NCBI RefSeq assembly: GCF_003003775.1
Contig: NZ_PVWJ01000012.1
Span: forward strand, 1-62,122
From: Merismopedia glauca CCAP 1448/3
GTDB lineage: Bacteria > Cyanobacteriota > Cyanobacteriia > Cyanobacteriales > CCAP-1448
Direction: 5' to 3'
Length of the DNA: 62,122 nucleotides
Positions 1 to 62,122 of this stretch are shown here, in pieces. Made by a program: the position numbers and the translations under genes. The notes beneath the pieces are model-generated. The model was not told where the DNA came from, ran no database searches, and saw only the letters and a list, made by a program, of their open reading frames with translations. Every line of letters begins with the position of its first letter. The first letter of the stretch is position 1.

Positions 1-77
1 TTCTCTTCCCTCCTGCCTCCTGCCCTCTGCCTTCTGCCTTGTCTCAACGATAAATATTCATGCCGACCTACTTAATT

Positions 78-119
78 AACAATCAACAATCAACAATCAA
101 CAATCAACAATCAACAATT
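78..119. repeat. Heptamer tandem repeat (AACAATC)6
   Basis: Six uninterrupted 7-bp units, the last with a T at the end. This matches the short tandemly repeated repetitive (STRR) sequences known from cyanobacterial intergenic DNA. It lies just downstream of the stop of the VOC gene. A second array of the same unit is at 48002-48029. Confidence 0.9.
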
Positions 120-128
120 AGAGATTAG

Positions 129-572
129 TTATTTATGTGCAACAATATCTCCAATTTGAGTCGAGTTATGTTCGCCAAAAATAGCTGATGATTGGGAGTA
201 AAATTTAAATTCTAAAATGTTAGAGAAAGGATCTATTAGAAAAAAGGTACGATGTTCTATAGGTAAATTAGGAAAGCGATGTTTTGGCTGTTGGTAAAAA
301 TTTAAATTGTGAGTTTTTGCTCTGTCTAACATAGTTTCCCAATCGACTAAAGAGTTAAATACTAACCCAAAATGTCGGGGATAAATGCCTTTTTGGGGAT
401 TGATAGGTTCGCGGGTGACATGAGCTACAATTTGATTGCCATAAAAGTTGAATATGACAGCATCTTGACTTTCTCTACCTACCTCAGCCCCCAAACCATC
501 AGCATAAAACTCTTTAGCTTTGCTAATGTCAGTAATGGGAAACGCTAAATGAAAGATTACTTGTTCGTTCAT
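129..572 (-). CDS. VOC family (glyoxalase/dioxygenase-like) protein
   Basis: A single-domain protein of 147 residues with the vicinal oxygen chelate fold. Visible signs are the opening strand FHLAFPITD followed by the helix KAKEFYADGLG, a central RHFGLVF strand carrying a potential metal-ligand His, and the closing PFSNILEFKF strand carrying a potential ligand Glu. The family includes glyoxalases, ring-cleaving dioxygenases and resistance proteins, so the substrate cannot be named. The ATG at 572 is preferred because AAAGG lies about seven bases upstream. An ATG five codons earlier (587) has no ribosome binding site. No operon partner is evident; the upstream neighbour is divergent. Confidence 0.85.
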   Translation of the reverse strand: MNEQVIFHLAFPITDISKAKEFYADGLGAEVGRESQDAVIFNFYGNQIVAHVTREPINPQKGIYPRHFGLVFNSLVDWETMLDRAKTHNLNFYQQPKHRFPNLPIEHRTFFLIDPFSNILEFKFYSQSSAIFGEHNSTQIGDIVAHK

Positions 573-601
573 AAGCTGCCTTTGCATTTACTTTATTTGT
601 G

Positions 602-672
602 GGGAAGAAGGAAGAAGGAAGAAGGAAGAAGGAAAAACAGATATTCAATTTTTATGGGCACAGTAGCTTATT
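602..672. repeat. Dispersed element with GAAGGAA tract (copy 1)
   Basis: A purine tract of GAAGGAA-type units is followed by a conserved tail containing AATTTTTAT, GCAC and GTAG. The same tract plus tail recurs at 18090-18165, in front of the AhpC/TSA-like gene. Here it sits between the VOC gene and the DUF92 gene and ends close to the DUF92 start, so it may form part of that gene's leader. Confidence 0.7.
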
Positions 673-683
673 AATTAGTGATT

Positions 684-1487
684 ATGGAAAACTTAGTAGC
701 TGCGATCGCCTCTACCTCTCTAGATTACTCAAATCCCTGGCTAGTAGCTGTTAGTATCAATACAGTTTTACTAGGATTAGCTTTGGTTTTACCTCGGAAA
801 TTACTCACTACTGCCGGAATTTGGAACGGTTGGTTATTGGGGGTACTAGTTTGGGGAACTTTGGGATGGCAGGGATACGCGGTAGTTCTATTTTACTTCC
901 TGGTAGGTTCTCTAGTTACTAAAATTGGGATGGCTCAAAAAGAAGCCGCCGGAATCGCAGAAAACCGTTCTGGCGCTAGGGGACCAGAAAATGTTTGGGG
1001 TTCGGCTTTAACAGGTACTATTTGCGCTGTAGGAACTTTATTAATTCCTTGGGTTTACTCTTCCAATTCTAACGCAATTCTCCCTTGGTTATTATTGGGA
1101 TATGTAGCTAGTTTTTGCACTAAGTTATCAGATACTTGTGGTAGTGAAGTGGGAAAAGCTTATGGTAAAAGCACCTTTCTTATTACTACTTTACAACCAG
1201 TAGCTAGGGGAACGGAAGGGGCTATTAGTTTAGAAGGTACTTTAGCTGGAATCGTGGGATCTTTGGGTATTGCTTTAGTGGGTTGGAGCGTCGGTTTAAT
1301 CGATCTCTGGGGAATAGTTTGGTGTGTTATAGCTGCTTTAATTGGCACAAATTTAGAAAGTGTGATTGGGGCAACTTTACAAAATAAATATGATTGGCTG
1401 ACTAATGAAGTTGTCAATTTTATCAATACTTTAATAGGAGCGATCGCGGCGATTAGTTTAGCTATAATCACTCAATTAATTAGTTAA
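684..1487 (+). CDS. DUF92 (TIGR00297) membrane protein, VTE6-like phytyl-phosphate kinase candidate
   Basis: A multi-pass membrane protein of 267 residues with about six hydrophobic segments. It belongs to the DUF92/TIGR00297 family; recognisable parts are the loop NRSGARGPENVWGSA, SFCTKLSDTCGSEVGKAYGK and the PVARGTEGAISLEGT motif. The plant member VTE6 phosphorylates phytyl phosphate to the diphosphate for tocopherol synthesis, and cyanobacterial homologues are thought to do the same. That function is inferred from family membership. The ATG at 684 is chosen over an in-frame GTG two codons upstream. The gene stands alone, with a palindromic repeat immediately downstream. Confidence 0.85.
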   Translation: MENLVAAIASTSLDYSNPWLVAVSINTVLLGLALVLPRKLLTTAGIWNGWLLGVLVWGTLGWQGYAVVLFYFLVGSLVTKIGMAQKEAAGIAENRSGARGPENVWGSALTGTICAVGTLLIPWVYSSNSNAILPWLLLGYVASFCTKLSDTCGSEVGKAYGKSTFLITTLQPVARGTEGAISLEGTLAGIVGSLGIALVGWSVGLIDLWGIVWCVIAALIGTNLESVIGATLQNKYDWLTNEVVNFINTLIGAIAAISLAIITQLIS

Positions 1488-1510
1488 CTTCATTATTTTT
1501 GTGGATCGAT

Positions 1511-1610
1511 CCCTCTTGCGAAAGTCCCTGGTGCCCAAAGGCTAGAAGCCTAGGGCTATATAGACAAAGCCCACCTGCGTGGGCTGCTATTAAACCTGCG
1601 TAGGCAGGTT
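1511..1610. repeat. Palindromic repeat cluster at the 3' end of the CHAT gene
   Basis: Contains two hairpins: AGCCCACCTGCGTGGGCT (1568-1585) and AACCTGCGTAGGCAGGTT (1593-1610), preceded by GGCTAGAAGCCTAGGGC. Related hairpin-plus-TAGCTAT-type modules occur at 36463-36600, 44870-44930 and 58563-58705. The second hairpin lies inside the CHAT reading frame and encodes its last six residues. The cluster therefore looks like an insertion into a once longer gene. Confidence 0.8.
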
Positions 1611-4070
1611 AAGGTCGCGTTCGATCCTCAAATCTGTGTCAGAGGCGATCGCTCTCCATTGTGCCTGGGTTACCGGATATTTGCTCATGTAGAAAGATGG
1701 AACAGTCACTTCATGTTGGGGTTTTTCTGAGTCATAGCCTTTTCCTTCTAGCGAACCCATGATAAATGTGCCACCTGGAATTGCTACCATTTCTAGAGAG
1801 ATATCGTTAGGCAGAGTTTCACTGAAGTATTCAGCTTGTTTTGTTTCTCGCTCAATAATTTCCCCAAGAAGGTTAACTTTAACTGTTTCAAACTCAAAGG
1901 ATTCTAGCCCATCACTTCCTTGTCTCAAAGCTTGAACATCTTTAAATTCTCCTCTAGAAGCCAAAGCAGCAATAGCCTTTCTAACGAAATCTTCTCCCTC
2001 TCGATCCTGATTTCTTTGGGCTGCTGCTAAAGCCAAATCCAATCTCTTCAAAGGGTCTTGATTGGGTTCAATCCAACGCCAATAAGGACTCAATGAAGCT
2101 GTAATTCTAGCACTCCGACAGATTGCATCTGAAGTATTTTCATGGTCATAACCCCATTCAAGAAACAAGATTAAATTTGAGTTTTCTTGCAGAAGCAACT
2201 CCTGCCCTTTTTTATTATTTCCACTGCCAAAAAGCTGGAGAACTGTGTCACAAAACTTACTATAATAAAAATCCAAAACTAGAGGAGCAAGATAGTCAAT
2301 TCTTCTTCCTTCCTGCAATTTACTTTGTGCGTAAGTACGAGCAGGTTCGGGTAAAGTTACTCTCCAATCGTCAGCAGTAGTAGACTTTTCTGCCATAGAA
2401 AACTTGAGCAATTCCATCAAAGCTTTGTGACCACTTCTACCCTTAATATCCCTAACTAGATCGAGGCTCAACCCACTTGGAAAGAAAGCCAAAAAAGGAA
2501 ATATATCTTGAGCTTCAACTGATAGCTTCCTGAACGAAAGCTCCAAAGTTATCCGCAGACTTCTTTCTTTTCTTTCTTCATAAGAATAAGCATCGAGAAT
2601 GTCTAATGGTTCAATGTTCAAGTCTTCACACAGCATCTTCAGAGTACATTGATTTTCTGCCATATAAGATGCTGCTAATTTAATAGGTAAGGGATAGCCA
2701 TCGAGAAACTTCACCAGAAGATTAAAATCTGACACTAAATCAGCATTACCCCATTGCGATTGTGGTGGAGCATACTTTTTAAATATCTCTCTTGTTTCTG
2801 ATGCTCCCATGCTGCAAACTTCTTCTTGATGGCAATAAAGAATATCTCTGACTAGAGAATCACGAGAAGTTAACAACAGTTTTAAATTAGGACATTGTTC
2901 TAAAAGCGAGTTTAACAGTTCAATTAGTTCATTGGATTCTTTCTCAATCAACTTATCCAAATCATCTAGAATCAAAAACATTCGACTATTTTTTAACTCT
3001 TTTTCTAAAGCAAAACTCCTTAATTCAAGACTCTGTTTAACTTTGGTAATCAGCGTTTCGACAGAATCAGTATCGCGCAAACGAATAAACCAAACTCCAT
3101 TTTTATAGCGCGATCTTTCATGTAACCACCTAGCAATGGCATAAGCTAAATCAGTTTTTCCTATTCCTCCCATACCATGAAGAGCAATACAACGTCGATC
3201 TGACTCTACCAGCACTTTAATTACTTGATGTATTTGTTGTGTGCGTCCGACAAACTTTGGATCGTCACGGGGAATATTTGTATTTGACCACTGGGGATAG
3301 ATAACCTGGTGTGAGTCAGTTGGTTCTATAATTAGCGATAGATTGTGAGCAGCTTGGGGTAACAATTCAAATTTGAAAGCTTCATCAAAATTAACTCCTA
3401 GCTGCAAAGTCTGAGAGTTAAAAAGCGTTTTCAAATTATCATCAAGTTTAACTGCATTACGACTCGATAGAAAACTATTGGCAACTGAATCTTGATTGAA
3501 TAATGCTTGATAAAGTCGTCGAGAAAAACATCGGGCTGCAACATCTAGAATTTTATCTTCAGCGTTAACCGCAATTACATGAGGTACTCTTGCTTTTACA
3601 AAAGCTTGAGCCAACTTTTCTGAATGACAGGCATTTAATAATGCTAATTGACAAGGTGGTTGTTGATGATTTGATAAGGCAATTTCTAGTTCTTCTTCAC
3701 TAAAATAACGACTAATTCCTACCTCATCTTCTAACATTAGGGCTGTACTATTCCCATCTCTCATCCCATGACCAATAAAATGAATAATCAGTGGTTTAAC
3801 GCGGCTAGATAACACATCTTGTAGAGTTTGTGATGTGGCTACTTTCACCACTATTTCCACTGCTATAGGATGAGATATATTCTCTAATACTAAAGCGATC
3901 GCATCAATTTCTTTCTGGATCGATAAATTTTCTACTGGTGATAAATCTTCATTGAGCAAAGGGGCTGAAAACAAGATCAGAATTTGATTGCTGAAGGAAT
4001 TATCTTGTTCGCGAACTTTTTCAACCCCTGGACTCAGGGGAACTTTGATTGCTACTTCCGAGACAGCCAT
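1590..4070 (-). CDS. CHAT caspase-like protease fused to NB-ARC-type NTPase and a truncated FGE-sulfatase domain
   Basis: A protein of 826 residues with three parts. The N-terminal CHAT domain (about 25-205) has the expected catalytic pair: His101 in HFIGHG and Cys148 in LLNACHS. A STAND/NB-ARC-like NTPase follows (about 270-560), opening with FVGR and carrying Walker A GMGGIGKT (299-306) and Walker B LILDDLD. After a helical region, residues about 760-826 begin a formylglycine-generating-enzyme-like domain (AIPGGTFIMGS, then YPVTQAQW). This domain breaks off about 60 residues in, where a complete FGE domain would need roughly 200. The last six residues, NLPTQV, are encoded by a repeat hairpin. 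The start overlaps the upstream small gene by 19 bp, implying translational coupling. The likely role is regulated proteolysis in a biological conflict or cell-death pathway; loss of the C-terminal domain may have altered or disabled it. Confidence 0.85.
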   Translation of the reverse strand: MAVSEVAIKVPLSPGVEKVREQDNSFSNQILILFSAPLLNEDLSPVENLSIQKEIDAIALVLENISHPIAVEIVVKVATSQTLQDVLSSRVKPLIIHFIGHGMRDGNSTALMLEDEVGISRYFSEEELEIALSNHQQPPCQLALLNACHSEKLAQAFVKARVPHVIAVNAEDKILDVAARCFSRRLYQALFNQDSVANSFLSSRNAVKLDDNLKTLFNSQTLQLGVNFDEAFKFELLPQAAHNLSLIIEPTDSHQVIYPQWSNTNIPRDDPKFVGRTQQIHQVIKVLVESDRRCIALHGMGGIGKTDLAYAIARWLHERSRYKNGVWFIRLRDTDSVETLITKVKQSLELRSFALEKELKNSRMFLILDDLDKLIEKESNELIELLNSLLEQCPNLKLLLTSRDSLVRDILYCHQEEVCSMGASETREIFKKYAPPQSQWGNADLVSDFNLLVKFLDGYPLPIKLAASYMAENQCTLKMLCEDLNIEPLDILDAYSYEERKERSLRITLELSFRKLSVEAQDIFPFLAFFPSGLSLDLVRDIKGRSGHKALMELLKFSMAEKSTTADDWRVTLPEPARTYAQSKLQEGRRIDYLAPLVLDFYYSKFCDTVLQLFGSGNNKKGQELLLQENSNLILFLEWGYDHENTSDAICRSARITASLSPYWRWIEPNQDPLKRLDLALAAAQRNQDREGEDFVRKAIAALASRGEFKDVQALRQGSDGLESFEFETVKVNLLGEIIERETKQAEYFSETLPNDISLEMVAIPGGTFIMGSLEGKGYDSEKPQHEVTVPSFYMSKYPVTQAQWRAIASDTDLRIERDLNLPTQV

Positions 4071-4405
4071 TCCTCTATTTCCTCATCAGTAGCCTTACTA
4101 AGATCTAGGGGAGGACGTTTTGGATGTTCTAGCCTACCTTTTGGCTCTATTCCCTTTGAGCGAAGTTCTTTTCGCCAATTCTTAATCACCTGAGCAAGTT
4201 TAATACCACGCTCTATTAAGTCGATTGCTGCGACTACCCCTCCAAGTACCGTAGCGATGAAAACTACATCATCTGCACCTACCACGCGGGTGGTTGATTT
4301 CTGGACTGTAATTCCATTCATTTGCAGTGATGTTTCCAAATACTCTATTTCATCTGCGGGGATTTCCGATGAGATGGCTATACTACAAATAGGAACTTCA
4401 CTCAT
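4052..4405 (-). CDS. Small EACC1-like (effector-associated constant component) protein
   Basis: 117 residues. An N-terminal beta-alpha segment (SIAISSEIPADEIEYLETSL) is followed by a glycine-containing hydrophobic helix (FIATVLGGVVAAIDLIERG), a basic stretch and a charged tail. This architecture resembles the small effector-associated constant component proteins that accompany NTPase conflict effectors, but the match is by pattern only. The ATG at 4405 has a GGGGGTAGAG-type leader; an in-frame TTG lies four codons upstream. Its 3' end overlaps the CHAT-NTPase gene, which strongly suggests the two work together. The region between it and 4642 holds the divergent promoters. Confidence 0.6.
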   Translation of the reverse strand: MSEVPICSIAISSEIPADEIEYLETSLQMNGITVQKSTTRVVGADDVVFIATVLGGVVAAIDLIERGIKLAQVIKNWRKELRSKGIEPKGRLEHPKRPPLDLSKATDEEIEEWLSRK

Positions 4406-4641
4406 CTCTACCCCCAAAATAGTTTTTTTGACTCAACGCTTTAATAATTTTATTAAACCACTCTTATCTTAGCCATTGCATGGCTAAGAATCTCGGTTTA
4501 AGAGCTTTTTCTTAATCATCCAAGCTCAGCCGCCATTTTCTACAACGATCGCTGAGAATTGTTTTTTTGAGCTAAACTCTGGAATTGAGAATGTGAAGAC
4601 AAACTACCACGATCCAAGACTTGGATAAAGAGGTTAATTAG

Positions 4642-5475
4642 ATGGAAACATTGCCAACTCTAACCCGCCTGCATAATCCTTGGATGCCTTTGCCCTTAAG
4701 AGTTCTGATCCTGATTGGCTGTGTATTACTCTTGTTAGTAGGTATAGTCCTGTATTTCTTTCCAGAAACAGCAGTTGACTATTGGGTCTGGTCAACCAAA
4801 CCGTCGAAAACTCGGTTACTTGGGGCAATTTATCTCAGCTCCCTGGCTCCAATGGCTATAGCTACTTGGATTAATCGCTGGTCACCTGTCAGATTAGTTG
4901 TATCGATGTTGTGCGTCTTTACGATCGTTATTTCTGTCGTCTCTGGGTTGAATGTATCTCAAATGATTCCTCGGAAAGCGACAGGAATTTGGTTTGGTCT
5001 TTACCTAGCTGAGAGTTTGGGAACAGCATACTATCTTTGGCGATACAGAAGAGAACCTCCAGCGATGACAATCTCTTTATCTCCTCGATGGGTAAGCTAT
5101 TTACGCTTGCAAGCCATAGTTTTAGGGCTGTATGGCTTAGGTTTGTTAATTGTGCCAACTTTATGCACCAGCTTTTGGCCCTGGGAAATTCGTGCTTTTC
5201 ACGGTCAGGTCTACAGTTCGATTTTTCTAGCGGGTGCGACTGGAACTTGGCTACTAGCTACTGCCACCTCTGCAATGGAACTTTTTACACTAGGATTAAC
5301 TCAATTTTTATTTGGGTCGTTGCAGATTATTGGTTTAATCATTGTTAGCAATTCTTTTGGAGTGGTGCGCTGGTCAAATGCAACTACTTGGCTGTGGATT
5401 GGTGCTTTGGGATGGCTGGGCTTGGTTGGAGTTGGGATGATGTGGGAATCCTGGAAAAAGCGTCGATATAAGTAA
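4642..5475 (+). CDS. Multi-pass membrane protein made of two similar halves, function unknown
   Basis: 277 residues with about eight hydrophobic helices and a basic C-terminus (SWKKRRYK). The first half (from about residue 17) and second half (from about 152) share a layout. Each opens with LR-x-hydrophobic helix ending in a P-containing loop (YFFPET / IVPTLC), then a W-rich loop, then a helix beginning with I(Y/F)L. This suggests an old internal duplication. No family was recognised and no catalytic residue stands out. It is divergent from the EACC1-like gene and 37 bp upstream of the PhzF-like gene on the same strand, so the two could be cotranscribed. Confidence 0.75.
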   Translation: METLPTLTRLHNPWMPLPLRVLILIGCVLLLLVGIVLYFFPETAVDYWVWSTKPSKTRLLGAIYLSSLAPMAIATWINRWSPVRLVVSMLCVFTIVISVVSGLNVSQMIPRKATGIWFGLYLAESLGTAYYLWRYRREPPAMTISLSPRWVSYLRLQAIVLGLYGLGLLIVPTLCTSFWPWEIRAFHGQVYSSIFLAGATGTWLLATATSAMELFTLGLTQFLFGSLQIIGLIIVSNSFGVVRWSNATTWLWIGALGWLGLVGVGMMWESWKKRRYK

Positions 5476-5512
5476 ATTGAGCTATATTTCACTTATTAGC
5501 TAAACTAGAACT

Positions 5513-6322
5513 ATGGGGCAAAAAATCTCTCAAGTCAACGCTTTTACGAACCTTCCGTTCGCTGGAAATCCTGCGGGTGTATGTATTTTAAGCGCACCTC
5601 AGCTATCGGAATGGATGCAAAAAATTGCGGCTGAGATGAATCTATCGGAAACAGCTTTTCTAATCAAACAGGAAGATGGATATTATCTCAGGTGGTTTAC
5701 ACCGACTACTGAAGTTCCTTTGTGCGGACACGCAACTTTAGCCAGCGCTCATGTATTGTGGTCAGAGGGGCATCTTTTACCAACACAAGCAGCCAATTTT
5801 TATACCCAAAGCGGGCTATTAATTGCTAAAAAACAGGGTGAATGGATTCAATTAGATTTTCCAGTCAATCATTCTCAAGCAATTGAACCTTTCCCAGAAT
5901 TATCTCAGGCTTTGGGTGTCCCAATTAAATTAGCCATGCAGAATTCTTTAGGCTATTTGGTTGAGGTAGAAAGTGAGGATCTGGTGAGGAAAATGCAACC
6001 AAATTTTGAGCTAATTAAAGCTTTACCAGTAGCTAATATCATCGTTACTAGCTTAGCTCATTTAGGTTCAGAATATGACTTTGTTTCGCGATTTTTTGCC
6101 CCTGGATTGGGAATCAACGAAGATCCCGTGACGGGTGCAGCGCACTGTTGTTTGGCTCCATTTTGGCATACACGCTTACAGAAAAAGGAATTTGTTGCCT
6201 ACCAAGCTTCATCTCGCGGTGGTGTCGTCAAAGTTAGCTATGATGGGGACGAGTCGCTGAGCGCCAGCGATCGCGTTTTCCTTTCTGGACAAGCTGTTAC
6301 TATTGGGTGTATTCAAAAGTAG
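5513..6322 (+). CDS. PhzF family isomerase-like protein
   Basis: 269 residues, the usual length for the PhzF/diaminopimelate-epimerase fold family. Diagnostic stretches are VNAFTNLPFAGNPAGVC, the catalytic-glutamate segment MNLSETAFL (Glu46), PTTEVPLCGHATLA in the first half and DPVTGAAHCCLAP in the second. PhzF itself isomerises a dihydro-hydroxyanthranilate in phenazine synthesis. Most members, this one included, lie outside phenazine clusters and have unknown substrates. No phenazine genes are nearby. The ATG at 5513 has only a weak ribosome binding site. Confidence 0.9.
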   Translation: MGQKISQVNAFTNLPFAGNPAGVCILSAPQLSEWMQKIAAEMNLSETAFLIKQEDGYYLRWFTPTTEVPLCGHATLASAHVLWSEGHLLPTQAANFYTQSGLLIAKKQGEWIQLDFPVNHSQAIEPFPELSQALGVPIKLAMQNSLGYLVEVESEDLVRKMQPNFELIKALPVANIIVTSLAHLGSEYDFVSRFFAPGLGINEDPVTGAAHCCLAPFWHTRLQKKEFVAYQASSRGGVVKVSYDGDESLSASDRVFLSGQAVTIGCIQK

Positions 6323-6393
6323 CTGCTGGTGAGCGATCGCTATAGGGTCAAACCCTCTCCGTGTCCCCGTATCAGTCTCAACTACCAAGCTTA

Positions 6394-7362
6394 TTATTGT
6401 CTAGCCACACGAGATGGGGACCACATAGTTAAGTTAAAGGGAACTGTTTGACCAAAGTTGTGATTATCTTCATATTTATGCACCTCGACGTGCAAATGAG
6501 GACCGCTACTCCAACCGGAATTACCGCTAAAACCGATCAGTTGTCCACCTCGAATGCGATCGCCTACCTTGATATTAATCGATGAAGTAAAACCTTGTTT
6601 GAGATGCAAGTAAGCGGAACGATAACCGCCATCATGCTCAATCCAAACATAATTAAACTTAGTCATATTTTCTCGCCCTCCTCCAGTATCGGGAAAGCGG
6701 TCTTCAATTCCGACTACAGTTCCAGAACGCATGGCAAATACTGGTGTGCCAATTGCCGCCGCAATATCCCTAGCATAACTCATTCTACCTCTATGAGTAG
6801 TCCCATTGTATGATTGGGACATGGGGCGGTAGTGATTAAATGGGTACAGAAATCCATTTAATGGATTACTTTCTGTCGGTTGTAAATTAGCTGCTAAAGA
6901 AGTACTATCTAAACTACTAATATTGACTTGATTAATCTCATTTCTAGGCGGCGAATTATCTAAAGGCTTATTATTAGGTAAATAATTGATATTAGAGCGA
7001 GATGATTCTTGATTAGGCTGAGATTTATTGATACTTTGAATTTGAGCATGACGCGGAATAGAGCTAAACTGGGCTACAGCTACTTGGGGAACTGTGCTAG
7101 CAAAAGCTCCTAATGAAACCAAAAATGTGGCTGTTAAATTTTGCCGATATTGCGTATTTAAAGCTTGTTCTAATTGGCGATTAGTGATGATTCCTTCAGA
7201 GATCAGAACATCACCTAGTTTTTTACCCGTTTGATTTTGAGATAAAAGAGCTTGCTGAAGTTGCTCTTCAGAAATAAGGTTTTTCCTCAGCAGGACTTCG
7301 CCAATTCTAACCTTTTTGGGATGAGTAGCTTTTCTAAGTTTAAATAACCGATTGCTGATCAT
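6394..7362 (-). CDS. M23 (LytM-type) metallopeptidase with N-terminal MshEN-like domain
   Basis: 322 residues. Residues about 17-75 form two helix-turn units (RIGEVLLRKNLISEEQL and KLGDVLISEGIITNRQL), the pattern of the MshEN/type II secretion ATPase N-terminal domain, which in other proteins can bind c-di-GMP. A hydrophobic segment (about 77-97) likely anchors or exports the protein. After a low-complexity Asn/Ser/Pro linker comes the M23 domain with HRGRMSYARD (first zinc ligands, with an unusual spacing), YLHLKQG and the GPHLHVEV motif. M23 enzymes cut peptidoglycan cross-links, so the likely role is envelope remodelling, perhaps controlled through the N-terminal domain. It is convergent with the PhzF-like gene. 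Confidence 0.88.
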   Translation of the reverse strand: MISNRLFKLRKATHPKKVRIGEVLLRKNLISEEQLQQALLSQNQTGKKLGDVLISEGIITNRQLEQALNTQYRQNLTATFLVSLGAFASTVPQVAVAQFSSIPRHAQIQSINKSQPNQESSRSNINYLPNNKPLDNSPPRNEINQVNISSLDSTSLAANLQPTESNPLNGFLYPFNHYRPMSQSYNGTTHRGRMSYARDIAAAIGTPVFAMRSGTVVGIEDRFPDTGGGRENMTKFNYVWIEHDGGYRSAYLHLKQGFTSSINIKVGDRIRGGQLIGFSGNSGWSSGPHLHVEVHKYEDNHNFGQTVPFNLTMWSPSRVARQ

Positions 7363-7631
7363 ATAACTGAGAGGTTTTAAAATAACGATCTAGATTTCTT
7401 GGAAACAAGGGTGTATTTTTACAATCGAGATCAATCATTCTGAATTTAATTAATAATCAGATCGGGATTGGCTCGAAATAACAACTAACAATAATATCTA
7501 CAACCACAGTTTGCCCTAAAAACTAGCTGAGTTAACCAAATAAAAAATATTGTGCCTTTTTTATAACTCTTGCCCTAGAAAAATGCTTAAAAGGGATTTA
7601 ATATTTCAAGTTTTAAAACTAGTGAAAATAC

Positions 7632-7645
7632 GTAAATAAATTTAC
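7632..7645. promoter_or_regulatory. Possible NtcA-type box upstream of agrE
   Basis: GTAAATAAATTTAC fits the NtcA consensus GTA-N8-TAC. It lies 247 bp before the agrE start within a 529-bp gene-free stretch (7363-7891). No good TAN3T sits 22 bases downstream, unlike the nrt promoter in this window, so support is weak. The rest of the gap holds AT-rich promoter-like DNA and two HIP1 sites but no recognisable gene. Confidence 0.3.
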
Positions 7646-7891
7646 GGATAAATATTAGGAAAAGGTAAGAAGTATGAAAGGATTAAATTCCCCCATACTT
7701 TGCTAAGAGGTTGATTTAATCGTGGCGAAATCCAAGTTGAAGAGCGATCGCTCTGGGCGCTCGATGAGTCATAATAGAAACTAGATCGGCGATCGCTTAG
7801 GTAATTGTCGCAATTCCTACAGAAAGTTAGTCTCAAAAGTAGGTATTTACTAGTACCTAAAGAACCCACCAGATTGAGAAGGCTAGATTTT

Positions 7892-9994
7892 ATGAGTGAC
7901 TCGCTCCGGTTTTTGATGTGCGCTCCCGACCATTATGATGTCGATTATGTCATTAACCCTTGGATGGAGGGTAACATACATAAATCCTCCCGCGATCGCG
8001 CCGTAGAACAATGGCATCATCTCTATCACATCATTAAAGAACGAGCTATTGTCGATCTAGTCAGCCCCGAAGTAGGTTGGCCTGATATGGTATTTACGGC
8101 AAACGCTGGGTTAATATTAGGGAAAAATGTCGTATTAAGTAGGTTTTTCCATAAAGAACGTCAAGGCGAAGAACCATACTTCCAACAGTGGTTTGAATCT
8201 CAAGGCTATACAGTTCATCTTTTACCTACAGACTTACCCTTTGAAGGCGCAGGAGATGCTTTACTAGATCGCGAAGGCTTTTGTTTATGGGCGGGATATG
8301 GTTTCCGTTCGGAACTAGATTCTCATCCCTATCTGGCGAAGTGGCTAGATATTGAAGTCACGTCTCTACGGTTAATGGATGAGAGATTTTATCACCTAGA
8401 TACCTGTTTTTGTCCCCTGACAGATGGCTATTTACTCTACTATCCCCCAGCTTTTGATGCTTATTCTAACCGCCTGATCGAGATGCGGGTTCCTTCAGAA
8501 AAACGGATTGCAGTAGAGGAAGCAGATGCGGTTAAATTTGCTTGTAATGCAGTAAATATTGATAAAACCATCATTCTCAACCAAATTAGTCTGGGTTTAA
8601 AACATAAACTCGAATCCACAGGATTTACCGTCGTGGAAACTCCTCTAACTGAGTTTCTTAAAGCCGGAGGTGCGGCGAAATGTTTAACTTTGAGGGTGAC
8701 AGAACCAGTGCGCGCCGAAGTTTGCGCTACTATTCACCTCGAAAGTCGCACAATTAGGCTAGAAGGACATTTACTGGATTCTGGATTAATTAATCGCGCC
8801 TTAGATAAGATTGTGGAAGCTGGGGGTAGCTTCCAAGTGTTGAAATTTGACTTGGGAGAACAACGCCAAAGTACCTCGTCAGCAGAAGTCAAGGTATCTG
8901 CACCTTCTCACGATGTGATGGAAGCAATTCTGTCTCAATTAATCGATTTGGGTGCGGTTAACCTACCCGAAGATGAAAGAGATGCAAAACTAGAACCCGT
9001 TATTTTGGCTGGTGTGGCTCCCGATGACTTTTACGTAACCACGATTTACCCAACCGAAGTAAGATTGAATGGAGAGTGGGTTAGAGTCCAAAATCAGCGC
9101 ATGGATGGTGCGATCGCGATTCACCCTCAAACTGGTATCGCTAGATGCAAGTTATTGCGAGATTTAGAAGTTGGAGAACGAGTAGTCGTAGATATCCAAG
9201 GAATTCGCACTGTTAGGAAGACAGAATCTAGAGAACAGCGCAATACCCAAGAATTTAGTTTCATGTCTGCGGGTGTCTCTAGCGAAAGACGGGTGGAATT
9301 AGTAGTAGAACAAGTCGCTTGGGAACTGAGACAAATCCGCGATCGCGCAGGTAAAGTTGTAGTTACAGCAGGCCCTGTGGTGATTCATACTGGAGGAGGA
9401 GAGCATCTATCTAGGTTGATCCGAGAAGGCTACGTCCAAGCTTTATTAGGGGGAAATGCGATCGCCGTTCACGACATGGAACAATCTATGTTAGGAACAT
9501 CCCTCGGTGTAGATATGAAACGTGGTGTAGCCGTTCGCGGAGGACATCGCCACCACCTGAAAGTGATTAACCACGTCCGTCGTTGTGGTAGCATTGCCCA
9601 AGCCGTAGAGCAAGGAATTATCCCCTCTGGCGTGATGTATGAATGCGTCAAGAATAATGTTCCCTTCAGTTTAGCTGGTTCCATCCGCGATGATGGCCCC
9701 TTACCAGATACCGAGATGGATCTAATTAAAGCTCAACAGGACTATGCAAGGCTCTTGGAGGGTGCAGAAATGATTTTAATGCTATCTTCCATGTTGCACT
9801 CCATTGGCGTGGGGAATATGACTGCTGCGGGGGTGAAGATGGTATGCGTCGATATTAACCCAGCCGTAGTTACCAAATTAAGCGATCGCGGTTCGGTTGA
9901 ATCAGTTGGTGTTGTCACCGATGTCGGTTTATTCCTCAGCCTTTTGGTACAGCAGTTAGATAAACTTACCAGTCGCTACCAAACTCTAGTTTAA
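7892..9994 (+). CDS. agrE: Bifunctional arginine dihydrolase / ornithine cyclodeaminase-like enzyme AgrE (ArgZ)
   Basis: 700 residues from the ATG at 7892, close to the roughly 700 of characterised cyanobacterial AgrE/ArgZ; an open frame 29 codons longer has no good start. The N-terminal half is a guanidino-group-modifying domain with FTANAGL, the acidic segment FEGAGDALL, His168 in FYHLD and the nucleophile Cys264 in AGGAAKCLTL. It converts arginine to ornithine with release of CO2 and ammonia. The C-terminal half is the LOR/SDH, ornithine-cyclodeaminase-like domain (TIGR00300), which in Anabaena makes proline. The enzyme mobilises nitrogen from arginine and cyanophycin. No proline oxidase gene follows, unlike the agrE-putA arrangement of Anabaena. 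Confidence 0.95.
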   Translation: MSDSLRFLMCAPDHYDVDYVINPWMEGNIHKSSRDRAVEQWHHLYHIIKERAIVDLVSPEVGWPDMVFTANAGLILGKNVVLSRFFHKERQGEEPYFQQWFESQGYTVHLLPTDLPFEGAGDALLDREGFCLWAGYGFRSELDSHPYLAKWLDIEVTSLRLMDERFYHLDTCFCPLTDGYLLYYPPAFDAYSNRLIEMRVPSEKRIAVEEADAVKFACNAVNIDKTIILNQISLGLKHKLESTGFTVVETPLTEFLKAGGAAKCLTLRVTEPVRAEVCATIHLESRTIRLEGHLLDSGLINRALDKIVEAGGSFQVLKFDLGEQRQSTSSAEVKVSAPSHDVMEAILSQLIDLGAVNLPEDERDAKLEPVILAGVAPDDFYVTTIYPTEVRLNGEWVRVQNQRMDGAIAIHPQTGIARCKLLRDLEVGERVVVDIQGIRTVRKTESREQRNTQEFSFMSAGVSSERRVELVVEQVAWELRQIRDRAGKVVVTAGPVVIHTGGGEHLSRLIREGYVQALLGGNAIAVHDMEQSMLGTSLGVDMKRGVAVRGGHRHHLKVINHVRRCGSIAQAVEQGIIPSGVMYECVKNNVPFSLAGSIRDDGPLPDTEMDLIKAQQDYARLLEGAEMILMLSSMLHSIGVGNMTAAGVKMVCVDINPAVVTKLSDRGSVESVGVVTDVGLFLSLLVQQLDKLTSRYQTLV

Positions 9995-10004
9995 GGATAG
10001 GTAG

Positions 10005-10045
10005 GTTGGGTTGACGACAGGAAACCCAACACCCCACCGTTCAAT
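10005..10045. repeat. AACCCAACACCCC-type dispersed repeat
   Basis: Contains TTGGGTT, a short spacer and AACCCAA, followed by CACCCCACCGTTC. The block AACCCAACACCCC plus CGTTC recurs at 23138-23162, where it disrupts the actP relic. A related half-unit, CAACCCAACCTACG, lies near 48050. These belong to a palindromic intergenic repeat type common in cyanobacteria. Confidence 0.65.
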
Positions 10046-10220
10046 ATTTTCTAACTACTTTACGGCGTTAAGTTCCTGATTACCATTCTTGAAGAGCGAT
10101 CACAAAACACCAAATTAAGTGCGTCAAAAAAATACGATTGGGGCGGTAAAGCTGTCCGCCCCCTGAAAATCCAAAAATTAAAGCTATTTTAGATTATTTG
10201 CGATCTAAATCCCCAGATTT

Positions 10221-10346
10221 CTAAGGATTAAGGATGCCAAAATACATCGCCGCTACTAAAAAGTTGATAGATAAGAAAATGATCAATCCAGGAATCACAT
10301 TAGATGGCTGTGCGGTTTGGGGATTTTCTTTGGTGTCGGTTGCCAT
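10221..10346 (-). CDS. psaX: Photosystem I subunit PsaX
   Basis: A 41-residue protein with one transmembrane helix. Its C-terminal half, INFLVAAMYFGILNP, closely matches what I recall of PsaX from thermophilic Synechococcus (INFLVAAYYFGIL). PsaX is a small peripheral photosystem I subunit that contributes to chlorophyll binding and is absent from several model cyanobacteria. The N-terminal 18 residues are polar and presumably face the stroma. The ATG is preceded by TAAGGAG at good spacing. It stands alone between agrE and the zinc-ribbon gene. Confidence 0.85.
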   Translation of the reverse strand: MATDTKENPQTAQPSNVIPGLIIFLSINFLVAAMYFGILNP

Positions 10347-10521
10347 AATTTAAAATTTACTCCTTAAAACAAGGGATTGGTGAATCTTTAGACTTAATAT
10401 TCCGATATAACCCCTAACTAAAACATCACTCTTCCGAATCATCTTAATTTATCGGTAGTATGGTTTATCTGGAGTCAGACTTAGAAAATGTCTAGGACTT
10501 GCTATGAGAAAGTCTCCTGAT

Positions 10522-10710
10522 TTAGGATTCTGGCTCACTATTAATTTCAATCTCTAGAGTATCCTCATCCAGATAAATGAAAAGTACATTAGGCTGACAG
10601 CAAACCTGACAGTCTTCAACGTAAGACTGCTGGGTTCCTGCACTTAAGTCAACAAAAGTCAAATTGGTTTCACCACAGTAAGCACAGATATATTCAGCCG
10701 TATTCTGCAT
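10522..10710 (-). CDS. CPXCG-type cysteine-rich zinc-ribbon protein
   Basis: A 62-residue protein with two cysteine pairs, ICAYCGE near the start and DCQVCCQP in the middle, which together would bind one zinc. A short acidic C-terminus (DEDTLEIEINSEPES) follows. The length and the spacing of the two pairs fit the CPXCG-motif-containing family of unknown function found across bacteria. It is divergent from the ene-reductase gene. Confidence 0.85.
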   Translation of the reverse strand: MQNTAEYICAYCGETNLTFVDLSAGTQQSYVEDCQVCCQPNVLFIYLDEDTLEIEINSEPES

Positions 10711-10799
10711 AGGGAAACGATAATTGGGTGGGCATTGTCGATCTTAATTCAGTAGTCTAGGTATTGTTATTGCCGCAACTCATAGGAAATAATTGATTG

Positions 10800-11924
10800 A
10801 TGGTTTCTTTAACAAAATCAGCTTCATTACTGAGTTCTTTGGAACTAGGGGATTTATCCCTTCGCAATCGAGTTGTGATGGCTCCCATGACGCGATCGCG
10901 CGCAGGTGAAGAACGGATGCCAAATGCTTTGATGGCAGAACATTATGCTCAAAGAGCCTCAGCCGGATTAATTATTACAGAAGCGACAGTAGTTTCTCAA
11001 CAAGGTATTGGTTGGCTCAATACTCCTGGTATTTATACAGATGAGCAAGCAGAAGCCTGGAAACAGGTTGTTGATGCCGTTCATGCCCAAGGTACGCCGA
11101 TTTTTCTGCAACTATGGCATTGTGGAAGAGCTTCCCACAGCAGTTTTCAACCAAACGGGCAACTCCCAGTTGCACCTTCAGCCATACCGATTCAAGGAGA
11201 AGGAATTTATACCCCCATCGGTAAGCAACCCCATGAAACGCCCCGTGCTTTAGAAACAGAAGAAATAGCTCAGATTGTGGCGGATTTTCGGCACGCCTCC
11301 CAACTCGCCAAAATAGCTGGTTTCGATGGCGTAGAATTACACTCAGCCAACGGTTATCTCCTCGATGAGTTTTTGCAGTCTCGAACCAATCAACGGAGCG
11401 ATCGCTATGGTGGTAGTATTCCCAATCGCTATCGATTTGTGCGAGAAATAGTGGAGGCGGTACTAACAGTATGGTCACCTAATCGCCTGGGGATTCGATT
11501 GGCTCCCAATGGCATCTACAACGACATGGGTTCAGAGGATTTTCGGGAAACCTTTTTATATGTGGCTGAGCAGTTAAATACCTACGGATTAGCCTATCTC
11601 CATTTAGTTGATGGATTAGCCTTTGGATTTCATAGCTATGGGGAACCAATGACCTTAAAAGAGTTTCGCCAGGTGTTTGATGGTCTCATCATGGGGAACT
11701 GCGGCTACACCCAAGCTACGGCTGAAAGTGCGATCGCCCAAGGTGATGCCGATCTGATTTCCTTTGGAAGAGATTTTATCGCTAATCCCGATCTAGTAGA
11801 GCGGTTCACTAACGGATGGCCCCTAAGTCCTTCTGCTGAGCCACAAGTTTGGTATTCCTTCGATCCCGAAGGTTATACCGATTTCCCACCTTATGCAGAA
11901 ACGGCGGCTTCTACCACCCTTTAA
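10800..11924 (+). CDS. Old Yellow Enzyme family FMN ene-reductase (NemA-like)
   Basis: 374 residues from the ATG at 10800; the codon just before it is an in-frame TTG. A single TIM-barrel flavoprotein. Visible signs are RVVMAPMTRSRA at the FMN site, the LQLWHCGRASH stretch with the OYE His, GFDGVELHSANGYLLDEFLQ, NQRSDRYGGS, and the phosphate-binding ADLISFGRDFIANPDL near the end. Such enzymes reduce activated C=C bonds with NAD(P)H and serve in detoxification; the physiological substrate is unknown. A hairpin follows the stop. Confidence 0.93.
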   Translation: MVSLTKSASLLSSLELGDLSLRNRVVMAPMTRSRAGEERMPNALMAEHYAQRASAGLIITEATVVSQQGIGWLNTPGIYTDEQAEAWKQVVDAVHAQGTPIFLQLWHCGRASHSSFQPNGQLPVAPSAIPIQGEGIYTPIGKQPHETPRALETEEIAQIVADFRHASQLAKIAGFDGVELHSANGYLLDEFLQSRTNQRSDRYGGSIPNRYRFVREIVEAVLTVWSPNRLGIRLAPNGIYNDMGSEDFRETFLYVAEQLNTYGLAYLHLVDGLAFGFHSYGEPMTLKEFRQVFDGLIMGNCGYTQATAESAIAQGDADLISFGRDFIANPDLVERFTNGWPLSPSAEPQVWYSFDPEGYTDFPPYAETAASTTL

Positions 11925-11943
11925 TAGCCATTTATTTAGTAGT

Positions 11944-11969
11944 TGAGGGTACTGCTAAGCTTACCCTCA
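11944..11969 (+). terminator. Hairpin after the ene-reductase gene
   Basis: Perfect 8-bp stem TGAGGGTA / TACCCTCA with a 10-base loop, 20 bp after the stop codon. No T-run follows, so it is only a possible terminator. Confidence 0.4.
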
Positions 11970-12008
11970 GCCTAAACTTAATTTATCGATAGTTTACTGA
12001 AATCAGAA

Positions 12009-12425
12009 ATGCCAGCTAGAGATATTTACCATAATGCTATTAAAAATGCTTTGATTAAGGATGGTTGGAGAATTACAGCAGATCCTTATAAAATCAAGTA
12101 TAAAGATGCTGAACTATTTGCGGATCTAGCTGCGGAAAAAACTATAGCTGCTGAACGCGATGATTTCCGAATAATTGTTGAAATTAAAAGCTTCTTAAGT
12201 CCTTCTCCTATGCAAGATTTTGAATTAGCACTAGGTCAATATATTTTATATCGTAATTTAATTAATCTAACCGAGCCAGAATATCAAATTTACCTAGCAA
12301 TTAGAGAAAGTACATATGAAAACTTTTTTACTAGAGAGTCAATTAAAGAGGTTATGCATATGAATCAAGTTTTACTCATTGTGGTTGATACAGACCAGGA
12401 GGAAATTAGACAATGGATAAATTAG
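12009..12425 (+). CDS. xisH: XisH family protein
   Basis: 138 residues. The family was first described as one of the controlling factors of fdxN-element excision in Anabaena heterocysts. Homologues are spread through cyanobacteria that have no such element. The fold is a small PD-(D/E)XK nuclease type: the segment ADLAAEKTIAAE followed by the core IIVEIKSF supplies an E-x-K motif. It overlaps xisI by 13 bp, so the two are cotranslated. No excision element or recombinase is visible nearby, so the role here is not excision as far as can be seen. Confidence 0.92.
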   Translation: MPARDIYHNAIKNALIKDGWRITADPYKIKYKDAELFADLAAEKTIAAERDDFRIIVEIKSFLSPSPMQDFELALGQYILYRNLINLTEPEYQIYLAIRESTYENFFTRESIKEVMHMNQVLLIVVDTDQEEIRQWIN

Positions 12426-12754
12426 AAAAATATCGAACCTTGCTCAAAAAAATCCTAAATGAATACCACCAATGGGTTTCTGGCTCATCAAATTTGACCG
12501 ATGAAAGCTGTTTAGTATTTGATGAAACTCACGACCATTATCTCTGGTTATTTATGGGTTGGGAAGGTAAGAAAAAAGTCAAAAATATTCAAGTTCATGT
12601 CTGCATTAAAGACCAAAAAATTTGGATTGAGGAAGATTGGACAGAAGCAGGTATTACTACAGATTTATTGAGACAAGGTGTTCCAAACAGTGATATTGTT
12701 CTAGCCTTTCATCCTCCAGAAGAAAGGAAGTTTACTGAGTTTGCCACAGCTTAA
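12413..12754 (+). CDS. xisI: XisI family protein
   Basis: 113 residues, the usual partner of XisH. Family hallmarks are the start DKLEKYRTLLKKILNEYHQW, the DHYLWLFMGWEGKKKV strand pair, IWIEEDWTEAGI, and VLAFHPPEERKFTEFA near the end. It starts inside xisH, which points to a stable two-protein complex. The obligate pairing of a nuclease-like protein with a small partner resembles toxin-antitoxin organisation; that is an inference. Confidence 0.93.
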   Translation: MDKLEKYRTLLKKILNEYHQWVSGSSNLTDESCLVFDETHDHYLWLFMGWEGKKKVKNIQVHVCIKDQKIWIEEDWTEAGITTDLLRQGVPNSDIVLAFHPPEERKFTEFATA

Positions 12755-12815
12755 TAAATGACGCGATCGCAGGTCTATAGTCACATCTAATCTTGATATA
12801 GCAATTAGTTGAAAT

Positions 12816-12880
12816 CATTGTGGGGCGATTATCTTACCCGCCCCAATTATTCATTTAAAATGTGCAACAGCTTATCACTT
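12816..12880. repeat. TTGTGGGG...CCTGCCCCA-type repeat
   Basis: TTGTGGGGCGATTATCTTAC followed by CCGCCCCAATTAT and a tail ATGTGCAACAGCTTATCA. The same arrangement with the tail (ATGCGGAACAACTTATGA) is at 38471-38530, and partial copies are at 36420 and 38578. It lies between xisI and the convergent TerB-like gene. Confidence 0.6.
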
Positions 12881-13446
12881 CAAAAATATTTTCTCTCAAT
12901 TTTCTTCTTGTCTAAGCTAAAAATAGCAAACAACTCAGCTAATTCATCTAAAAATTCGATCTCTTCAGCAGTAATAAAACCTTTATTAGTCATAATAGAG
13001 CAAGCAACTTCGTAAAAAGAAACTGCAAGGGTATCATCATCCTTAGCTACTTTAATAATCGCTTTTAGAGGTAGCGGATAATTAGATGTATTTATTAACT
13101 CTTCATATATTACATCATGTTCAAGCTCAAAATATAAGTTCCCTACTGTTACACTCTCAGGAAAAAGAGTTCTGTTTTCGATCAAAGATTGTATTAATTC
13201 ATCAGCAAGTAAATGTTTCTCTGTTTCAGAACTACTATCTATATCGCAACAATGAGAACATAGACTAACAAAAGACTTAGCTAAATAAATTTTCTCTGTG
13301 ACAATCTTATCAACTTCTTCCTCAGCTTCTTCGTAATCTATTTCATCTTCTTCATCTTCTTCATCTTCTAATAAACTGCTAGCGAAACTTACTATTCCAA
13401 AAACATCTAGTACAGATTTGCTTACTTGGAAAACAGTTGATAACAT
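12880..13446 (-). CDS. Acidic protein with TerB-like helical domain, function unknown
   Basis: 188 residues. An N-terminal hydrophobic helix is followed by a very acidic run (about residues 27-47, almost all Glu/Asp). The C-terminal two-thirds is helical and ends with FITAEEIEFLDELAELFAI, the kind of closing helix seen in TerB-fold proteins. TerB-type domains bind metal through acidic residues in other proteins. The assignment is by pattern only and no partner Ter gene is present. A single Cys pair (SHCC) lies mid-protein. It is convergent with xisI. Confidence 0.6.
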   Translation of the reverse strand: MLSTVFQVSKSVLDVFGIVSFASSLLEDEEDEEDEIDYEEAEEEVDKIVTEKIYLAKSFVSLCSHCCDIDSSSETEKHLLADELIQSLIENRTLFPESVTVGNLYFELEHDVIYEELINTSNYPLPLKAIIKVAKDDDTLAVSFYEVACSIMTNKGFITAEEIEFLDELAELFAIFSLDKKKIERKYF

Positions 13447-13563
13447 TGTGCTTAACTTATAACTTATTTTTTACATAAGTTATTGTTCCCTGTTTAAGCC
13501 AATAAAATATATATTTCCAACAGACTTCATTATAATTTAGCGCGCCAAAGCCAATCAAATATT

Positions 13564-16335
13564 ATGAATGCAGTTTGGGGACTTCTGGTAATTTTGATTT
13601 TTTGCCCAATATTGGGAGGATTACCCCTAATTGCTGGGATAACTCGACTGTTGACAGGTAAGAAATTGAGAGAATTGGGAACCGGAAATGTGTCTGTTTC
13701 TGCGGCTTTTTATCACGGAGGTAAATTAGCTGGAGTTTTAGCAGTTATTTCGGAAGCTGCCAAAGGTATAATCGCCGTATTACTAGCTAGAGTCTTTTTT
13801 CCTGCGGGTTCGGAGTGGGAATTAGTTGCTTTAATTGCTTTGGTAATGGGGAGATATGTAATTGGTAAAGGTGCGGGAACGACTAATGTAGTTTGGGGAT
13901 TTGTCGTTCACGATTGGCTAGTTGCAGGATTAACGTGTTTAATTGGGGGAATTGGGTTTAAGATTTGGCGAGATAAACAAAGCGCGAAATATCTGGTTTT
14001 AATCCTGTTTCCTGTGATTTTAGGACTGGTGCATCCTCGTGAAGGTGCAAAACTGGCTGCGGCGATCGCTTTAGCTGCTACAATCGCTGCCATCTATCAA
14101 AAAATCCCTGACGATCTAGATCTACCAGCAGACAGAGGCGATATGAAGACTCAATCTACGTTTCGTTTCTTTAGAGGCGATCGCGCTATTATTACTCTAG
14201 ATCGGGTATTAGATGCTCAAAAAGTCGGTCAAAAAGCTGCTAATCTCTCCCAATTAAAAGCTTGGGGTTATTCAGTACCGGAAGGTTGGATTTTGCCAGC
14301 CAGAGACGATCTGCAACCTATAATCGATTATCTCCACCCTACCCCAGAACAGCCTCTAGTAGTGCGTTCTTCTGCGGTGGGAGAAGATTCAGCTTCAGCT
14401 TCCTCTGCGGGGATTTATAGATCGATTCTGAATGTCACGAGTCGAGAAAGCTTAAAAGAGGCGATCGCACTTTGTTTACAAGCATACGACACTCCCAGTG
14501 CAATGGAATATCGTCAAGATTTTGGCGTGGTTGAAGGTTCCATGTCTATCCTGATTCAAAAGCAGATTCCAGGTGTCTTTTCTGGGGTGGCTTTTAGTCG
14601 AGATCCAGTTAGTCAGCAAGGGGATACGGTAGTTATTGAAGCGCTACCAGGAAATGCTAGTCAAATCGTTTCAGGAAAGGTGACTCCGCAGACGTATTAC
14701 GTTAATAGTGCTAGTGAGGTAGATATTATTAATGCTCAAGCCCATAAAATAGATATTCCTACCCAATTAATCCAGCAAGTTGCTCAAATCGCCAGAGAAT
14801 TAGAAACTCGTTTCCAAGAAGTTCCGCAAGATGTAGAATGGACTTACGATGGTAAAAGCTTGTGGATTTTACAAGCTCGTCCAGTTACTACTTTACTACC
14901 CATTTGGACGCGCAAAATCGCTTCAGAAGTAATTCCTGGGATTATTCATCCTCTCACTTGGTCAATTAATCGTCCTCTTACCTGCGGTGTTTGGGGAGAA
15001 ATATTTAGCTTAGTTTTAGGAAAACGTGCTGAAGGCTTAGATTTTAACTCTACTGCAACTTTACACTACTCCCAAGCTTATTTTAATGCTTCGTTACTAG
15101 GAGAAATCTTTCTGCGGATGGGTTTACCAGCTAAAAGCTTGGAATTCCTGACTAGAGGAGAAAAGTTTACTAAACCGCCTCTGAGTTCAACTATTACTAA
15201 TCTACCTGGCTTGTTGCGGTTGCTAAAGCGGGAAATTAGTTTAAAAACAGATTTCCAAAAAGACGATCGCGCCTACTTTATCCCCACTTTAGAGCAATTA
15301 GCTACCCAAAAACTGGATCGACTCACCCCATCGGAAATTTGGGAAAGAGTTATCAAAATCCGCCAAATTCTCAAAAAAGCAACTTATTACAGTATTATGG
15401 CTCCTTTGAGCTTCGCTATCAGACAATCGATCTTCAAAACACCGGATAGCAGTTTAGATCGCAGTCTAACACCAGAAGTCGCTTCGATGCGATCGCTTCG
15501 AGAATTAGCAGGTTCAGAAACAGGTTTCGATTGCTGGTTAGAAACCTATGGTTATCTAAGTCAGGTGGGAACAGATATTTCAGTTCCTACTTGGAAGGAA
15601 GATCCTCAAATGGTGAGGAATTTATTATCTCAATTTGTCAATGACGAGGCTTTTCCTACAAATACACCCAAAGTTAGAAAACGCGGTTTAGTTCAATCGC
15701 GTTTGGATCTTAAAGGGAGAGTGACTGAGGTTTACAGTCGCTTGCTGGCGGAATTAAGGTGGTGTTTTGTGGCTTTAGAGGAGTTATGGATCGATTCAGG
15801 ACATTTATCAGTTAAAGGGGATGTTTTTTTCCTGGAAGTTACGGAAATTGAGGATTTAGTCGCTGCGAAAAATCTAGATTTGCAGGGTTTGATAGCGCAA
15901 AGGCGATCGCAATATAATGCAGACGCTCAACTGACTAATATCCCCTATCTATTCTATGGTAACTCTCCTCCCCATCCCCAATCCCCAATTCCCAATCCCC
16001 AATCCCATCACTTACAGGGAATAGGTGCTAGTCCTGGAATTGTAGTTGGAAGAGTCAAAGTAGTACGAAATTTCCAGGTTATTGCCGATATTAACCCAAA
16101 AACCATCTTGGTTGTTCCCTACACTGATTCTGGATGGGCACCTTTATTATCTAGGGTAGGTGGGATTATTGCAGAAGTGGGGGGAAGACTCTCTCATGGC
16201 GCGATCGTAGCACGAGAGTATGGAATTCCAGCAGTAATGGATATTCCCCATGCCACCCAAATTCTCCAGGATGGTCAGATGGTGAGAATAGATGGTCAAA
16301 CTGGATCGATTCAGGTGTTTGATGAGTTGAACTAG
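13564..16335 (+). CDS. Fusion of PlsY-like membrane acyltransferase and PEP-synthase-like protein
   Basis: 923 residues. Residues about 1-190 form a multi-helix membrane domain resembling PlsY glycerol-3-phosphate acyltransferase: a GTGNVSVSAAFYHGG loop replaces the usual GSGNIGATN, and KGIIAVLLA follows. Residues about 205-445 are the ATP-grasp PEP/pyruvate-binding domain (KAANLSQL, VRSSAVGEDSASASSAGIY, GVAFSRDP, WILQARPVTTL). A long middle region follows, then the swivelling phosphohistidine domain (GASPGIVVGRVK) with catalytic His878 in GGRLSHGAIVARE. Pyruvate- or PEP-linked phosphotransfer at the membrane is plausible but the substrate is unknown. It lacks the C-terminal TIM barrel of true PEP synthase. 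A simple CCCCAATCC tract lies in frame at about 15965-16010. Confidence 0.85.
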   Translation: MNAVWGLLVILIFCPILGGLPLIAGITRLLTGKKLRELGTGNVSVSAAFYHGGKLAGVLAVISEAAKGIIAVLLARVFFPAGSEWELVALIALVMGRYVIGKGAGTTNVVWGFVVHDWLVAGLTCLIGGIGFKIWRDKQSAKYLVLILFPVILGLVHPREGAKLAAAIALAATIAAIYQKIPDDLDLPADRGDMKTQSTFRFFRGDRAIITLDRVLDAQKVGQKAANLSQLKAWGYSVPEGWILPARDDLQPIIDYLHPTPEQPLVVRSSAVGEDSASASSAGIYRSILNVTSRESLKEAIALCLQAYDTPSAMEYRQDFGVVEGSMSILIQKQIPGVFSGVAFSRDPVSQQGDTVVIEALPGNASQIVSGKVTPQTYYVNSASEVDIINAQAHKIDIPTQLIQQVAQIARELETRFQEVPQDVEWTYDGKSLWILQARPVTTLLPIWTRKIASEVIPGIIHPLTWSINRPLTCGVWGEIFSLVLGKRAEGLDFNSTATLHYSQAYFNASLLGEIFLRMGLPAKSLEFLTRGEKFTKPPLSSTITNLPGLLRLLKREISLKTDFQKDDRAYFIPTLEQLATQKLDRLTPSEIWERVIKIRQILKKATYYSIMAPLSFAIRQSIFKTPDSSLDRSLTPEVASMRSLRELAGSETGFDCWLETYGYLSQVGTDISVPTWKEDPQMVRNLLSQFVNDEAFPTNTPKVRKRGLVQSRLDLKGRVTEVYSRLLAELRWCFVALEELWIDSGHLSVKGDVFFLEVTEIEDLVAAKNLDLQGLIAQRRSQYNADAQLTNIPYLFYGNSPPHPQSPIPNPQSHHLQGIGASPGIVVGRVKVVRNFQVIADINPKTILVVPYTDSGWAPLLSRVGGIIAEVGGRLSHGAIVAREYGIPAVMDIPHATQILQDGQMVRIDGQTGSIQVFDELN

Positions 16336-16339
16336 CCAG

Positions 16340-16575
16340 CCGTATCGGAAGTCATAACGACTTCCGGTAGAGTCCATCTTGCTTCAATCTTTATTCCCAG
16401 ATGAAGCGATCAAAATTAGAAAAAAAGTCAAAAATTACCTTTATTATAAGTATTGACAAAATCGACCAAAATATCAATCCCCCAAACCTAATATTTTCGT
16501 TAAGTTAATGAAAATATTGGCAATAATCTTGCAAATATACCCTGATTATTGCGAAAAAATTGATGCTGTATAAAT
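16340..16575. repeat. 235-bp dispersed repeat, copy A
   Basis: Begins with the palindrome GGAAGTC-ATAAC-GACTTCC (16347-16365), passes through an A-rich stretch, and contains a 65-bp block at 16439-16503 that is identical to 19311-19375. It ends in an AT-rich segment with GCAATAATCTTGCAAAT. It occupies most of the 363-bp gap before the TPR gene. The core includes a TTGACA that could act as a -35 element. The other copy is at 19212-19446, upstream of recQ. Confidence 0.92.
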
Positions 16576-16698
16576 TTTTTGGGAGCAATGATAAACAAAA
16601 ATTATAATCTCAAGGGCTAAATTTTAAAAAATATTGATTTTGCGGCACTTTTATAGTTCAAAGGCTATTTTGGGGTTAAACGTTTTAATAAATGCTTT

Positions 16699-17766
16699 AT
16701 GCCTCAAAATATACCACTAGCCATTCCCCCTCATCAGCGTCAACCTCTGAAAGCGTGGAAAATCATTCTTAGTATAGTTTCTGCTGGCGTTGTTTATTTA
16801 GCCATTGAATATTTCATCACGCCTGAAGAATACCACAAAGGAGAACGAGCCTATAAAGCTGGAAATTGCCCAGAAGCTATAGCTTATTTGGCAAGATTCC
16901 TCAACGAGTGGAAACTACCTAACATTAATGTCAATCGTGCCCAAAACCAGGGTACTGAATGCCGAGATTTTTTGGCGATCGCAAAACTCCAACCAGGAGA
17001 TGCTGTTGGTGCTTATATGGATTTACTTAGTAATAATCCTAGTAGTCCTCTAAGAGAACAAATTCGACAGAGATTAACTAATTTACTACCACAAACCAAT
17101 CCCTCATTTTTAGCTCGCCCTAAAGCTTGTGAAAAGATTGACTCTCTAGTTAAAGATAAGATTATCCCCCAACCGGAAACCTACGCTCCTCTTTTTTATC
17201 AAGCTTGCGGTCAGATGTACGCAGCTAAGTCAGATTATACTTTAGCTCTGAAAATGTATGGAGGTTTTCTCAAAAACTATCCTCAGCATCAACTCGCATC
17301 ACAAGTCAAAGTTGAGTGGGCAAAATCGAAGATTGGTTGGGCAAAAACAGCTAAATACAAGCAAATGGGTGCTCCAGTACTAATAGGATTGAACAAGGAT
17401 GGTTCTACTACCATTACCGTTCAAAATGACTCTCCCCAAAAAATTAGATTAATTGCTACTGGCACTGAAACTAGAATTGAAGAACTACCACCTTGTCAGA
17501 AATGTAGTTATTATCTCACCGAGCCGGAAAAATGCCCTAAACCTGAAGATGAACCATTAAGAGAGTATCGGCTTCCACCAGGTCAATATGACATATTAGT
17601 AGAGTTTCGCAGCGATCGCGGTTACCGCAATTTATTCCTCGGTGGCGGGTTCCTAGAAACTAGAGGAAAATATAATATTGGCTGCTATTTCACAATTCGC
17701 CAACCACAAACAGACACTCAACCAGAACCAGAGGTAGAGGGTGCTGATGAATGGCTAACTCAGTAA
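16699..17766 (+). CDS. Membrane-anchored TPR protein with cysteine-containing C-terminal domain
   Basis: 355 residues. A membrane helix lies near residues 20-40 (IILSIVSAGVVYLAIEYFI), followed by TPR-like helices (EYHKGERAYKAGNCPEAIAYLARFL and YTLALKMYGGFLKNYPQ). The C-terminal 130 residues look beta-rich and hold the pair CQKCSYYLTEPEKC, which suggests either a metal site or disulfides. No catalytic motif was recognised. The protein most likely scaffolds other proteins at the outer face of the plasma or thylakoid membrane. Its upstream region is almost entirely the 235-bp repeat. Confidence 0.7.
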   Translation: MPQNIPLAIPPHQRQPLKAWKIILSIVSAGVVYLAIEYFITPEEYHKGERAYKAGNCPEAIAYLARFLNEWKLPNINVNRAQNQGTECRDFLAIAKLQPGDAVGAYMDLLSNNPSSPLREQIRQRLTNLLPQTNPSFLARPKACEKIDSLVKDKIIPQPETYAPLFYQACGQMYAAKSDYTLALKMYGGFLKNYPQHQLASQVKVEWAKSKIGWAKTAKYKQMGAPVLIGLNKDGSTTITVQNDSPQKIRLIATGTETRIEELPPCQKCSYYLTEPEKCPKPEDEPLREYRLPPGQYDILVEFRSDRGYRNLFLGGGFLETRGKYNIGCYFTIRQPQTDTQPEPEVEGADEWLTQ

Positions 17767-17803
17767 TTTATGGCTTGGGAGTTGATAGTCAGATTGCGAT
17801 CGA

Positions 17804-17848
17804 CACATCCATATCGGCAGTCGTTATGACTTCTGGCACGGTCTATTT
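17804..17848. repeat. GTCGTTATGAC palindromic repeat
   Basis: ATATCGGCAGTCGTTATGAC followed by TTCTGGCACGGTCTA. One of seven copies of this palindrome between 16.3 and 22.7 kb. It sits just beyond the TPR gene. Confidence 0.85.
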
Positions 17849-17860
17849 TTTTTACCAATG

Positions 17861-17983
17861 CTAAGCCAAAAAGATGATTAGGGATAGAAAACCGGCGATC
17901 GCTGCCCATGAAAATAAAAATACTTGACCTGTAGTTTCTTCAGGTGCAGGTAGTGGATTGATGTTCTGTGGGTTGGAGTTCAT
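17861..17983 (-). CDS. Very small single-helix membrane protein, function unknown
   Basis: 40 residues: a polar, proline- and asparagine-rich N-terminus (MNSNPQNINPLPAPEETTGQ) and one C-terminal membrane helix (VFLFSWAAIAGFLSLIIFLA). The ATG has AAAGG eight bases upstream. The composition and layout resemble low-molecular-weight photosynthetic subunits, but I do not recognise it as any named one. It is transcribed opposite to its neighbours, with a palindromic repeat just downstream. Confidence 0.65.
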   Translation of the reverse strand: MNSNPQNINPLPAPEETTGQVFLFSWAAIAGFLSLIIFLA

Positions 17984-18089
17984 GATGATTACCTTTAAGC
18001 TACCCATACTGTAACGAAATGTAAAGACTCATGAAAAGGTGAGAATCAGAGTAATTCCCGTCAGTTCAGGTTCGGTTGTCAGAAGATTG

Positions 18090-18165
18090 TAAGGAAGAAG
18101 GAAGAAGGAAGAGGGAAGACGGAAGAAGGGAAAGCAAATATGTAATTTTTATTTGCACGGTAGGT
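18090..18165. repeat. Dispersed element with GAAGGAA tract (copy 2)
   Basis: GAAGGAA-type tract followed by AATATGTAATTTTTAT, TGCACGGTAG and TTA, matching the tail of the element at 602-672. It lies about 80 bp upstream of the AhpC/TSA-like gene. Confidence 0.7.
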
Positions 18166-18245
18166 TAGCACTCTAAACTAAAATTAGTCAGTTTTTTAAT
18201 GCACAATTGAGATCGATAAGTGCTTATCTCTATGGGAACAACTGG

Positions 18246-19016
18246 ATGAATACGTTGGCAATTTTGAGAGAAACCCAGCGCCAGAGGGTAAGCGATGGAG
18301 CTATAGTTTCTATTATGGATGGTTGTGAGTCTGCTAGTCGATCGCTAGTTACGATCTGGTCGCAACTGGGAGATTTTGATACTCTAGAATATGCTTGGTG
18401 GTTGCAGCGAGAAGCAGGTAAGATCCAAAGACAAGGAATTGCGATCGCAGCAGTTGGCATTGGCGATCGCGCTTCTGGTCAACGCTTCTGCAACTATACT
18501 GGATTCGATCCCAACTGCCTGTTTGTCGATCCTACAGGGGAGTTACACCGCCAGTTAGAACTATATCCAGGACTGTCTCTGAAGCTACCTGGGTTATCTC
18601 CCAGTCAGAATGCTTGGTTCAACTTATTGCTGATGTGTGCGGGTATCGGTAGCCCTGGAACGCTAGCAGAGGTATTTCGCGGCTATAGGGGGGATCGCAG
18701 TTCTCCTCAACTAATTGATGATGAAGAAGTCGTCAAAGCAACACCCCTTCCCCCCATCAAAGGTTCTTTTTTTAAACTAGCTGGTGGTAGCGGATTTCAA
18801 CGCCCGTTTGAGTTAGCCACTTTAAGACTCCGCAATATGACAGAATCTCTCAGTAATTGGCAGACTTATGTCCCAAATTCAGCTTATCTAACCCAGCGTG
18901 GTGGCACATTCCTGTTTGACTCTCATGGTACTCTACTGTACGAACACCGCGATCGCTCAATCCTCGGTTTTGCAGAAAACATGAGTCAACCCCTTTCATT
19001 CCTCTGTAAGATCTGA
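18246..19016 (+). CDS. Peroxiredoxin-like AhpC/TSA-2 family protein
   Basis: 256 residues from the ATG at 18246; a TTG 13 codons upstream is possible. The thioredoxin-like core has the strand/helix VSIMDGCESASRSL, with one Cys near the usual active-site position, then GIAIAAVGIGDRASGQRF and CLFVDPTGELHRQLEL. The C-terminal part ends GGTFLFDSHGTLLYEHRDRS, the last strand pair of the fold. There is no CxxC, so it would be a one-Cys-type or non-redox member. The final 19 codons are duplicated downstream (19140-19200). Confidence 0.75.
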   Translation: MNTLAILRETQRQRVSDGAIVSIMDGCESASRSLVTIWSQLGDFDTLEYAWWLQREAGKIQRQGIAIAAVGIGDRASGQRFCNYTGFDPNCLFVDPTGELHRQLELYPGLSLKLPGLSPSQNAWFNLLLMCAGIGSPGTLAEVFRGYRGDRSSPQLIDDEEVVKATPLPPIKGSFFKLAGGSGFQRPFELATLRLRNMTESLSNWQTYVPNSAYLTQRGGTFLFDSHGTLLYEHRDRSILGFAENMSQPLSFLCKI

Positions 19017-19248
19017 ATCAACACACCCGTATCGGAAGTCGTTATGACTTCTGGAACAGTCCGCATGAGGTATTTGGCTGACGGGGTGACAGAAAGGCGA
19101 TCGCATGATGTCATCTACCAGTAACTTAGGAATAGCGATGCTCAATTCTCGGTTTTGCAGAAAACATGAGTCAACCCCTTTCATTCCTCTGTGAGATTTG
19201 AATCGCCACATCCGTATCGGAAGTCGTTATGACTTCCGGTAGAGTCCA
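18955..19248. repeat. Partial tandem duplication of the AhpC-like gene's 3' end
   Basis: Copy 1 is 18955-19063 and copy 2 is 19140-19248, offset by 185 bp. Both contain CTCGGTTTTGCAGAAAACAT, the stop codon and the palindrome GGAAGTC-GTTAT-GACTTC. Copy 2 still reads as the C-terminal residues (FAENMSQPLSFLCEI) followed by a stop. The boundary includes the palindrome, so duplication may have happened between repeat copies. Confidence 0.9.
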
Positions 19249-19446
19249 TCTGGCTTCTTTCTTTATTCCCCAATTAAGCGATCGAGATTCAAAAAAAAGT
19301 CAGTATTTGGCTTTATTATAAGTATTGACAAAATCGACCAAAATATCAATCCCCCAAACCTAATATTTTCGTTAATTTAATGATAAGACTTGCAATAATC
19401 TTGCAAATGTACCCTATTTATTGAGAAAAAATGAAATCGCATAAAT
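19212..19446. repeat. 235-bp dispersed repeat, copy B
   Basis: Begins with the palindrome GGAAGTC-GTTAT-GACTTCC (19219-19237) and holds the 65-bp block (19311-19375) identical to copy A at 16340-16575. Similarity continues through GCAATAATCTTGCAAATG to GAAAAAAT and ATAAAT. It ends 89 bp before the recQ start and probably contains its promoter. Confidence 0.92.
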
Positions 19447-19534
19447 GTAATTATAAATAGAACTTATCAATACAGACTTTAGCAAGGTTAACTCTGGTAA
19501 TTTTGAAGTTGAATTAGAGGAAAAAGGCAAGTAA

Positions 19535-20974
19535 ATGCAATCAATAGATGCTTGGGAAAATGTGAAACTAGCCTTCCAAAATATTTGGGGATACTCAGAT
19601 TTTCGCCCACCCCAAGGGGAAATTGTGCGCGCACTTTTGAAGCAGCAAGATGCTTTAATTGTGATGCCTACAGGTGGCGGGAAATCCATTTGTTTTCAAC
19701 TTCCAGCCCTCTTACAAACTGGTTTAACCATCGTCGTTTCGCCATTAGTTGCTTTGATGGAAAATCAGGTACAAGAACTACGAGAAAAAGGGTTACCAGC
19801 CGGAATGTTGCACGGAGAATTGGGAAAGAGCGATCGCGCAGCAACTCTAAAAGCGATAGAATCGGGTAAACTGAGGCTGTTGTATCTTTCTCCCGAAACT
19901 TTACTGAGCAAACCCGTCTGGGAGAGAATTTCACAGCCCCAGGTGCAGATTAACGGGTTAATCCTGGATGAAGCTCATTGCTTGGTTCAGTGGGGAGAAA
20001 CCTTTAGACCAGCTTACCGCCGTCTGGGAGCGGTTAGATCGGCTTTACTGAAGTCTAAAGCAGAAGGAAGTCAGATCGCGATCGCAGCTTTTACAGCTAC
20101 CGCCGATCCTGTGACTCAAACCACCCTAGAACGGGTTTTACAACTGCGATCGCCTCAAAAGTTTCTCATCAATCCCTACCGCCCTAACCTGAAACTGCAA
20201 GTTAAAACTATTTGCACACCCAGAGGCAGGCGCAAGCAACTCCTCAAATTTATCCAATCCCACCCTCAAAAATCTGGTTTAGTCTATGTTCGCACTCGCA
20301 AAGATAGTGAAGAGTTAGCCGAATGGTTGCAAAAACAGGGTTTATCTACAGCCGCCTATCATGCTGGATTGACTCCCAAAGTCAGACGGACTCTAGAAGG
20401 TGATTGGTTGCATGGTAAGTTGCAGTTTGTGGTTTGTACCTGCGCCTTTGGGATGGGAATTAATAAACCTGATGTCAGATGGATTGCTCATTTTCACCCC
20501 CCATTATTACTGAGCGAGTACGTCCAAGAAATTGGTAGAGCGGGGAGAGATGGTAAAGTAGCTGAAGCTCTAATGCTAGTTAGCGAACCTACAGGATGGC
20601 TAGATCCAGAGGATAAACAGCGCCAACAGTTTTTCCAGAGTCAGGAACTAAAACAGAGGCAAATTGCCCAACAATTGAGCGATCGCCTGCCATCGCAAGG
20701 TAATATCGAAGCTGTATGTCGCCAGTTCCCACAAGGAGAAATCGCCCTTTCACTCTTGCACGGTACTGGACAGGTTCAATGGCAAGATCCTTTCCATTAT
20801 ATCTTGAATCGCGCTGCTGTGACTCAAAAAATAACTCAAAACTTGGCAGTGCAGCGTATGAACCAATATATGACCACTAAACAGTGTCGCTGGCAGTTTA
20901 TCCTGGAATCCTTTGGGTTTTCCGTGGAGGCGAAATCTTTAGGTAAAGGATGCGGATATTGCGATCACTGTTAA
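19535..20974 (+). CDS. recQ: RecQ family ATP-dependent DNA helicase, short form
   Basis: 479 residues. Helicase motifs in order: the FRPPQGEIV Q-motif region, Walker A MPTGGGKS, VVSPLVALMENQV, DEAHCLVQWG (the DEAH box with the RecQ aromatic loop after it), AFTATAD, GLVYVRTRKDSEELA, and the QEIGRAGRDG arginine-finger motif. The C-terminus is short, ends with cysteines (GCGYCDHC) and lacks an HRDC domain, as in other short RecQ proteins of cyanobacteria. It unwinds recombination and replication intermediates. AGAGG lies upstream of the ATG. The promoter region lies in repeat copy B. Confidence 0.92.
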   Translation: MQSIDAWENVKLAFQNIWGYSDFRPPQGEIVRALLKQQDALIVMPTGGGKSICFQLPALLQTGLTIVVSPLVALMENQVQELREKGLPAGMLHGELGKSDRAATLKAIESGKLRLLYLSPETLLSKPVWERISQPQVQINGLILDEAHCLVQWGETFRPAYRRLGAVRSALLKSKAEGSQIAIAAFTATADPVTQTTLERVLQLRSPQKFLINPYRPNLKLQVKTICTPRGRRKQLLKFIQSHPQKSGLVYVRTRKDSEELAEWLQKQGLSTAAYHAGLTPKVRRTLEGDWLHGKLQFVVCTCAFGMGINKPDVRWIAHFHPPLLLSEYVQEIGRAGRDGKVAEALMLVSEPTGWLDPEDKQRQQFFQSQELKQRQIAQQLSDRLPSQGNIEAVCRQFPQGEIALSLLHGTGQVQWQDPFHYILNRAAVTQKITQNLAVQRMNQYMTTKQCRWQFILESFGFSVEAKSLGKGCGYCDHC

Positions 20975-20994
20975 AATCCTATACTTAATCTTGA

Positions 20995-21180
20995 TTAACA
21001 CATCCCTAAGTGCAGTCGTTATGACTTCCGATCTAGGTATACCTGATGGGATTTTCACATAAGTTAGAAAAGGGCTGACGGGGTGAGACAAAGGCGATCG
21101 CCTTCCTCTATTTCCCAGCATCTAACTAAGTAGAATTAGACACCCCTAAGTGTAGTCGTTATGACTTACCATACGGATGT
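20995..21180. repeat. Two copies of the GTCGTTATGAC palindromic repeat
   Basis: Copies at 21003-21030 and 21143-21168 each read CCTAAGTG, then NAGTCGTTATGACTT. Between them lies GGCTGACGGGGTGAGACAAA followed by GGCGATCGC, which also follows the copy at 19034 (19077-19104). The repeat unit is therefore longer than the palindrome. The rest of the gap to 21354 is AT-rich without a recognisable gene. Confidence 0.8.
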
Positions 21181-21354
21181 TGACAATCGCACTTGATTAA
21201 CCGGATAGACTAATATAATATTCGCCTAATTAATTTATTAACTATCTTCCAAATAGGTTTTTTGGGCAAGTCAAATATAGTGCTTATATAGGATTAATCT
21301 TAATGATTAGATTGATATTTCTGGGATCTTAATCATTAATAAATAGCTTCAAGA

Positions 21355-21933
21355 TTACTTGGCTTGAACTTTAATGAGGTTATTTCGGAAAATACCTGTC
21401 ATCTCCATTCCCGTAACCAACATGAATATTAAACCTAAACCTACTAGAAGTATGTATACCCCACGCCATGACGATCCTAGATAGTTACCTTGATGGATAT
21501 CCAAAAACAACTGAGCTTGTTCAGTAGATAAACCAAACCATGTTTTACCAAGACGGTAGGTGATACCTGTTGATGCACTAACAACTAATGGTAAAAAGAA
21601 AACTGGTGCTAAAAACCGATGCAGGAGACGAGTGCTAAATTTATCAGATTTTGATTGATTTTGACGCTGCTTGAGCATGAAGATTCCAGTGACTAACATA
21701 CCTGCTAATCCCAAACCTGTAAGCAGCACATAAACTGGTGCTAGAGGCTTTCCTAAATACTTCCCCTCATGAATTATCATCATGAAGTCACCAAATTGAT
21801 CCGATAAACCAAACCAACTCCTACCGATACGATAAGCGATACCAGTTAAAGCACTAATTAGTAGAGGTAAGAACAAGATCGGAGCAATTTTGCGGTGTAA
21901 TTTACGCAGATTAAATTGAAGATTCTTACTCAT
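21355..21933 (-). CDS. PepSY-associated membrane protein with internal duplication
   Basis: 192 residues and four membrane helices arranged as two similar halves. Half 1 has LHRKIAPILFLPLLISALTG, YRIG-SWFGLS, HEGKYLG and GLAGMLVTGIFML. Half 2 has LHRFLAPVFFLPLVVSASTG, YRLGKTWFGLS, HQGNYLG and GLIFMLVTGMEM. The LHR-helix pair resembles PepSY-associated transmembrane proteins that sit near iron or metal uptake and respiratory systems. Conserved histidines in each half (LHR, IHxG) could bind haem or metal; this is an inference. It stands alone. Confidence 0.78.
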   Translation of the reverse strand: MSKNLQFNLRKLHRKIAPILFLPLLISALTGIAYRIGRSWFGLSDQFGDFMMIIHEGKYLGKPLAPVYVLLTGLGLAGMLVTGIFMLKQRQNQSKSDKFSTRLLHRFLAPVFFLPLVVSASTGITYRLGKTWFGLSTEQAQLFLDIHQGNYLGSSWRGVYILLVGLGLIFMLVTGMEMTGIFRNNLIKVQAK

Positions 21934-21996
21934 TAACTTGCAGTTAATTTAGATTTTTTGCCGATACTTTTGATAATCAACCAAAAATGTCGGGTT

Positions 21997-22098
21997 ATAC
22001 TAAATCACTAAATACTTGCTATGTATCCATTATATGTAGGGGCGCAATGCATTGCACCCCTACGGAAGATTTGTTACATCTTCAAGGTGAATTGGTAT
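21997..22098. repeat. 102-bp MITE-like element, copy 1
   Basis: Ends are ATACTAAATCAC and GTGAATTGGTAT, an imperfect terminal inverted repeat. The centre is the hairpin GTAGGGGTGCAATGCATTGC-type palindrome, followed by TCTTCAAG. Copy 2 (53225-53326) has the same length and layout. Isolated ends occur at 36736-36747 and 44815-44824. Confidence 0.85.
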
Positions 22099-22142
22099 TA
22101 CATCTCAACTATGAAATGAGTGAAATGTAACCCGAAGATGAT

Positions 22143-22460
22143 TTAGCGACAATCGGTTATAGGTTCACTATCAATTTCTTGAGCAACCTTGATACTACCA
22201 CTAACAACGTATCGAACTTTAGCGCAACTTCCTACTCTTAAAGGCCCTTCAACTGTATCAAATTGAGTAGCTCTATTAGCAGTAAAACGCTGTCCTCCAA
22301 CTACCCAAGTCCCAATATTACCTGCTGGACGACTGGAAACTATACCTTTGATTCTGGGTAAATTACCACCACCTTTAGCAAAGGCAGAATTAACGGCAAA
22401 AGGAAGTGCTAATGCAACTGAAGTAGCTAAAACTAGATTAAGACCAGATAACTTTTTCAC
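22143..22460 (-). CDS. Secreted small protein, DUF5666-like
   Basis: 105 residues with a clear signal peptide (MKKLSGLNLVLATSVALALP, cleavage after AFA around residue 28). The mature part has the strand pattern of a small beta-barrel: IKGIVSSRP, GTWVVGGQRFTANRATQF and VGSCAKVRYVV. This is typical of the DUF5666 family. Two cysteines (SCAKV and the TDCR tail) may form a disulfide. The function is unknown. Confidence 0.8.
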   Translation of the reverse strand: MKKLSGLNLVLATSVALALPFAVNSAFAKGGGNLPRIKGIVSSRPAGNIGTWVVGGQRFTANRATQFDTVEGPLRVGSCAKVRYVVSGSIKVAQEIDSEPITDCR

Positions 22461-22684
22461 TTGGTTTTCCTCCGAGGAAATTCAGGATCTTTTTAGGAAT
22501 CAGAAGCATGAAACAACTAGCACAGAAGATCATCTTCCTGTGTAATTTCTCGACTTCTGTAGTTAGTACGGAAAACCATTAACTTTGGATCACAAATTAT
22601 TGAGCCAATATGAAAAACTACACTCACAACTGAATTGACTTTTTGGGCATAGGGCATGGGAGAGCTACGTAATTGCTCTACTCT

Positions 22685-22720
22685 TAACCCGTAAGTGCAG
22701 TGGTTATGACTTCAGATATA
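22685..22720. repeat. GTNGTTATGAC palindromic repeat, divergent copy
   Basis: CCCGTAAGTGCAGTGGTTAT then GACTTCAGATATA. The seventh and most distant copy of the family, with one change in the palindrome loop. It lies just before the actP relic. Confidence 0.75.
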
Positions 22721-22740
22721 GCCGCCCCTGCAAATTTACG

Positions 22741-23128
22741 TTAAGGTAAGCTTTGAGAACTCAAAGGTTCCTCATTATAATTACCGAAATGGATTCTGTC
22801 TTCCACCTCAGCAAACTTGTCTTCAGCACACTTTTCTGGACTTAGTAAAGAAACCACAATTCCTACTATAAAAGATCGAGGAATAGTTACCAAACCAGGA
22901 TTTTTCAAAGGGAACAAAGCTGAAGTTTTCCCTAAGATATCAACTTGAATTGTGGGGGAAAGATAAATCAAAAGTAAAGATAACAAAGTGCCAGTCAACA
23001 TACTAGCAACTGCCCCATTGGTAGTGAACTTGCGCCACAACATAGAAAGTAAAAGAGGGGGGAAATTACCAGAAGCAGCGATCGCAAATGCTAATCCTAC
23101 CATGTCAGCCACATTAGTTTGGCGAAAG
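22741..23128 (-). pseudogene. C-terminal fragment of a sodium/acetate symporter (ActP-type)
   Basis: The residues from TNVADMVGLAFAIAASGNFP through LLLSMLWRKFTTNGAVASML match the last part of ActP-like sodium:solute symporters, and the C-terminal stop is intact. The other roughly 400 residues are absent. Upstream of the homologous part, the frame runs into repeat DNA (AACCCAACACCCC, 23138-23162) and a few unrelated codons. An open frame up to 23175 exists but has no credible start. This is a gene remnant created by deletion or insertion at the repeat. Confidence 0.85.
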
Positions 23129-23192
23129 CCTGCCGTCAGGCATAACCCAACACCCCGTCGTTCCAGAATTTCCACGCCCTCAAATAGGATGG

Positions 23193-24107
23193 CTATATTT
23201 TGTTTTGGAACTTCAGAGAACCTTTATACCCTGAAATTTTGGCTAGTTCTTCTAGAGACTTTGCACCCGGTTCCACCAATTTGCCATTAATTTCCCAAGT
23301 TGGATAGCTTTCAATTTTTGCTTTTTGACAAACTTCTAGCTGCCGCCTTGGTTCTTTAGGATCGGCACACTCTACATAATTAATTTCACTAAAAGCTTGC
23401 TTACCAAATACTTCCTTTTGCTCGTGACAGTGAGGGCACCAAAAAGCACCATACATTTTGACACCTTTAGCTTTGAGATATTTCGCTAACTCAATTTCTG
23501 CGGTACTTGATGTAGTCGTAATTGGTGTACCGCTAGGTGAAGGAGGGTTAGGGTTGTTAGCAGTAGCGTAGACTCCCAAAGTACTAATCAGAGTTACCAT
23601 ACCCACAACAATCGTCACAAAGAAAATTTGTCCCATATCTTCCCAACTCCGACCAATCAGAGTCAGAATAAATAAACTAGCTGAAAACAAGGCAGAACCT
23701 AAACAGTAAAGACATAAAGCCTTGATTTGGAAAGCCAATAAAAACATCAAGTAGCCGCTAAACACTAGCATAGCGGTACTACCAGCCAATAACAGTAACC
23801 AAGTGTTATTTTCTAGGTTGCGGCGCAGACTTTTCTGATGATCTGCGGCAACAGCTAGGGGGGCGAAAGCAAAAACTGCCATAGCGATATATGCCAAACA
23901 GCCAAATAAAGGCAAAGGTTGACCAAAAACAGTAGCATATTGGCTGGATAATACTGTTTCGCAACCACTAACAGGACAAGCAACATTACCTCCAGATAGT
24001 TTAGAGATAGTCAAATATCCAGTTAGTAAAGCACCCAAAATAGCAATTCCACCAATAAGCAAACGGGAATTGCGATGAATCCAAGGAGTAGAACGTCGGC
24101 GCATCAT
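23193..24107 (-). CDS. VKOR-thioredoxin fusion, disulfide-forming enzyme
   Basis: 304 residues. The N-terminal VKOR domain has four to five membrane helices, loop cysteines Cys44 and Cys49 (ACPVSGCE) and the active-site CLYC (132-135). After a Pro/Ser/Thr linker comes a thioredoxin-like domain with CPHC (224-227) in FWCPHCHEQ, an ECADP segment and SYPTWEINGK. This is the known cyanobacterial arrangement in which the quinone-linked VKOR domain reoxidises the periplasmic/lumenal thioredoxin domain to make disulfides. It matters for photosystem assembly. The order actP relic then vkor has no obvious functional link. Confidence 0.95.
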   Translation of the reverse strand: MMRRRSTPWIHRNSRLLIGGIAILGALLTGYLTISKLSGGNVACPVSGCETVLSSQYATVFGQPLPLFGCLAYIAMAVFAFAPLAVAADHQKSLRRNLENNTWLLLLAGSTAMLVFSGYLMFLLAFQIKALCLYCLGSALFSASLFILTLIGRSWEDMGQIFFVTIVVGMVTLISTLGVYATANNPNPPSPSGTPITTTSSTAEIELAKYLKAKGVKMYGAFWCPHCHEQKEVFGKQAFSEINYVECADPKEPRRQLEVCQKAKIESYPTWEINGKLVEPGAKSLEELAKISGYKGSLKFQNKI

Positions 24108-24204
24108 AGGTAGTTTTCAGAAGTGAAGTTTTAACAGTACAAAGTGGAAAACGAATTTGGCTATATATCTATCTCAATCAAACTCTTCATCTGTTTTAGC
24201 CCAA

Positions 24205-25053
24205 TCATGAAGAAACTATCACTGAAGATTTTGGTTGATTTAAGACTTTAGAAGGCAAAATTTGGCGTGTTGCTTCGACAAACTGACTGACCCGGATGGG
24301 ATCGATGGGATTTTCTATTTTTCCTTTATGTTTGAGAGAACTGGACACAATCACCCCGTCTGCGGCTGACATTAGGGTTGAAATATTTTCCCAATTGGCA
24401 CCACTACCGATAAATACAGGGGTTCCTCTCGCGGCGGCTGAGGCTAGTTCTAAATCTTCTAAACTAGGGGGGCTGCCAGTTGCCCATCCAGACAGAACCA
24501 CAGCATCTGCCAAACCTCGCTCAATCGTTTCTTGAACGGCTGTAGTTAGGTTCGGCAAACCCAAAGGACGAGCGTGTTTAACTAGGACATCAGCAAAAAT
24601 CTTGACGTTGCTACCTAGTTCTCGGCGGTAGCGGAGGAGTTGATGGGCTTGACCTTCAATTAAGCCCTGATCTGTTGCCATAACGCCCGTTAAGACATTG
24701 ACTCGAATAAATTGAGCTTGGACGCAAGTCGCTATGGCAAGGGCGCTGCGAGCATCGTTACGTAAAACATTTAATCCTATCGGTAGGCTCACTAAATTCA
24801 TCAACCGTTGGACAATTAACGTCATGGCGCTGACTACGGCTGGATCGACTCGATCTTTAGTAAAAGGAGCGTCAAAAAAGTTTTCGACAATAATGCCATC
24901 AACACCTCCAGCAGCTAAGGCAGTAGCTTCTCTTTCAGCGCGAGCGATCGCCTCAGATAGGTTACCACCCCAACGAGCAGAGGTAGGCAAAGGCAAAAGG
25001 TGGACGACACCAATGATGGGGTTGGGAGTTTTGAAAATTTGAGGTAAATTCAC
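24205..25053 (-). CDS. btpA: BtpA family protein, photosystem I biogenesis
   Basis: 282 residues, a TIM-barrel-like protein of the BtpA/SgcQ family. Signature segments are IIGVVHLLPLPTSARWGG, GGVDGIIVENFFDAPF, LPIGLNVLRNDA, FADVLVKHA and VFIGSGANWENI. In Synechocystis, BtpA is a thylakoid-associated protein needed to stabilise photosystem I reaction-centre proteins, notably at low temperature. The start codon is GTG at 25053, fitting the usual N-terminus of the family. No operon partner; the upstream 353 bp to rimO show only promoter-like AT-rich DNA. Confidence 0.93.
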   Translation of the reverse strand: MNLPQIFKTPNPIIGVVHLLPLPTSARWGGNLSEAIARAEREATALAAGGVDGIIVENFFDAPFTKDRVDPAVVSAMTLIVQRLMNLVSLPIGLNVLRNDARSALAIATCVQAQFIRVNVLTGVMATDQGLIEGQAHQLLRYRRELGSNVKIFADVLVKHARPLGLPNLTTAVQETIERGLADAVVLSGWATGSPPSLEDLELASAAARGTPVFIGSGANWENISTLMSAADGVIVSSSLKHKGKIENPIDPIRVSQFVEATRQILPSKVLNQPKSSVIVSS

Positions 25054-25406
25054 GTGTCAATCGATTTGAGATTTGACAATTTGGGACTGTCAAAGGGCGA
25101 TGCTCGCAAGAGGATGCATTCTGTGACCAATAGTTTAATGATACGATAGTCCTTGACTTGGCAGTTATAACTAGTTTGTTGTCATTAATTGACGAGTAAT
25201 TTGAGACTTGCGTTCAGAAATTGTTAAGATGTGATAAGCATTAGACCTCAAACAAAGGTAGGTTAACGGAATTTTAGAGTTGGGGTGATGAAGCTAGATC
25301 TTAATCCCTCAAAGGCGCTCAAAACTGCGCGATCGCTATCTTGACTCAAAAGATAGCTCACATATGAGAACTTTGCGAATTTTTGACTAAGGACTATAAT
25401 AGCTAA

Positions 25407-26735
25407 ATGGCAAACAAGCCAACCATCGCCATCTCTCACTTGGGCTGTGAAAAAAACCGCATCGATACCGAACATATGCTGGGCTTGCTAGTTCAAGCTG
25501 GGTACTCGGTAGATGCTGATGAAGAATTGGCAGATTATGTAATTGTCAACACTTGTAGTTTTATTGCCGAAGCCCGCCAAGAATCAGTTAGAACATTAGT
25601 TGAACTGGCTGAAGCTAACAAAAAAATTGTGATCGCAGGCTGTATGGCACAGCATTTTCAAGAACAACTTTTAGAAGAGTTGCCTGAAGCTGTAGCTGTC
25701 GTCGGAACTTCTGATTATCACAAAATTGTCGATGTCATCGCCAAGGTAGAGGCGGGAGAGAGAGTCAAGGAGATCGCGGCTCATCCTACATATATAGCTG
25801 ATGAAACGGTTCCCCGCTATCGAACCACCTCTGAAGGAGTTGCCTACTTACGGGTAGCAGAAGGGTGTGACTACCGTTGTGCTTTCTGTATTATTCCTCA
25901 TCTGAGGGGCAATCAGCGATCGCGCACCATCGAATCTATAGTCGCCGAAGCCAAGGAGTTAGCCAATCAAGGAGTTCTAGAGTTAATCTTGATCTCCCAA
26001 ATTACAACTAACTACGGCTTAGATATTTACGGTAAGCCAAAACTAGCCGAATTATTGCGACAGTTAGGTAAAGTCGATATCCCTTGGATTCGCGTTCATT
26101 ACGCCTATCCCACCGGATTGACACCCGATGTCATAGCTGCGATTCGGGAAACTCCTAACGTTCTGCCATATCTAGATTTACCCTTGCAACATTCTCACCC
26201 AGAACTGTTGCGGGCAATGAATCGTCCCTGGCAAGGTCAAGTTAACGATAAAATTATCGAAACGATTAAAACCGCATTGCCAGAGGCAGTCATCAGAACT
26301 ACCTTTATTGTGGGTTTCCCAGGAGAAACGACAGAGCATTTCCAACATCTCCAGGAATTCGTGCAGCGCCACCAATTCGATCATGTAGGAGTGTTTTCGT
26401 TCTCAGCCGAAGCAGGAACGGCTGCATTCGATTTGCCAAACCAAATTCCTCAAAGTTTGATGGAGGAACGTCAAGCCTCCTTAATGGAATTGCAGCAACC
26501 GATTTCTTTACACAGAAATCGAGCCGAAATTGGCAAAATTGTGGATGTGTTGGTAGAGCAACAGCATCCGAGAAGCGGTCAGTGTATTGGTAGATCGACG
26601 AGATTTGCCCCAGAAGTAGACGGTTTAGTTTACCTCGAAGGCGAAGCTACCTTGGGTAGAATCATCCCTGTCAGGATTACTGACGCAGATGTTTACGATC
26701 TTTACGGTGCGGTGGCAACCGATCGAAAGCTCTAA
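25407..26735 (+). CDS. rimO: Ribosomal protein S12 methylthiotransferase RimO
   Basis: 442 residues, full length. The N-terminal UPF0004 domain has its three iron-sulfur cysteines (HLGCEKN, VNTCSF, AGCMAQ). The radical SAM domain has CDYRCAFC, the CxxxCxxC motif. The C-terminal TRAM domain begins around [13 protein letters not shown]. RimO adds a methylthio group to an aspartate of ribosomal protein S12. The start ATG is supported by the conserved opening [13 protein letters not shown]. The RNA helicase gene follows 402 bp downstream. Confidence 0.95.
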
Positions 26736-26889
26736 AATCGCCAAAAACAACCGGAGGATTCATATCTTTTAATATTTCTCAAACAGATGACGAAAAGCTA
26801 GAATTTACAGTTTTTCGCCGAGGCTACAGCGCCTGGAAAAAGGTAGCGAAGTAGTTGACAGGAGAGGGATTCGTCCATCTCCAAGTCGC

Positions 26890-26957
26890 CTTAACATTTC
26901 CTCAAGCCAAAAAAATATTTCTCTAGCAGCTTGAGAAATTGGTAAAGAAATGTTAAG
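26890..26957 (+). promoter_or_regulatory. Large two-tier hairpin between rimO and the RNA helicase gene
   Basis: The outer stem CTTAACATTTC / GAAATGTTAAG (11 bp, perfect) encloses an inner stem CTCAAG / CTTGAG. It lies 155 bp after rimO and 180 bp before the helicase start, in a 402-bp gap with no other gene. It could end rimO transcription or act as an RNA structure in a long helicase leader. Cold-induced helicase mRNAs often have such leaders. Confidence 0.7.
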
Positions 26958-27137
26958 AATTAAATAGGGGTTTTAATTTTCGTCTGAGTCGGTGGGTTCA
27001 AAGCAAAGCGTGCCTTAGAGTCAAAACTGCCCTACTGTAAGTGCCAGCGTGCGAAACAGCACAACCTGCTACTCAAGCAGAGAAGCATATAGTCCCTGAA
27101 ATTGTTCGATTCGTATTTAGTAGTAGTCAAACGACTT

Positions 27138-28520
27138 ATGTCTATTGGGTTTACCTCTTTAGGAATCTCAGAAGCGATCGCCAGCCAACTGGAAAGTTTA
27201 GGTATCACTACCCCAACTGCCATTCAATCGCAAGCGATCCCGGAATTGTTATCAGGACGGGATGTAGTAGGACAATCACAGACTGGCACTGGTAAGACCG
27301 CAGCTTTTTCTTTGCCCATCATTGAGCGCATCGATCCTCAAAACCAGCAAGTACAAGCATTGATTTTAACTCCCACGAGAGAGTTAGCGGTTCAAGTCAT
27401 GCAAGCGATTCGCTCATTTAGTGGCGATCGCCGATTGGGATTGACAGTGTATGGCGGTCAACCTATCGATCTCCAGATCCGTCGCCTCCGCGCAGGCGTT
27501 CCCATCGTGGTTGGGACACCCGGTCGAGTTTTAGACCTGCTTAACCGCAGAGAATTGAAGCTAGATGCAGTTGAATGGCTAGTTTTAGATGAAGCTGACG
27601 AAATGCTGAGCATGGGCTTCATTGATGATGTAGAGAAGATTTTGAGCCAATTGCCTACCAAACGGCAAACTGCTTGCTTCTCTGCCACTATGCCTCCAGC
27701 GATTCGCTCATTGGTGAATAAATTCTTACATTCCCCAATTACCTTGTCTGTAGAGCAGCCAAAAGCTACTCCTGCCAAAATCAATCAAAAAGTCTACTTC
27801 ATCCCCAGAGGATGGAGCAAAGCTCAAGCTTTACAGCCAATTTTGGAGCTAGAAGATCCAGAATCAGCGATTGTTTTCGTCCGAACTCGGAAAGTTGCGG
27901 CTGAACTCACCAGCCACCTGCAAGCCGCAGGTCACAGCGTTGACGAGTATCACGGAGACTTAACTCAGACTCAAAGAGAACGTCTATTAGCCAGATTTAA
28001 ACAAAGTCAAGTCCGTTGGGTAGTAGCAACAGATATCGCTGCACGGGGACTAGATGTAGACCATCTCACCCACGTGATTAACTTCGACCTACCAGATAGC
28101 GTTGAAAACTATATTCACCGGATTGGCAGAACTGGTCGCGCTGGTAAAACTGGAACCGCAATTTCCCTAATTCATCCTCTAGAAAAACGGAAATTGCAAC
28201 TAATTGAGCGTCGCGTCCGCCAAAGTATCAAAGTTTCACCGATCCCAACTCGCGCTCAAATTGAAAGACGTTCTATAGAGAAATTGCAAGAGCAATTGCG
28301 GGAAACCTTAAGTGGCGAACGTATGGCTTCCTTCTTGCCGATTGTAGCTAAGCTGAGCGAAGAATATGACGCTCATGCGATCGCGGCGGCGGCTTTGGAA
28401 ATGATTTACGATCGCACTCGTCCTAGCTGGAACAGTCCAGAAGTTGACCCACCAGCACCGGAACGACCAATTATCACTAAACCGAAAATTGTCCGTAAGG
28501 CTCCAGCCATACCTAAGTAA
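27138..28520 (+). CDS. crhR: DEAD-box RNA helicase, CrhR/DeaD-like
   Basis: 460 residues from the ATG at 27138; an in-frame TTG 12 codons earlier is less likely. All DEAD-box motifs are present: the Q motif with FTSLGISE, QSQTGTGKTAAF, PTRELAVQ, TPGRVLDLL, VLDEADEM, FSATMP, VATDIAARGLDVD and HRIGRTGRAG. The C-terminal tail is basic and proline-rich. In Synechocystis, CrhR is a cold- and redox-responsive helicase that unwinds and anneals RNA. The long upstream leader and terminator fit a separately regulated transcript. The name is by similarity. Confidence 0.85.
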   Translation: MSIGFTSLGISEAIASQLESLGITTPTAIQSQAIPELLSGRDVVGQSQTGTGKTAAFSLPIIERIDPQNQQVQALILTPTRELAVQVMQAIRSFSGDRRLGLTVYGGQPIDLQIRRLRAGVPIVVGTPGRVLDLLNRRELKLDAVEWLVLDEADEMLSMGFIDDVEKILSQLPTKRQTACFSATMPPAIRSLVNKFLHSPITLSVEQPKATPAKINQKVYFIPRGWSKAQALQPILELEDPESAIVFVRTRKVAAELTSHLQAAGHSVDEYHGDLTQTQRERLLARFKQSQVRWVVATDIAARGLDVDHLTHVINFDLPDSVENYIHRIGRTGRAGKTGTAISLIHPLEKRKLQLIERRVRQSIKVSPIPTRAQIERRSIEKLQEQLRETLSGERMASFLPIVAKLSEEYDAHAIAAAALEMIYDRTRPSWNSPEVDPPAPERPIITKPKIVRKAPAIPK

Positions 28521-28589
28521 CATATTGCCATCATCAATCATTTCTGAATCTGTGGGATAGCGAGATTAGCTGTCCCTATAAAACAGAAC

Positions 28590-28627
28590 AGGGCAGCCCA
28601 CAGTAATTTATGGGTTGCCCTATTTTC
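28590..28627 (+). terminator. Intrinsic terminator after the RNA helicase gene
   Basis: Stem GGGCAGCCCA / TGGGTTGCCC (one G-T pair, extended by an A-T pair) with a 10-base loop, followed by TATTTTC. It lies 70 bp after the stop codon. Confidence 0.75.
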
Positions 28628-28736
28628 TAGGGAAAAATGCCATTAAACGTCCCTGTTTCCCAAATGTCTGGAACGACAAATTTTCTCCTTAGTTTTCCCC
28701 ATTGCATATCTCACCGAAAAGACCAAAAATAGATAT

Positions 28737-29840
28737 ATGCTACCAACTTCAACTGACTCAGCCCTCAAAATTGCCACCCCCAGCCGCCCTGGTTGGCGCG
28801 GTTTAATTGAAGAATATCGACAATATTTGCCAGTTTCTAAAGAAACGCCAGTAGTTACTCTCTGGGAAGGGAATACGCCTCTAATTCCCGTCCCTAAAAT
28901 TGCTCAAACTATTGGTAAAGGCGTAGAAGTTTTTGTGAAATATGACGGTCTGAACCCCACGGGCAGTTTCAAAGATCGGGGGATGACTATGGCTATCTCT
29001 AAGGCTAAGGAAACAGGCGCTCAAGCTGTAATCTGTGCTAGTACAGGTAATACTTCAGCAGCAGCAGCAGCCTATGCTAAACGGGCTGGAATGCGGGCTT
29101 TTGTCTTGATTCCAGATGGTTATGTGGCTCTGGGTAAGTTAGCTCAAGCTTTGTTGTACGGGGCAGAAGTTTTAGCCGTTAAAGGCAATTTTGACTACTG
29201 TTTGGGATCTGTGCGGGAAATGGCCGAAAAATACCCAGTTACCTTGGTCAATTCTGTTAATCCCTACCGGATTGAAGGGCAAAAAACTGGTGCTTTTGAG
29301 ATAGTTGATGTTTTGGGAGATGCCCCTGATTGGCTGTGTATTCCCGTAGGAAATGCGGGGAATATTACCGCTTATTGGCAAGGGTTTGGGGAGTATCATC
29401 AAGCTGGGAAAAGCCAGAGATTGCCGAAGATGATGGGATTTCAAGCGGCTGGTGCGGCTCCATTAGTGAATGGCGCACCTGTAGCCCATCCAGAAACCCT
29501 GGCTACAGCGATTCGGATTGGTAACCCTGCGAGTTGGGAAAAAGCTGTAGCCGCTCAACAACAAAGTCAAGGGGAATTTAATAGTGTCACAGATGCAGAG
29601 ATTTTAGCCGCTTACCGCTTGTTAGGTAGTGAAGGGTTATTTTGCGAACCAGCTAGTGCAGCTTCGGTGGCGGGGCTGTTGAAGGTCAAAGAGCGCGTTC
29701 CCGCAGGGGCGACGGTTGTTTGTATCTTGACTGGTAATGGCTTGAAAGATCCCGATACAGCGATCGCCCACAGCGAAAGTAACTTTAAGCAGGGAATTGA
29801 ACCTGAATTAAAGGCGATCGTTCAAGCGATGGGATTTTAA
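28737..29840 (+). CDS. thrC: Threonine synthase
   Basis: 367 residues. A PLP fold type II enzyme that converts O-phosphohomoserine to threonine. Visible signs are the opening [16 protein letters not shown], the PLP lysine in [11 protein letters not shown], the phosphate/cofactor loop [27 protein letters not shown] and, near the end, [16 protein letters not shown] and [11 protein letters not shown]. The length fits the short bacterial class. It stands between the helicase terminator and the convergent ssb gene. Confidence 0.95.
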
Positions 29841-29915
29841 CGTAATTTAACGGGCATAATGGCAATTGGCCCCTACCAAACCCAAACAGTATGGGAGTAA
29901 ATTCGGAGCTTGAGC

Positions 29916-30449
29916 TTAAAACGGAATATCGTCTAAATCTCGCTCTGTGGCTGGATAGCTAGGAGTAGAACTGAAGCTGGGGGCTGCTTCTTTGGCTGGC
30001 TCAGGCGATCGCGCATCCTCATCGAAATCTGCTAAAGGTTTGGCTATCGGTGTCACTTGAGAAGAGGCTGTGACCGGAATTTGGTTCGGTGGGGGAGTAT
30101 AGTTGCTGGTAGAACTCAATGGTGGAGCAGCTACACCTGGATTTTGACTGACTTCAATTGGGTAAATCTTCGAGGCTACCAGTTCAGCGCGCTTTTCCTT
30201 AAAACCTTCTGGACGGTCAATTGTATTCATTCTCAACCTCCCTTCGATGATAATGCGATCGCCTGGGTGGTATTTTTCGTAGATTTCTTCTGCTACATTT
30301 CCCCACCCGACTACTTTCAACGTCATGGGTGGCTCTTCGGCTCGCAATCCTGGAAATTGCACTCGCATTTCCGTTAAAACCTGGTCACCTTGAGTGTAAC
30401 GACGTTCCGGTGCCACAATAATTTCTGCCATCAGGATGCAGCTATTCAT
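29916..30449 (-). CDS. ssb: Single-stranded DNA-binding protein
   Basis: 177 residues from the ATG at 30449, which gives the usual cyanobacterial N-terminus MNSCILMAEII. The OB-fold domain (about 1-105) includes PMTLKVVGWGNVAEEI, GDRIIIEGRLRMNTI and KEKRAELVAS. A Pro/Ser/Thr-rich linker follows, ending with the acidic tip DLDDIPF, which in SSB proteins docks repair and replication partners. A longer frame begins with TTG at 30500, but that codon lies inside the LexA box, so it is not used. LexA control of an ssb gene fits a DNA-damage response. Confidence 0.88.
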   Translation of the reverse strand: MNSCILMAEIIVAPERRYTQGDQVLTEMRVQFPGLRAEEPPMTLKVVGWGNVAEEIYEKYHPGDRIIIEGRLRMNTIDRPEGFKEKRAELVASKIYPIEVSQNPGVAAPPLSSTSNYTPPPNQIPVTASSQVTPIAKPLADFDEDARSPEPAKEAAPSFSSTPSYPATERDLDDIPF

Positions 30450-30486
30450 TGACTCAATACTCCTAGCTCTGGGACAAATCCCAATT

Positions 30487-30510
30487 AAAATAGTACTCAA
30501 GTACTATTTT
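30487..30510. promoter_or_regulatory. LexA (SOS) box upstream of ssb
   Basis: A perfect 24-base palindrome: AAAATAGTACT, a CA centre, then AGTACTATTTT. The core AGTACTCAAGTACT agrees exactly with the cyanobacterial LexA-box consensus RGTACNNNDGTWCB. It is 38 bp upstream of the ssb start. Confidence 0.8.
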
Positions 30511-30669
30511 AACTGGTTCACAACAAAAGATCGCACTTAAAGTAGAGCAGCGTAATTAAATGGTAGAGGTCTTAGCCGGTATCTAATCGTTAAACCGTGT
30601 ATAAACCTTAGATATAACTAATAGACCCGCCCCTACAATCGATTTTAGGTTTAATTAGGCCCACTTAAC

Positions 30670-33210
30670 TTAAACTTCTACTACTTGGTTATTGTCATCA
30701 ACCCGTTCATGCTCGACAAACTCCTGAACCCGATAGCGATAATCTCTGAGAGTTTCATCTACCCAATAGCGATCGCTGCTATTAGCGTAAATATGCACTA
30801 AAGGTTCCCCAGCATCCGGTAAAATTAGCACCCAGCTATCATTGTGCAGATCGCGAATTTTCACTCCATCAATCAGTTCAACTTGTTCTGCTGGATGACT
30901 CTCCAAGAAATGACGCATCAGCGCCCCCTTGAGAGTCCAAGGACATGGTACTGTATAAGATTTGTGAGAAACTCTGGGTAACTCGGCTCTAATTGCCCCT
31001 AAAGAGCGCTCTTGTAAAGATAGCATTTCCATCAATTTGGCAACTGCAAACATGGCATCAAAACCAGGATGAAGTTGTGGGAAAATAAAGCCCATCTCTC
31101 CACTACCCCCTAAAACCACGTTGGGATCGGTGTGACACGCTTCCATCAAAGCTGTGGGATTAGCTTTAGTGCGGATCACCCTAGCATCGTGACGACGAGC
31201 AATCTCTTCGACAGCACTAGAAGCATGAACGGGAATCACTATCGTACCGCGAGGATGAGCCGTTAAAATCATGTTAACCATCAAAGCAGTTAACATTTCT
31301 CCCCGAATTGGTAAACCAGATTCATCTACCAGAATAAACTGCTCCCCGTGAGCCGAAACTTGTACCCCAAAGTTACCTTTTAAAGCTTCAACCACATGAC
31401 CTAACTGGTTCAATAAAGCTTCTTTTTCGGCAGATGAAACCGCACTTTGATTGAGAGTAGCATTTAACACTACTGCATCCGCACCAAATTTAGCCAGCAG
31501 TTGCGGTAAAATCGCTCCAGAAACTGCATAAACATAGTCAATGACCACTTTTGAACCGCAATTCCGAATCGCTTCTATATCTAGCTGCTTTTCAAAAGCT
31601 TGGCTGTAAATATCTAAAGCGTGACCGAGATGATTGACAGAGCCGATATCGGAAGCTAGAACTCGACGTAAGTCTTCTTTAGCATAAGTACCTTCAATTT
31701 TCTTTTCTTTCGCCTTAGAAATGTTGATTCCTTTAGGGTCAAAAAACTCGATTAAGACATAATCTTGGCGATCTGGGTGTAAACGGACGTGAATCCCTCC
31801 CGCTACTGATAAAGTAGGAATTACTGTCCGCGCCACGGGAATAGCGGTAGCATCTAAGTTTAAGACATTGACACCTGCTGACATCAATCCAGAAATCAAA
31901 GAACGAGAAACCATCCGCGAAATACTGCGCTGATCTCGCGAAACAGAGACATTTGCTCCCACTTTAAGGCTAGAACCGTAAGCCACTCCCAGTTTAACCG
32001 CAAATTCAGGGGTAATATCAATATTTGCCAACCCTTGAACGCCTCGTTGTCCAAACAGGTTGCGGTGGGCGATATGACCCCAGATCAAGTTAATATTTAG
32101 GGTGGCTCCAGCTTCAATTTGTTTACTGGGCCAAACCCTGACATTGGGACTCACTTGAGCTTCTTCACCCACAGCAGATAAAGAACCAATTACAGCCCCC
32201 TCTAAGACATGAGCGCGGCGATCGACTCTCGCTCCGCGACCAATCACACAAGCTCTTAAATGCGCCTCTTCGCGGACTATCGCGCCATTCCAGATAATCG
32301 GGCGTTTCAGATCGGCATCAGCACCAATAGTTACATTATCGCCGATTACAGTTCCAGGCTCAATTCTAACTCTTGCTCCAATCCGAGTTCCATGACCTAT
32401 CAAGACTGGTGGAGTAATCTCCACGCTGGGGTCGATTTGACTATTTTGACCTACCCACACCCCTGGCGATCGCTCAACATAAGCTGACATATCTAGGTGT
32501 ATTTTGCCGTACAAAGCATCATATTGAGCTTCGCGGTAGGTATCTAGATGACCCACATCACACCAGTAACCTTCGGCGATATAGCCGTACATGGGTTCTT
32601 CTTTAGCTAAAAGTAACGGAAATAAGTCGGTAGAAAAATCTTGCTCAGCGTTAGCTGGTAAATATTCTAGAACTTCTGGTTCTAAGATATAAGTGCCTGT
32701 ATTTACTGTATCGGAAAAGATCTCGCTGGTAGAAGGTTTCTCTAAAAACCGATTAATTCGGTGTCGTTCGTCAGTAATCACGACTCCAAACTCGATGGGA
32801 TTGGGAACGCGAGTCAAGATTAATGTAGCTTTAGATTTATTTTGTTTGTGAAAAGCGATCGCCGCACTCAAATCAAAATCGGTAATGCTATCGCCACTAA
32901 TCACCAAAAAAGTCTCTGTGAGTAATTCGCTCACGTTCTTGATACAACCAGCAGTCCCCAAGGGTTGATCTGCTTCGATCGCATAGGTCATTTGGATGCC
33001 AAAATCATCCCCATTTTGAAAATAATCTTGCATGACATCGGGAAGATAGTGCAAAGTCGCAATTACTTCAGTAATGTGATGCTGTTTGAGCAGATTCAGG
33101 ATATGTTCGGCAATAGGACGGTTCAAAATAGGCACCATTGGCTTGGGAAGATCGCAAGTCAACGGACGCAACCTCGTACCCGAACCACCCGCCATCAGCA
33201 CTGCTCGCAT
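30670..33210 (-). CDS. Sugar-phosphate nucleotidyltransferase fused to a phosphomannomutase-like domain
   Basis: 846 residues. The N-terminal nucleotidyltransferase domain (1 to about 235) opens with MRAVLMAGGSGTRLRPLT and PKPMVPILNRP, and has an SGDSITDFDL metal site. A left-handed beta-helix follows (about 245-380, hexapeptide runs such as IGHGTRIGARVRIEPGTVIG). The C-terminal part (about 385-846) has the phosphohexomutase fold, but the usual catalytic TASHNP serine loop reads AGGIHVRLHPDR. Mutase activity is therefore doubtful. The family is annotated as mannose-1-phosphate guanylyltransferase and supplies activated sugars for the cell envelope; the exact sugar is not determined. Confidence 0.88.
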   Translation of the reverse strand: MRAVLMAGGSGTRLRPLTCDLPKPMVPILNRPIAEHILNLLKQHHITEVIATLHYLPDVMQDYFQNGDDFGIQMTYAIEADQPLGTAGCIKNVSELLTETFLVISGDSITDFDLSAAIAFHKQNKSKATLILTRVPNPIEFGVVITDERHRINRFLEKPSTSEIFSDTVNTGTYILEPEVLEYLPANAEQDFSTDLFPLLLAKEEPMYGYIAEGYWCDVGHLDTYREAQYDALYGKIHLDMSAYVERSPGVWVGQNSQIDPSVEITPPVLIGHGTRIGARVRIEPGTVIGDNVTIGADADLKRPIIWNGAIVREEAHLRACVIGRGARVDRRAHVLEGAVIGSLSAVGEEAQVSPNVRVWPSKQIEAGATLNINLIWGHIAHRNLFGQRGVQGLANIDITPEFAVKLGVAYGSSLKVGANVSVSRDQRSISRMVSRSLISGLMSAGVNVLNLDATAIPVARTVIPTLSVAGGIHVRLHPDRQDYVLIEFFDPKGINISKAKEKKIEGTYAKEDLRRVLASDIGSVNHLGHALDIYSQAFEKQLDIEAIRNCGSKVVIDYVYAVSGAILPQLLAKFGADAVVLNATLNQSAVSSAEKEALLNQLGHVVEALKGNFGVQVSAHGEQFILVDESGLPIRGEMLTALMVNMILTAHPRGTIVIPVHASSAVEEIARRHDARVIRTKANPTALMEACHTDPNVVLGGSGEMGFIFPQLHPGFDAMFAVAKLMEMLSLQERSLGAIRAELPRVSHKSYTVPCPWTLKGALMRHFLESHPAEQVELIDGVKIRDLHNDSWVLILPDAGEPLVHIYANSSDRYWVDETLRDYRYRVQEFVEHERVDDNNQVVEV

Positions 33211-33438
33211 ATATATCTCCTCCTTGAAATCGAACTTTGATTGAGTCCTGAGTTATTTAATGGCATCTTAAAAGTGCATCATATTGTACTTCTTATATAT
33301 AGCTACTCATATGGTGATGGCATCATCAACTTCCTCTAGATAGACTAGAAATAATTCACCAGAGAAACTAGTACCGTTGCTTTGGAAGTTAGAATACACG
33401 CTATATATCCCCTAGTTCACCGGCGATAGGAGGTCATT

Positions 33439-33640
33439 TTGGCTACGGGATCTAAAAAGCGCCTCAAAGCATGGAACAAACAGTTAGAAGTTCTCTTTGC
33501 CTCAGCTTTAGTCTTCCGAAGTACTGGCTACCTATTTGCGCCAATTTGTACTAGATCTAGATCAATCCTATCAAGATGTGTTGCAGTGCTACACCTAATG
33601 GTCAGAGGATTATCTCTAAATATCTGGGAGAATAACTCAA
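33439..33640 (+). pseudogene. Possible decayed short gene
   Basis: No frame reads cleanly across this stretch. One frame gives LATGSKKRLKAWNKQLEVLF; another then reads ATYLRQFVLDLDQSYQDVLQ followed by stops; a third ends KYLGE and a stop. The pieces look protein-like and together might be a frameshifted small gene, but no family was recognised. A 68-codon frame through the region is probably meaningless. Between 33211 and 33438 only promoter-like AT-rich DNA is seen. Confidence 0.25.
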
Positions 33641-33674
33641 AATAGATAATTTATGCAAAAGAAGGTAGGTATTT

Positions 33675-33857
33675 ATGTCTCAGTTAATTATTGCGGTTTT
33701 GGGAGGGATTTATCTATGGGGAGTTTGGAAGTTTTGGACTGGTTTTAGACGCACTAACTTCCAGCAAGGTCGTTTACCATTGTCCTTGCTATGGCCAGTG
33801 CTGTTGATTGGGAATGGCTCTTATCGGCAGAATTTTAGAAAGGCTTTGAAAGGTTAA
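33675..33857 (+). CDS. Small conserved-type membrane protein, function unknown
   Basis: 60 residues with an N-terminal hydrophobic helix (LIIAVLGGIYLWGVWKFWTGF), a basic and polar middle, and a second short hydrophobic segment (SLLWPVLLI) before a basic C-terminus. Good ribosome binding site AAGGTAGG in front of the ATG, and a strong terminator downstream, so it is probably a real single-gene transcript. No function is known to me. Confidence 0.7.
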   Translation: MSQLIIAVLGGIYLWGVWKFWTGFRRTNFQQGRLPLSLLWPVLLIGNGSYRQNFRKALKG

Positions 33858-33901
33858 AATCAGTTTGAAATCAACACTGGGGGCACAAAAAAGTTAGATA
33901 G

Positions 33902-33926
33902 AGCAGATGGTAACATCTGCTTTTTA
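33902..33926 (+). terminator. Intrinsic terminator after the 60-residue protein gene
   Basis: Stem AGCAGATG / CATCTGCT with a GTAA tetraloop, directly followed by TTTTAATTT. Confidence 0.9.
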
Positions 33927-34112
33927 ATTTGATTCGATCTGAAAAGCTGCAACTATAGGAACTCAAGTAACTCTACTATCGTCTAGTCAACTTAGCTATA
34001 ACAGATAAGGTCTTGCTCCCAAAAGCTTTAGCAGTAAGTAAGCTACCTTTTAGATCTAACTTGTATCTGATGCTGAAATTTAATTTTTGAAACTTGTCTA
34101 TAACCTTGACGT

Positions 34113-34667
34113 ATGCAACTTAAATGTGGAATGGCTAACTGGTGGCATTTAGTCGAAAAGTTTCATCATCAAAAGGCGATCGCACTCTATGCACCCCAGG
34201 GTATAGCTATTTCTTTAACTGTAAGCTATCTATTAGCTACTGGAACGTCAGTTTTAGCCAAACCTGCTTCATACCCCGCAATCTTTCAAGACGTTACCCT
34301 CAGCCCCAATTTTGCCCCAGATCCGCAAACAGTCAGGGGAATTGGTGGCGGCTCGGTACTGATGAAAACTATATCTCAAACTGACACCACACCTACAGGA
34401 GCTTGTATTGGGTTTGTTGACAAGTATCCAGATCATGAGGTTGTACTCAATTCATTTTTTAATTACTTAAAAATCGAAGTTCAAAGCCTAGAAGATACCA
34501 CTATCCTCATTAAAGGTCCTGGTGGAACTTGGTGTAATGATGACTATCAGGGGAAAAATCCTGGTGTTGCAGGTCAGTGGCTGCAAGGTAATTACCAAAT
34601 TTGGGTAGGTTCTTATAAACAGGAAGAATACTACCCTTACGTGATTAGGTTTACGGAAAAGCCATAA
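34113..34667 (+). CDS. Secreted or anchored beta-rich protein, function unknown
   Basis: 184 residues. A hydrophobic segment lies at about 28-50 (GIAISLTVSYLLATGTSVLA), which is a signal peptide or anchor. The C-terminal domain (from about 95) has GACIGFVDKYPDHEVVL, TTILIKGPGGTWCNDDYQGK and GNYQIWVGSY, with two cysteines. It resembles small secreted beta-sandwich domains found repeatedly in cyanobacterial exported proteins. ATG codons at 34113 and 34131 are both possible starts. A hairpin follows the stop. Confidence 0.65.
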   Translation: MQLKCGMANWWHLVEKFHHQKAIALYAPQGIAISLTVSYLLATGTSVLAKPASYPAIFQDVTLSPNFAPDPQTVRGIGGGSVLMKTISQTDTTPTGACIGFVDKYPDHEVVLNSFFNYLKIEVQSLEDTTILIKGPGGTWCNDDYQGKNPGVAGQWLQGNYQIWVGSYKQEEYYPYVIRFTEKP

Positions 34668-34679
34668 GGCAAAAAAAAA

Positions 34680-34714
34680 GTGCCAATTAAAGATGGAATC
34701 CGTTAACTTGGCAC
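34680..34714 (+). terminator. Hairpin after the secreted protein gene
   Basis: Stem GTGCCAA / TTGGCAC, extended inwards by TTAA pairs. It lies 13 bp after the stop and is preceded by an A-run, but no strong T-run follows. A second small palindrome, CCTAACG-GG-CGTTAGG, lies about 110 bp further on. Beyond these the gap to 34959 shows nothing else. Confidence 0.5.
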
Positions 34715-34959
34715 AATGGCACACAAAACTTAATTTTTTGGGGTTGAAAGCGGTTAAGTGCTTGGTAGAGAATCGCTTATTTGACCATGTAGGAATCATA
34801 CTAGGTGCGATCGCTCAAAATCTCCTAACGGGCGTTAGGAAAAACGTTAGGAACTTGCGTTACACAATCTGGGTGTGACAGTTGAGAAGCTATCACAAAC
34901 CCAGGTACAAATCTCTCAAACCTCAGCCAGAATCGAGATGAAGCTTGGAACAAGAGAAA

Positions 34960-35733
34960 ATGGCTGGGATGTTTTACATCGGATATAACTTCGGTTTAGT
35001 AGCGTTAGTGCTGCTGGTTTTCGGAATTCTGCAATGGATGCACATACCTGCGGGTAGATTGATTGATTGGGTAATTGCTGTCGCTATTTTTGAATGGTTG
35101 TTGGTAATAGTGACTGTACCGTGGAATATTTACTTTGAAGCCAAGCAGGTGTTAGCTGATGCCGAGCAATCCAACGCCAAACAGATTACCATTGATCGCC
35201 AACAGGTTGAGTATGCTAAAACTATAGCCCAGCGATCGCTTGTCGTTGCCATTACTTTACACCTACTCTCAGCTATTGGACTGTACGGTTTAGCGATAAC
35301 TGGTATTAGTGTAGTTGGTTATATTAGTTCTGGTGCAGCGTTACTTTTAACTGTACTGCGTCCGGCGGTGCGAACTTATGAGTATTTAGCCGTGCGATTG
35401 GCTGCGATTCGTCAGGAGTTCAAGTATCCCAGAGAAGATATTATGGAACTGCGCGATCGCTTTTCTAGTTTAGAAAATTCCCTGAAAAGTCTCGAAAACC
35501 AACTGAATCCCGAAATATCTGATTCCTGGGTAGCCATCCAACAGCGCTACTGGGAGGAAAACCGCCAACAAATCGCTCATGTAGGAGCATCTTTAGCAGA
35601 AGTACGCGCTACAAATAATCTGGAGCATGAGAAACTATCTAGAGAAGCCAGAAATGCGATCGCCCAAATCACCGATGACGGGCAGTTTCTGGAACACGTC
35701 CGCGAAATTCTGCGTTTTTTCAAGAATGCATGA
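34960..35733 (+). CDS. Membrane protein with coiled-coil tail, function unknown
   Basis: 257 residues from the ATG at 34960; the longer frame begins with TTG. Two hydrophobic helices lie in the first 60 residues and two more around 90-140. A predicted coiled coil follows (RDRFSSLENSLKSLENQLN) and further charged helices to the C-terminus. No domain was recognised. A helical cytoplasmic tail after four membrane helices suggests a scaffolding or sensing role, but this is open. It ends 54 bp before mazE. Confidence 0.65.
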   Translation: MAGMFYIGYNFGLVALVLLVFGILQWMHIPAGRLIDWVIAVAIFEWLLVIVTVPWNIYFEAKQVLADAEQSNAKQITIDRQQVEYAKTIAQRSLVVAITLHLLSAIGLYGLAITGISVVGYISSGAALLLTVLRPAVRTYEYLAVRLAAIRQEFKYPREDIMELRDRFSSLENSLKSLENQLNPEISDSWVAIQQRYWEENRQQIAHVGASLAEVRATNNLEHEKLSREARNAIAQITDDGQFLEHVREILRFFKNA

Positions 35734-35752
35734 GCGATCGCCCATCTTCTTG

Positions 35753-35771
35753 TGATATACTTTGGATATCA
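35753..35771. promoter_or_regulatory. Inverted repeat, candidate MazE operator
   Basis: TGATAT-ACTTTGG-ATATCA, 17 bp before the mazE start. Position and symmetry fit an autoregulatory site for the AbrB-type antitoxin. Confidence 0.5.
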
Positions 35772-35787
35772 TTAATAGATAACGAAC

Positions 35788-36030
35788 ATGAAATCCCAAA
35801 TCGGTCAGTGGGGTAACTCTTTGGCAATTCGGATTCCTAAATATGCAGTGGAAGCATTGAAATTAAAGGCTAACGATGCGGTTGAATGTTCGGTAGAGTC
35901 AGGTAAGTTAACTATTGTCCCCATACAGCCTTTACCAGAACTAACTTTAGAAGAGTTGTTAGCAGAGGTGACAGAAACTTCCGCACCCGAAGTTGATTGG
36001 GGAAAAGCGACTGGAGAAGAAATTTGGTAG
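35788..36030 (+). CDS. mazE: MazE-type antitoxin (AbrB-like DNA-binding domain)
   Basis: 80 residues. The N-terminal swapped-hairpin domain reads KSQIGQWGNSLAIRIPKYAV, followed by LKANDAVECSVESGKLTIVP, the typical MazE/SpoVT-AbrB pattern. The acidic C-terminal tail (about 50-80) would wrap the toxin. It overlaps mazF by 7 bp if the toxin starts at TTG 36024. MazE neutralises MazF and, with it, represses the promoter. Confidence 0.9.
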   Translation: MKSQIGQWGNSLAIRIPKYAVEALKLKANDAVECSVESGKLTIVPIQPLPELTLEELLAEVTETSAPEVDWGKATGEEIW

Positions 36031-36359
36031 CCTATATTCCTTTACGGGGTCATTTTATTTGGCTGAATTTCGATCCTCAAGCTGGTTACGAACAAATGGG
36101 TAAGCGTCCTGCTTTGGTAGTGAGTTACGATGCCTTCAACCAAAAAATGGGATTTGCGTTCGTTTGTCCAGTTAGTAACACTCAACGTCAAAATCCCTTT
36201 TATGTAACCATTCCCGAAGGTGATGCTGTAACTGGAGTAATTATGACAGACCAAATGCGCTCTCTCGACTTTAGAGCGAGAAATGCTACTTTTATCAGCG
36301 AATGTCCCGATTTCGTACTTCAAGATGTTTTGAGACGGATTAAACCTATCATTTTTTAA
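36024..36359 (+). CDS. mazF: MazF-type mRNA interferase toxin
   Basis: 111 residues from TTG at 36024, which gives the family-like N-terminus VAYIPLRGHFIWLNFDPQAG. An ATG nine codons earlier (35997) adds unrelated residues encoded within mazE. Conserved parts are GKRPALVVSYDAFN, FVCPVSNTQR, VIMTDQMRSLDFRAR and a C-terminal helix. MazF toxins cut single-stranded RNA at short sequences. The pair looks intact and functional. Confidence 0.9.
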   Translation: MVAYIPLRGHFIWLNFDPQAGYEQMGKRPALVVSYDAFNQKMGFAFVCPVSNTQRQNPFYVTIPEGDAVTGVIMTDQMRSLDFRARNATFISECPDFVLQDVLRRIKPIIF

Positions 36360-36462
36360 GCAAAATCTTTTATAGCAGTTCTCAATTGAGTAAGGTACAA
36401 ATTAGTTGTTTAAAAATCTTGTGGGGTGGGTATCTTGCCACTAGCGTCAACTTAACGTGAAA

Positions 36463-36600
36463 CCTTTACCCTGCCGTGAACTCAAGTTCACGGCTAATAG
36501 CTCAAGTCCACTGAAGTGGACTGAAAATAGTTCTTAGAGTCCTCTTTAGAGGACTTTAGCTATAAGCCAGGGGTTTTCAACCTCCGGGCGGTTGTTGCCC
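36463..36600. repeat. Palindromic repeat cluster
   Basis: Hairpins GCCGTGAACTCAAGTTCACG-type, AGTCCACTGAAGTGGACT and AGTCCTCTTTAGAGGACT, then TTAGCTATA and GGGGTTTTCAACCTCCGGGC. The same order with AGTCCTCTTTAGAGGACT and GGGGTTTTTAACCCC is at 58563-58705. It fills most of the 387-bp gap between mazF and the methyltransferase gene; the rest includes a further palindrome near 36680 and one MITE end at 36736-36747. Confidence 0.85.
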
Positions 36601-36746
36601 AAACTCAGGATTCAGCAACCGTTTGAGCCTTAAATTGACACCAATGAACGCATTGCGGAGGTTGCGGTTCCGTCGTCGCACGGCGGAACTCCAGCAACCG
36701 TCCCCTACAGAGGGTTAATATGTAGCAGATATATAGTGATTTGGTA

Positions 36747-37538
36747 TTACCCGCGATGAATTGCTTCAACTTCCAGCCTTACCATCCCCACATGAACTAA
36801 TCCTTCTGCATCTACAGGATTATGGCTCAGAAATTGAGTTGCCATATCTTCGATAAAATCGGCTTGTAATTCGACAGGAATGCGAGAAGTGTATGGCATC
36901 CAGGTAGTTCTCAACCAAGCTTTTAAGCCTTCTTTACCTTGATGCGTCATGTCTTTGGGGACTAACTCTAGTCTTTGAGGTTTTAATCCTACCGCACTCA
37001 ACCACTCTCGATACTCTTCCACACCATAAAAAGCATAGGGAAAGACAAAATCCTGAAAATATTGCTGCCATCTAGGTTGAGCAACGATCTTATTCGCAGA
37101 TTCTTGAATTTCCTTAGCATTACCTTTACCACCAAACATGAGAATAGCTTTTCCAGAAGGCTTGAGACTGCGTTCGATCCCTTCTAATACTAAAAGATGT
37201 TCTTTAATCCAATGCAGACAAGAAAAGGAAACAATTAGATCGAACTGAGCGTCATAATTTAAGTCCCTAGCATCTCGCCATTCAAAGTTTAAATTAGGGA
37301 AGTCTGTAGACGGGAACTTTTGTTTGGCAAACTCAATCATTTCTTCTGAAAAATCTGTTCCCAAAACGAAACCTTGGGGAACACATTTAGCAATTTGAGC
37401 CGTAATTTTACCGTCGCCACAACCCAGATCGAGAATCCTTTCATTGCCATTTAGCTTAACTTTCTCTAGTAAGTCCTGGGCTAGCTTTTGCTGTCCGGTA
37501 GAGTTTTGTTGGTAATCTTCGGGGTTCCATTTATACAT
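36747..37538 (-). CDS. Class I SAM-dependent methyltransferase
   Basis: 263 residues from the ATG at 37538 (MYKWNPEDYQQNS). Two earlier in-frame starts (to 37613) pass through a hairpin and are less likely. SAM-binding motif I is RILDLGCGDGKITAQIA, motif II region FVLGTDFSEEMIEFAKQ, and a later FDLIVSFSCLHWI. This resembles trans-aconitate and related small-molecule methyltransferases; the substrate is not known. The C-terminal HVGMVRLEVEAI segment ends at a MITE-like end sequence. Confidence 0.85.
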   Translation of the reverse strand: MYKWNPEDYQQNSTGQQKLAQDLLEKVKLNGNERILDLGCGDGKITAQIAKCVPQGFVLGTDFSEEMIEFAKQKFPSTDFPNLNFEWRDARDLNYDAQFDLIVSFSCLHWIKEHLLVLEGIERSLKPSGKAILMFGGKGNAKEIQESANKIVAQPRWQQYFQDFVFPYAFYGVEEYREWLSAVGLKPQRLELVPKDMTHQGKEGLKAWLRTTWMPYTSRIPVELQADFIEDMATQFLSHNPVDAEGLVHVGMVRLEVEAIHRG

Positions 37539-37555
37539 GGCGGTTTTCCGTAAAT

Positions 37556-37587
37556 GCACATTATATATTTGCTTCATTATAATGTGC
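37556..37587. promoter_or_regulatory. Inverted repeat upstream of the methyltransferase gene
   Basis: GCACATTATA and TATAATGTGC separated by 12 bases, 17 bp before the chosen start. It contains TATAAT on each strand, so it is a promoter element, an operator or a leader hairpin. Confidence 0.5.
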
Positions 37588-37713
37588 GATCGCCTGAAAT
37601 TTACTATCTGCAATTTCTCCTCTCAAAAAACTTTTAAATATCGGGAACCTTAACGAAACTAGTAACGACTAATAATTTAGGAGCGCAAACAAACACTACA
37701 CAAATTAAAGACT

Positions 37714-38235
37714 ATGAAAACTACCTCTAAACTAATCTCATTATCTGCTGGAACTGCTTTAGTAATTGTTTCTGCATTAAGCCTAAGTTCCCCAGCTTCC
37801 GCAGAACCTGCTCTGCGCGATCGCTATATTGGTGGTGGTGTAACTCAAGGAATTACCTTGGGCGAAGATGGCGGACAAGACGGTAAATTTAACGGCAATA
37901 TTTCGGGACGTTTGCCTATAGCGAATCTACCCGTTTCTGCCAGAGCAAGCGTTTTATTTAACGATAAAAATAGCGCTATTGTTCCTACCATTACCTACGA
38001 TTTCGGGGTTGCTAAAAATACTAACGTTTACTTAGGTGGTGGAGCATCTTTCTTACAAGACAAAGGTGTAAATACAGCTTTAGGCGATCGCAATGCAGCA
38101 GTTGTTACGGCTGGAGTTGAATCTAAAATCGCCAAGAATTGGGTAGTTTACGGTGACGCTAAGTTAGGGATTAATTCTTACCAATCTAATTCTTCTGCTT
38201 TAGCAGTTTCTGGTGGTATCGGTTTAACGTTCTAA
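37714..38235 (+). CDS. Small outer-membrane beta-barrel protein
   Basis: 173 residues with a signal peptide (MKTTSKLISLSAGTALVIVS, cleavage after ASA at about residue 30). The mature part consists of alternating strands (IGGGVTQGITLGE, FNGNISGRLPIA, ASVLFNDKNSAIVPTITYDF, NVYLGGGASFL) and ends in Phe (GIGLTF), the usual signature for insertion by the BAM complex. It resembles eight-stranded OmpA-like barrels. Its role may be a minor porin or stress protein. A strong terminator follows. Confidence 0.8.
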   Translation: MKTTSKLISLSAGTALVIVSALSLSSPASAEPALRDRYIGGGVTQGITLGEDGGQDGKFNGNISGRLPIANLPVSARASVLFNDKNSAIVPTITYDFGVAKNTNVYLGGGASFLQDKGVNTALGDRNAAVVTAGVESKIAKNWVVYGDAKLGINSYQSNSSALAVSGGIGLTF

Positions 38236-38281
38236 ACCATCAAACCTAGTTCTAAACTAGACTTTTAGTTAGCATTATTTT

Positions 38282-38314
38282 AGTTAGCATTATAGTTAAT
38301 GCTAACTATTTTTT
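38282..38314 (+). terminator. Intrinsic terminator after the barrel protein gene
   Basis: Perfect 11-bp stem AGTTAGCATTA / TAATGCTAACT with a short loop and a following run ATTTTTTT. An extra copy of AGTTAGCATTA lies just upstream. Confidence 0.92.
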
Positions 38315-38466
38315 TATGCAAACTGTTTTATTTAAAACCTCTTTTTTACAGAACATCAATTCGTTTTTTTAATGCTACACATTTGACGGTATATAGTTGG
38401 GCTGTTATTATTATTAAACTTGGATCGGCTAAAACGCATCTAGTCTTGAGATTTAAATTAATTCAA

Positions 38467-38640
38467 ACTCTTGTGGGGTAGGCATCCTACCTGCCCCAGT
38501 TATCAACTTTAGATGCGGAACAACTTATGAAGATTCAATATCATTTTGCTATAGCAGTCCTGAATGATTTGTGAAATTATTGTGGAGCAGGCATCTTGCC
38601 TGCGGCGGGACAGCCGAGACGGCTATCCCACAATTAAATA
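38467..38640. repeat. TTGTGGGG-type repeats (two copies)
   Basis: CTTGTGGGGTAGGCATCCTA then CCTGCCCCAG at 38471-38500, and ATTGTGGAGCAGGCATCTTG then CCTGCGG at 38578-38606, followed by a GGGACAGCC / GGCTATCCC hairpin. The second copy ends directly at the ParE relic. The rest of the gap between the barrel protein and sir holds AT-rich DNA only. Confidence 0.7.
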
Positions 38641-38643
38641 ATT

Positions 38644-38739
38644 TTTTATCGTCCAATTGAGGAAGAAATTGAGATTTTGCGGGTAGTTAGCGGATATAGA
38701 GATTTAGAAAAGCAATTTGACGATGAAGAGGACGAATAA
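38644..38739 (+). pseudogene. C-terminal remnant of a ParE/RelE-type toxin
   Basis: An open frame of 31 codons reads FYRPIEEEIEILRVVSGYRD then LEKQFDDEEDE and a stop. FYRPxExxIEILRVxxGxRD is the characteristic last strand and helix of ParE-family toxins. There is no start codon and the first roughly 65 residues are missing, replaced by repeat DNA that ends at this point. Confidence 0.7.
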
Positions 38740-38912
38740 AACATTGCCTCGATCGCTAGAATAATTGTTCAAACGATTAGAAACCGCCTCACTATCAATA
38801 AACATAATGATTTACGAAAGATCTGCTATGACTTCAAAATATGATAGTAGGATCGGAGTTACCAGTATAAATTTTGCCAGAACCAGTTCAACGGTTGAGA
38901 ACACTAGCACCA

Positions 38913-40832
38913 ATGGTAACTACTCCTGTACAAAAGAAGCTTTCTAAAGTAGAAGGTCTAAAAGAAGATAGTAATTATTTACGAGAACCCGTAGCCACAG
39001 AATTACTAGAGGATACTAACTGTTTTACCGAAGATGCGACTCAAATCCTCAAGTTTCACGGTTCTTATCAACAAGACAATCGAGATAATCGCGTCAAAGG
39101 TCAGGAAAAAGACTATCAGTTCATGCTGAGGACGCGCAATCCTGGAGGGTTTATTCCACCGCAGTTGTATCTAGCTTTAGATAAGATGGCGGATGACTAC
39201 GGTAATGGCACTTTGCGGGCTACTACTCGTCAAGGCTTTCAAATGCACGGGATTTTGAAGAAAAATCTCAAAGCGGCGATCGCTACTATTGTCAATAATC
39301 TGGGTTCGACTTTGGGGGCTTGTGGCGACCTCAATCGTAACGTCATGGCTCCCCCAGTGCCTTATAAGAACCGCCCAGAGTACCAGTACGCATGGGAGTA
39401 CGCGACTAATGTAGCTGACTTGTTAACTCCGCAAACAGGGGCTTATTACGAGATTTGGCTGGATGGAGAAAAGGCAATTTCTGCCGAAGAAAGTCCAGAA
39501 GTCAAAGCTGCACGCCAAAGCAACGGAAACGGAACCATAATTCACGAAGGTGAAGAGCCGCTCTACGGTTCTCATTATATGCCCCGCAAGTTCAAGTGTT
39601 CGGTGACTGTTCCTGGAGATAATTCAGTCGATTTATTCTCTCAAGATGTCAGTTTGGTAGTGATTACCAACAAAAAGAAAGAACTCCAAGGCTTTAATGT
39701 CTATGCTGGTGGTGGTTTAGGGCGGACTCACAATAAAGAGGAAACCTTCGCTAGAGTTGCAGATCCCATTGGATATGTCGAAAAAGAGGATATTTACAAT
39801 TTAATTAAAGCTATTCTCTCTACCCAAAGAGATTACGGCGATCGCACCAACCGTCGTCACGCACGGATGAAGTACCTGATTAATGATTGGGGTGTAGCCA
39901 AGTTTAAAACCACTGTGGAAGGTTATTTTGGTAAAGAAATCGCCCCATTGAAACCTCTACCTGAATTTAAATACAAAGACTTTTTGGGTTGGGAAGAACA
40001 GGGAGATGGCAAACTCTTTTTAGGAATATCCATCGACAATGGTCGCATTAAAGATGAAGGTAATTTCCAGTTAAGAACAGCTTTGCGGGAAATTGTCGCC
40101 AAGTACTCCGTACCCATGCGCGTGACGCCCCATCAGAACGTGTTGCTGTATGATATTGCACCCGAAGCGCGATCACCCATCACCGAAATTCTCACCCGTT
40201 GCGGTGTAATTGTCGAACCCAAAGAGATTGAGACTTTAACGCGTTACTCAATGGCTTGTCCCGCACTACCCACCTGTGGCTTAGCCGTCACGGAATCGGA
40301 AAGAGTCATCCCCAGTATCTTAGAACGGATTCGCGCCTTACTAGATAAATTGGGGCTACAGAACGAATCATTTGTAATTAGGATGACTGGCTGTCCCAAC
40401 GGTTGCGCCCGTCCCTACATGGCAGAATTAGGCTTTGTGGGTAGTTTTCCTGAATCATACCAAGTGTGGTTAGCAGGGTGTCCAGATCAAACTCGTCTGG
40501 CGCAAGTTTATACAGATAGGGTACACGTCAACGATCTAGAAACCTTCTTTGAGCCGATTTTTGTCTACTTCAAGCAAAGCAAGCAGAAAAAAGAAAGCTT
40601 TGGCGACTTCTGCCATAGAGTGGGTTTAGATGCAATTCGCGAGTTTACAGCCAATTACGATCCTAATGCCAGTAAATCGGCAACGGGAAGTAAAAGTAGC
40701 AAACGCGCGCCGAGAATTAGCCTGAAACCGGATGTATACAGTCAGTTGAAGGAAGCAGCAGCAAAACAAAACACATCGATGACAGAGATTGCGAATCAAG
40801 CCTTGGCGGATTATTTAGCTAAATTGTCTTAG
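38913..40832 (+). CDS. sir: Ferredoxin-dependent sulfite reductase with C-terminal ribbon-helix-helix-like tail
   Basis: 639 residues from the ATG at 38913. The siroheme/4Fe-4S protein has the paired half-domains of the family. Cluster ligands are visible in [13 protein letters not shown] and [13 protein letters not shown]; substrate residues lie in [22 protein letters not shown] and [11 protein letters not shown]. It reduces sulfite to sulfide with ferredoxin electrons for cysteine synthesis. Residues about 598-639 ([20 protein letters not shown] followed by [11 protein letters not shown]) resemble a CopG/Arc-type ribbon-helix-helix, joined by a Ser/Lys-rich linker. DNA contact is possible; chloroplast SiR is known to bind nucleoid DNA. 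A bidirectional hairpin separates it from the convergent gene. Confidence 0.93.
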
Positions 40833-40837
40833 TAAAA

Positions 40838-40862
40838 GTAGGGTAGGCATTGCCTACCCTAC
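40838..40862. terminator. Bidirectional hairpin between sir and the EcsC-like gene
   Basis: Stem GTAGGGTAGGC / GCCTACCCTAC, 11 bp perfect with a three-base loop, six bp after the sir stop. It can serve both convergent genes. Confidence 0.75.
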
Positions 40863-40889
40863 CTAGTAATAGCCTCTTCAGATATTAAG

Positions 40890-41429
40890 TTAGGCGACTT
40901 CTCTTAATTCATCACCCATGTTTATATTTTTCAAAGTATTACCAATCCCTTTTATAAAGAGATAGTTAGCTGTACCAACAACTGCTACTGATGCTATTGG
41001 GATAAGTCTAAATACCGTTGTTCGTCCCAATATCTGAGGAAGGACTTTTATCATACAGGCAATTACTAATTGATGAGCTGCTCTTGCTGCTACTGTTGTC
41101 CCCATTTCCACACCTAAAGACATGGCAAAGATGTTTAAAAACCCTCTGAATGAAGGATTATATGTTCCTGTCTTATAGTAGATGACAGCAAGAGTTACCC
41201 TGATTTGCTGAAAAATTGTGTGTGCAATATCAACAGGAACACCAGCTATCGATATTGGTGATGTGACAACAGCAGAAGCGATAGTCAGTCTAGCGCAATG
41301 CTCCACGAAATCATCTATTCCTTTTTCATCTACTCCTTTCTTAATGCCATATTTATTGACACTTTCAAAAGTTTCTTTGAATTTCTCTGCAAGGTGCTCC
41401 GCTAGCTCATAATAATTGTTATTGCTCAT
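40890..41429 (-). CDS. EcsC-like membrane protein, divergent partner of the HTH-GTPase
   Basis: 179 residues from the ATG at 41429 (MSNNNYYEL). A polar helical N-terminus (about 1-50) is followed by hydrophobic, glycine/alanine-rich segments (ASAVVTSPISIAGVPVDIAH, FLNIFAMSLGVEMGTTVAAR, LIPIASVAVVGTANYLFIKG). The layout resembles EcsC-like or DUF697-like membrane-associated proteins, which often accompany GTPases; the match is by pattern only. It shares a 250-bp divergent promoter region with the dynamin-like gene, so coregulation is likely. Confidence 0.55.
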   Translation of the reverse strand: MSNNNYYELAEHLAEKFKETFESVNKYGIKKGVDEKGIDDFVEHCARLTIASAVVTSPISIAGVPVDIAHTIFQQIRVTLAVIYYKTGTYNPSFRGFLNIFAMSLGVEMGTTVAARAAHQLVIACMIKVLPQILGRTTVFRLIPIASVAVVGTANYLFIKGIGNTLKNINMGDELREVA

Positions 41430-41501
41430 AATCCTCATGGAAATAAATTTGCAGGACAGCCGTGTTTAGTTCTCTCATCAATGAGTAGAGTAAAATAAAA
41501 C

Positions 41502-41517
41502 TACCCATATATGGGTA
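41502..41517. promoter_or_regulatory. Perfect palindrome in the divergent promoter, candidate HTH operator
   Basis: TACCCATATATGGGTA, 16 bp, located 72 bp from the EcsC-like start and 163 bp from the GTPase start. A second palindrome TTGTTAACAA (41641-41650), flanked by GCAAA and TTTGC, lies 30 bp before the GTPase start. The XRE domain of the GTPase protein or another repressor could bind either one. Confidence 0.55.
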
Positions 41518-41680
41518 AACCTATTTTTTATAAATTCTAGCAAACTATTGTAGTTTTTATCGGGTTTTTATTTTTCGTATTATATTTTTATAATTATTTA
41601 CAATCTATTTTGGTGTATGATTAAGTTAGCTTATGCAAATTTGTTAACAACGAAGTTTGCAAGTGAGGGTATTTTATTTG

Positions 41681-43861
41681 ATGAGTAATACATGGTTACG
41701 AGATCTTAGAAATAAGAAAGGTTACTCTCAAGCGTTTGTAGCCGACTATCTAAATATTTCTCAATCTCAATATGGTCGATTTGAAACAGATCCAGATGAT
41801 ATACCTTTTGGAAAGATAAAAGCCTTGGGCATTATTCTTGGATTTGATCCTAGCGAAATAGATAAGATCCAATATAAATTTCCAGGAATCAATATTGGAG
41901 ATCCTTATGAGAAAAATAGGGAGTACTCAAAAGTTCTCAAGCAATATATCTTACCAAAAGTAGAAATTTCACTAGAATCAAACTTGTTTAATCTATGTGA
42001 CTTTAATAATTTAGAATCTAGTCAATTAAGCAAGTTTTTAGAAGAATTCGATCAAAAACCAACTGTAGCTATTGCAGGAAAATTTGATACAGGAAAAACT
42101 CGCTTAGCAAATTATCTTCTAGGTGGTGAATACTTACCAGTTAGAAGACAACCAGCCACAAAATTTCTCAATATCATCAGACATATAAGTGATGCACCTG
42201 CGTGGTTAAGAGATCGTATATACAAAGAGAATGAGCAGGTCTTTTTGCTATCACAGAATTTCTGGAGCGATAATGACTCATTAAATTTTAATCTTTCTTA
42301 TCTTGAGGATGAAGCAAGATTCAATGACACGAAGAACTGTCTAAAATCTCTTACTCTATATGCCCTACATGAATATGGTGTATATGTTCATCAACCCTCA
42401 CAAAGAGCCATTTTCAAGCACATAGAGATACCTGCTCATACAGCAGTAATTTATATTGATTCTCCTTTTCTGCTCTCATGCAATTTAATTGATACTCCAG
42501 GAGTCAACGAACAACTTAACCTTATTGTTGATGATTCTAGATTAAAACCTATTTCAGAATTGATGGATGTTTTAATTTATATGTCACAGTTAAATGGATT
42601 CATGGATACTGTAGATCAAATAATTATTAAATACTTTCTAAGTATGTCTATTAAAGATGTGCATAGAGCCAAAAACCATCCCATGTTTGGTAATGTGTTT
42701 TTAGTTTGTTCGCAAGCTAGTCCCAGCATTATTCCAAAAGATAATGAATTACAGGAGGTTTTAGAAACTGGTGCAGAAAGGTTATATAACCCAATTGAAG
42801 AATCTGTAGTTTCTATTTTGGAACAATACAACGACGCAGAGTATTCCCAAGCTAAATTAGCTGAACAATTTTTTTCTTTTTGGGCAGAGTCTGATAAAAG
42901 AAGTGAAAAACTTGTAAAAAAATTGTCAGAATATCTAAAAGTTACTTTACCTAAAGCTTATTTATTTCGTTTAGAAGAAAAAATAATTCAACTAAAAAAA
43001 AATTATGATAACCAATACGATCGAGTTATTCATTATTTTGAAAATCTCAAAGAAAACTTACAAATGGCTACTGTTGAGCTAAAACGTCTAGAAGAATATG
43101 AATTAGAAATAAATAGAGAAATGGATCGGAAAAGATCTGAAATAAAGCTTTTTATAAACAAACAAAAAACAGATGGAATAAATGATTTTTACACAAGAGT
43201 TAATAAAATCCTCGCTCTCGACCAGCTAGAAGAAATTATTAACTTTAAATATAAACAGCATGGAAGAGAGGAAGCAACTAAAAATGCTCCTTTGTTTATA
43301 TTTAGCAAGTTGGAGAGAGAAGCTATTATCATATCCGAAGAAGGCTATGAAAACTCAAAACAGTTATTAAATGAATTTTGTGAAACAATTTATAATGATT
43401 TTAATAAGTCTTTTAAAGTTACAAAATCTGTGGATAGTATAAGTGATTTCTCTCTTAATAACTATAAACTTTACTTTCCATTTGCTCGTTCAACAATGCT
43501 AATAGGCTATCTTATCAGTTCTGTTTTTGGTGTACCAGGATTGATTATAGGTTTTAATATTGCTATGATAGCTTGGGTTTTTAATAGAGAATCTTGGCAA
43601 AAGAGACTTGCAAAACAGATTAAAGATAGGTTTGAAGAGGAAGCATTTGTTGAAAAGGTATCTGAAAAAATCGAAATATTCTGGAATAAGTTAGAAGAAA
43701 TCTTTAACAAAGCTTTAGATGAGTTCGAGCATGATATGAAAAAGCTGATCAAAGAACGCGAAAAGATAGTTAAGATGCAAAATATTAGTGATATAAACAA
43801 TCATATTGAACACTTAAAGGATTTACGTGAGTTTTTTGAAAAAATTCCTGATAGTTTCTAG
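41681..43861 (+). CDS. XRE-type HTH fused to a dynamin-like GTPase with membrane hairpin
   Basis: 726 residues from the ATG at 41681, with GAGG upstream; a longer frame begins with TTG. Residues 3-62 form a Cro/C1-type HTH (TWLRDLRNKKGYSQAFVADY, then LNISQSQYGRFE). The GTPase domain starts near 125: P-loop GKFDTGKT (133-140), a candidate switch I Thr160 in RRQPATKF, and DTPG (271-274). Long charged helices follow (about 430-590), then a hydrophobic hairpin around 596-635 (MLIGYLISSVFGVPGLIIGF), then more coiled coil. This is the plan of bacterial dynamin-like proteins, which remodel or tether membranes. A sequence-specific DNA-binding domain on such a protein is unusual. The DNA is AT-rich compared with the neighbours, suggesting transfer. 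The role could be phage defence or stress-triggered membrane action. Confidence 0.8.
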   Translation: MSNTWLRDLRNKKGYSQAFVADYLNISQSQYGRFETDPDDIPFGKIKALGIILGFDPSEIDKIQYKFPGINIGDPYEKNREYSKVLKQYILPKVEISLESNLFNLCDFNNLESSQLSKFLEEFDQKPTVAIAGKFDTGKTRLANYLLGGEYLPVRRQPATKFLNIIRHISDAPAWLRDRIYKENEQVFLLSQNFWSDNDSLNFNLSYLEDEARFNDTKNCLKSLTLYALHEYGVYVHQPSQRAIFKHIEIPAHTAVIYIDSPFLLSCNLIDTPGVNEQLNLIVDDSRLKPISELMDVLIYMSQLNGFMDTVDQIIIKYFLSMSIKDVHRAKNHPMFGNVFLVCSQASPSIIPKDNELQEVLETGAERLYNPIEESVVSILEQYNDAEYSQAKLAEQFFSFWAESDKRSEKLVKKLSEYLKVTLPKAYLFRLEEKIIQLKKNYDNQYDRVIHYFENLKENLQMATVELKRLEEYELEINREMDRKRSEIKLFINKQKTDGINDFYTRVNKILALDQLEEIINFKYKQHGREEATKNAPLFIFSKLEREAIIISEEGYENSKQLLNEFCETIYNDFNKSFKVTKSVDSISDFSLNNYKLYFPFARSTMLIGYLISSVFGVPGLIIGFNIAMIAWVFNRESWQKRLAKQIKDRFEEEAFVEKVSEKIEIFWNKLEEIFNKALDEFEHDMKKLIKEREKIVKMQNISDINNHIEHLKDLREFFEKIPDSF

Positions 43862-43985
43862 CGATCCAAGGTAAAAATTCATCACATTTCTAGAGTTTGG
43901 GTAAAGAGCGATCGGCAAAAGCCTGCAAAAATTTGGTAAGTTATGATAGATTTCTCGCTTGATTGTTCGGAGAGCCAAAAAGCCG

Positions 43986-44330
43986 ATGGCAAAGTTACCA
44001 GATCTAACGATCGCTACAGTTCTTCGTTTGCAGCAACAATTATTAGAATCGATTAACGAAACGACAGAGGCTGAGTTCCTCTTATTTGAACAATTTGGTG
44101 AAACAGACGAAACTAACGATTACTTCGATCAACTTCAAAATTCTAAAGAGCGAGCAGAGTCCTATTATTTGCGTTTATTTACGGTTTTAAGGGAAATCTA
44201 TCGCTCTCAACCTATGGCTTCTCGTGATAATCTAAAGTTACTCGATCGATATATTAATGAAGCTGAAGCTACAATTGATGCTATAGCTGCTACAGTCTCT
44301 GAAATTAGGAGAGATTTTCACCTGCCATGA
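43986..44330 (+). CDS. Small helical protein, first gene of a two-gene unit
   Basis: 114 residues from the ATG at 43986. Almost wholly helical and charged (VLRLQQQLLESINETTEAEF, NSKERAESYYLRLFTVLREI, LLDRYINEAEATIDAIAATV). No domain was recognised. Its stop overlaps the start of the next gene (ATGA), so the two are translationally coupled and their products probably interact. The arrangement suggests a toxin-antitoxin-like or adaptor pair, without direct evidence. Confidence 0.6.
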   Translation: MAKLPDLTIATVLRLQQQLLESINETTEAEFLLFEQFGETDETNDYFDQLQNSKERAESYYLRLFTVLREIYRSQPMASRDNLKLLDRYINEAEATIDAIAATVSEIRRDFHLP

Positions 44331-44530
44331 ACAATGAACCTAGAATACCCGATCTAGAAACCAGAGTGCGACATCTTACCAAATTGCGACAACTATCAGA
44401 ATGCATGGATCGTCATCTGGCAGATTTGGATGAATTAAATGCTCGATTGCAAGCAGAAAATCAAAAAAGTCCGTTGGCTATTTACCATAAAAAAAGACAA
44501 CAGCGTTTAGCAGAACTAGCAAAAGAATAG
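44327..44530 (+). CDS. Small coiled-coil protein, second gene of the unit
   Basis: 67 residues, highly charged, predicted coiled coil (ETRVRHLTKLRQLSECMDRH followed by LADLDELNARLQAENQ) with a basic C-terminus. It starts within the stop of the preceding gene. No family was recognised. Confidence 0.55.
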   Translation: MNNEPRIPDLETRVRHLTKLRQLSECMDRHLADLDELNARLQAENQKSPLAIYHKKRQQRLAELAKE

Positions 44531-44561
44531 ACTGCCATTTTTAATGGCTAAATCGATACCT

Positions 44562-44753
44562 TTACAGATAATTGAAAAACTGCTGATGTTTTTGAAAAGC
44601 TGCTTTTAAGAGTGGATTTGGCTCTGGAGGATTATCGATCGCCTCAAAAACTAGATTGGCATCTCGCTGTGAAAGCTCAATGGTGCGATCGCTCTTTATA
44701 TTTAAATGAGCTTCTTTTAGGGCTGCTTGAACTAAAAATTGGTTTAATGACAT
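44562..44753 (-). pseudogene. N-terminally truncated DUF1778 (TacA-like) antitoxin
   Basis: 63 residues: MSLNQFLVQAALKEAH, then TIELSQRDANLVFEAIDNPP and EPNPLLKAAFQKH. This is the second helix and C-terminal arm of DUF1778/TacA antitoxins. The N-terminal ribbon with its DNA-binding strand (about 20 residues) is absent, and an in-frame TGA precedes the ATG. No acetyltransferase toxin gene is adjacent. It is most likely a relic, although a short peptide could still be made. Confidence 0.7.
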
Positions 44754-44814
44754 TCAGTTTTCTAATTCAACATACAGTTGCTTGAATTGTAGCAAACCGC
44801 GCGATCGCTGTTTC

Positions 44815-44930
44815 ATACCAAATCCGCATAAATAACCCCTTTTTGGCGCTGGCGGTTGAAACCGCAGCTATACAACCAAAGTCCGCCTACGCGGACTAAA
44901 AATAAAGGGTAGGTAAAACCTCTTGCCTAC
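44815..44930. repeat. MITE end plus palindromic repeat
   Basis: Begins with ATACCAAATCCG, like the ends of the 102-bp elements, then GGTTGAAACCGCAGCTATAC, the hairpin AGTCCGCCTACGCGGACT (44879-44897) and GGGTAGG / CCTACCC. It sits between the antitoxin relic and nrtD, in a 228-bp gene-free stretch. Confidence 0.7.
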
Positions 44931-44981
44931 CCCGATCGCTTTTCGCGTCACTGCTCTATCAAATTCGATCTCAATCGCCAA

Positions 44982-45815
44982 TTATTCTACATGAGCAAAC
45001 TTACCGAAAAGGAAGTCTAGAGCATAGTTTCTCAGTTCGTAGTATCTAGTATCTTCCATAATTTTGGCGCGATCACGAGGTCTACTGAAGGGAATATCTA
45101 GTACTTCTCCAATATTGGCGTGAGGACCATTCGTCATCATCACCAGGCGATCGGCGAGGAATAAGGCTTCATCGATATCGTGAGTAATCATCAACACGGT
45201 TACTTGATGTTCTCGCCATATTTTCAGCAATTCTTCTTGTAATTCCTCTTTGGTAATTGCATCCAAAGCGCCGAAAGGTTCGTCTAGAATTAAAACTTGA
45301 GGATGAGTCGCCAAAGCACGAGCGATCGCCACCCGTTGCTTCATCCCTCCAGAGAGTTGCGAAGGTCTTTTGTCTGCGGCTTCTGATAAACCTACCATGT
45401 GCAGATATTCTCGCACTAGGTTTTTCTTATCACCTGAAGATTTATGGGGATAAACTGCATCTACAGCGAGATAAACGTTCTCATACGCACTCAGCCAAGG
45501 TAATAGAGAATAGTTTTGAAACACCATCATGCGATCGGGACCTGGTTGGGAGATTTGCCGATCTTGGAGTTTAACTTCTCCACTAGTAGGGGTAGTAAAT
45601 CCAGCAACCATGTTGAGTAAAGTAGATTTACCACAACCAGAGTGACCGATCAAACAAACGAATTCCCCTTCATTAACACTCAGGTTCACGTCTTCTAAAA
45701 CTGTGTAGGAACCTTCAGGAGTAGGATAGACTTTCGATACATCCCGAATGGCGAGAAAAGGTTCGCGGGTAATAACTGGAGAAGCGAGGGTTTGGGGGCG
45801 ATTAAAAGATTGCAT
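44982..45815 (-). CDS. nrtD: Nitrate ABC transporter ATP-binding subunit NrtD
   Basis: 277 residues. Walker A GHSGCGKST, Q-loop FQNYSLLPWLSAYEN, signature LSGGMKQRVAIARAL, Walker B VLILDEPFGALDAIT and the H-loop ITHDIDEAL. The SSUA/NrtCD type is recognised by LLPWLSAYENVYLAVDAV. It is the last gene of the operon and lacks the C-terminal extension of NrtC. It powers high-affinity nitrate/nitrite import through NrtB. A perfect hairpin lies in the 89-bp gap after nrtC. Confidence 0.96.
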   Translation of the reverse strand: MQSFNRPQTLASPVITREPFLAIRDVSKVYPTPEGSYTVLEDVNLSVNEGEFVCLIGHSGCGKSTLLNMVAGFTTPTSGEVKLQDRQISQPGPDRMMVFQNYSLLPWLSAYENVYLAVDAVYPHKSSGDKKNLVREYLHMVGLSEAADKRPSQLSGGMKQRVAIARALATHPQVLILDEPFGALDAITKEELQEELLKIWREHQVTVLMITHDIDEALFLADRLVMMTNGPHANIGEVLDIPFSRPRDRAKIMEDTRYYELRNYALDFLFGKFAHVE

Positions 45816-45860
45816 GGGATTAGGATGAAGTTTGAGGGCGATTTTGGGGATAATTGTCGT

Positions 45861-45888
45861 GTAGAGACGTTACATATAACGTCTCTAC
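45861..45888. repeat. GTAGAGACGT hairpin between nrtC and nrtD
   Basis: Perfect stem GTAGAGACGTTA / TAACGTCTCTAC with a CATA loop. The same hairpin (GTAGAGACGTAG / CTACGTCTCTAC) occurs at 58603-58631 and 60073-60101. Inside the nrt operon it could reduce or stabilise the downstream transcript. Confidence 0.9.
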
Positions 45889-45904
45889 TAGATGTGTCAC
45901 GTTT

Positions 45905-47911
45905 CTACTTACTCCGACTGAACAAATCGATCGCAATTTCTTCAATTTCGATATCGCGGACAATTTCTAATCGTTTCAAATAGCCAAGTGGATCGTCAGG
46001 ATTGAACACCATCCCGTCAAATAGTTTGAAAGATTCCCGATCTGGCTCAATATCTGGTAGACCTAGCTGTCTGGAAGCTTCTCCAAATATATCTACTCGT
46101 CTGACTCGTTCTAAGATTTCTAACCAGTTTCTGGGGAAAGGAGTTGTACCCCATCTAGCTAGTTGAGTGAGAATCCATAATCCCTCAACTCTTTGGGGGC
46201 AATTGCTATTATCAAGGTGGAATTGCGGGAAACGTCGCAGTAATTTCGCTTCTTCTCCATTACCCCGCTCAAATGGCTCAATAAATCCATTCCGAACATA
46301 GGCGGGATTAGCATCAAGATATTGAGGAAGACAGAGTAAATCTACAATTTCTTCTCGATGGCGGGGATCGTCGCAGTATTCCCCAGCTTCCATCAAGGCT
46401 TTAACCAAAGCTAAGTGCGTTTCTGGATGTTGATTCGCCCATGCTTCCCGTACCCCTAGTACTTTTTCTGGATGTCCGCGCCAAATTTCTAAATCGGTGG
46501 CGATAACAAAACCCAGATCTTCATGGATAGCGCGGGAGTTCCAAGGTTCTCCGACGCAATAACCATCGATTTCTCCAGCTTTGAGGCGATCTACCATCTG
46601 GGTTGGCGGAATTATGGTTAAGTTAACATCCCGATCTGGATCGATTCCTCCAGCAGCTAACCAATAGCGCAATAAGAGATTTTGCATCGAAGCGGGATGT
46701 ACTACCCCTAAATTGAAAACTCGATCTGGGGTTTCGCTGATTACCCGTCGGAAATCCTGTAGGTTTCTGACTCCTTGGCGATACAGTTCTTTGCTGAAAG
46801 TGATAGCGTTACCGTTGCGGCTCAAAACCATTGCTGTAACTACAGGTAATGGCTTTTTACCACCCATCCCCATAGTCAGGGCTAGGGGCATCGTTGCCAC
46901 CATTTGAGCGGCATCCAAGCGCCCTGTAGTTACTCCCTGAGCAATATCATGCCAATTGTTTTCCCGATGCAAATTGACTTGTTCTAAACCGTGTTTGGCA
47001 AATAATCCCTTTTCTTTGGCAATTATTAAAGGCGCACAATCGGTTAAGGGAATAAAACCGAGATTGAGAAAAGCTTTTTCTGGTCCTTTGGCTGTAACCA
47101 GAGGAGTAGATAGTTGACTTGCCCGTTTTTTGGCTTTTTTCTGCTGGTTTAGGAAGTAAACAATCTCGTTTCGCAGTTGGTAGTATTGGGTGTGTTTGAC
47201 TACTTCCAGACGTTGACGGGGATGGGGAATGGGGACTTCGATGATTTGTCCGATATGGGCTTCGGGTCCATTGGTGAGCAGAACGATTCTATCTGAGAGT
47301 AAAAGGGCTTCATCGACATCATGGGTGACCATGATGCAGGTAACTTTGCTTTCTTCGCAGATTTTCATCAACTGTTCTTGCAAACCGCCTCTAGTTAGGG
47401 CATCCAAAGCGCCAAAGGGTTCGTCTAATAGCAAGACTTTGGGACGAATCGCCAAAGCGCGGGCGATCGCTACCCGTTGTTTCATTCCCCCTGATAATTG
47501 ACCTGGTTTCTTGGTGGCGGCGGCTTTTAAGCCTACTAGTTCGATATGGTGTTCGACAATGCCTTTTCTTTCCCCTTTAGGCTTATGTTCAAACACCTCA
47601 TCGACAGCTAGGGCAATATTTTCTCTCACACTCAACCAAGGTAAGAGAGAATAGTTTTGAAACACCACCATGCGATCGGGACCTGGTGCGGTTATTTGTC
47701 TTCCTTCAAGAATTACTCCTCCGTGGCTAGGTTTATCTAAACCTGCAACCATGTTTAATAGAGTAGATTTTCCACATCCAGAATGCCCAACTAAAGAAAC
47801 AAATTCTCCTTGTTTAATCTTCAGTTCAATATTTTTTAAAGCGACATAACTACCCCCATTGGCTAGAGGATAAATTCGGTCTAGATGATCGACTTCTAGA
47901 AACACAGACAT
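45905..47911 (-). CDS. nrtC: Nitrate ABC transporter ATP-binding subunit NrtC with NrtA-like regulatory domain
   Basis: 668 residues. The first 260 form an ABC ATPase (GHSGCGKST, LSGGMKQR, LLLDEPFGALDALT, VTHDVDEAL). The rest (about 275-660) is a solute-binding-protein-like domain related to NrtA (FIPLTDCAPLIIAKEKGLFA, GEIDGYCVGEPWNSRAIHED). This two-domain form is diagnostic of NrtC. The C-terminal domain is known to mediate inhibition of transport by ammonium or nitrogen-sufficient conditions. It pairs with NrtD under NrtB. Confidence 0.97.
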   Translation of the reverse strand: MSVFLEVDHLDRIYPLANGGSYVALKNIELKIKQGEFVSLVGHSGCGKSTLLNMVAGLDKPSHGGVILEGRQITAPGPDRMVVFQNYSLLPWLSVRENIALAVDEVFEHKPKGERKGIVEHHIELVGLKAAATKKPGQLSGGMKQRVAIARALAIRPKVLLLDEPFGALDALTRGGLQEQLMKICEESKVTCIMVTHDVDEALLLSDRIVLLTNGPEAHIGQIIEVPIPHPRQRLEVVKHTQYYQLRNEIVYFLNQQKKAKKRASQLSTPLVTAKGPEKAFLNLGFIPLTDCAPLIIAKEKGLFAKHGLEQVNLHRENNWHDIAQGVTTGRLDAAQMVATMPLALTMGMGGKKPLPVVTAMVLSRNGNAITFSKELYRQGVRNLQDFRRVISETPDRVFNLGVVHPASMQNLLLRYWLAAGGIDPDRDVNLTIIPPTQMVDRLKAGEIDGYCVGEPWNSRAIHEDLGFVIATDLEIWRGHPEKVLGVREAWANQHPETHLALVKALMEAGEYCDDPRHREEIVDLLCLPQYLDANPAYVRNGFIEPFERGNGEEAKLLRRFPQFHLDNSNCPQRVEGLWILTQLARWGTTPFPRNWLEILERVRRVDIFGEASRQLGLPDIEPDRESFKLFDGMVFNPDDPLGYLKRLEIVRDIEIEEIAIDLFSRSK

Positions 47912-48001
47912 AGTTATTTCCTAATAATTATCTCGGACTAATAACCCAAGTTGCTAACGATGGATTGGGGATTGGGGACACGGAGAAGAAAATTTAATTA
48001 C

Positions 48002-48029
48002 CAATCAACAATCAACAATCAACAATCAA
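48002..48029. repeat. Heptamer tandem repeat (CAATCAA)4
   Basis: Four 7-bp units of the STRR type already seen at 78-119, in the 164-bp gap between nrtB and nrtC. A GGATTGG / GATTGGGG simple stretch lies just upstream. It interrupts the otherwise compact operon. Confidence 0.9.
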
Positions 48030-48075
48030 CATTGCAGTTTCGCAAGCTCAACCCAACCTACGGCGATCGCTTGGA

Positions 48076-48918
48076 TTATTTCTGTTCTTCTGCCACAACC
48101 AAAGAGGCGGCTAAACTTACTAGTCTATCCAGAATTAAACCGACAACTCCCACGTAAATTAGAGCAATAATAATTTGACTAATTAGAGAACTGTTGTATG
48201 CATCCCAAATAAAGAAGCCAATTCCCACACCGCCAACTAACATTTCTGCTGCTACAATTGCTAACCAAGACAGACCAATGCCAATTCTCAATCCAGTAAA
48301 AATATAGGGAACGGAGGCAGGAAAAAGAATTTTCCAGAAGTATTTTTGGGGAGATAGATGTAAAACTCTAGCAACGTTTTTATAATCTTGGGGCACTTGC
48401 TTGACCCCTTCCATAGTATTGATAATAATGGGCCAAATTGCCGTAATAAAAATCACAAAAATTGCCGAAGGATTACTTTGAGAAAGAGCGGTTAAAGAAA
48501 TTGGCAACCAAGCTAATGGGGGGATAGTACGGAGAATTTGAAAAATCGGATCTACGGCTCTATAAACAAACTGATTGCTACCTACTAAAATCCCAACTGC
48601 TACGCCAATTAAAGCTGATAGAGAAAAGCCGATCGCCACTCTTTGTAAGCTCGCAAATATCTGCAATCCTAATCCTTTGTCAGTCCCACCATTATCAAAA
48701 AACGGATTGATAATATAAGGGTCCCAAGTTTCTGCAATTACTTTGATTGGTCCTGGTAAACCTTTGGAACCAGGAGGACAAAGCAACTGCCATACTACTG
48801 CGAAAAGAATCATGGCAACTAGGGGCGGAATCACAACTGGTAACTGCTTTTGAATGAAGTCTGCGATCGCATTTGGTGCCTGTATTTTCTGGGAGCGAAC
48901 ATCAACTTTAACGATCAT
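48076..48918 (-). CDS. nrtB: Nitrate ABC transporter permease NrtB
   Basis: 280 residues with about six membrane helices. The BPD-transporter EAA-like loop is at NTMEGVKQVPQDYKNVARVL (about 165-185), followed by FWKILFPASVPYIFTGLRIG. GLPGPIKVIAETW and IPPLAWLPISLTAL match the SsuC/NrtB class. It forms the membrane channel for nitrate and nitrite. It is preceded by nrtA with 85 bp between the two. Confidence 0.96.
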   Translation of the reverse strand: MIVKVDVRSQKIQAPNAIADFIQKQLPVVIPPLVAMILFAVVWQLLCPPGSKGLPGPIKVIAETWDPYIINPFFDNGGTDKGLGLQIFASLQRVAIGFSLSALIGVAVGILVGSNQFVYRAVDPIFQILRTIPPLAWLPISLTALSQSNPSAIFVIFITAIWPIIINTMEGVKQVPQDYKNVARVLHLSPQKYFWKILFPASVPYIFTGLRIGIGLSWLAIVAAEMLVGGVGIGFFIWDAYNSSLISQIIIALIYVGVVGLILDRLVSLAASLVVAEEQK

Positions 48919-49003
48919 AATTTTTGGGATTGAATATTAACTGTTTGTACGAGCAAAAAAAACAGAAAAGCGATTTACGCTTTTCTGACAAATAGTTGAG
49001 TCA

Positions 49004-50311
49004 CTAAGCTTTTTTAATCTTCAAACTCTTTAAGTATTCTTGAGGTTTTTCGGGATCGAATTTCACCCCATCAAAGAAGGTTTCTACACCGCGAGAACTG
49101 GTTTTAGGAATTTCAGCATCGGGAATTCCCAAAGCTTTAGCCGCTTCTTTCCACAAATCTTCACGGTTAACTTTATCGATTAGTTTTTTGGTATCGGTAT
49201 CAGCCGGAATATAACCCCAACGAATATTTTCTGTCAGAAACCACAAATCATGACTCTTGTAGGGATAAGAGGCATTATCTGCCCAAAATTTCATTTTTAG
49301 TGGGTAATCAGCTACCTTTCTACCATCTCCGTAGTCTATTTCGCCTTTAGATCTGCCAATAATGTCATCGACAGGAACTTTAAACCATTTTTGCTGAGAC
49401 AGGATTTTGCACATCTCCTCTTTGTTCTCAGCTTTTTCACACCATTGCTGCGCTTCTTGAACTGCCATTAATAAGGCTTTAGCAGCGTTAGGATTCTTAT
49501 CTACCCAGTCTCCTCGCATTGCAAAAGCTTTTTCTGGATGATCTTTCCAAAGTTCTCCAGTTACTAAAGCTGTGTAACCGACCTTTTGATTGACTAATTG
49601 GGCATTCCAAGGTTCTCCCACGCAAAAAGCTTCCATATTCCCCACTTTCATATTCGCTACCATTTGGGGAGGAGGAACGGGAACTACCGATACATCTTTG
49701 TTAGGATCTACACCACCTGCTGCCAACCAGTAGCGTATCCATAAGTCGTGGGTTCCCCCAGGAAATGTCATAGCGACTTTAATGTCTTGCTTACCACCAG
49801 CTTTAGCCTTGCTGAATGCTTCTTTTAAGCCTTTGCTATCAGCACCAATTTTAGATTCTTTATAACTTTCGGCAATAGAAATCGCTTGACCGTTGGTATT
49901 TAACCGCGCCAGAATATACATAGGTACTGGCTGCTTGGTAATCTTCCCTAAAGTCATCAGGTAAGGCATGGGAGAGAGAATATGCGCCCCATCAATTCCA
50001 CCGCCATCAGAACCGATTTCTAAGTTATCGCGGGTGACGGGCCAAGAAGCTTGTTTCAGGACTTCGACATCGCTCATGCCATATTTGGCAAATATGCCTT
50101 TTTCTTGAGCTACAATCAGTGGTGCAGAATCTGTCAAAGCGATAAATCCCAGCTTGGCTTTGGTAGTTTCTACCTTCGGAGCATTAGCAGCTTGACTAAC
50201 GGTATTAGAAGAATTTGAATTACTACTTTGAGCGCACCCATGAATTACTAAAGTTCCGGCTGTAGCCGCACCTGCTGTGAAGATAAATCTTCTTCTAGAA
50301 AGTCTTGTCAT
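49004..50311 (-). CDS. nrtA: Nitrate-binding lipoprotein NrtA
   Basis: 435 residues. The N-terminus has a twin-arginine SRRRFIF motif and a lipobox ending in Cys26 (VIHGC), so it is exported folded and lipid-anchored on the outside of the plasma membrane. The two-lobed binding domain includes KLGFIALTDSAPLIVAQEKG, IDGAHILSPMPYLMTLGKIT and FCVGEPWNAQLV. It captures nitrate and nitrite for the NrtBCD machinery. A canonical NtcA-activated promoter lies upstream. Confidence 0.97.
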   Translation of the reverse strand: MTRLSRRRFIFTAGAATAGTLVIHGCAQSSNSNSSNTVSQAANAPKVETTKAKLGFIALTDSAPLIVAQEKGIFAKYGMSDVEVLKQASWPVTRDNLEIGSDGGGIDGAHILSPMPYLMTLGKITKQPVPMYILARLNTNGQAISIAESYKESKIGADSKGLKEAFSKAKAGGKQDIKVAMTFPGGTHDLWIRYWLAAGGVDPNKDVSVVPVPPPQMVANMKVGNMEAFCVGEPWNAQLVNQKVGYTALVTGELWKDHPEKAFAMRGDWVDKNPNAAKALLMAVQEAQQWCEKAENKEEMCKILSQQKWFKVPVDDIIGRSKGEIDYGDGRKVADYPLKMKFWADNASYPYKSHDLWFLTENIRWGYIPADTDTKKLIDKVNREDLWKEAAKALGIPDAEIPKTSSRGVETFFDGVKFDPEKPQEYLKSLKIKKA

Positions 50312-50442
50312 TCCCGATTACCCAAGTAATATTCTTTAACTTAGTTGGATTTTTGATGGCAGCAATTTGGAAGCTAATTTGACTTCCAGCCTTGGGTTTC
50401 CCCCAATTTAAATCTCTTGAATTTAATGTCTGCGTTTTGACT

Positions 50443-50484
50443 AACTTATGTCTACTGAGTGAATAAATTAGTATGCAAAGTTAC
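50443..50484 (-). promoter_or_regulatory. NtcA-activated promoter of nrtABCD
   Basis: On the minus strand GTAACTTTGCATAC (50471-50484) is a perfect GTA-N8-TAC NtcA box, and TAAGTT (50443-50448) is a TAN3T -10 box at exactly 22 bases spacing. This is the classic class II NtcA promoter of nitrogen-assimilation genes. The transcript start would be about 125 bases before nrtA. Confidence 0.92.
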
Positions 50485-50540
50485 AATGTATTAATTAAAG
50501 TGAGGTTTTTGCATTCTTCAATGAAGTTTTTGCATAACAC

Positions 50541-51110
50541 ATGGACAAAATCCTAGATTTCTGGTTCGGAACACCATCATCAAATGATTACGGAATGTTT
50601 CGCCCTATTTGGTTTGAGGTGAATCCAGAGTTAGATAGAGAGATAAGCGATCGCTTTTTGACAGATCATCAAGCCGCCGCTAACGGTAATTTAGACACTT
50701 GGAAAACCACCCCATTGGGTTGTTTGGCATTAATCTTGCTATTAGACCAAATCCCTCGCAATATCTACCGAGGAACGCCACAAGCCTTCGCCACAGATTC
50801 TCAAGCTTTGAACTTAACTAAATATGCACTAGCTAATGGGTTTGATACTCAACTGTTACCCATCCAAAGATGGTTTATTTACCTACCTTTAGAACACAGC
50901 GAAAATCTAGGAGATCAACGCCAGTGCGTATATTTATTCGCTAAATTGCCACTATCTTCTGAAAAGCAAATGGGAGTGGATTTCGCTCGGAAACATTGTC
51001 AAATTATTGAAAAATTCGGTCGTTTTCCCCACCGCAATCAGATTTTAGGTAGGGAAACAACTCCAGAAGAAGCTGAATTTCTGATGCAGCCTGATTCTAG
51101 CTTCGGTTAA
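50541..51110 (+). CDS. DUF924 family protein
   Basis: 189 residues, helical, TPR-like fold. Family signs are the opening ILDFWFG, PLGCLALILLLDQIPRNIYR, FATDSQAL and, near the end, RFPHRNQILGRETTPEE. The function of the family is not established. It is divergent from nrtA with 229 bp between, so it might share the NtcA region, although the box is oriented for nrtA. Confidence 0.92.
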   Translation: MDKILDFWFGTPSSNDYGMFRPIWFEVNPELDREISDRFLTDHQAAANGNLDTWKTTPLGCLALILLLDQIPRNIYRGTPQAFATDSQALNLTKYALANGFDTQLLPIQRWFIYLPLEHSENLGDQRQCVYLFAKLPLSSEKQMGVDFARKHCQIIEKFGRFPHRNQILGRETTPEEAEFLMQPDSSFG

Positions 51111-51131
51111 TTACAGAGATGGCGATCGCAT

Positions 51132-51157
51132 TTATCGTACAATTAATTGTACGATAA
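51132..51157. promoter_or_regulatory. Operator palindrome of the yefM-yoeB pair
   Basis: A perfect 26-base palindrome whose half is TTATCGTACAATT. It contains GTACAA and TTGTAC, close to the TGTACA core bound by YefM in other bacteria. It ends 12 bp before the yefM start and so overlaps the probable -10 region. Confidence 0.85.
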
Positions 51158-51169
51158 TAATCAAATAGT

Positions 51170-51433
51170 ATGGAAATTCTCAGCGCCAGTGAAGCTAGAG
51201 CTAATTTGTTTAGCTTATTGGAACAGGTTAACCAAGATCATTTACCGCGAGTCATTACCAGTCGTAAAGGCGATGCAGTTATGCTATCTAAAGCAGATTG
51301 GGAAAGCTTGCAAGAAACACTTTATTTGCAATCTATACCTGGCTTAGTCGAATCAATCAAAGCATCCGAAAAAGCTAATGACTGGGTATCTGAAGCAGAG
51401 TTTTTAGAGGCATTAGATGGAATGGAAGATTGA
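51170..51433 (+). CDS. yefM: Phd/YefM-type antitoxin
   Basis: 87 residues. The N-terminal Phd/YefM DNA-binding domain begins MEILSASEARANLFSLLEQV and continues PRVITSRKGDAVMLSKADWE. The C-terminal acidic part (NDWVSEAEFLEALDGMED) would wrap the toxin. It overlaps yoeB by 17 bp. It neutralises YoeB and, with it, represses at the palindrome upstream. Confidence 0.93.
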   Translation: MEILSASEARANLFSLLEQVNQDHLPRVITSRKGDAVMLSKADWESLQETLYLQSIPGLVESIKASEKANDWVSEAEFLEALDGMED

Positions 51434-51674
51434 ATTTAGCCGGACGGCTCTTAAGGATGCTAAAAAGCTACAAGGGGCTAATTTATCAACCCATGTGAAA
51501 CAGTTGTTAGAAATTATTAAGCAGAATCCTTATCAACCGCCATACGAAAAGCTTTCAGGCAATTTGAAAGGTTATTATTCCAGACGAATCAACATCAAAC
51601 ATCGTCTGGTTTATGCAATTGATGATGAAACCCAAACTATTAAAGTTGTTTCCGTTTGGTCGCATTATGAATAA
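51417..51674 (+). CDS. yoeB: YoeB-type ribosome-dependent mRNA interferase
   Basis: 85 residues, matching the usual 84-85. Typical parts are WKIEFSRTALKDAKKL, NPYQPPYEKLSGNLKGYYSR, HRLVYAIDDE and the C-terminal SVWSHYE, with the catalytic His and Tyr at the end. YoeB cuts mRNA in the ribosomal A site. It appears intact. Confidence 0.95.
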   Translation: MEWKIEFSRTALKDAKKLQGANLSTHVKQLLEIIKQNPYQPPYEKLSGNLKGYYSRRINIKHRLVYAIDDETQTIKVVSVWSHYE

Positions 51675-51758
51675 TTTGGCGATCGCTCATCCTTGGTATT
51701 CCTAAAGCTTATAAACTTGTTATAACTAAAAGAGAGGGCAAAACTGGAGTTATATGTA

Positions 51759-53189
51759 ATGCTAGGTCAAGTTTTAGGAGAACGCTACGAACTTAAAGAG
51801 TATCTCAGTACTAACCCTGGCAGAAAAACATTTTTAGCTCGCGACTTACAAACTGAAGAATTAGTAATTATCAAACTTCTCTCTTTTGGGCTTGATTTCA
51901 ATTGGCAAGATCTGAAGTTATTCGAGCGAGAAGCGGAAACTCTGAAATCTTTATCTCACCCAGCTATTCCCAGCTATATCGATTCTTTTGAAGTCGATCT
52001 ACCTCACTTAAAATGTTTTGCGATCACTCAAACTTATATTTCAGGAATCTCTTTAGATCGATATCTCAAAGATGGGCGCGTTTTCACAGAACAAGAACTA
52101 AAAGAACTAGCTAAGAGTTTATTAAAAATATTGATTTATCTGCACGGAAATTTCCCCCCAGTAATTCACCGGGATATTAAACCCAGCAATATTTTAATTA
52201 ATAACCGTTCTGGTAATAGTTTAGGCGACGTTTACTTAGTCGATTTTGGTTCCGTTCAAACTTTAGCAGCTAGAGATGGCAGAAGTTTTACCGTAACTGG
52301 AAGCTATGGATATATGCCACCAGAACAATTTGGCGGACGCGCCGTTCCCGCGTCGGATCTATATGCTTTAGGTGGAACTTTAATTTATTTAATTACTGGA
52401 ATTCACCCAGGAGATTTACCGCAAAAAGATTTAAAACTTGAATTTGAGTCGTTAGTTAAAAACTTGAGTTACGAGCTAGTTTCTTGGTTGCAGTTAATGA
52501 CCGAACCGAGTTTAGATAAGCGTTTTTCATCGGCTGAAGCAGCACTTCAAGAATTAGAATTTCCATCCAGAAGTCAAAGCTCCAAACCTAAAGCTAGCGG
52601 TCTGGTTACCGCGCCATCCTCTACTCAAATTATCTTGAATCAAAACAAAAATGCTTTAGAAATAGTTATTCCTGGTGAAAAGTTTGCGTTCAACAGGAAT
52701 CAAATTTTTGGCATTACTTTACTATCAGTTATCGGTTCGTTAGTATTAGGAGTTAATCCGCTAATAGTCATGGTTTTAATACCTTCGATTGGCTGTCTAA
52801 TTAACACTGCTTCTCTCAAAATCAGAGATATTTTTACTATTGATAATAGTGCGATATCTTGGCGCAATCAAAAACAAATCTCTTTAAATAATCGCCTTCA
52901 GAAAATACGGAATTTTTTCCTGAGAAAGTCCCCAGGAGAAAAGTTTAGAACGGAGGGTAAGGTTAATTTATTAGATAAAAGAGCCAACATTACCCACATT
53001 TATTTACTGAATTGTCTAGAGAAATACCGAGAACATCAAACTTTCTATCAAATAATTCAAGTTTGTACTAAAGAAAAAACATTCGTCTTGCCAGCACTAA
53101 CCATAGATGAAGGAAGCTGGTTGATTAACGAATTAAGTTCTTGGTTAAAATTACCAATAGAAGTGCGATCGCAAACTACCAAGCGCTGA
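51759..53189 (+). CDS. Serine/threonine protein kinase with C-terminal membrane domain
   Basis: 476 residues. The kinase domain (about 10-270) has the ATP lysine Lys39 in LVIIKLL, catalytic HRDIKPSN (Asp139), DFGS (Asp162) and an activation segment ending GSYGYMPPEQFGG. The glycine loop (LSTNPGRKT) is atypical. Residues about 318-352 form two close membrane helices (IFGITLLSVIGSLVLGVNPL), and a beta-rich domain of about 120 residues follows. Kinases of this type are common in cyanobacteria with largely unknown targets. It stands alone, 84 bp after yoeB. Confidence 0.92.
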   Translation: MLGQVLGERYELKEYLSTNPGRKTFLARDLQTEELVIIKLLSFGLDFNWQDLKLFEREAETLKSLSHPAIPSYIDSFEVDLPHLKCFAITQTYISGISLDRYLKDGRVFTEQELKELAKSLLKILIYLHGNFPPVIHRDIKPSNILINNRSGNSLGDVYLVDFGSVQTLAARDGRSFTVTGSYGYMPPEQFGGRAVPASDLYALGGTLIYLITGIHPGDLPQKDLKLEFESLVKNLSYELVSWLQLMTEPSLDKRFSSAEAALQELEFPSRSQSSKPKASGLVTAPSSTQIILNQNKNALEIVIPGEKFAFNRNQIFGITLLSVIGSLVLGVNPLIVMVLIPSIGCLINTASLKIRDIFTIDNSAISWRNQKQISLNNRLQKIRNFFLRKSPGEKFRTEGKVNLLDKRANITHIYLLNCLEKYREHQTFYQIIQVCTKEKTFVLPALTIDEGSWLINELSSWLKLPIEVRSQTTKR

Positions 53190-53224
53190 GAAAATCAGTC
53201 AGCTTTTTCCATCAGTGAAAACTG

Positions 53225-53326
53225 ATACCAAATCACTAAATTATTGCTACATTTTAATCCTCTGTAGGGGCGCAACGCGTTGCGCCCCTACCCAAAATTT
53301 GTAGCGTCTTCAAGGTGAATTGGTAT
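53225..53326. repeat. 102-bp MITE-like element, copy 2
   Basis: Ends are ATACCAAATCAC and GTGAATTGGTAT, near-perfect inverted repeats. The centre is the palindrome TAGGGGCGCAACGCGTTGCG-type, followed by TCTTCAAG. It has the same length as copy 1 (21997-22098). It lies between the kinase and the convergent ABC transporter gene, where the central hairpin may also serve as a terminator. Confidence 0.88.
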
Positions 53327-53352
53327 GAGAATCAATCTGCATGGCTGAAAGA

Positions 53353-55164
53353 TTAAGCTCCTAGCATCTGTAAATTATACAAGCTGGCGTATAACCCTTT
53401 TTGCTCTAATAGTTCTTCGTGGGAACCAGATTCAATTAACCGCCCTTGCTTGAGCACGAAGATCCGATCTACATTCCGAATTGTAGAGAGACGGTGAGCG
53501 ATAATGATTGCCGTGCGCCCTTCTAATAGACGATCTAAAGCCTCTTGAATTGAAGATTCAGTCCCCACATCCAAACTGGCGGTAGCTTCGTCTAAGACCA
53601 AAATAGCAGGCTGACGGATAGCGGCGCGGGCAAAAGCTAATAATTGCCTTTGTCCGCCAGATAAGTTGGTTCCCCGTTCTCTAAGTTGCGTATCGTAGCC
53701 TTGGGGCAATACTTCGATGAATTGGTCTACATTAGTATCAATAGCTGCTTGTTGTATCTCTGCAAAAGAGTAGGTTTCGCCGAGGGTAATGTTACTTTTC
53801 ACATCTCCAGCAAACAAAAATCCCTCTTGTAAAATGACTCCCAAGCGCTTTCGCAGTTCAGCTTGAGGCAATTCCCGAATATCTATCCCATCTAGCAAGA
53901 TGCGCCCTTTGCTGGGTTCGTATAAGCGACACAGAAGGCGAATAATGGAACTTTTACCTGCTCCAGTTGGACCGACTAAGGCGATTTTTTCTCCTGGATG
54001 AATGGTAAAGTCTAAGTCATGCAGTACAAATTCATCATTTTTGTAGGCAAACCAAACGCGTTCAAACTTAATTTTTCCCTTCACCGATGAGTTGGGGATG
54101 GAGGGGAGAACGGTCAGAGAGTCTTTAATTTCAATAGGTTCGTTGAAAATATCAGTAATTCTTTCAATGGCAGTGAATCCAGCTTGAATAGCTGTGAATT
54201 TCTCTGCAAATTGCCGCAGTGGATCGAAGAGACGTTGAGCGAATAAAATGAAAGCTGATAGAGTGCCAAAAGATAGGGTTTGACCAATTACTTGTAAGCC
54301 ACCTACCCACAATACGGCAGCGATCGCCACTAGGGCAATCCACTCTAAAGTCGCAGACACAGCCGAATCGTAGAAAATGGTTTTGTCAACCTCGCCAATA
54401 TAGTGGCGATTCACATTGCGAAACATCTCACTATTGAGTTTCTCTCGCCGAAACATCTGAACCACGTTAATCCCCACGATGTTTTCTTGCAACATGGAGT
54501 TGAGACTAGACAGTTCTTCTCTAGCTTTGTAGTTAGCTCTGCGATAACGCTGTTGGAAGTAAACAATTAAGGCGGTGATGGGAACAAGGGACAACACTAG
54601 CATAGTTGCCATTTGCCATTGCAACAGAAACATACTAATGGCAATGACTAGCATGGAAAATAAGTCACTGACAATCCCGATTGCGCCTGTCGTAAATACA
54701 TCTCCTAAAGCTTCGACATCGCTAGTGAGACGGGTGATTAATTTACCAACTGGGGTGCGATCGAAGAATCTGACAGATAAAGAGGTAACATGATGAAATA
54801 AGTCATCCCGAATATCTGCGGTGATTTGCTGTCCAACTTTCTGCACTGTGTAGCCTTGTATAGCGCTTAAAACTAAGCGCATGACTACACTAACTAGTAA
54901 AACTATTGATAGAAGGTTAATAGCATCATTTAAGGATTTATCTCGCAAAAATGACCAAGTTTCCGCCTCTTGCCGAATTAAAGATATGGCTTGACCAATA
55001 ATTATCGGTTGAATTGCTCCAGAAATAGATAAAGGAACTAGTAAAAACAAAGAAATAGCTAGCAAATTACCACTACGACGCGCATATGGTACTAATCTCA
55101 AAAATAAGCCCCAATCGTTTTCGCGTGGGGTTTTAGAGGGCAGATTGTTGGATATTGGATTCAT
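53353..55164 (-). CDS. ABC exporter (fused membrane and ATPase domains), MsbA/multidrug type
   Basis: 603 residues. The N-terminal ABC-transmembrane type 1 domain (about 25-330) has six helices; the ATPase domain starts near 360 with Walker A GPTGAGKSS, Q-loop VILQEGFLF, signature LSGGQRQL, Walker B ILVLDEATASLD and H-loop IIAHRLSTIRNVD. It functions as a homodimer or heterodimer half-transporter. Substrates could be lipids, drugs or glycans. It stands alone; its upstream side is repeat-rich. Confidence 0.93.
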   Translation of the reverse strand: MNPISNNLPSKTPRENDWGLFLRLVPYARRSGNLLAISLFLLVPLSISGAIQPIIIGQAISLIRQEAETWSFLRDKSLNDAINLLSIVLLVSVVMRLVLSAIQGYTVQKVGQQITADIRDDLFHHVTSLSVRFFDRTPVGKLITRLTSDVEALGDVFTTGAIGIVSDLFSMLVIAISMFLLQWQMATMLVLSLVPITALIVYFQQRYRRANYKAREELSSLNSMLQENIVGINVVQMFRREKLNSEMFRNVNRHYIGEVDKTIFYDSAVSATLEWIALVAIAAVLWVGGLQVIGQTLSFGTLSAFILFAQRLFDPLRQFAEKFTAIQAGFTAIERITDIFNEPIEIKDSLTVLPSIPNSSVKGKIKFERVWFAYKNDEFVLHDLDFTIHPGEKIALVGPTGAGKSSIIRLLCRLYEPSKGRILLDGIDIRELPQAELRKRLGVILQEGFLFAGDVKSNITLGETYSFAEIQQAAIDTNVDQFIEVLPQGYDTQLRERGTNLSGGQRQLLAFARAAIRQPAILVLDEATASLDVGTESSIQEALDRLLEGRTAIIIAHRLSTIRNVDRIFVLKQGRLIESGSHEELLEQKGLYASLYNLQMLGA

Positions 55165-55254
55165 CTAGTTGACTAGCGTGTAAATTCTCTCAACGATCTG
55201 AAAATAGTTAAATCAGACAGAAATCAAGAATAGGCAGGTTCTATACCCACTCGA

Positions 55255-55400
55255 ATAAATCTTGTACGGGTGCAATACGTTGCCGAGGGCTGAAGCTGGA
55301 GTTTACCTCCAGCTATAAAATCCCGTCCCCTAATCTTAACTTCTGACTTCTGACTTCTGTACGGGCGCAACGCGTTGCGCCCCTACTTCTGACTTCTGAC
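55255..55400. repeat. Nested palindromic and simple repeats
   Basis: Contains GGGTGCAATACGTTGC, CTGGAG-TTTAC-CTCCAG, several ACTTCTGACTTCTG units and the palindrome GGGCGCAACGCGTTGCGCCC. The GGGCGCAACGCGTTGCGCCC hairpin is the same as the core of the 102-bp elements at 53225 and 21997, but without their ends. It looks like a repeat inserted into a simple repeat array. Confidence 0.8.
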
Positions 55401-55406
55401 TCCTAC

Positions 55407-55709
55407 TTATTCTTCTGGATGGCGGGGACGGATTTGTTCGGCTTCGGGACAATCTTCTGACACCAGGGGTTCTACATTACCACGAGGTACAGAAGCCAGT
55501 TTTTGACTTACTGAGCCAATACTTTCAAGGCGTACCATCTCTTCCCATGAAGAAAGTTCATCTTCTTCATCGGTTTCATAACGAATGGTAACTAAATCTC
55601 CTTCTATATCAATAATTCTTGCTTTTTCAATCCAACGTTGTTGATCCCGCAAGAAAATACAGACCTCACGACCATCGCAACAAAGTTGATAAATCTTGCG
55701 GTGTAGCAT
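55407..55709 (-). CDS. Conserved-type cyanobacterial small protein, function unknown
   Basis: 100 residues. The N-terminal half looks like a small beta-barrel (MLHRKIYQLCCDGREVCIFL, IIDIEGDLVTIRYETDEEDE). A Glu-rich stretch, an SWEEMVRLESIGSV segment and a Pro-rich acidic tail follow. I recognise it only as a protein common to many cyanobacteria. It has a good ribosome binding site (AGGAG). The 490 bp upstream to 56199 hold no clear gene; one 19-codon frame at 55889 is not convincing. Confidence 0.7.
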   Translation of the reverse strand: MLHRKIYQLCCDGREVCIFLRDQQRWIEKARIIDIEGDLVTIRYETDEEDELSSWEEMVRLESIGSVSQKLASVPRGNVEPLVSEDCPEAEQIRPRHPEE

Positions 55710-56199
55710 AGGTGGTTTCTCCTGAAATTCTATGTAAATCTTGCTATTTCTCGCTCAGAATCAACTGCTCTAATCTGGCAAAGTTGATTCATCTGGATCT
55801 TGAAAACTAGGCAACCTGGGAACTATAGGTTGAAAACTGCTGCGTGGTTCCTCTTATGTTGAGCAGATTTTAAATAAACTTGAGTTTATGGCGAGCGAAG
55901 ATGAACTATCAAAGCAAAAATACCAGAAACAATGCCAAAAGCCTTGATTGTGTAGTGGTGCTAACAGGAAATAACCTAAATCTAGGGATTGAGGGACAGA
56001 TAATGAGAGCGGTTGATTAATTAATCGAGCCATTGCGACTAAGACTAGCCTGCCAGTAATAAATTAGCAGAAATTTAATCTAGAGATTTCTCAATTCTAG
56101 ACTGTATTGATATTCTAATGATTATTGAGGACGCTCGACTAGGTAAATTCTAGTAAATTTGTCTTCAGTAGTGCTATAAGGTAAGAGGAAAAGCAGCCT

Positions 56200-57084
56200 G
56201 TGTTTGCGATCGCTCATCATCAAGAACAATATAAAATTTATTCTCTTTCAGATACCGCATCTGATTCTTGGTTAGAAGTAGTTCCCGAACGAGGGGGAAT
56301 TATTACTAAGTGGGGAGTTAATGGTCAAGAGTTACTTTACTTGGATACGGAACGTTTTACTCACCCAGAATTGAGCGTGCGAGGTGGGATTCCGATTTTA
56401 TTCCCCATCTGCGGGAATTTACCCAATAATGTTTATACTCACCAAGAGCAGGAATATACCCTCAAGCAACATGGCTTTGCGCGTGATTTACCTTGGTCAG
56501 TAATTTCTCAGGAAACTGGAGATATAGCTAGTATTAGTCTGCAATTAACTAGCAATGAGGAAACTAAACAGGTATATCCTTTTGAGTTTACTTTGGTGTT
56601 TACTTATCAGCTTATAGGTAACACCGTGAAAATTCTCCAGTCGTATACCAATCACTCAAGTGAACCAATGCTGTTTTCTGCTGGTTTGCATCCCTATTTT
56701 GCCGTAAATGACAAAAGCCAGCTAGAATTTGCCATTCCCGCTTCAGAATATACAGATCAGCGCACCCGCGAGATTTTTGCTTACAGAAACCACCTAGATT
56801 TAGATCGAGAGGAACTAGATTTAGCCTTTGGATATATGGCGGCTAATTTTGCCAGAGTCACAGATAATCAAACTCAAAGACAGCTATACTTACAGTTTGC
56901 TCCAGATTTCAATACCGTAGTATTTTGGACATTAAAAGATAAACCATTCTACTGCATTGAACCTTGGACTGCGGGACGTAATGCGCTGAATACAGGCGAT
57001 CGCATCATTAAATTAGCACCCAACACTACCCTAGAAACTTGGGTTGAATTACAATCTTTACAATTAACTGAACATACCTCTTGA
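56200..57084 (+). CDS. Aldose 1-epimerase / hexose-6-phosphate mutarotase-like protein
   Basis: 294 residues. Start codon GTG with AAGAGGAAA upstream. The galactose-mutarotase-like beta-sandwich has RGGIPILFPICGNLP, the active-site His in KQHGFARDLPW, GLHPYFAVND and the catalytic Glu in CIEPWTAGRNALN. Enzymes of this group interconvert alpha and beta anomers of hexoses or hexose phosphates. It lies upstream of tRNA-Lys on the same strand. Confidence 0.9.
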   Translation: MFAIAHHQEQYKIYSLSDTASDSWLEVVPERGGIITKWGVNGQELLYLDTERFTHPELSVRGGIPILFPICGNLPNNVYTHQEQEYTLKQHGFARDLPWSVISQETGDIASISLQLTSNEETKQVYPFEFTLVFTYQLIGNTVKILQSYTNHSSEPMLFSAGLHPYFAVNDKSQLEFAIPASEYTDQRTREIFAYRNHLDLDREELDLAFGYMAANFARVTDNQTQRQLYLQFAPDFNTVVFWTLKDKPFYCIEPWTAGRNALNTGDRIIKLAPNTTLETWVELQSLQLTEHTS

Positions 57085-57137
57085 CTCGCACATAGGTTTA
57101 GGTTACATTGATAAATGGCGTGAATTTCCCGCCAAAA

Positions 57138-57209
57138 GGGTCGCTAACTCAATGGTAGAGTACTCGGCTTTTAACCGATTTGCTCCGGGTTCGAGCCCCG
57201 GGCGACCCA
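57138..57209 (+). tRNA. tRNA-Lys (anticodon TTT)
   Basis: 72 nt. Acceptor stem GGGTCGC / GCGACCC with discriminator A; D-loop CAATGGTAGAG; anticodon stem-loop CTCGG-CTTTTAA-CCGAT with TTT; T-arm CCGGG-TTCGAGC-CCCGG. CCA is not encoded. It is the only RNA gene found in the window. Confidence 0.98.
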
Positions 57210-57373
57210 TATTTCCTAAGCTTTCCCAATCCTGGAATTAACTGCTAGATGGCTATCGTAAAAATCTAGCTCAAGCACTTTCCGCCTTTTTGAACCAATT
57301 GGTGTTAGCCCAACCATGTTTATGGGTAATATAAACCTAAATTATATGTTAAACACCAATATTTTAGATAAAA

Positions 57374-58594
57374 ATGCTAATTTTCTTTGTTCATGGTGTC
57401 GCTACACGCGATGTAAAGTATGCAGATCCACTAAAAACTGCTATAAAGGAACAACTGATCAAGATAGGTGCAGCACCACCTCAATTTTACTCTTGTTTTT
57501 GGGGTAATGCTCTAAGCGATCTAGATCGAATGTGGAATTGCATAGATCAAGATCTAAAAACGCTTCAACAAGAACATACAGAAATTGACATCAAAGACAC
57601 TCTACGATATCGGGAGTTTAGAGAAGGGTTATTACGCGAATTTGTGGGAGATATGTTTATGTATCTCCATCAAAAAAGAGGCTTTCAGATTAGAAAGAAA
57701 ATTGCTGAACAATTGACTGAATTTATTCAAGAACATCCTCAAGAAAATGAGCTACATATTATTAGCCACTCTTTAGGTTCTGTCATTTTTTGGGATATTC
57801 TATTTTCTGATAGATTTGAGCCAAACGATCCTGCCTTTGAGATCAGATCTTTATTACAGAATTTAGATAATACATCTCAAACAAAACAATTCTACTTAAA
57901 AAGTATTACCACAATGGGTTCTCCCATCCTATTTTTTAACACAATGCTAGGAATCGATCCTAATCGCGTTAAAGAATTTGCTGCAAGAAATCAAAATAGT
58001 TGTTTAAAATGGCTGAATATTATTCACTCTTCCGACATTATTGCATATCCTCTAAAATCGAGTTTTTCTATCGATTCTTCAGATAAAATTGAATTAAAAG
58101 ATGTATATATTACTGATTCTAATGCTATCGCAATCGCAGCTAGATTTATAGGTCAAAAGGAAGTAGCAATGTTTTCCGATGCAGGAAAAGCTCACGCAGA
58201 ATATTGGAGTCATACCAAGACACCCGACTTAATTATAGACAATATTCAAGGTGTAGAAAAAAGTGAAATTTTAGGGCATCAATATCTGAAAACATCGATT
58301 GAATACCTCCAAAAAGTGCCTGGAATGACTATCGATCAAATGAAGCTATCTATGAATTCTAAGCAAATAGCTACACTAAATTTTCCAGATCGAAGTGGAT
58401 ATATATCTTACGTTGTTAATTTTGCTGGAATTCATTGTGTTTATGTTTTTAATGAAATCAATATTTGTCAATTTGCTGGATATGTAGGATGGCTGGATAA
58501 TAAGAATTTGAAACAAGCTATTGAACTAATTGAAACTATTTGGTGCTTAACACCAACACCCGCCCAGAACTCAAGTTCTGGGCTAATAGCTTAA
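57374..58594 (+). CDS. Alpha/beta-hydrolase (lipase-like) protein with repeat-derived C-terminus
   Basis: 406 residues. The start MLIFFVHGVATRDVKYADP gives the oxyanion-side HG motif; the nucleophile elbow is ISHSLGSVIFWDILF (S-x-S-x-G type). Asp and His of the triad are not certain. It resembles lipase-like domains found in cyanobacterial effector proteins. The C-terminal 120 residues match no family I know. The last residues, AQNSSSGLIA, are encoded by the palindromic repeat CCAGAACTCAAGTTCTGG, so the original gene end has probably been replaced. Confidence 0.75.
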   Translation: MLIFFVHGVATRDVKYADPLKTAIKEQLIKIGAAPPQFYSCFWGNALSDLDRMWNCIDQDLKTLQQEHTEIDIKDTLRYREFREGLLREFVGDMFMYLHQKRGFQIRKKIAEQLTEFIQEHPQENELHIISHSLGSVIFWDILFSDRFEPNDPAFEIRSLLQNLDNTSQTKQFYLKSITTMGSPILFFNTMLGIDPNRVKEFAARNQNSCLKWLNIIHSSDIIAYPLKSSFSIDSSDKIELKDVYITDSNAIAIAARFIGQKEVAMFSDAGKAHAEYWSHTKTPDLIIDNIQGVEKSEILGHQYLKTSIEYLQKVPGMTIDQMKLSMNSKQIATLNFPDRSGYISYVVNFAGIHCVYVFNEINICQFAGYVGWLDNKNLKQAIELIETIWCLTPTPAQNSSSGLIA

Positions 58595-58705
58595 GTCGAC
58601 TTGTAGAGACGTAGCACTGCTACGTCTCTACTTAAATTGTTGCCTAGTTCTAGTCCTCTTTAGAGGACTTTGGCTATGAGACAGGGGTTTTTAACCCCTG
58701 GCGGT
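58563..58705. repeat. Palindromic repeat cluster at the 3' end of the lipase-like gene
   Basis: CCAGAACTCAAGTTCTGG (58564-58581), TAGCTTAAGTCGACTT, the GTAGAGACGTAG hairpin (58603-58631), AGTCCTCTTTAGAGGACT, TTGGCTATG and GGGGTTTTTAACCCC. Same order as the cluster at 36463-36600. The first hairpin lies within the coding frame of the lipase-like gene. Confidence 0.88.
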
Positions 58706-58739
58706 TGTCGCTAGAGAGCTATAGTTGATGTCATAGATT

Positions 58740-60041
58740 CTACCGATAATCAGGGTTTTGGATATCTCGCAACCTAGCTTCAGGGCGTTTAAACCTATCC
58801 ATTTGGCTTTCAAAAAACTGACGATTGGCTAACAAATGTTTGGGATTGGGATCGTCTAACGGATAAAGTAACGCAGCGCGCAAAGCTTGAATTACCGCAG
58901 AAGTAACATTGTACATCGATCGCTGAAATGTGATTCCGAGTTGAATCAACATATCATCATCTCCGCGACAGTATTGTTGATAATATTCCACTAGATACGG
59001 GGGTAAAAAGTGCAGCATATCTTGCATCAACAAAGTGGGAGGAATCCCCGCACTACCCACAGGGAAGACATCAGCGTATAAAATACCGTAGTGGAAATCT
59101 TTTTGATCGTCTGGAACTTGTTTGGCTTGCGCGTTGTAAGATTTAGTTCCTCTAAAAGGTGCGGTGCGATAAAAGACTGCTTCTACATAGGGTAAAGCAG
59201 CTTCATACAACCAAGTGAAACCTTTGGATTTGGGGATAATTTCATAGCATTCACCCCGAATATATACATGATGATAGATCGGACGACCAGCTACTGCAAA
59301 GATACCATTAACCAGGAAATTCATCGCATCGGGAACTCCTTTGAATCCACCTTCATCGTAGATGTCAGACATTTCAAAGAAGACTGGTGCCATCACTTCC
59401 CAAAATAAACCCAGGTTGGAATAATAGGATAGTTGGCGCACTTGTTCGATAAACATATCTGGGAAGAGTTTGTACAATCCCAGCATTAAAGGATTGCCTT
59501 TAAAGTAGGCTTTGATGGCGCGATCGCAATTCGCTTTATACTCTTCCGTATCCAAGTAACTATCAAACTTATTGTATGGCGCATACATATGCCTATGCCA
59601 TAACATAGCTTGCATACAGGCTTCGGCAAATTCCATGTTAATGCGATCGTGCCACAGGTGATGGATAATCTTGGGTAACTTGCGGGTTTCTCCCTTTTCC
59701 ATAAACTCTAACAGTTCGGGATGCGCCGTGGCTTCCCCGCGCCAAATCCTTAAATCTGCGTCGTCTCCCGCATAGTGGTTGTGTCTGTCTAAGTATTCTT
59801 GAGAGATGAAGTATTTAAAGAAGTTAAACGGTTCCAGAAACACTTGTTCGGCGATATACAGCAAATCCCGCCAGTAAAAATCCATTGGTACGGCGTAAGC
59901 TTTGTATATCCCAATTATCTGCATCAAGTTTTCTGGCGTATCGGGAAGCATCGAACCCCCAGCTTCCAAACGATGAATAATATCAGCAAATTCGTGGGTT
60001 GAAGGGGGAATCTTAGTCGAAGGTGTTGTAGTTGCTACCAT
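58740..60041 (-). CDS. cupA: CO2 hydration protein CupA (ChpY) of the NDH-1MS complex
   Basis: 433 residues, the usual length. The family is recognised by YAVPMDFYWRDLLYIAEQVF, PFNFFKYFISQEY, LPKIIHHLWHDRINMEFAEA and the RTAPFRGTKSYNAQAKQ segment. CupA sits on the specialised NDH-1 complex and converts CO2 to bicarbonate as part of inducible CO2 uptake. The gene follows ndhD in the same orientation with 65 bp between, so the CupA (inducible) rather than CupB type is inferred, not proven. Confidence 0.92.
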   Translation of the reverse strand: MVATTTPSTKIPPSTHEFADIIHRLEAGGSMLPDTPENLMQIIGIYKAYAVPMDFYWRDLLYIAEQVFLEPFNFFKYFISQEYLDRHNHYAGDDADLRIWRGEATAHPELLEFMEKGETRKLPKIIHHLWHDRINMEFAEACMQAMLWHRHMYAPYNKFDSYLDTEEYKANCDRAIKAYFKGNPLMLGLYKLFPDMFIEQVRQLSYYSNLGLFWEVMAPVFFEMSDIYDEGGFKGVPDAMNFLVNGIFAVAGRPIYHHVYIRGECYEIIPKSKGFTWLYEAALPYVEAVFYRTAPFRGTKSYNAQAKQVPDDQKDFHYGILYADVFPVGSAGIPPTLLMQDMLHFLPPYLVEYYQQYCRGDDDMLIQLGITFQRSMYNVTSAVIQALRAALLYPLDDPNPKHLLANRQFFESQMDRFKRPEARLRDIQNPDYR

Positions 60042-60072
60042 GTTTATGTCTTCTGAGTGCGAGATTAAATTT

Positions 60073-60101
60073 GTAGAGACGTAGCAGTGTTACGTCTCTA
60101 C
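60073..60101. repeat. GTAGAGACGTAG hairpin between ndhD3 and cupA
   Basis: Stem GTAGAGACGTA / TACGTCTCTAC with a short loop, the third copy of the family (others at 45861 and 58603). It fills the intercistronic gap of this pair as it does in nrtC-nrtD. Confidence 0.88.
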
Positions 60102-60106
60102 GGCTA

Positions 60107-61609
60107 TTATCGATTTAGGGCGATTTGAGAAGCGATCGCTGTAAGCTGAGAAGGAACGCTATTGGATATCGCATTTGTGGTTGCTTCACTCCAATACAAC
60201 ATCCACATTGGCTGAATCCCCAAAATCAGGATTGTCACTCCCATCAACAAAGCAGGTAACTGTTCCGATCGCAGTACCTTGGGATAGTAAGCTAGTTTAT
60301 TATCTAACTTCCCGAAACAGGTGCGATTTAGTAGGATAGCAAAGTAAACCGCCGTTAAACCAGAACCGAGGATGCAAAGGATGGTTTGAACTGGAAAAGA
60401 GGCGAAACTTCCTTGAAATACTAGGAATTCAGCTACAAAACCCATCATTCCTGGAATTCCCGCACTCGCCATCCCACCGAGAATCAGTAAGGCGCTAGTT
60501 AAAGGTAAACCTCGCACGGGGTTGAGTAAACCATTTAAAACGTCTAAATCGCGAGTTCCGGCTTTATCTTCAATCACGCCGACTAAATAGAACAATAGCG
60601 CCAGAATTATGCCATGACTCACCATTTGCGCGACGATTCCAATCGTAGCTAAAGGAGTCAACGCCGCAGCACCCAGAAGAACGTAACCCATATGAGCAAT
60701 GGAACTGTATGCTACCATGCGCTTGATATCTTTTTGAGCGATCGCAGTTAAAGCACCATACAATACACTGATGGTTCCAATTGTGGCAATTCCAGGGGCG
60801 ACTAGCGACCAAGTTTCGGGGAAAAGTTGCAAACCAAACCGCACTAACCCATATGTACCGAGTTTAGCGATGACTCCACCTAATAGAATCGCCACGGGTG
60901 GGGATGCTTCCACATACGCATCTGGCAACCAGGTATGTAGAGGAACGATAGGAATTTTAATCCCGAAACCAATTAGTAAAACAGTTAATAAAACTAGTTG
61001 AGTGAGTTGAGGTAAAGCAGTAGTGGAGATGTCTTGATAATCGAAACTACCCGATTCACTTAACCAAGCTGTTCCCAAAAAACCAGCTAAAATTAAAATC
61101 CCAGATACGGCAGTATAAATCAAAAACTTCATCGCCGCATAACCGCGCTTGTTACCACCCCATATGGCAATCAGCAGGTATAGAGGAATTAGTTCTAGTT
61201 CGTAAAAGATGACAAAAAGCAGTAAGTTTTGAGCGACAAAAGCGCCAATAATTCCCGCATTAACTAACAATATCATGGCGTTATATAGCCGAGGACGTTG
61301 TAAGTCAGGCTTGGCACTATAGATAACAATTGCTGTTAATAAATTACTCAGCAATAGTAGGGGTAAAGATAAACCATCTACCGCTAGTTTGTAACTTAAA
61401 CCTAATTGGGGAATCCAAGGTAAATCTTCAACTAATTGAAATTGAGATGAAGTTGGATCGAACTGGGTTAATAAAGCCAGAGAAATTAGAGAAATAGCAA
61501 TAGCGATCGCCAAAGCAAATTGTCTGACTTTGCTAGCAGAAAAACTAGCTGGAAGTAACCCGATTGCTAGCGCGCCTATTATTGGTATCCAAATTAAACT
61601 ACTCAACAT
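60107..61609 (-). CDS. ndhD3: NAD(P)H-quinone oxidoreductase subunit 4, NdhD3 type
   Basis: 500 residues with about 14 membrane helices. Proton-antiporter signs: IFYELELIPLYLLIAIWGG, with the ELE motif, KIPIVPLHTWLPDAYVEASP, and KRMVAYSSIAHMGYVLLG. It forms a proton channel of the NDH-1 complex. The adjacent cupA marks it as the NdhD3/D4 subfamily used in CO2 uptake. ndhF is not the next gene upstream; a carbonic anhydrase is. Confidence 0.93.
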   Translation of the reverse strand: MLSSLIWIPIIGALAIGLLPASFSASKVRQFALAIAIAISLISLALLTQFDPTSSQFQLVEDLPWIPQLGLSYKLAVDGLSLPLLLLSNLLTAIVIYSAKPDLQRPRLYNAMILLVNAGIIGAFVAQNLLLFVIFYELELIPLYLLIAIWGGNKRGYAAMKFLIYTAVSGILILAGFLGTAWLSESGSFDYQDISTTALPQLTQLVLLTVLLIGFGIKIPIVPLHTWLPDAYVEASPPVAILLGGVIAKLGTYGLVRFGLQLFPETWSLVAPGIATIGTISVLYGALTAIAQKDIKRMVAYSSIAHMGYVLLGAAALTPLATIGIVAQMVSHGIILALLFYLVGVIEDKAGTRDLDVLNGLLNPVRGLPLTSALLILGGMASAGIPGMMGFVAEFLVFQGSFASFPVQTILCILGSGLTAVYFAILLNRTCFGKLDNKLAYYPKVLRSEQLPALLMGVTILILGIQPMWMLYWSEATTNAISNSVPSQLTAIASQIALNR

Positions 61610-61735
61610 AGGTCAAATTAGTTAATTAGTACGGGATGTATTTGTTAGGTAGATAAAGAATAAATCAAATTTATCTACCATTTGTCTGTGACTCTGCACT
61701 TAATTTTGTAGTTAGTCAGATCGAGGCAGAAACGG

Positions 61736-62122
61736 CTAAACTGTTTCGGGAATAACGCTGACTTTTCCCGTGTCTAAGTCGTAATATCCGCCCACAATTT
61801 TTAGCTTTTTTTCATCAATTAACTTGGACAGAACTGAAGATTTTTTCAAGCGATCTACCTGAAGTTTGACATTGGCTTTAGTAGTAGTTTCCAATCGATT
61901 TTCTTTGACATTTTCAGTTTCTAAAGCTGCCGGACGAATCGCCTCCAAAATACTGCCAATTCTGCCAGGAACAGCAGCACCTTTAATTGTGGCATCTACC
62001 GCACCGCAACGCTCGTGACCTAAAACTAAAATTACCTTAGATCCTAATACTAGTGTGCCAAATTCTAGAGAACCAATTTCTTCATCTGTAGCTACATTTC
62101 CCGCTACTCGACATACAAATAA
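61736..62122 (-). CDS. Beta-type carbonic anhydrase, C-terminal part (runs off the window)
   Basis: At least 128 residues in frame to the window edge. Reading starts LFVCRVAGN, then SKVILVLGHERCGAVDATIK, which has the family's zinc-ligand His and Cys, and ends KLKIVGGYYDLDTGKVSVI. The first part, with the other Cys and the Asp-Arg pair, lies outside. It catalyses CO2-bicarbonate exchange. Its place beside ndhD3-cupA suggests a role in supplying or preventing loss of CO2 at NDH-1MS, as shown for thylakoid EcaB in Synechocystis; whether this is EcaB cannot be told from the fragment. Confidence 0.9.
   Translation of the reverse strand, partial: LFVCRVAGNVATDEEIGSLEFGTLVLGSKVILVLGHERCGAVDATIKGAAVPGRIGSILEAIRPAALETENVKENRLETTTKANVKLQVDRLKKSSVLSKLIDEKKLKIVGGYYDLDTGKVSVIPETV

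Follow-up and report, generated by a model that had tools for sequence, protein, structure and literature searches.

A family of dynamin-like GTPases with an N-terminal XRE domain, as seen at a divergent locus of Merismopedia glauca

The dynamin-like GTPases are familiar as machines of the membrane. A conserved subfamily bearing an XRE (Cro/C1-type) helix-turn-helix (HTH) would mean a dynamin able to control transcription directly, a simple and testable way for membrane damage or phage attack to act on gene expression. A gene with this predicted architecture (XRE-DLP, an XRE domain on a dynamin-like protein, DLP) is present in Merismopedia glauca CCAP 1448/3, on a stretch of 62,122 nucleotides (contig NZ_PVWJ01000012.1, contig 12 of a 5.2-Mb cyanobacterial assembly; hereafter the window), and lies divergent to a gene for a small membrane protein (Table 1). 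Here we ask whether the fusion is real, whether the two genes form a system, and what role XRE-DLP may have.

Table 1. Positions of the features considered, numbered from the first nucleotide of the window
Feature	Position	Strand	Basis
MazE/PemK toxin-antitoxin	35788-36359		ORF listing, Pfam
Divergent EcsC-like membrane protein, 182 aa	40890..41438	-	ORF; relatives match EcsC, PDC-S29/S30
Shared divergent intergenic region, 242 bp	41439..41680	.	sequence
Perfect 16-bp palindrome TACCCATATATGGGTA, possible operator for the XRE domain	41502..41517	.	sequence
XRE-DLP gene	41681..43861	+	ATG-started ORF, 726 aa; Pfam HTH_3 and Dynamin_N; AlphaFold2 model
XRE (Cro/C1-type) helix-turn-helix, residues 6-59	41696..41857	+	Pfam HTH_3, family alignment
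Dynamin_N GTPase core, residues 129-280	42065..42520	+	Pfam, motif alignment
P-loop GKFDTGKT	42077-42100	+	motif alignment
Hydrophobic paddle stretch, residues 604-635	43490..43585	+	hydropathy
TacA1-like antitoxin	44562-44753	-	ORF listing, Pfam

Domains and predicted fold of XRE-DLP

The first-pass annotation of this DNA had read an XRE domain joined in-frame to a dynamin-type GTPase, and the open reading frame as well as Pfam confirmed it, both domains scoring above the curated cut-offs (HTH_3: 36.8 bits, E 3.9e-9, cut-off 23; Dynamin_N: 33.9 bits, E 4.1e-8, cut-off 27). Motif alignment revealed G1 to G3 as GKFDTGKT (133-140), QPAT and DTPG (271-274). In place of the (T/N)KxD-like G4 motif the window copy has SQAS, most cyanobacterial relatives having THAD. 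Since G4 varies within the family (THAN, THAH and SQAQ also occur), it is not a defining trait of membership here. The GTPase is followed by long helices (residues 354-578) and a short hydrophobic stretch, in agreement with the membrane segment and helices noticed earlier. DynA of Bacillus subtilis joins two DLPs head to tail, whereas Pfam found a single Dynamin_N stretch in XRE-DLP, which has one GTPase domain together with the HTH.

The AlphaFold2 model of the window protein, built on a 17-member alignment (mean pLDDT 73.8), showed a five-helix N-terminal bundle (residues 5-61), then the GTPase and long helical stalks. The model matched BDLP of Nostoc (2J69) with a Z score of 15.7 over 566 residues (rmsd 6.6) and mitofusin/Fzo1 with Z scores of 16.5-20, and Foldseek matched it to BDLP 2J68 with E 2e-12; by sequence, XRE-DLP gave no match to BDLP at E 1. 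The structural matches spanned residues 70-726 and took in a BDLP-like stalk and hydrophobic paddle, the paddle of the model being short and low in confidence. Structure prediction, proposed earlier as a check on the fusion, thus returned a BDLP/mitofusin fold from residue 70 onward, and as the matches begin at about that residue, XRE-DLP is predicted to be a complete DLP with an added XRE domain before it. The five-helix HTH_3 domain of XRE/Cro-C1 repressors was recognised by Pfam and in the model; the HTH assignment rests on sequence, the structural search having barely probed the N-terminal part.

Among known systems, BDLP (2J68/2J69) and mitofusin/Fzo1 have the GTPase, helical stalk and paddle in common with XRE-DLP, which differs from BDLP in the extra domain in front and, for the window copy, in a shorter paddle region. 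Weak profile similarity was observed with LeoA/LeoBC (E 1.3e-7 for the window protein, down to 5e-17 for relatives). LeoA/BC, however, is a set of neighbouring DLP genes (PMC4159319) for which no XRE domain is described, whereas the window XRE-DLP is without a tandem partner DLP; with this protein as query, no second dynamin was detected in the assembly at E 0.01. On its sequence features, XRE-DLP may be classed as a variant of the bacterial dynamin-like proteins. When the window protein and nine others, of which seven are family members, were scanned with PADLOC 2.0.0, no model spanned the whole architecture and the partial matches were chiefly to LeoA/LeoBC and HTH models. No XRE- or HTH-dynamin was found in the open-access literature searched.

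Distribution of XRE-DLP and its gene neighbourhoods

Matches to the window XRE-DLP were obtained in 22 of 391 genomes of the same order, mostly at about 30% identity. A first scan of contigs with the window protein as lone query gave no matches; the alignment-based scan added Myxococcales, proteobacterial, Latescibacterota, Sneathiellales and Chromatiales loci, and its named relatives include Nostoc, Fischerella and Microcoleus. Homologues do keep the HTH: it was present in 22 of 23 jointly aligned proteins from five phyla, the exception being a distant cyanobacterial relative (L053). The XRE-dynamin architecture is common to Cyanobacteriota, Pseudomonadota, Myxococcota, Latescibacterota and Bacillota. 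The HTH scored above the Pfam cut-off in the scanned proteobacterial, Latescibacterota, Lactiplantibacillus, Lactococcus and Carboxydocella copies, and just under it in the Myxococcales copy. Since the domain order is kept across phyla, the fusion is not a chance one, and a misread start was ruled out as the source of the HTH, which is in-frame and conserved across the family. Judged by these alignments, XRE-DLP is a genuine family with conserved architecture, the conserved unit being the XRE-DLP gene alone.

A search of plasmid proteins yielded ten XRE-DLP records (Lactococcus six, Lactiplantibacillus two, Acinetobacter one and Carboxydocella one), all ten typed as mobilizable. A phage origin was rejected, as no relative was present among the viral contigs searched; four records of Vibrio phages match in the dynamin but lack the HTH part.

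Defence-related neighbours were observed at some loci. In a proteobacterial MAG, a QatA homologue (E 1e-155) lies 0.36 kb downstream of XRE-DLP, and in a Myxococcales MAG (L068) a DUF4365-dynamin fusion (10399-12825) lies 0.2 kb downstream; the latter is another dynamin whose N-terminal domain is of nucleic-acid type. On plasmid pSD96_06 of Lactococcus lactis (L085, 6001-13666), two XRE-DLP genes flank genes matching PDC-M09A (E 3e-108) and PDC-M09B (E 4e-170). One of these XRE-DLPs has a shortened and the other a full-length paddle, and the PDC-M09A/B genes carry glycine-rich hydrophobic stretches. The window has no PDC-M09 gene, nor are any listed alongside the XRE-DLPs of pIL7 and pUCCL637D, for which the PLSDB gene tables are incomplete. 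Two cyanobacterial XRE-DLPs have, immediately upstream, a 115-aa membrane protein weakly like PDC-M09A (E 1e-4), and an ATPase matching PDC-M28B is near a further one. Many cyanobacterial loci have ordinary neighbours only. The association of XRE-DLP with defence genes is thus suggestive and uneven. Small glycine-rich membrane proteins may be a recurrent partner (the window, L047/L052, L043 and L085).

At 8 of the 20 loci L034-L053, a divergent HTH-NB-ARC gene (~470 aa) accompanies XRE-DLP. It was discarded as a general partner, since the dynamins concerned fall in one clade and the HTH-NB-ARC family is multicopy (2-31 matches per genome), pairs divergently with many unrelated genes and is not adjacent in the window; we treat it as a generic local regulator. 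Of 20 HTH-NB-ARC paralogues sampled, most had an upstream divergent gene, the kind of which varied, and in several the start was closely preceded by 4-6 phased direct repeats (GTCnGAAA-like), which are probable autoregulatory iterons; the loci so observed were L036, L038, L042, L047, L049, L052, L116, L122, L128 and L130. At L121, the genes divergent to HTH-NB-ARC appear by eye to encode a JAB-type peptidase-like (317 aa) and an E2-like (161 aa) protein, a pair that looks like a bacterial ubiquitin-like pair.

The claim that the Merismopedia locus is AT-rich was borne out by a GC content of 29-34% over the XRE-DLP gene, with nirA and nrtCD on its flanks at 43-46%. Other genes are found beside nrtD in the relatives examined, so that XRE-DLP and its divergent neighbour look like an AT-rich accessory insert. 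The toxin-antitoxin setting was also as noted, with MazE/PemK and a TacA1-like antitoxin; beside the latter no toxin ORF of at least 60 aa was found, and it is an orphan or relic. Directly downstream of XRE-DLP (43986-44530, forward strand), two overlapping ORFs of 114 and 67 aa have no Pfam family above cut-off. The ferredoxin-nitrite reductase (38874-40832, forward strand) has a 42-residue C-terminal tail that looks ribbon-helix-helix-like by eye; Pfam gives NIR_SIR domains alone. A second nrt-like nitrate transport cluster is present in the same genome (G000:C3:1336-6566, locus L114).

The divergent EcsC-like gene and the shared intergenic region

The divergent gene had been named EcsC-like, a label which stands through relatives of its product and not through the window protein itself, as the latter had no Pfam match and matched the PADLOC profile PDC-S29 weakly (E 0.003). 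Two further genomes of the order carry relatives (39-42% identity); a weaker one (~20%) was also found, and a Streptomyces plasmid has another (39% identity). The Streptomyces relative passed the EcsC profile PF12787 (33.7 bits, cut-off 30.4) and two others scored just under its cut-off, while all four matched PDC-S29 (E 3e-12 to 5e-24) and PDC-S30. A single-sequence model of the window protein was uninformative (pLDDT 41.7).

Two of the relatives adjoin proteins of 1492-1494 aa, and the one scanned (1494 aa) was a CHAT-NACHT-HEAT protein. At both loci (L080, 4610-10133; L081, 9624-14835) the large protein is followed by the small EcsC-like membrane protein, and CHAT-NACHT-HEAT plus small EcsC-like protein, as at L080, is a candidate protease-plus-membrane-effector pair. 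The Streptomyces relative has an AAA_16-TPR-LuxR STAND protein on one side and a NACHT-HEAT protein on the other, and the interval also holds other small genes and a Crp-like regulator. Such neighbours place the small EcsC-like family near NLR-like conflict proteins. In the window, the ORFs either side of 40890-43861 included no CHAT, NACHT or other STAND gene of the kind found in described systems (PMC7159879).

The first-pass annotation had further proposed that the two divergent genes act as one system. A profile of the small EcsC-like family, however, detected no copy at any other XRE-DLP stretch fetched up to that search, and no XRE-DLP was present beside the relatives of the EcsC-like protein in their genomes or stretches. 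On the loci so searched, a conserved two-gene system was therefore rejected, and as far as searched, the pairing appears private to the window.

The two genes do have in common an intergenic region of nearly the length first estimated (~250 bp; 242 bp measured). Within it lies the perfect palindrome TACCCATATATGGGTA, 63 bp from the start of the EcsC-like gene and about 163-164 bp from that of the dynamin gene. This is the one exact copy in the assembly, and palindromes as long arose in ~1% of shuffles of the intergenic region; it is also readable as a weak terminator-like hairpin. Upstream of relatives, no common palindrome or conserved operator was found. TACCCATATATGGGTA is a candidate operator and no more, and with its help self-regulation of XRE-DLP is plausible.

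Possible role of XRE-DLP

The XRE-DLP gene is probably antiphage or membrane-protective. The reading we prefer, by analogy and with a little less than even confidence, is that XRE-DLP is an accessory, autoregulated DLP that acts on the membrane under phage attack or damage. From what is known of the XRE family, the XRE domain would repress its own promoter via an operator in the shared intergenic region, and in the Merismopedia genome the same repression would extend to the EcsC-like gene. Upon phage attack or membrane damage, GTP-loaded XRE-DLP would polymerise on the inner membrane through its paddle, BDLP being a precedent for GTP-driven membrane assembly via the paddle (PMC2862293). The membrane-bound protein would then stabilise or remodel the bilayer and delay lysis, as does DynA of Bacillus subtilis, a bacterial DLP with a demonstrated antiphage effect (PMC8844932). 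The pull to the membrane may also take XRE-DLP off its operator and raise expression, a step for which we found no precedent. The EcsC-like protein, in turn, would serve as a second effector at the membrane, one recruited locally and not an obligate partner.

The case for defence is an indirect one, made by the patchy distribution, the mobilizable plasmids, the QatA, PDC-M09A/B and DUF4365-dynamin neighbours, and the EcsC-like relatives, with their PDC-S29/S30 matches and adjoining CHAT-NACHT and STAND genes; autoregulation is suggested by a perfect palindrome in a divergent region. The preferred reading is weakened by the lack of a common operator in relatives, by ordinary neighbours at many loci, and by the changed G4, short paddle and long branch of the window copy. 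The operator is made doubtful by its distance from the dynamin start and its hairpin-like reading. The findings also point to a probable antiphage family for which PADLOC 2.0.0 has no dedicated model and whose members already occur on plasmids of dairy Lactococcus, a host in which phages are routinely tested.

A stronger form, which we hold to be unlikely, makes XRE-DLP a bifunctional switch, at once a DNA-bound repressor and a membrane effector, with a PDC-S29-like EcsC effector under the same operator here. Infection or membrane damage would move the protein from operator to bilayer, thereby coupling sensing, derepression and repair in a single polypeptide.

Membrane maintenance in place of defence, by an XRE-regulated DLP answering envelope stress in the manner of BDLP or SynDLP, is likewise an unlikely account. 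The fold is closest to Nostoc BDLP and the mitofusins, and the ordinary neighbourhoods of many cyanobacterial copies agree with it, but occurrence in so few genomes of the order, carriage on mobilizable plasmids and the QatA, PDC-M09 and DUF4365-dynamin neighbours fit an accessory defence gene better.

That XRE-DLP tethers DNA to the membrane or senses foreign DNA seems improbable. On this view the dynamin part would keep hold of the membrane and the XRE domain would bind DNA, either invading or chromosomal, so that DNA at the membrane triggers assembly. Retention of the HTH in nearly all members, solitary plasmid-borne copies included, agrees with this. The support for DNA sensing goes no further than the presence of the XRE domain itself. 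XRE domains usually read a single operator close to their own gene, and here the intergenic region holds a palindrome; with one exact copy in the assembly, it gave no sign of many genomic sites.

The window copy itself is unusual. In the tree it groups with the cyanobacterial members; its end branch measures 2.3 substitutions per site, and because of this length its exact position is unsure. Its paddle region has 66 residues as compared to 90-108 in nearly all relatives, the sole shorter one in the alignment being a Lactococcus copy (51 residues). These features, together with the changed G4 and the missing EcsC-like gene at other loci, could point to a diverging or decaying member with an accidental pairing, which we consider improbable too, since 726 codons have stayed open in a stretch of ~31% GC with the G1-G3 and HTH residues intact, G4 varies in other members as well, and the Lactococcus copy with the still shorter paddle lies on the same plasmid as a full-length sister.
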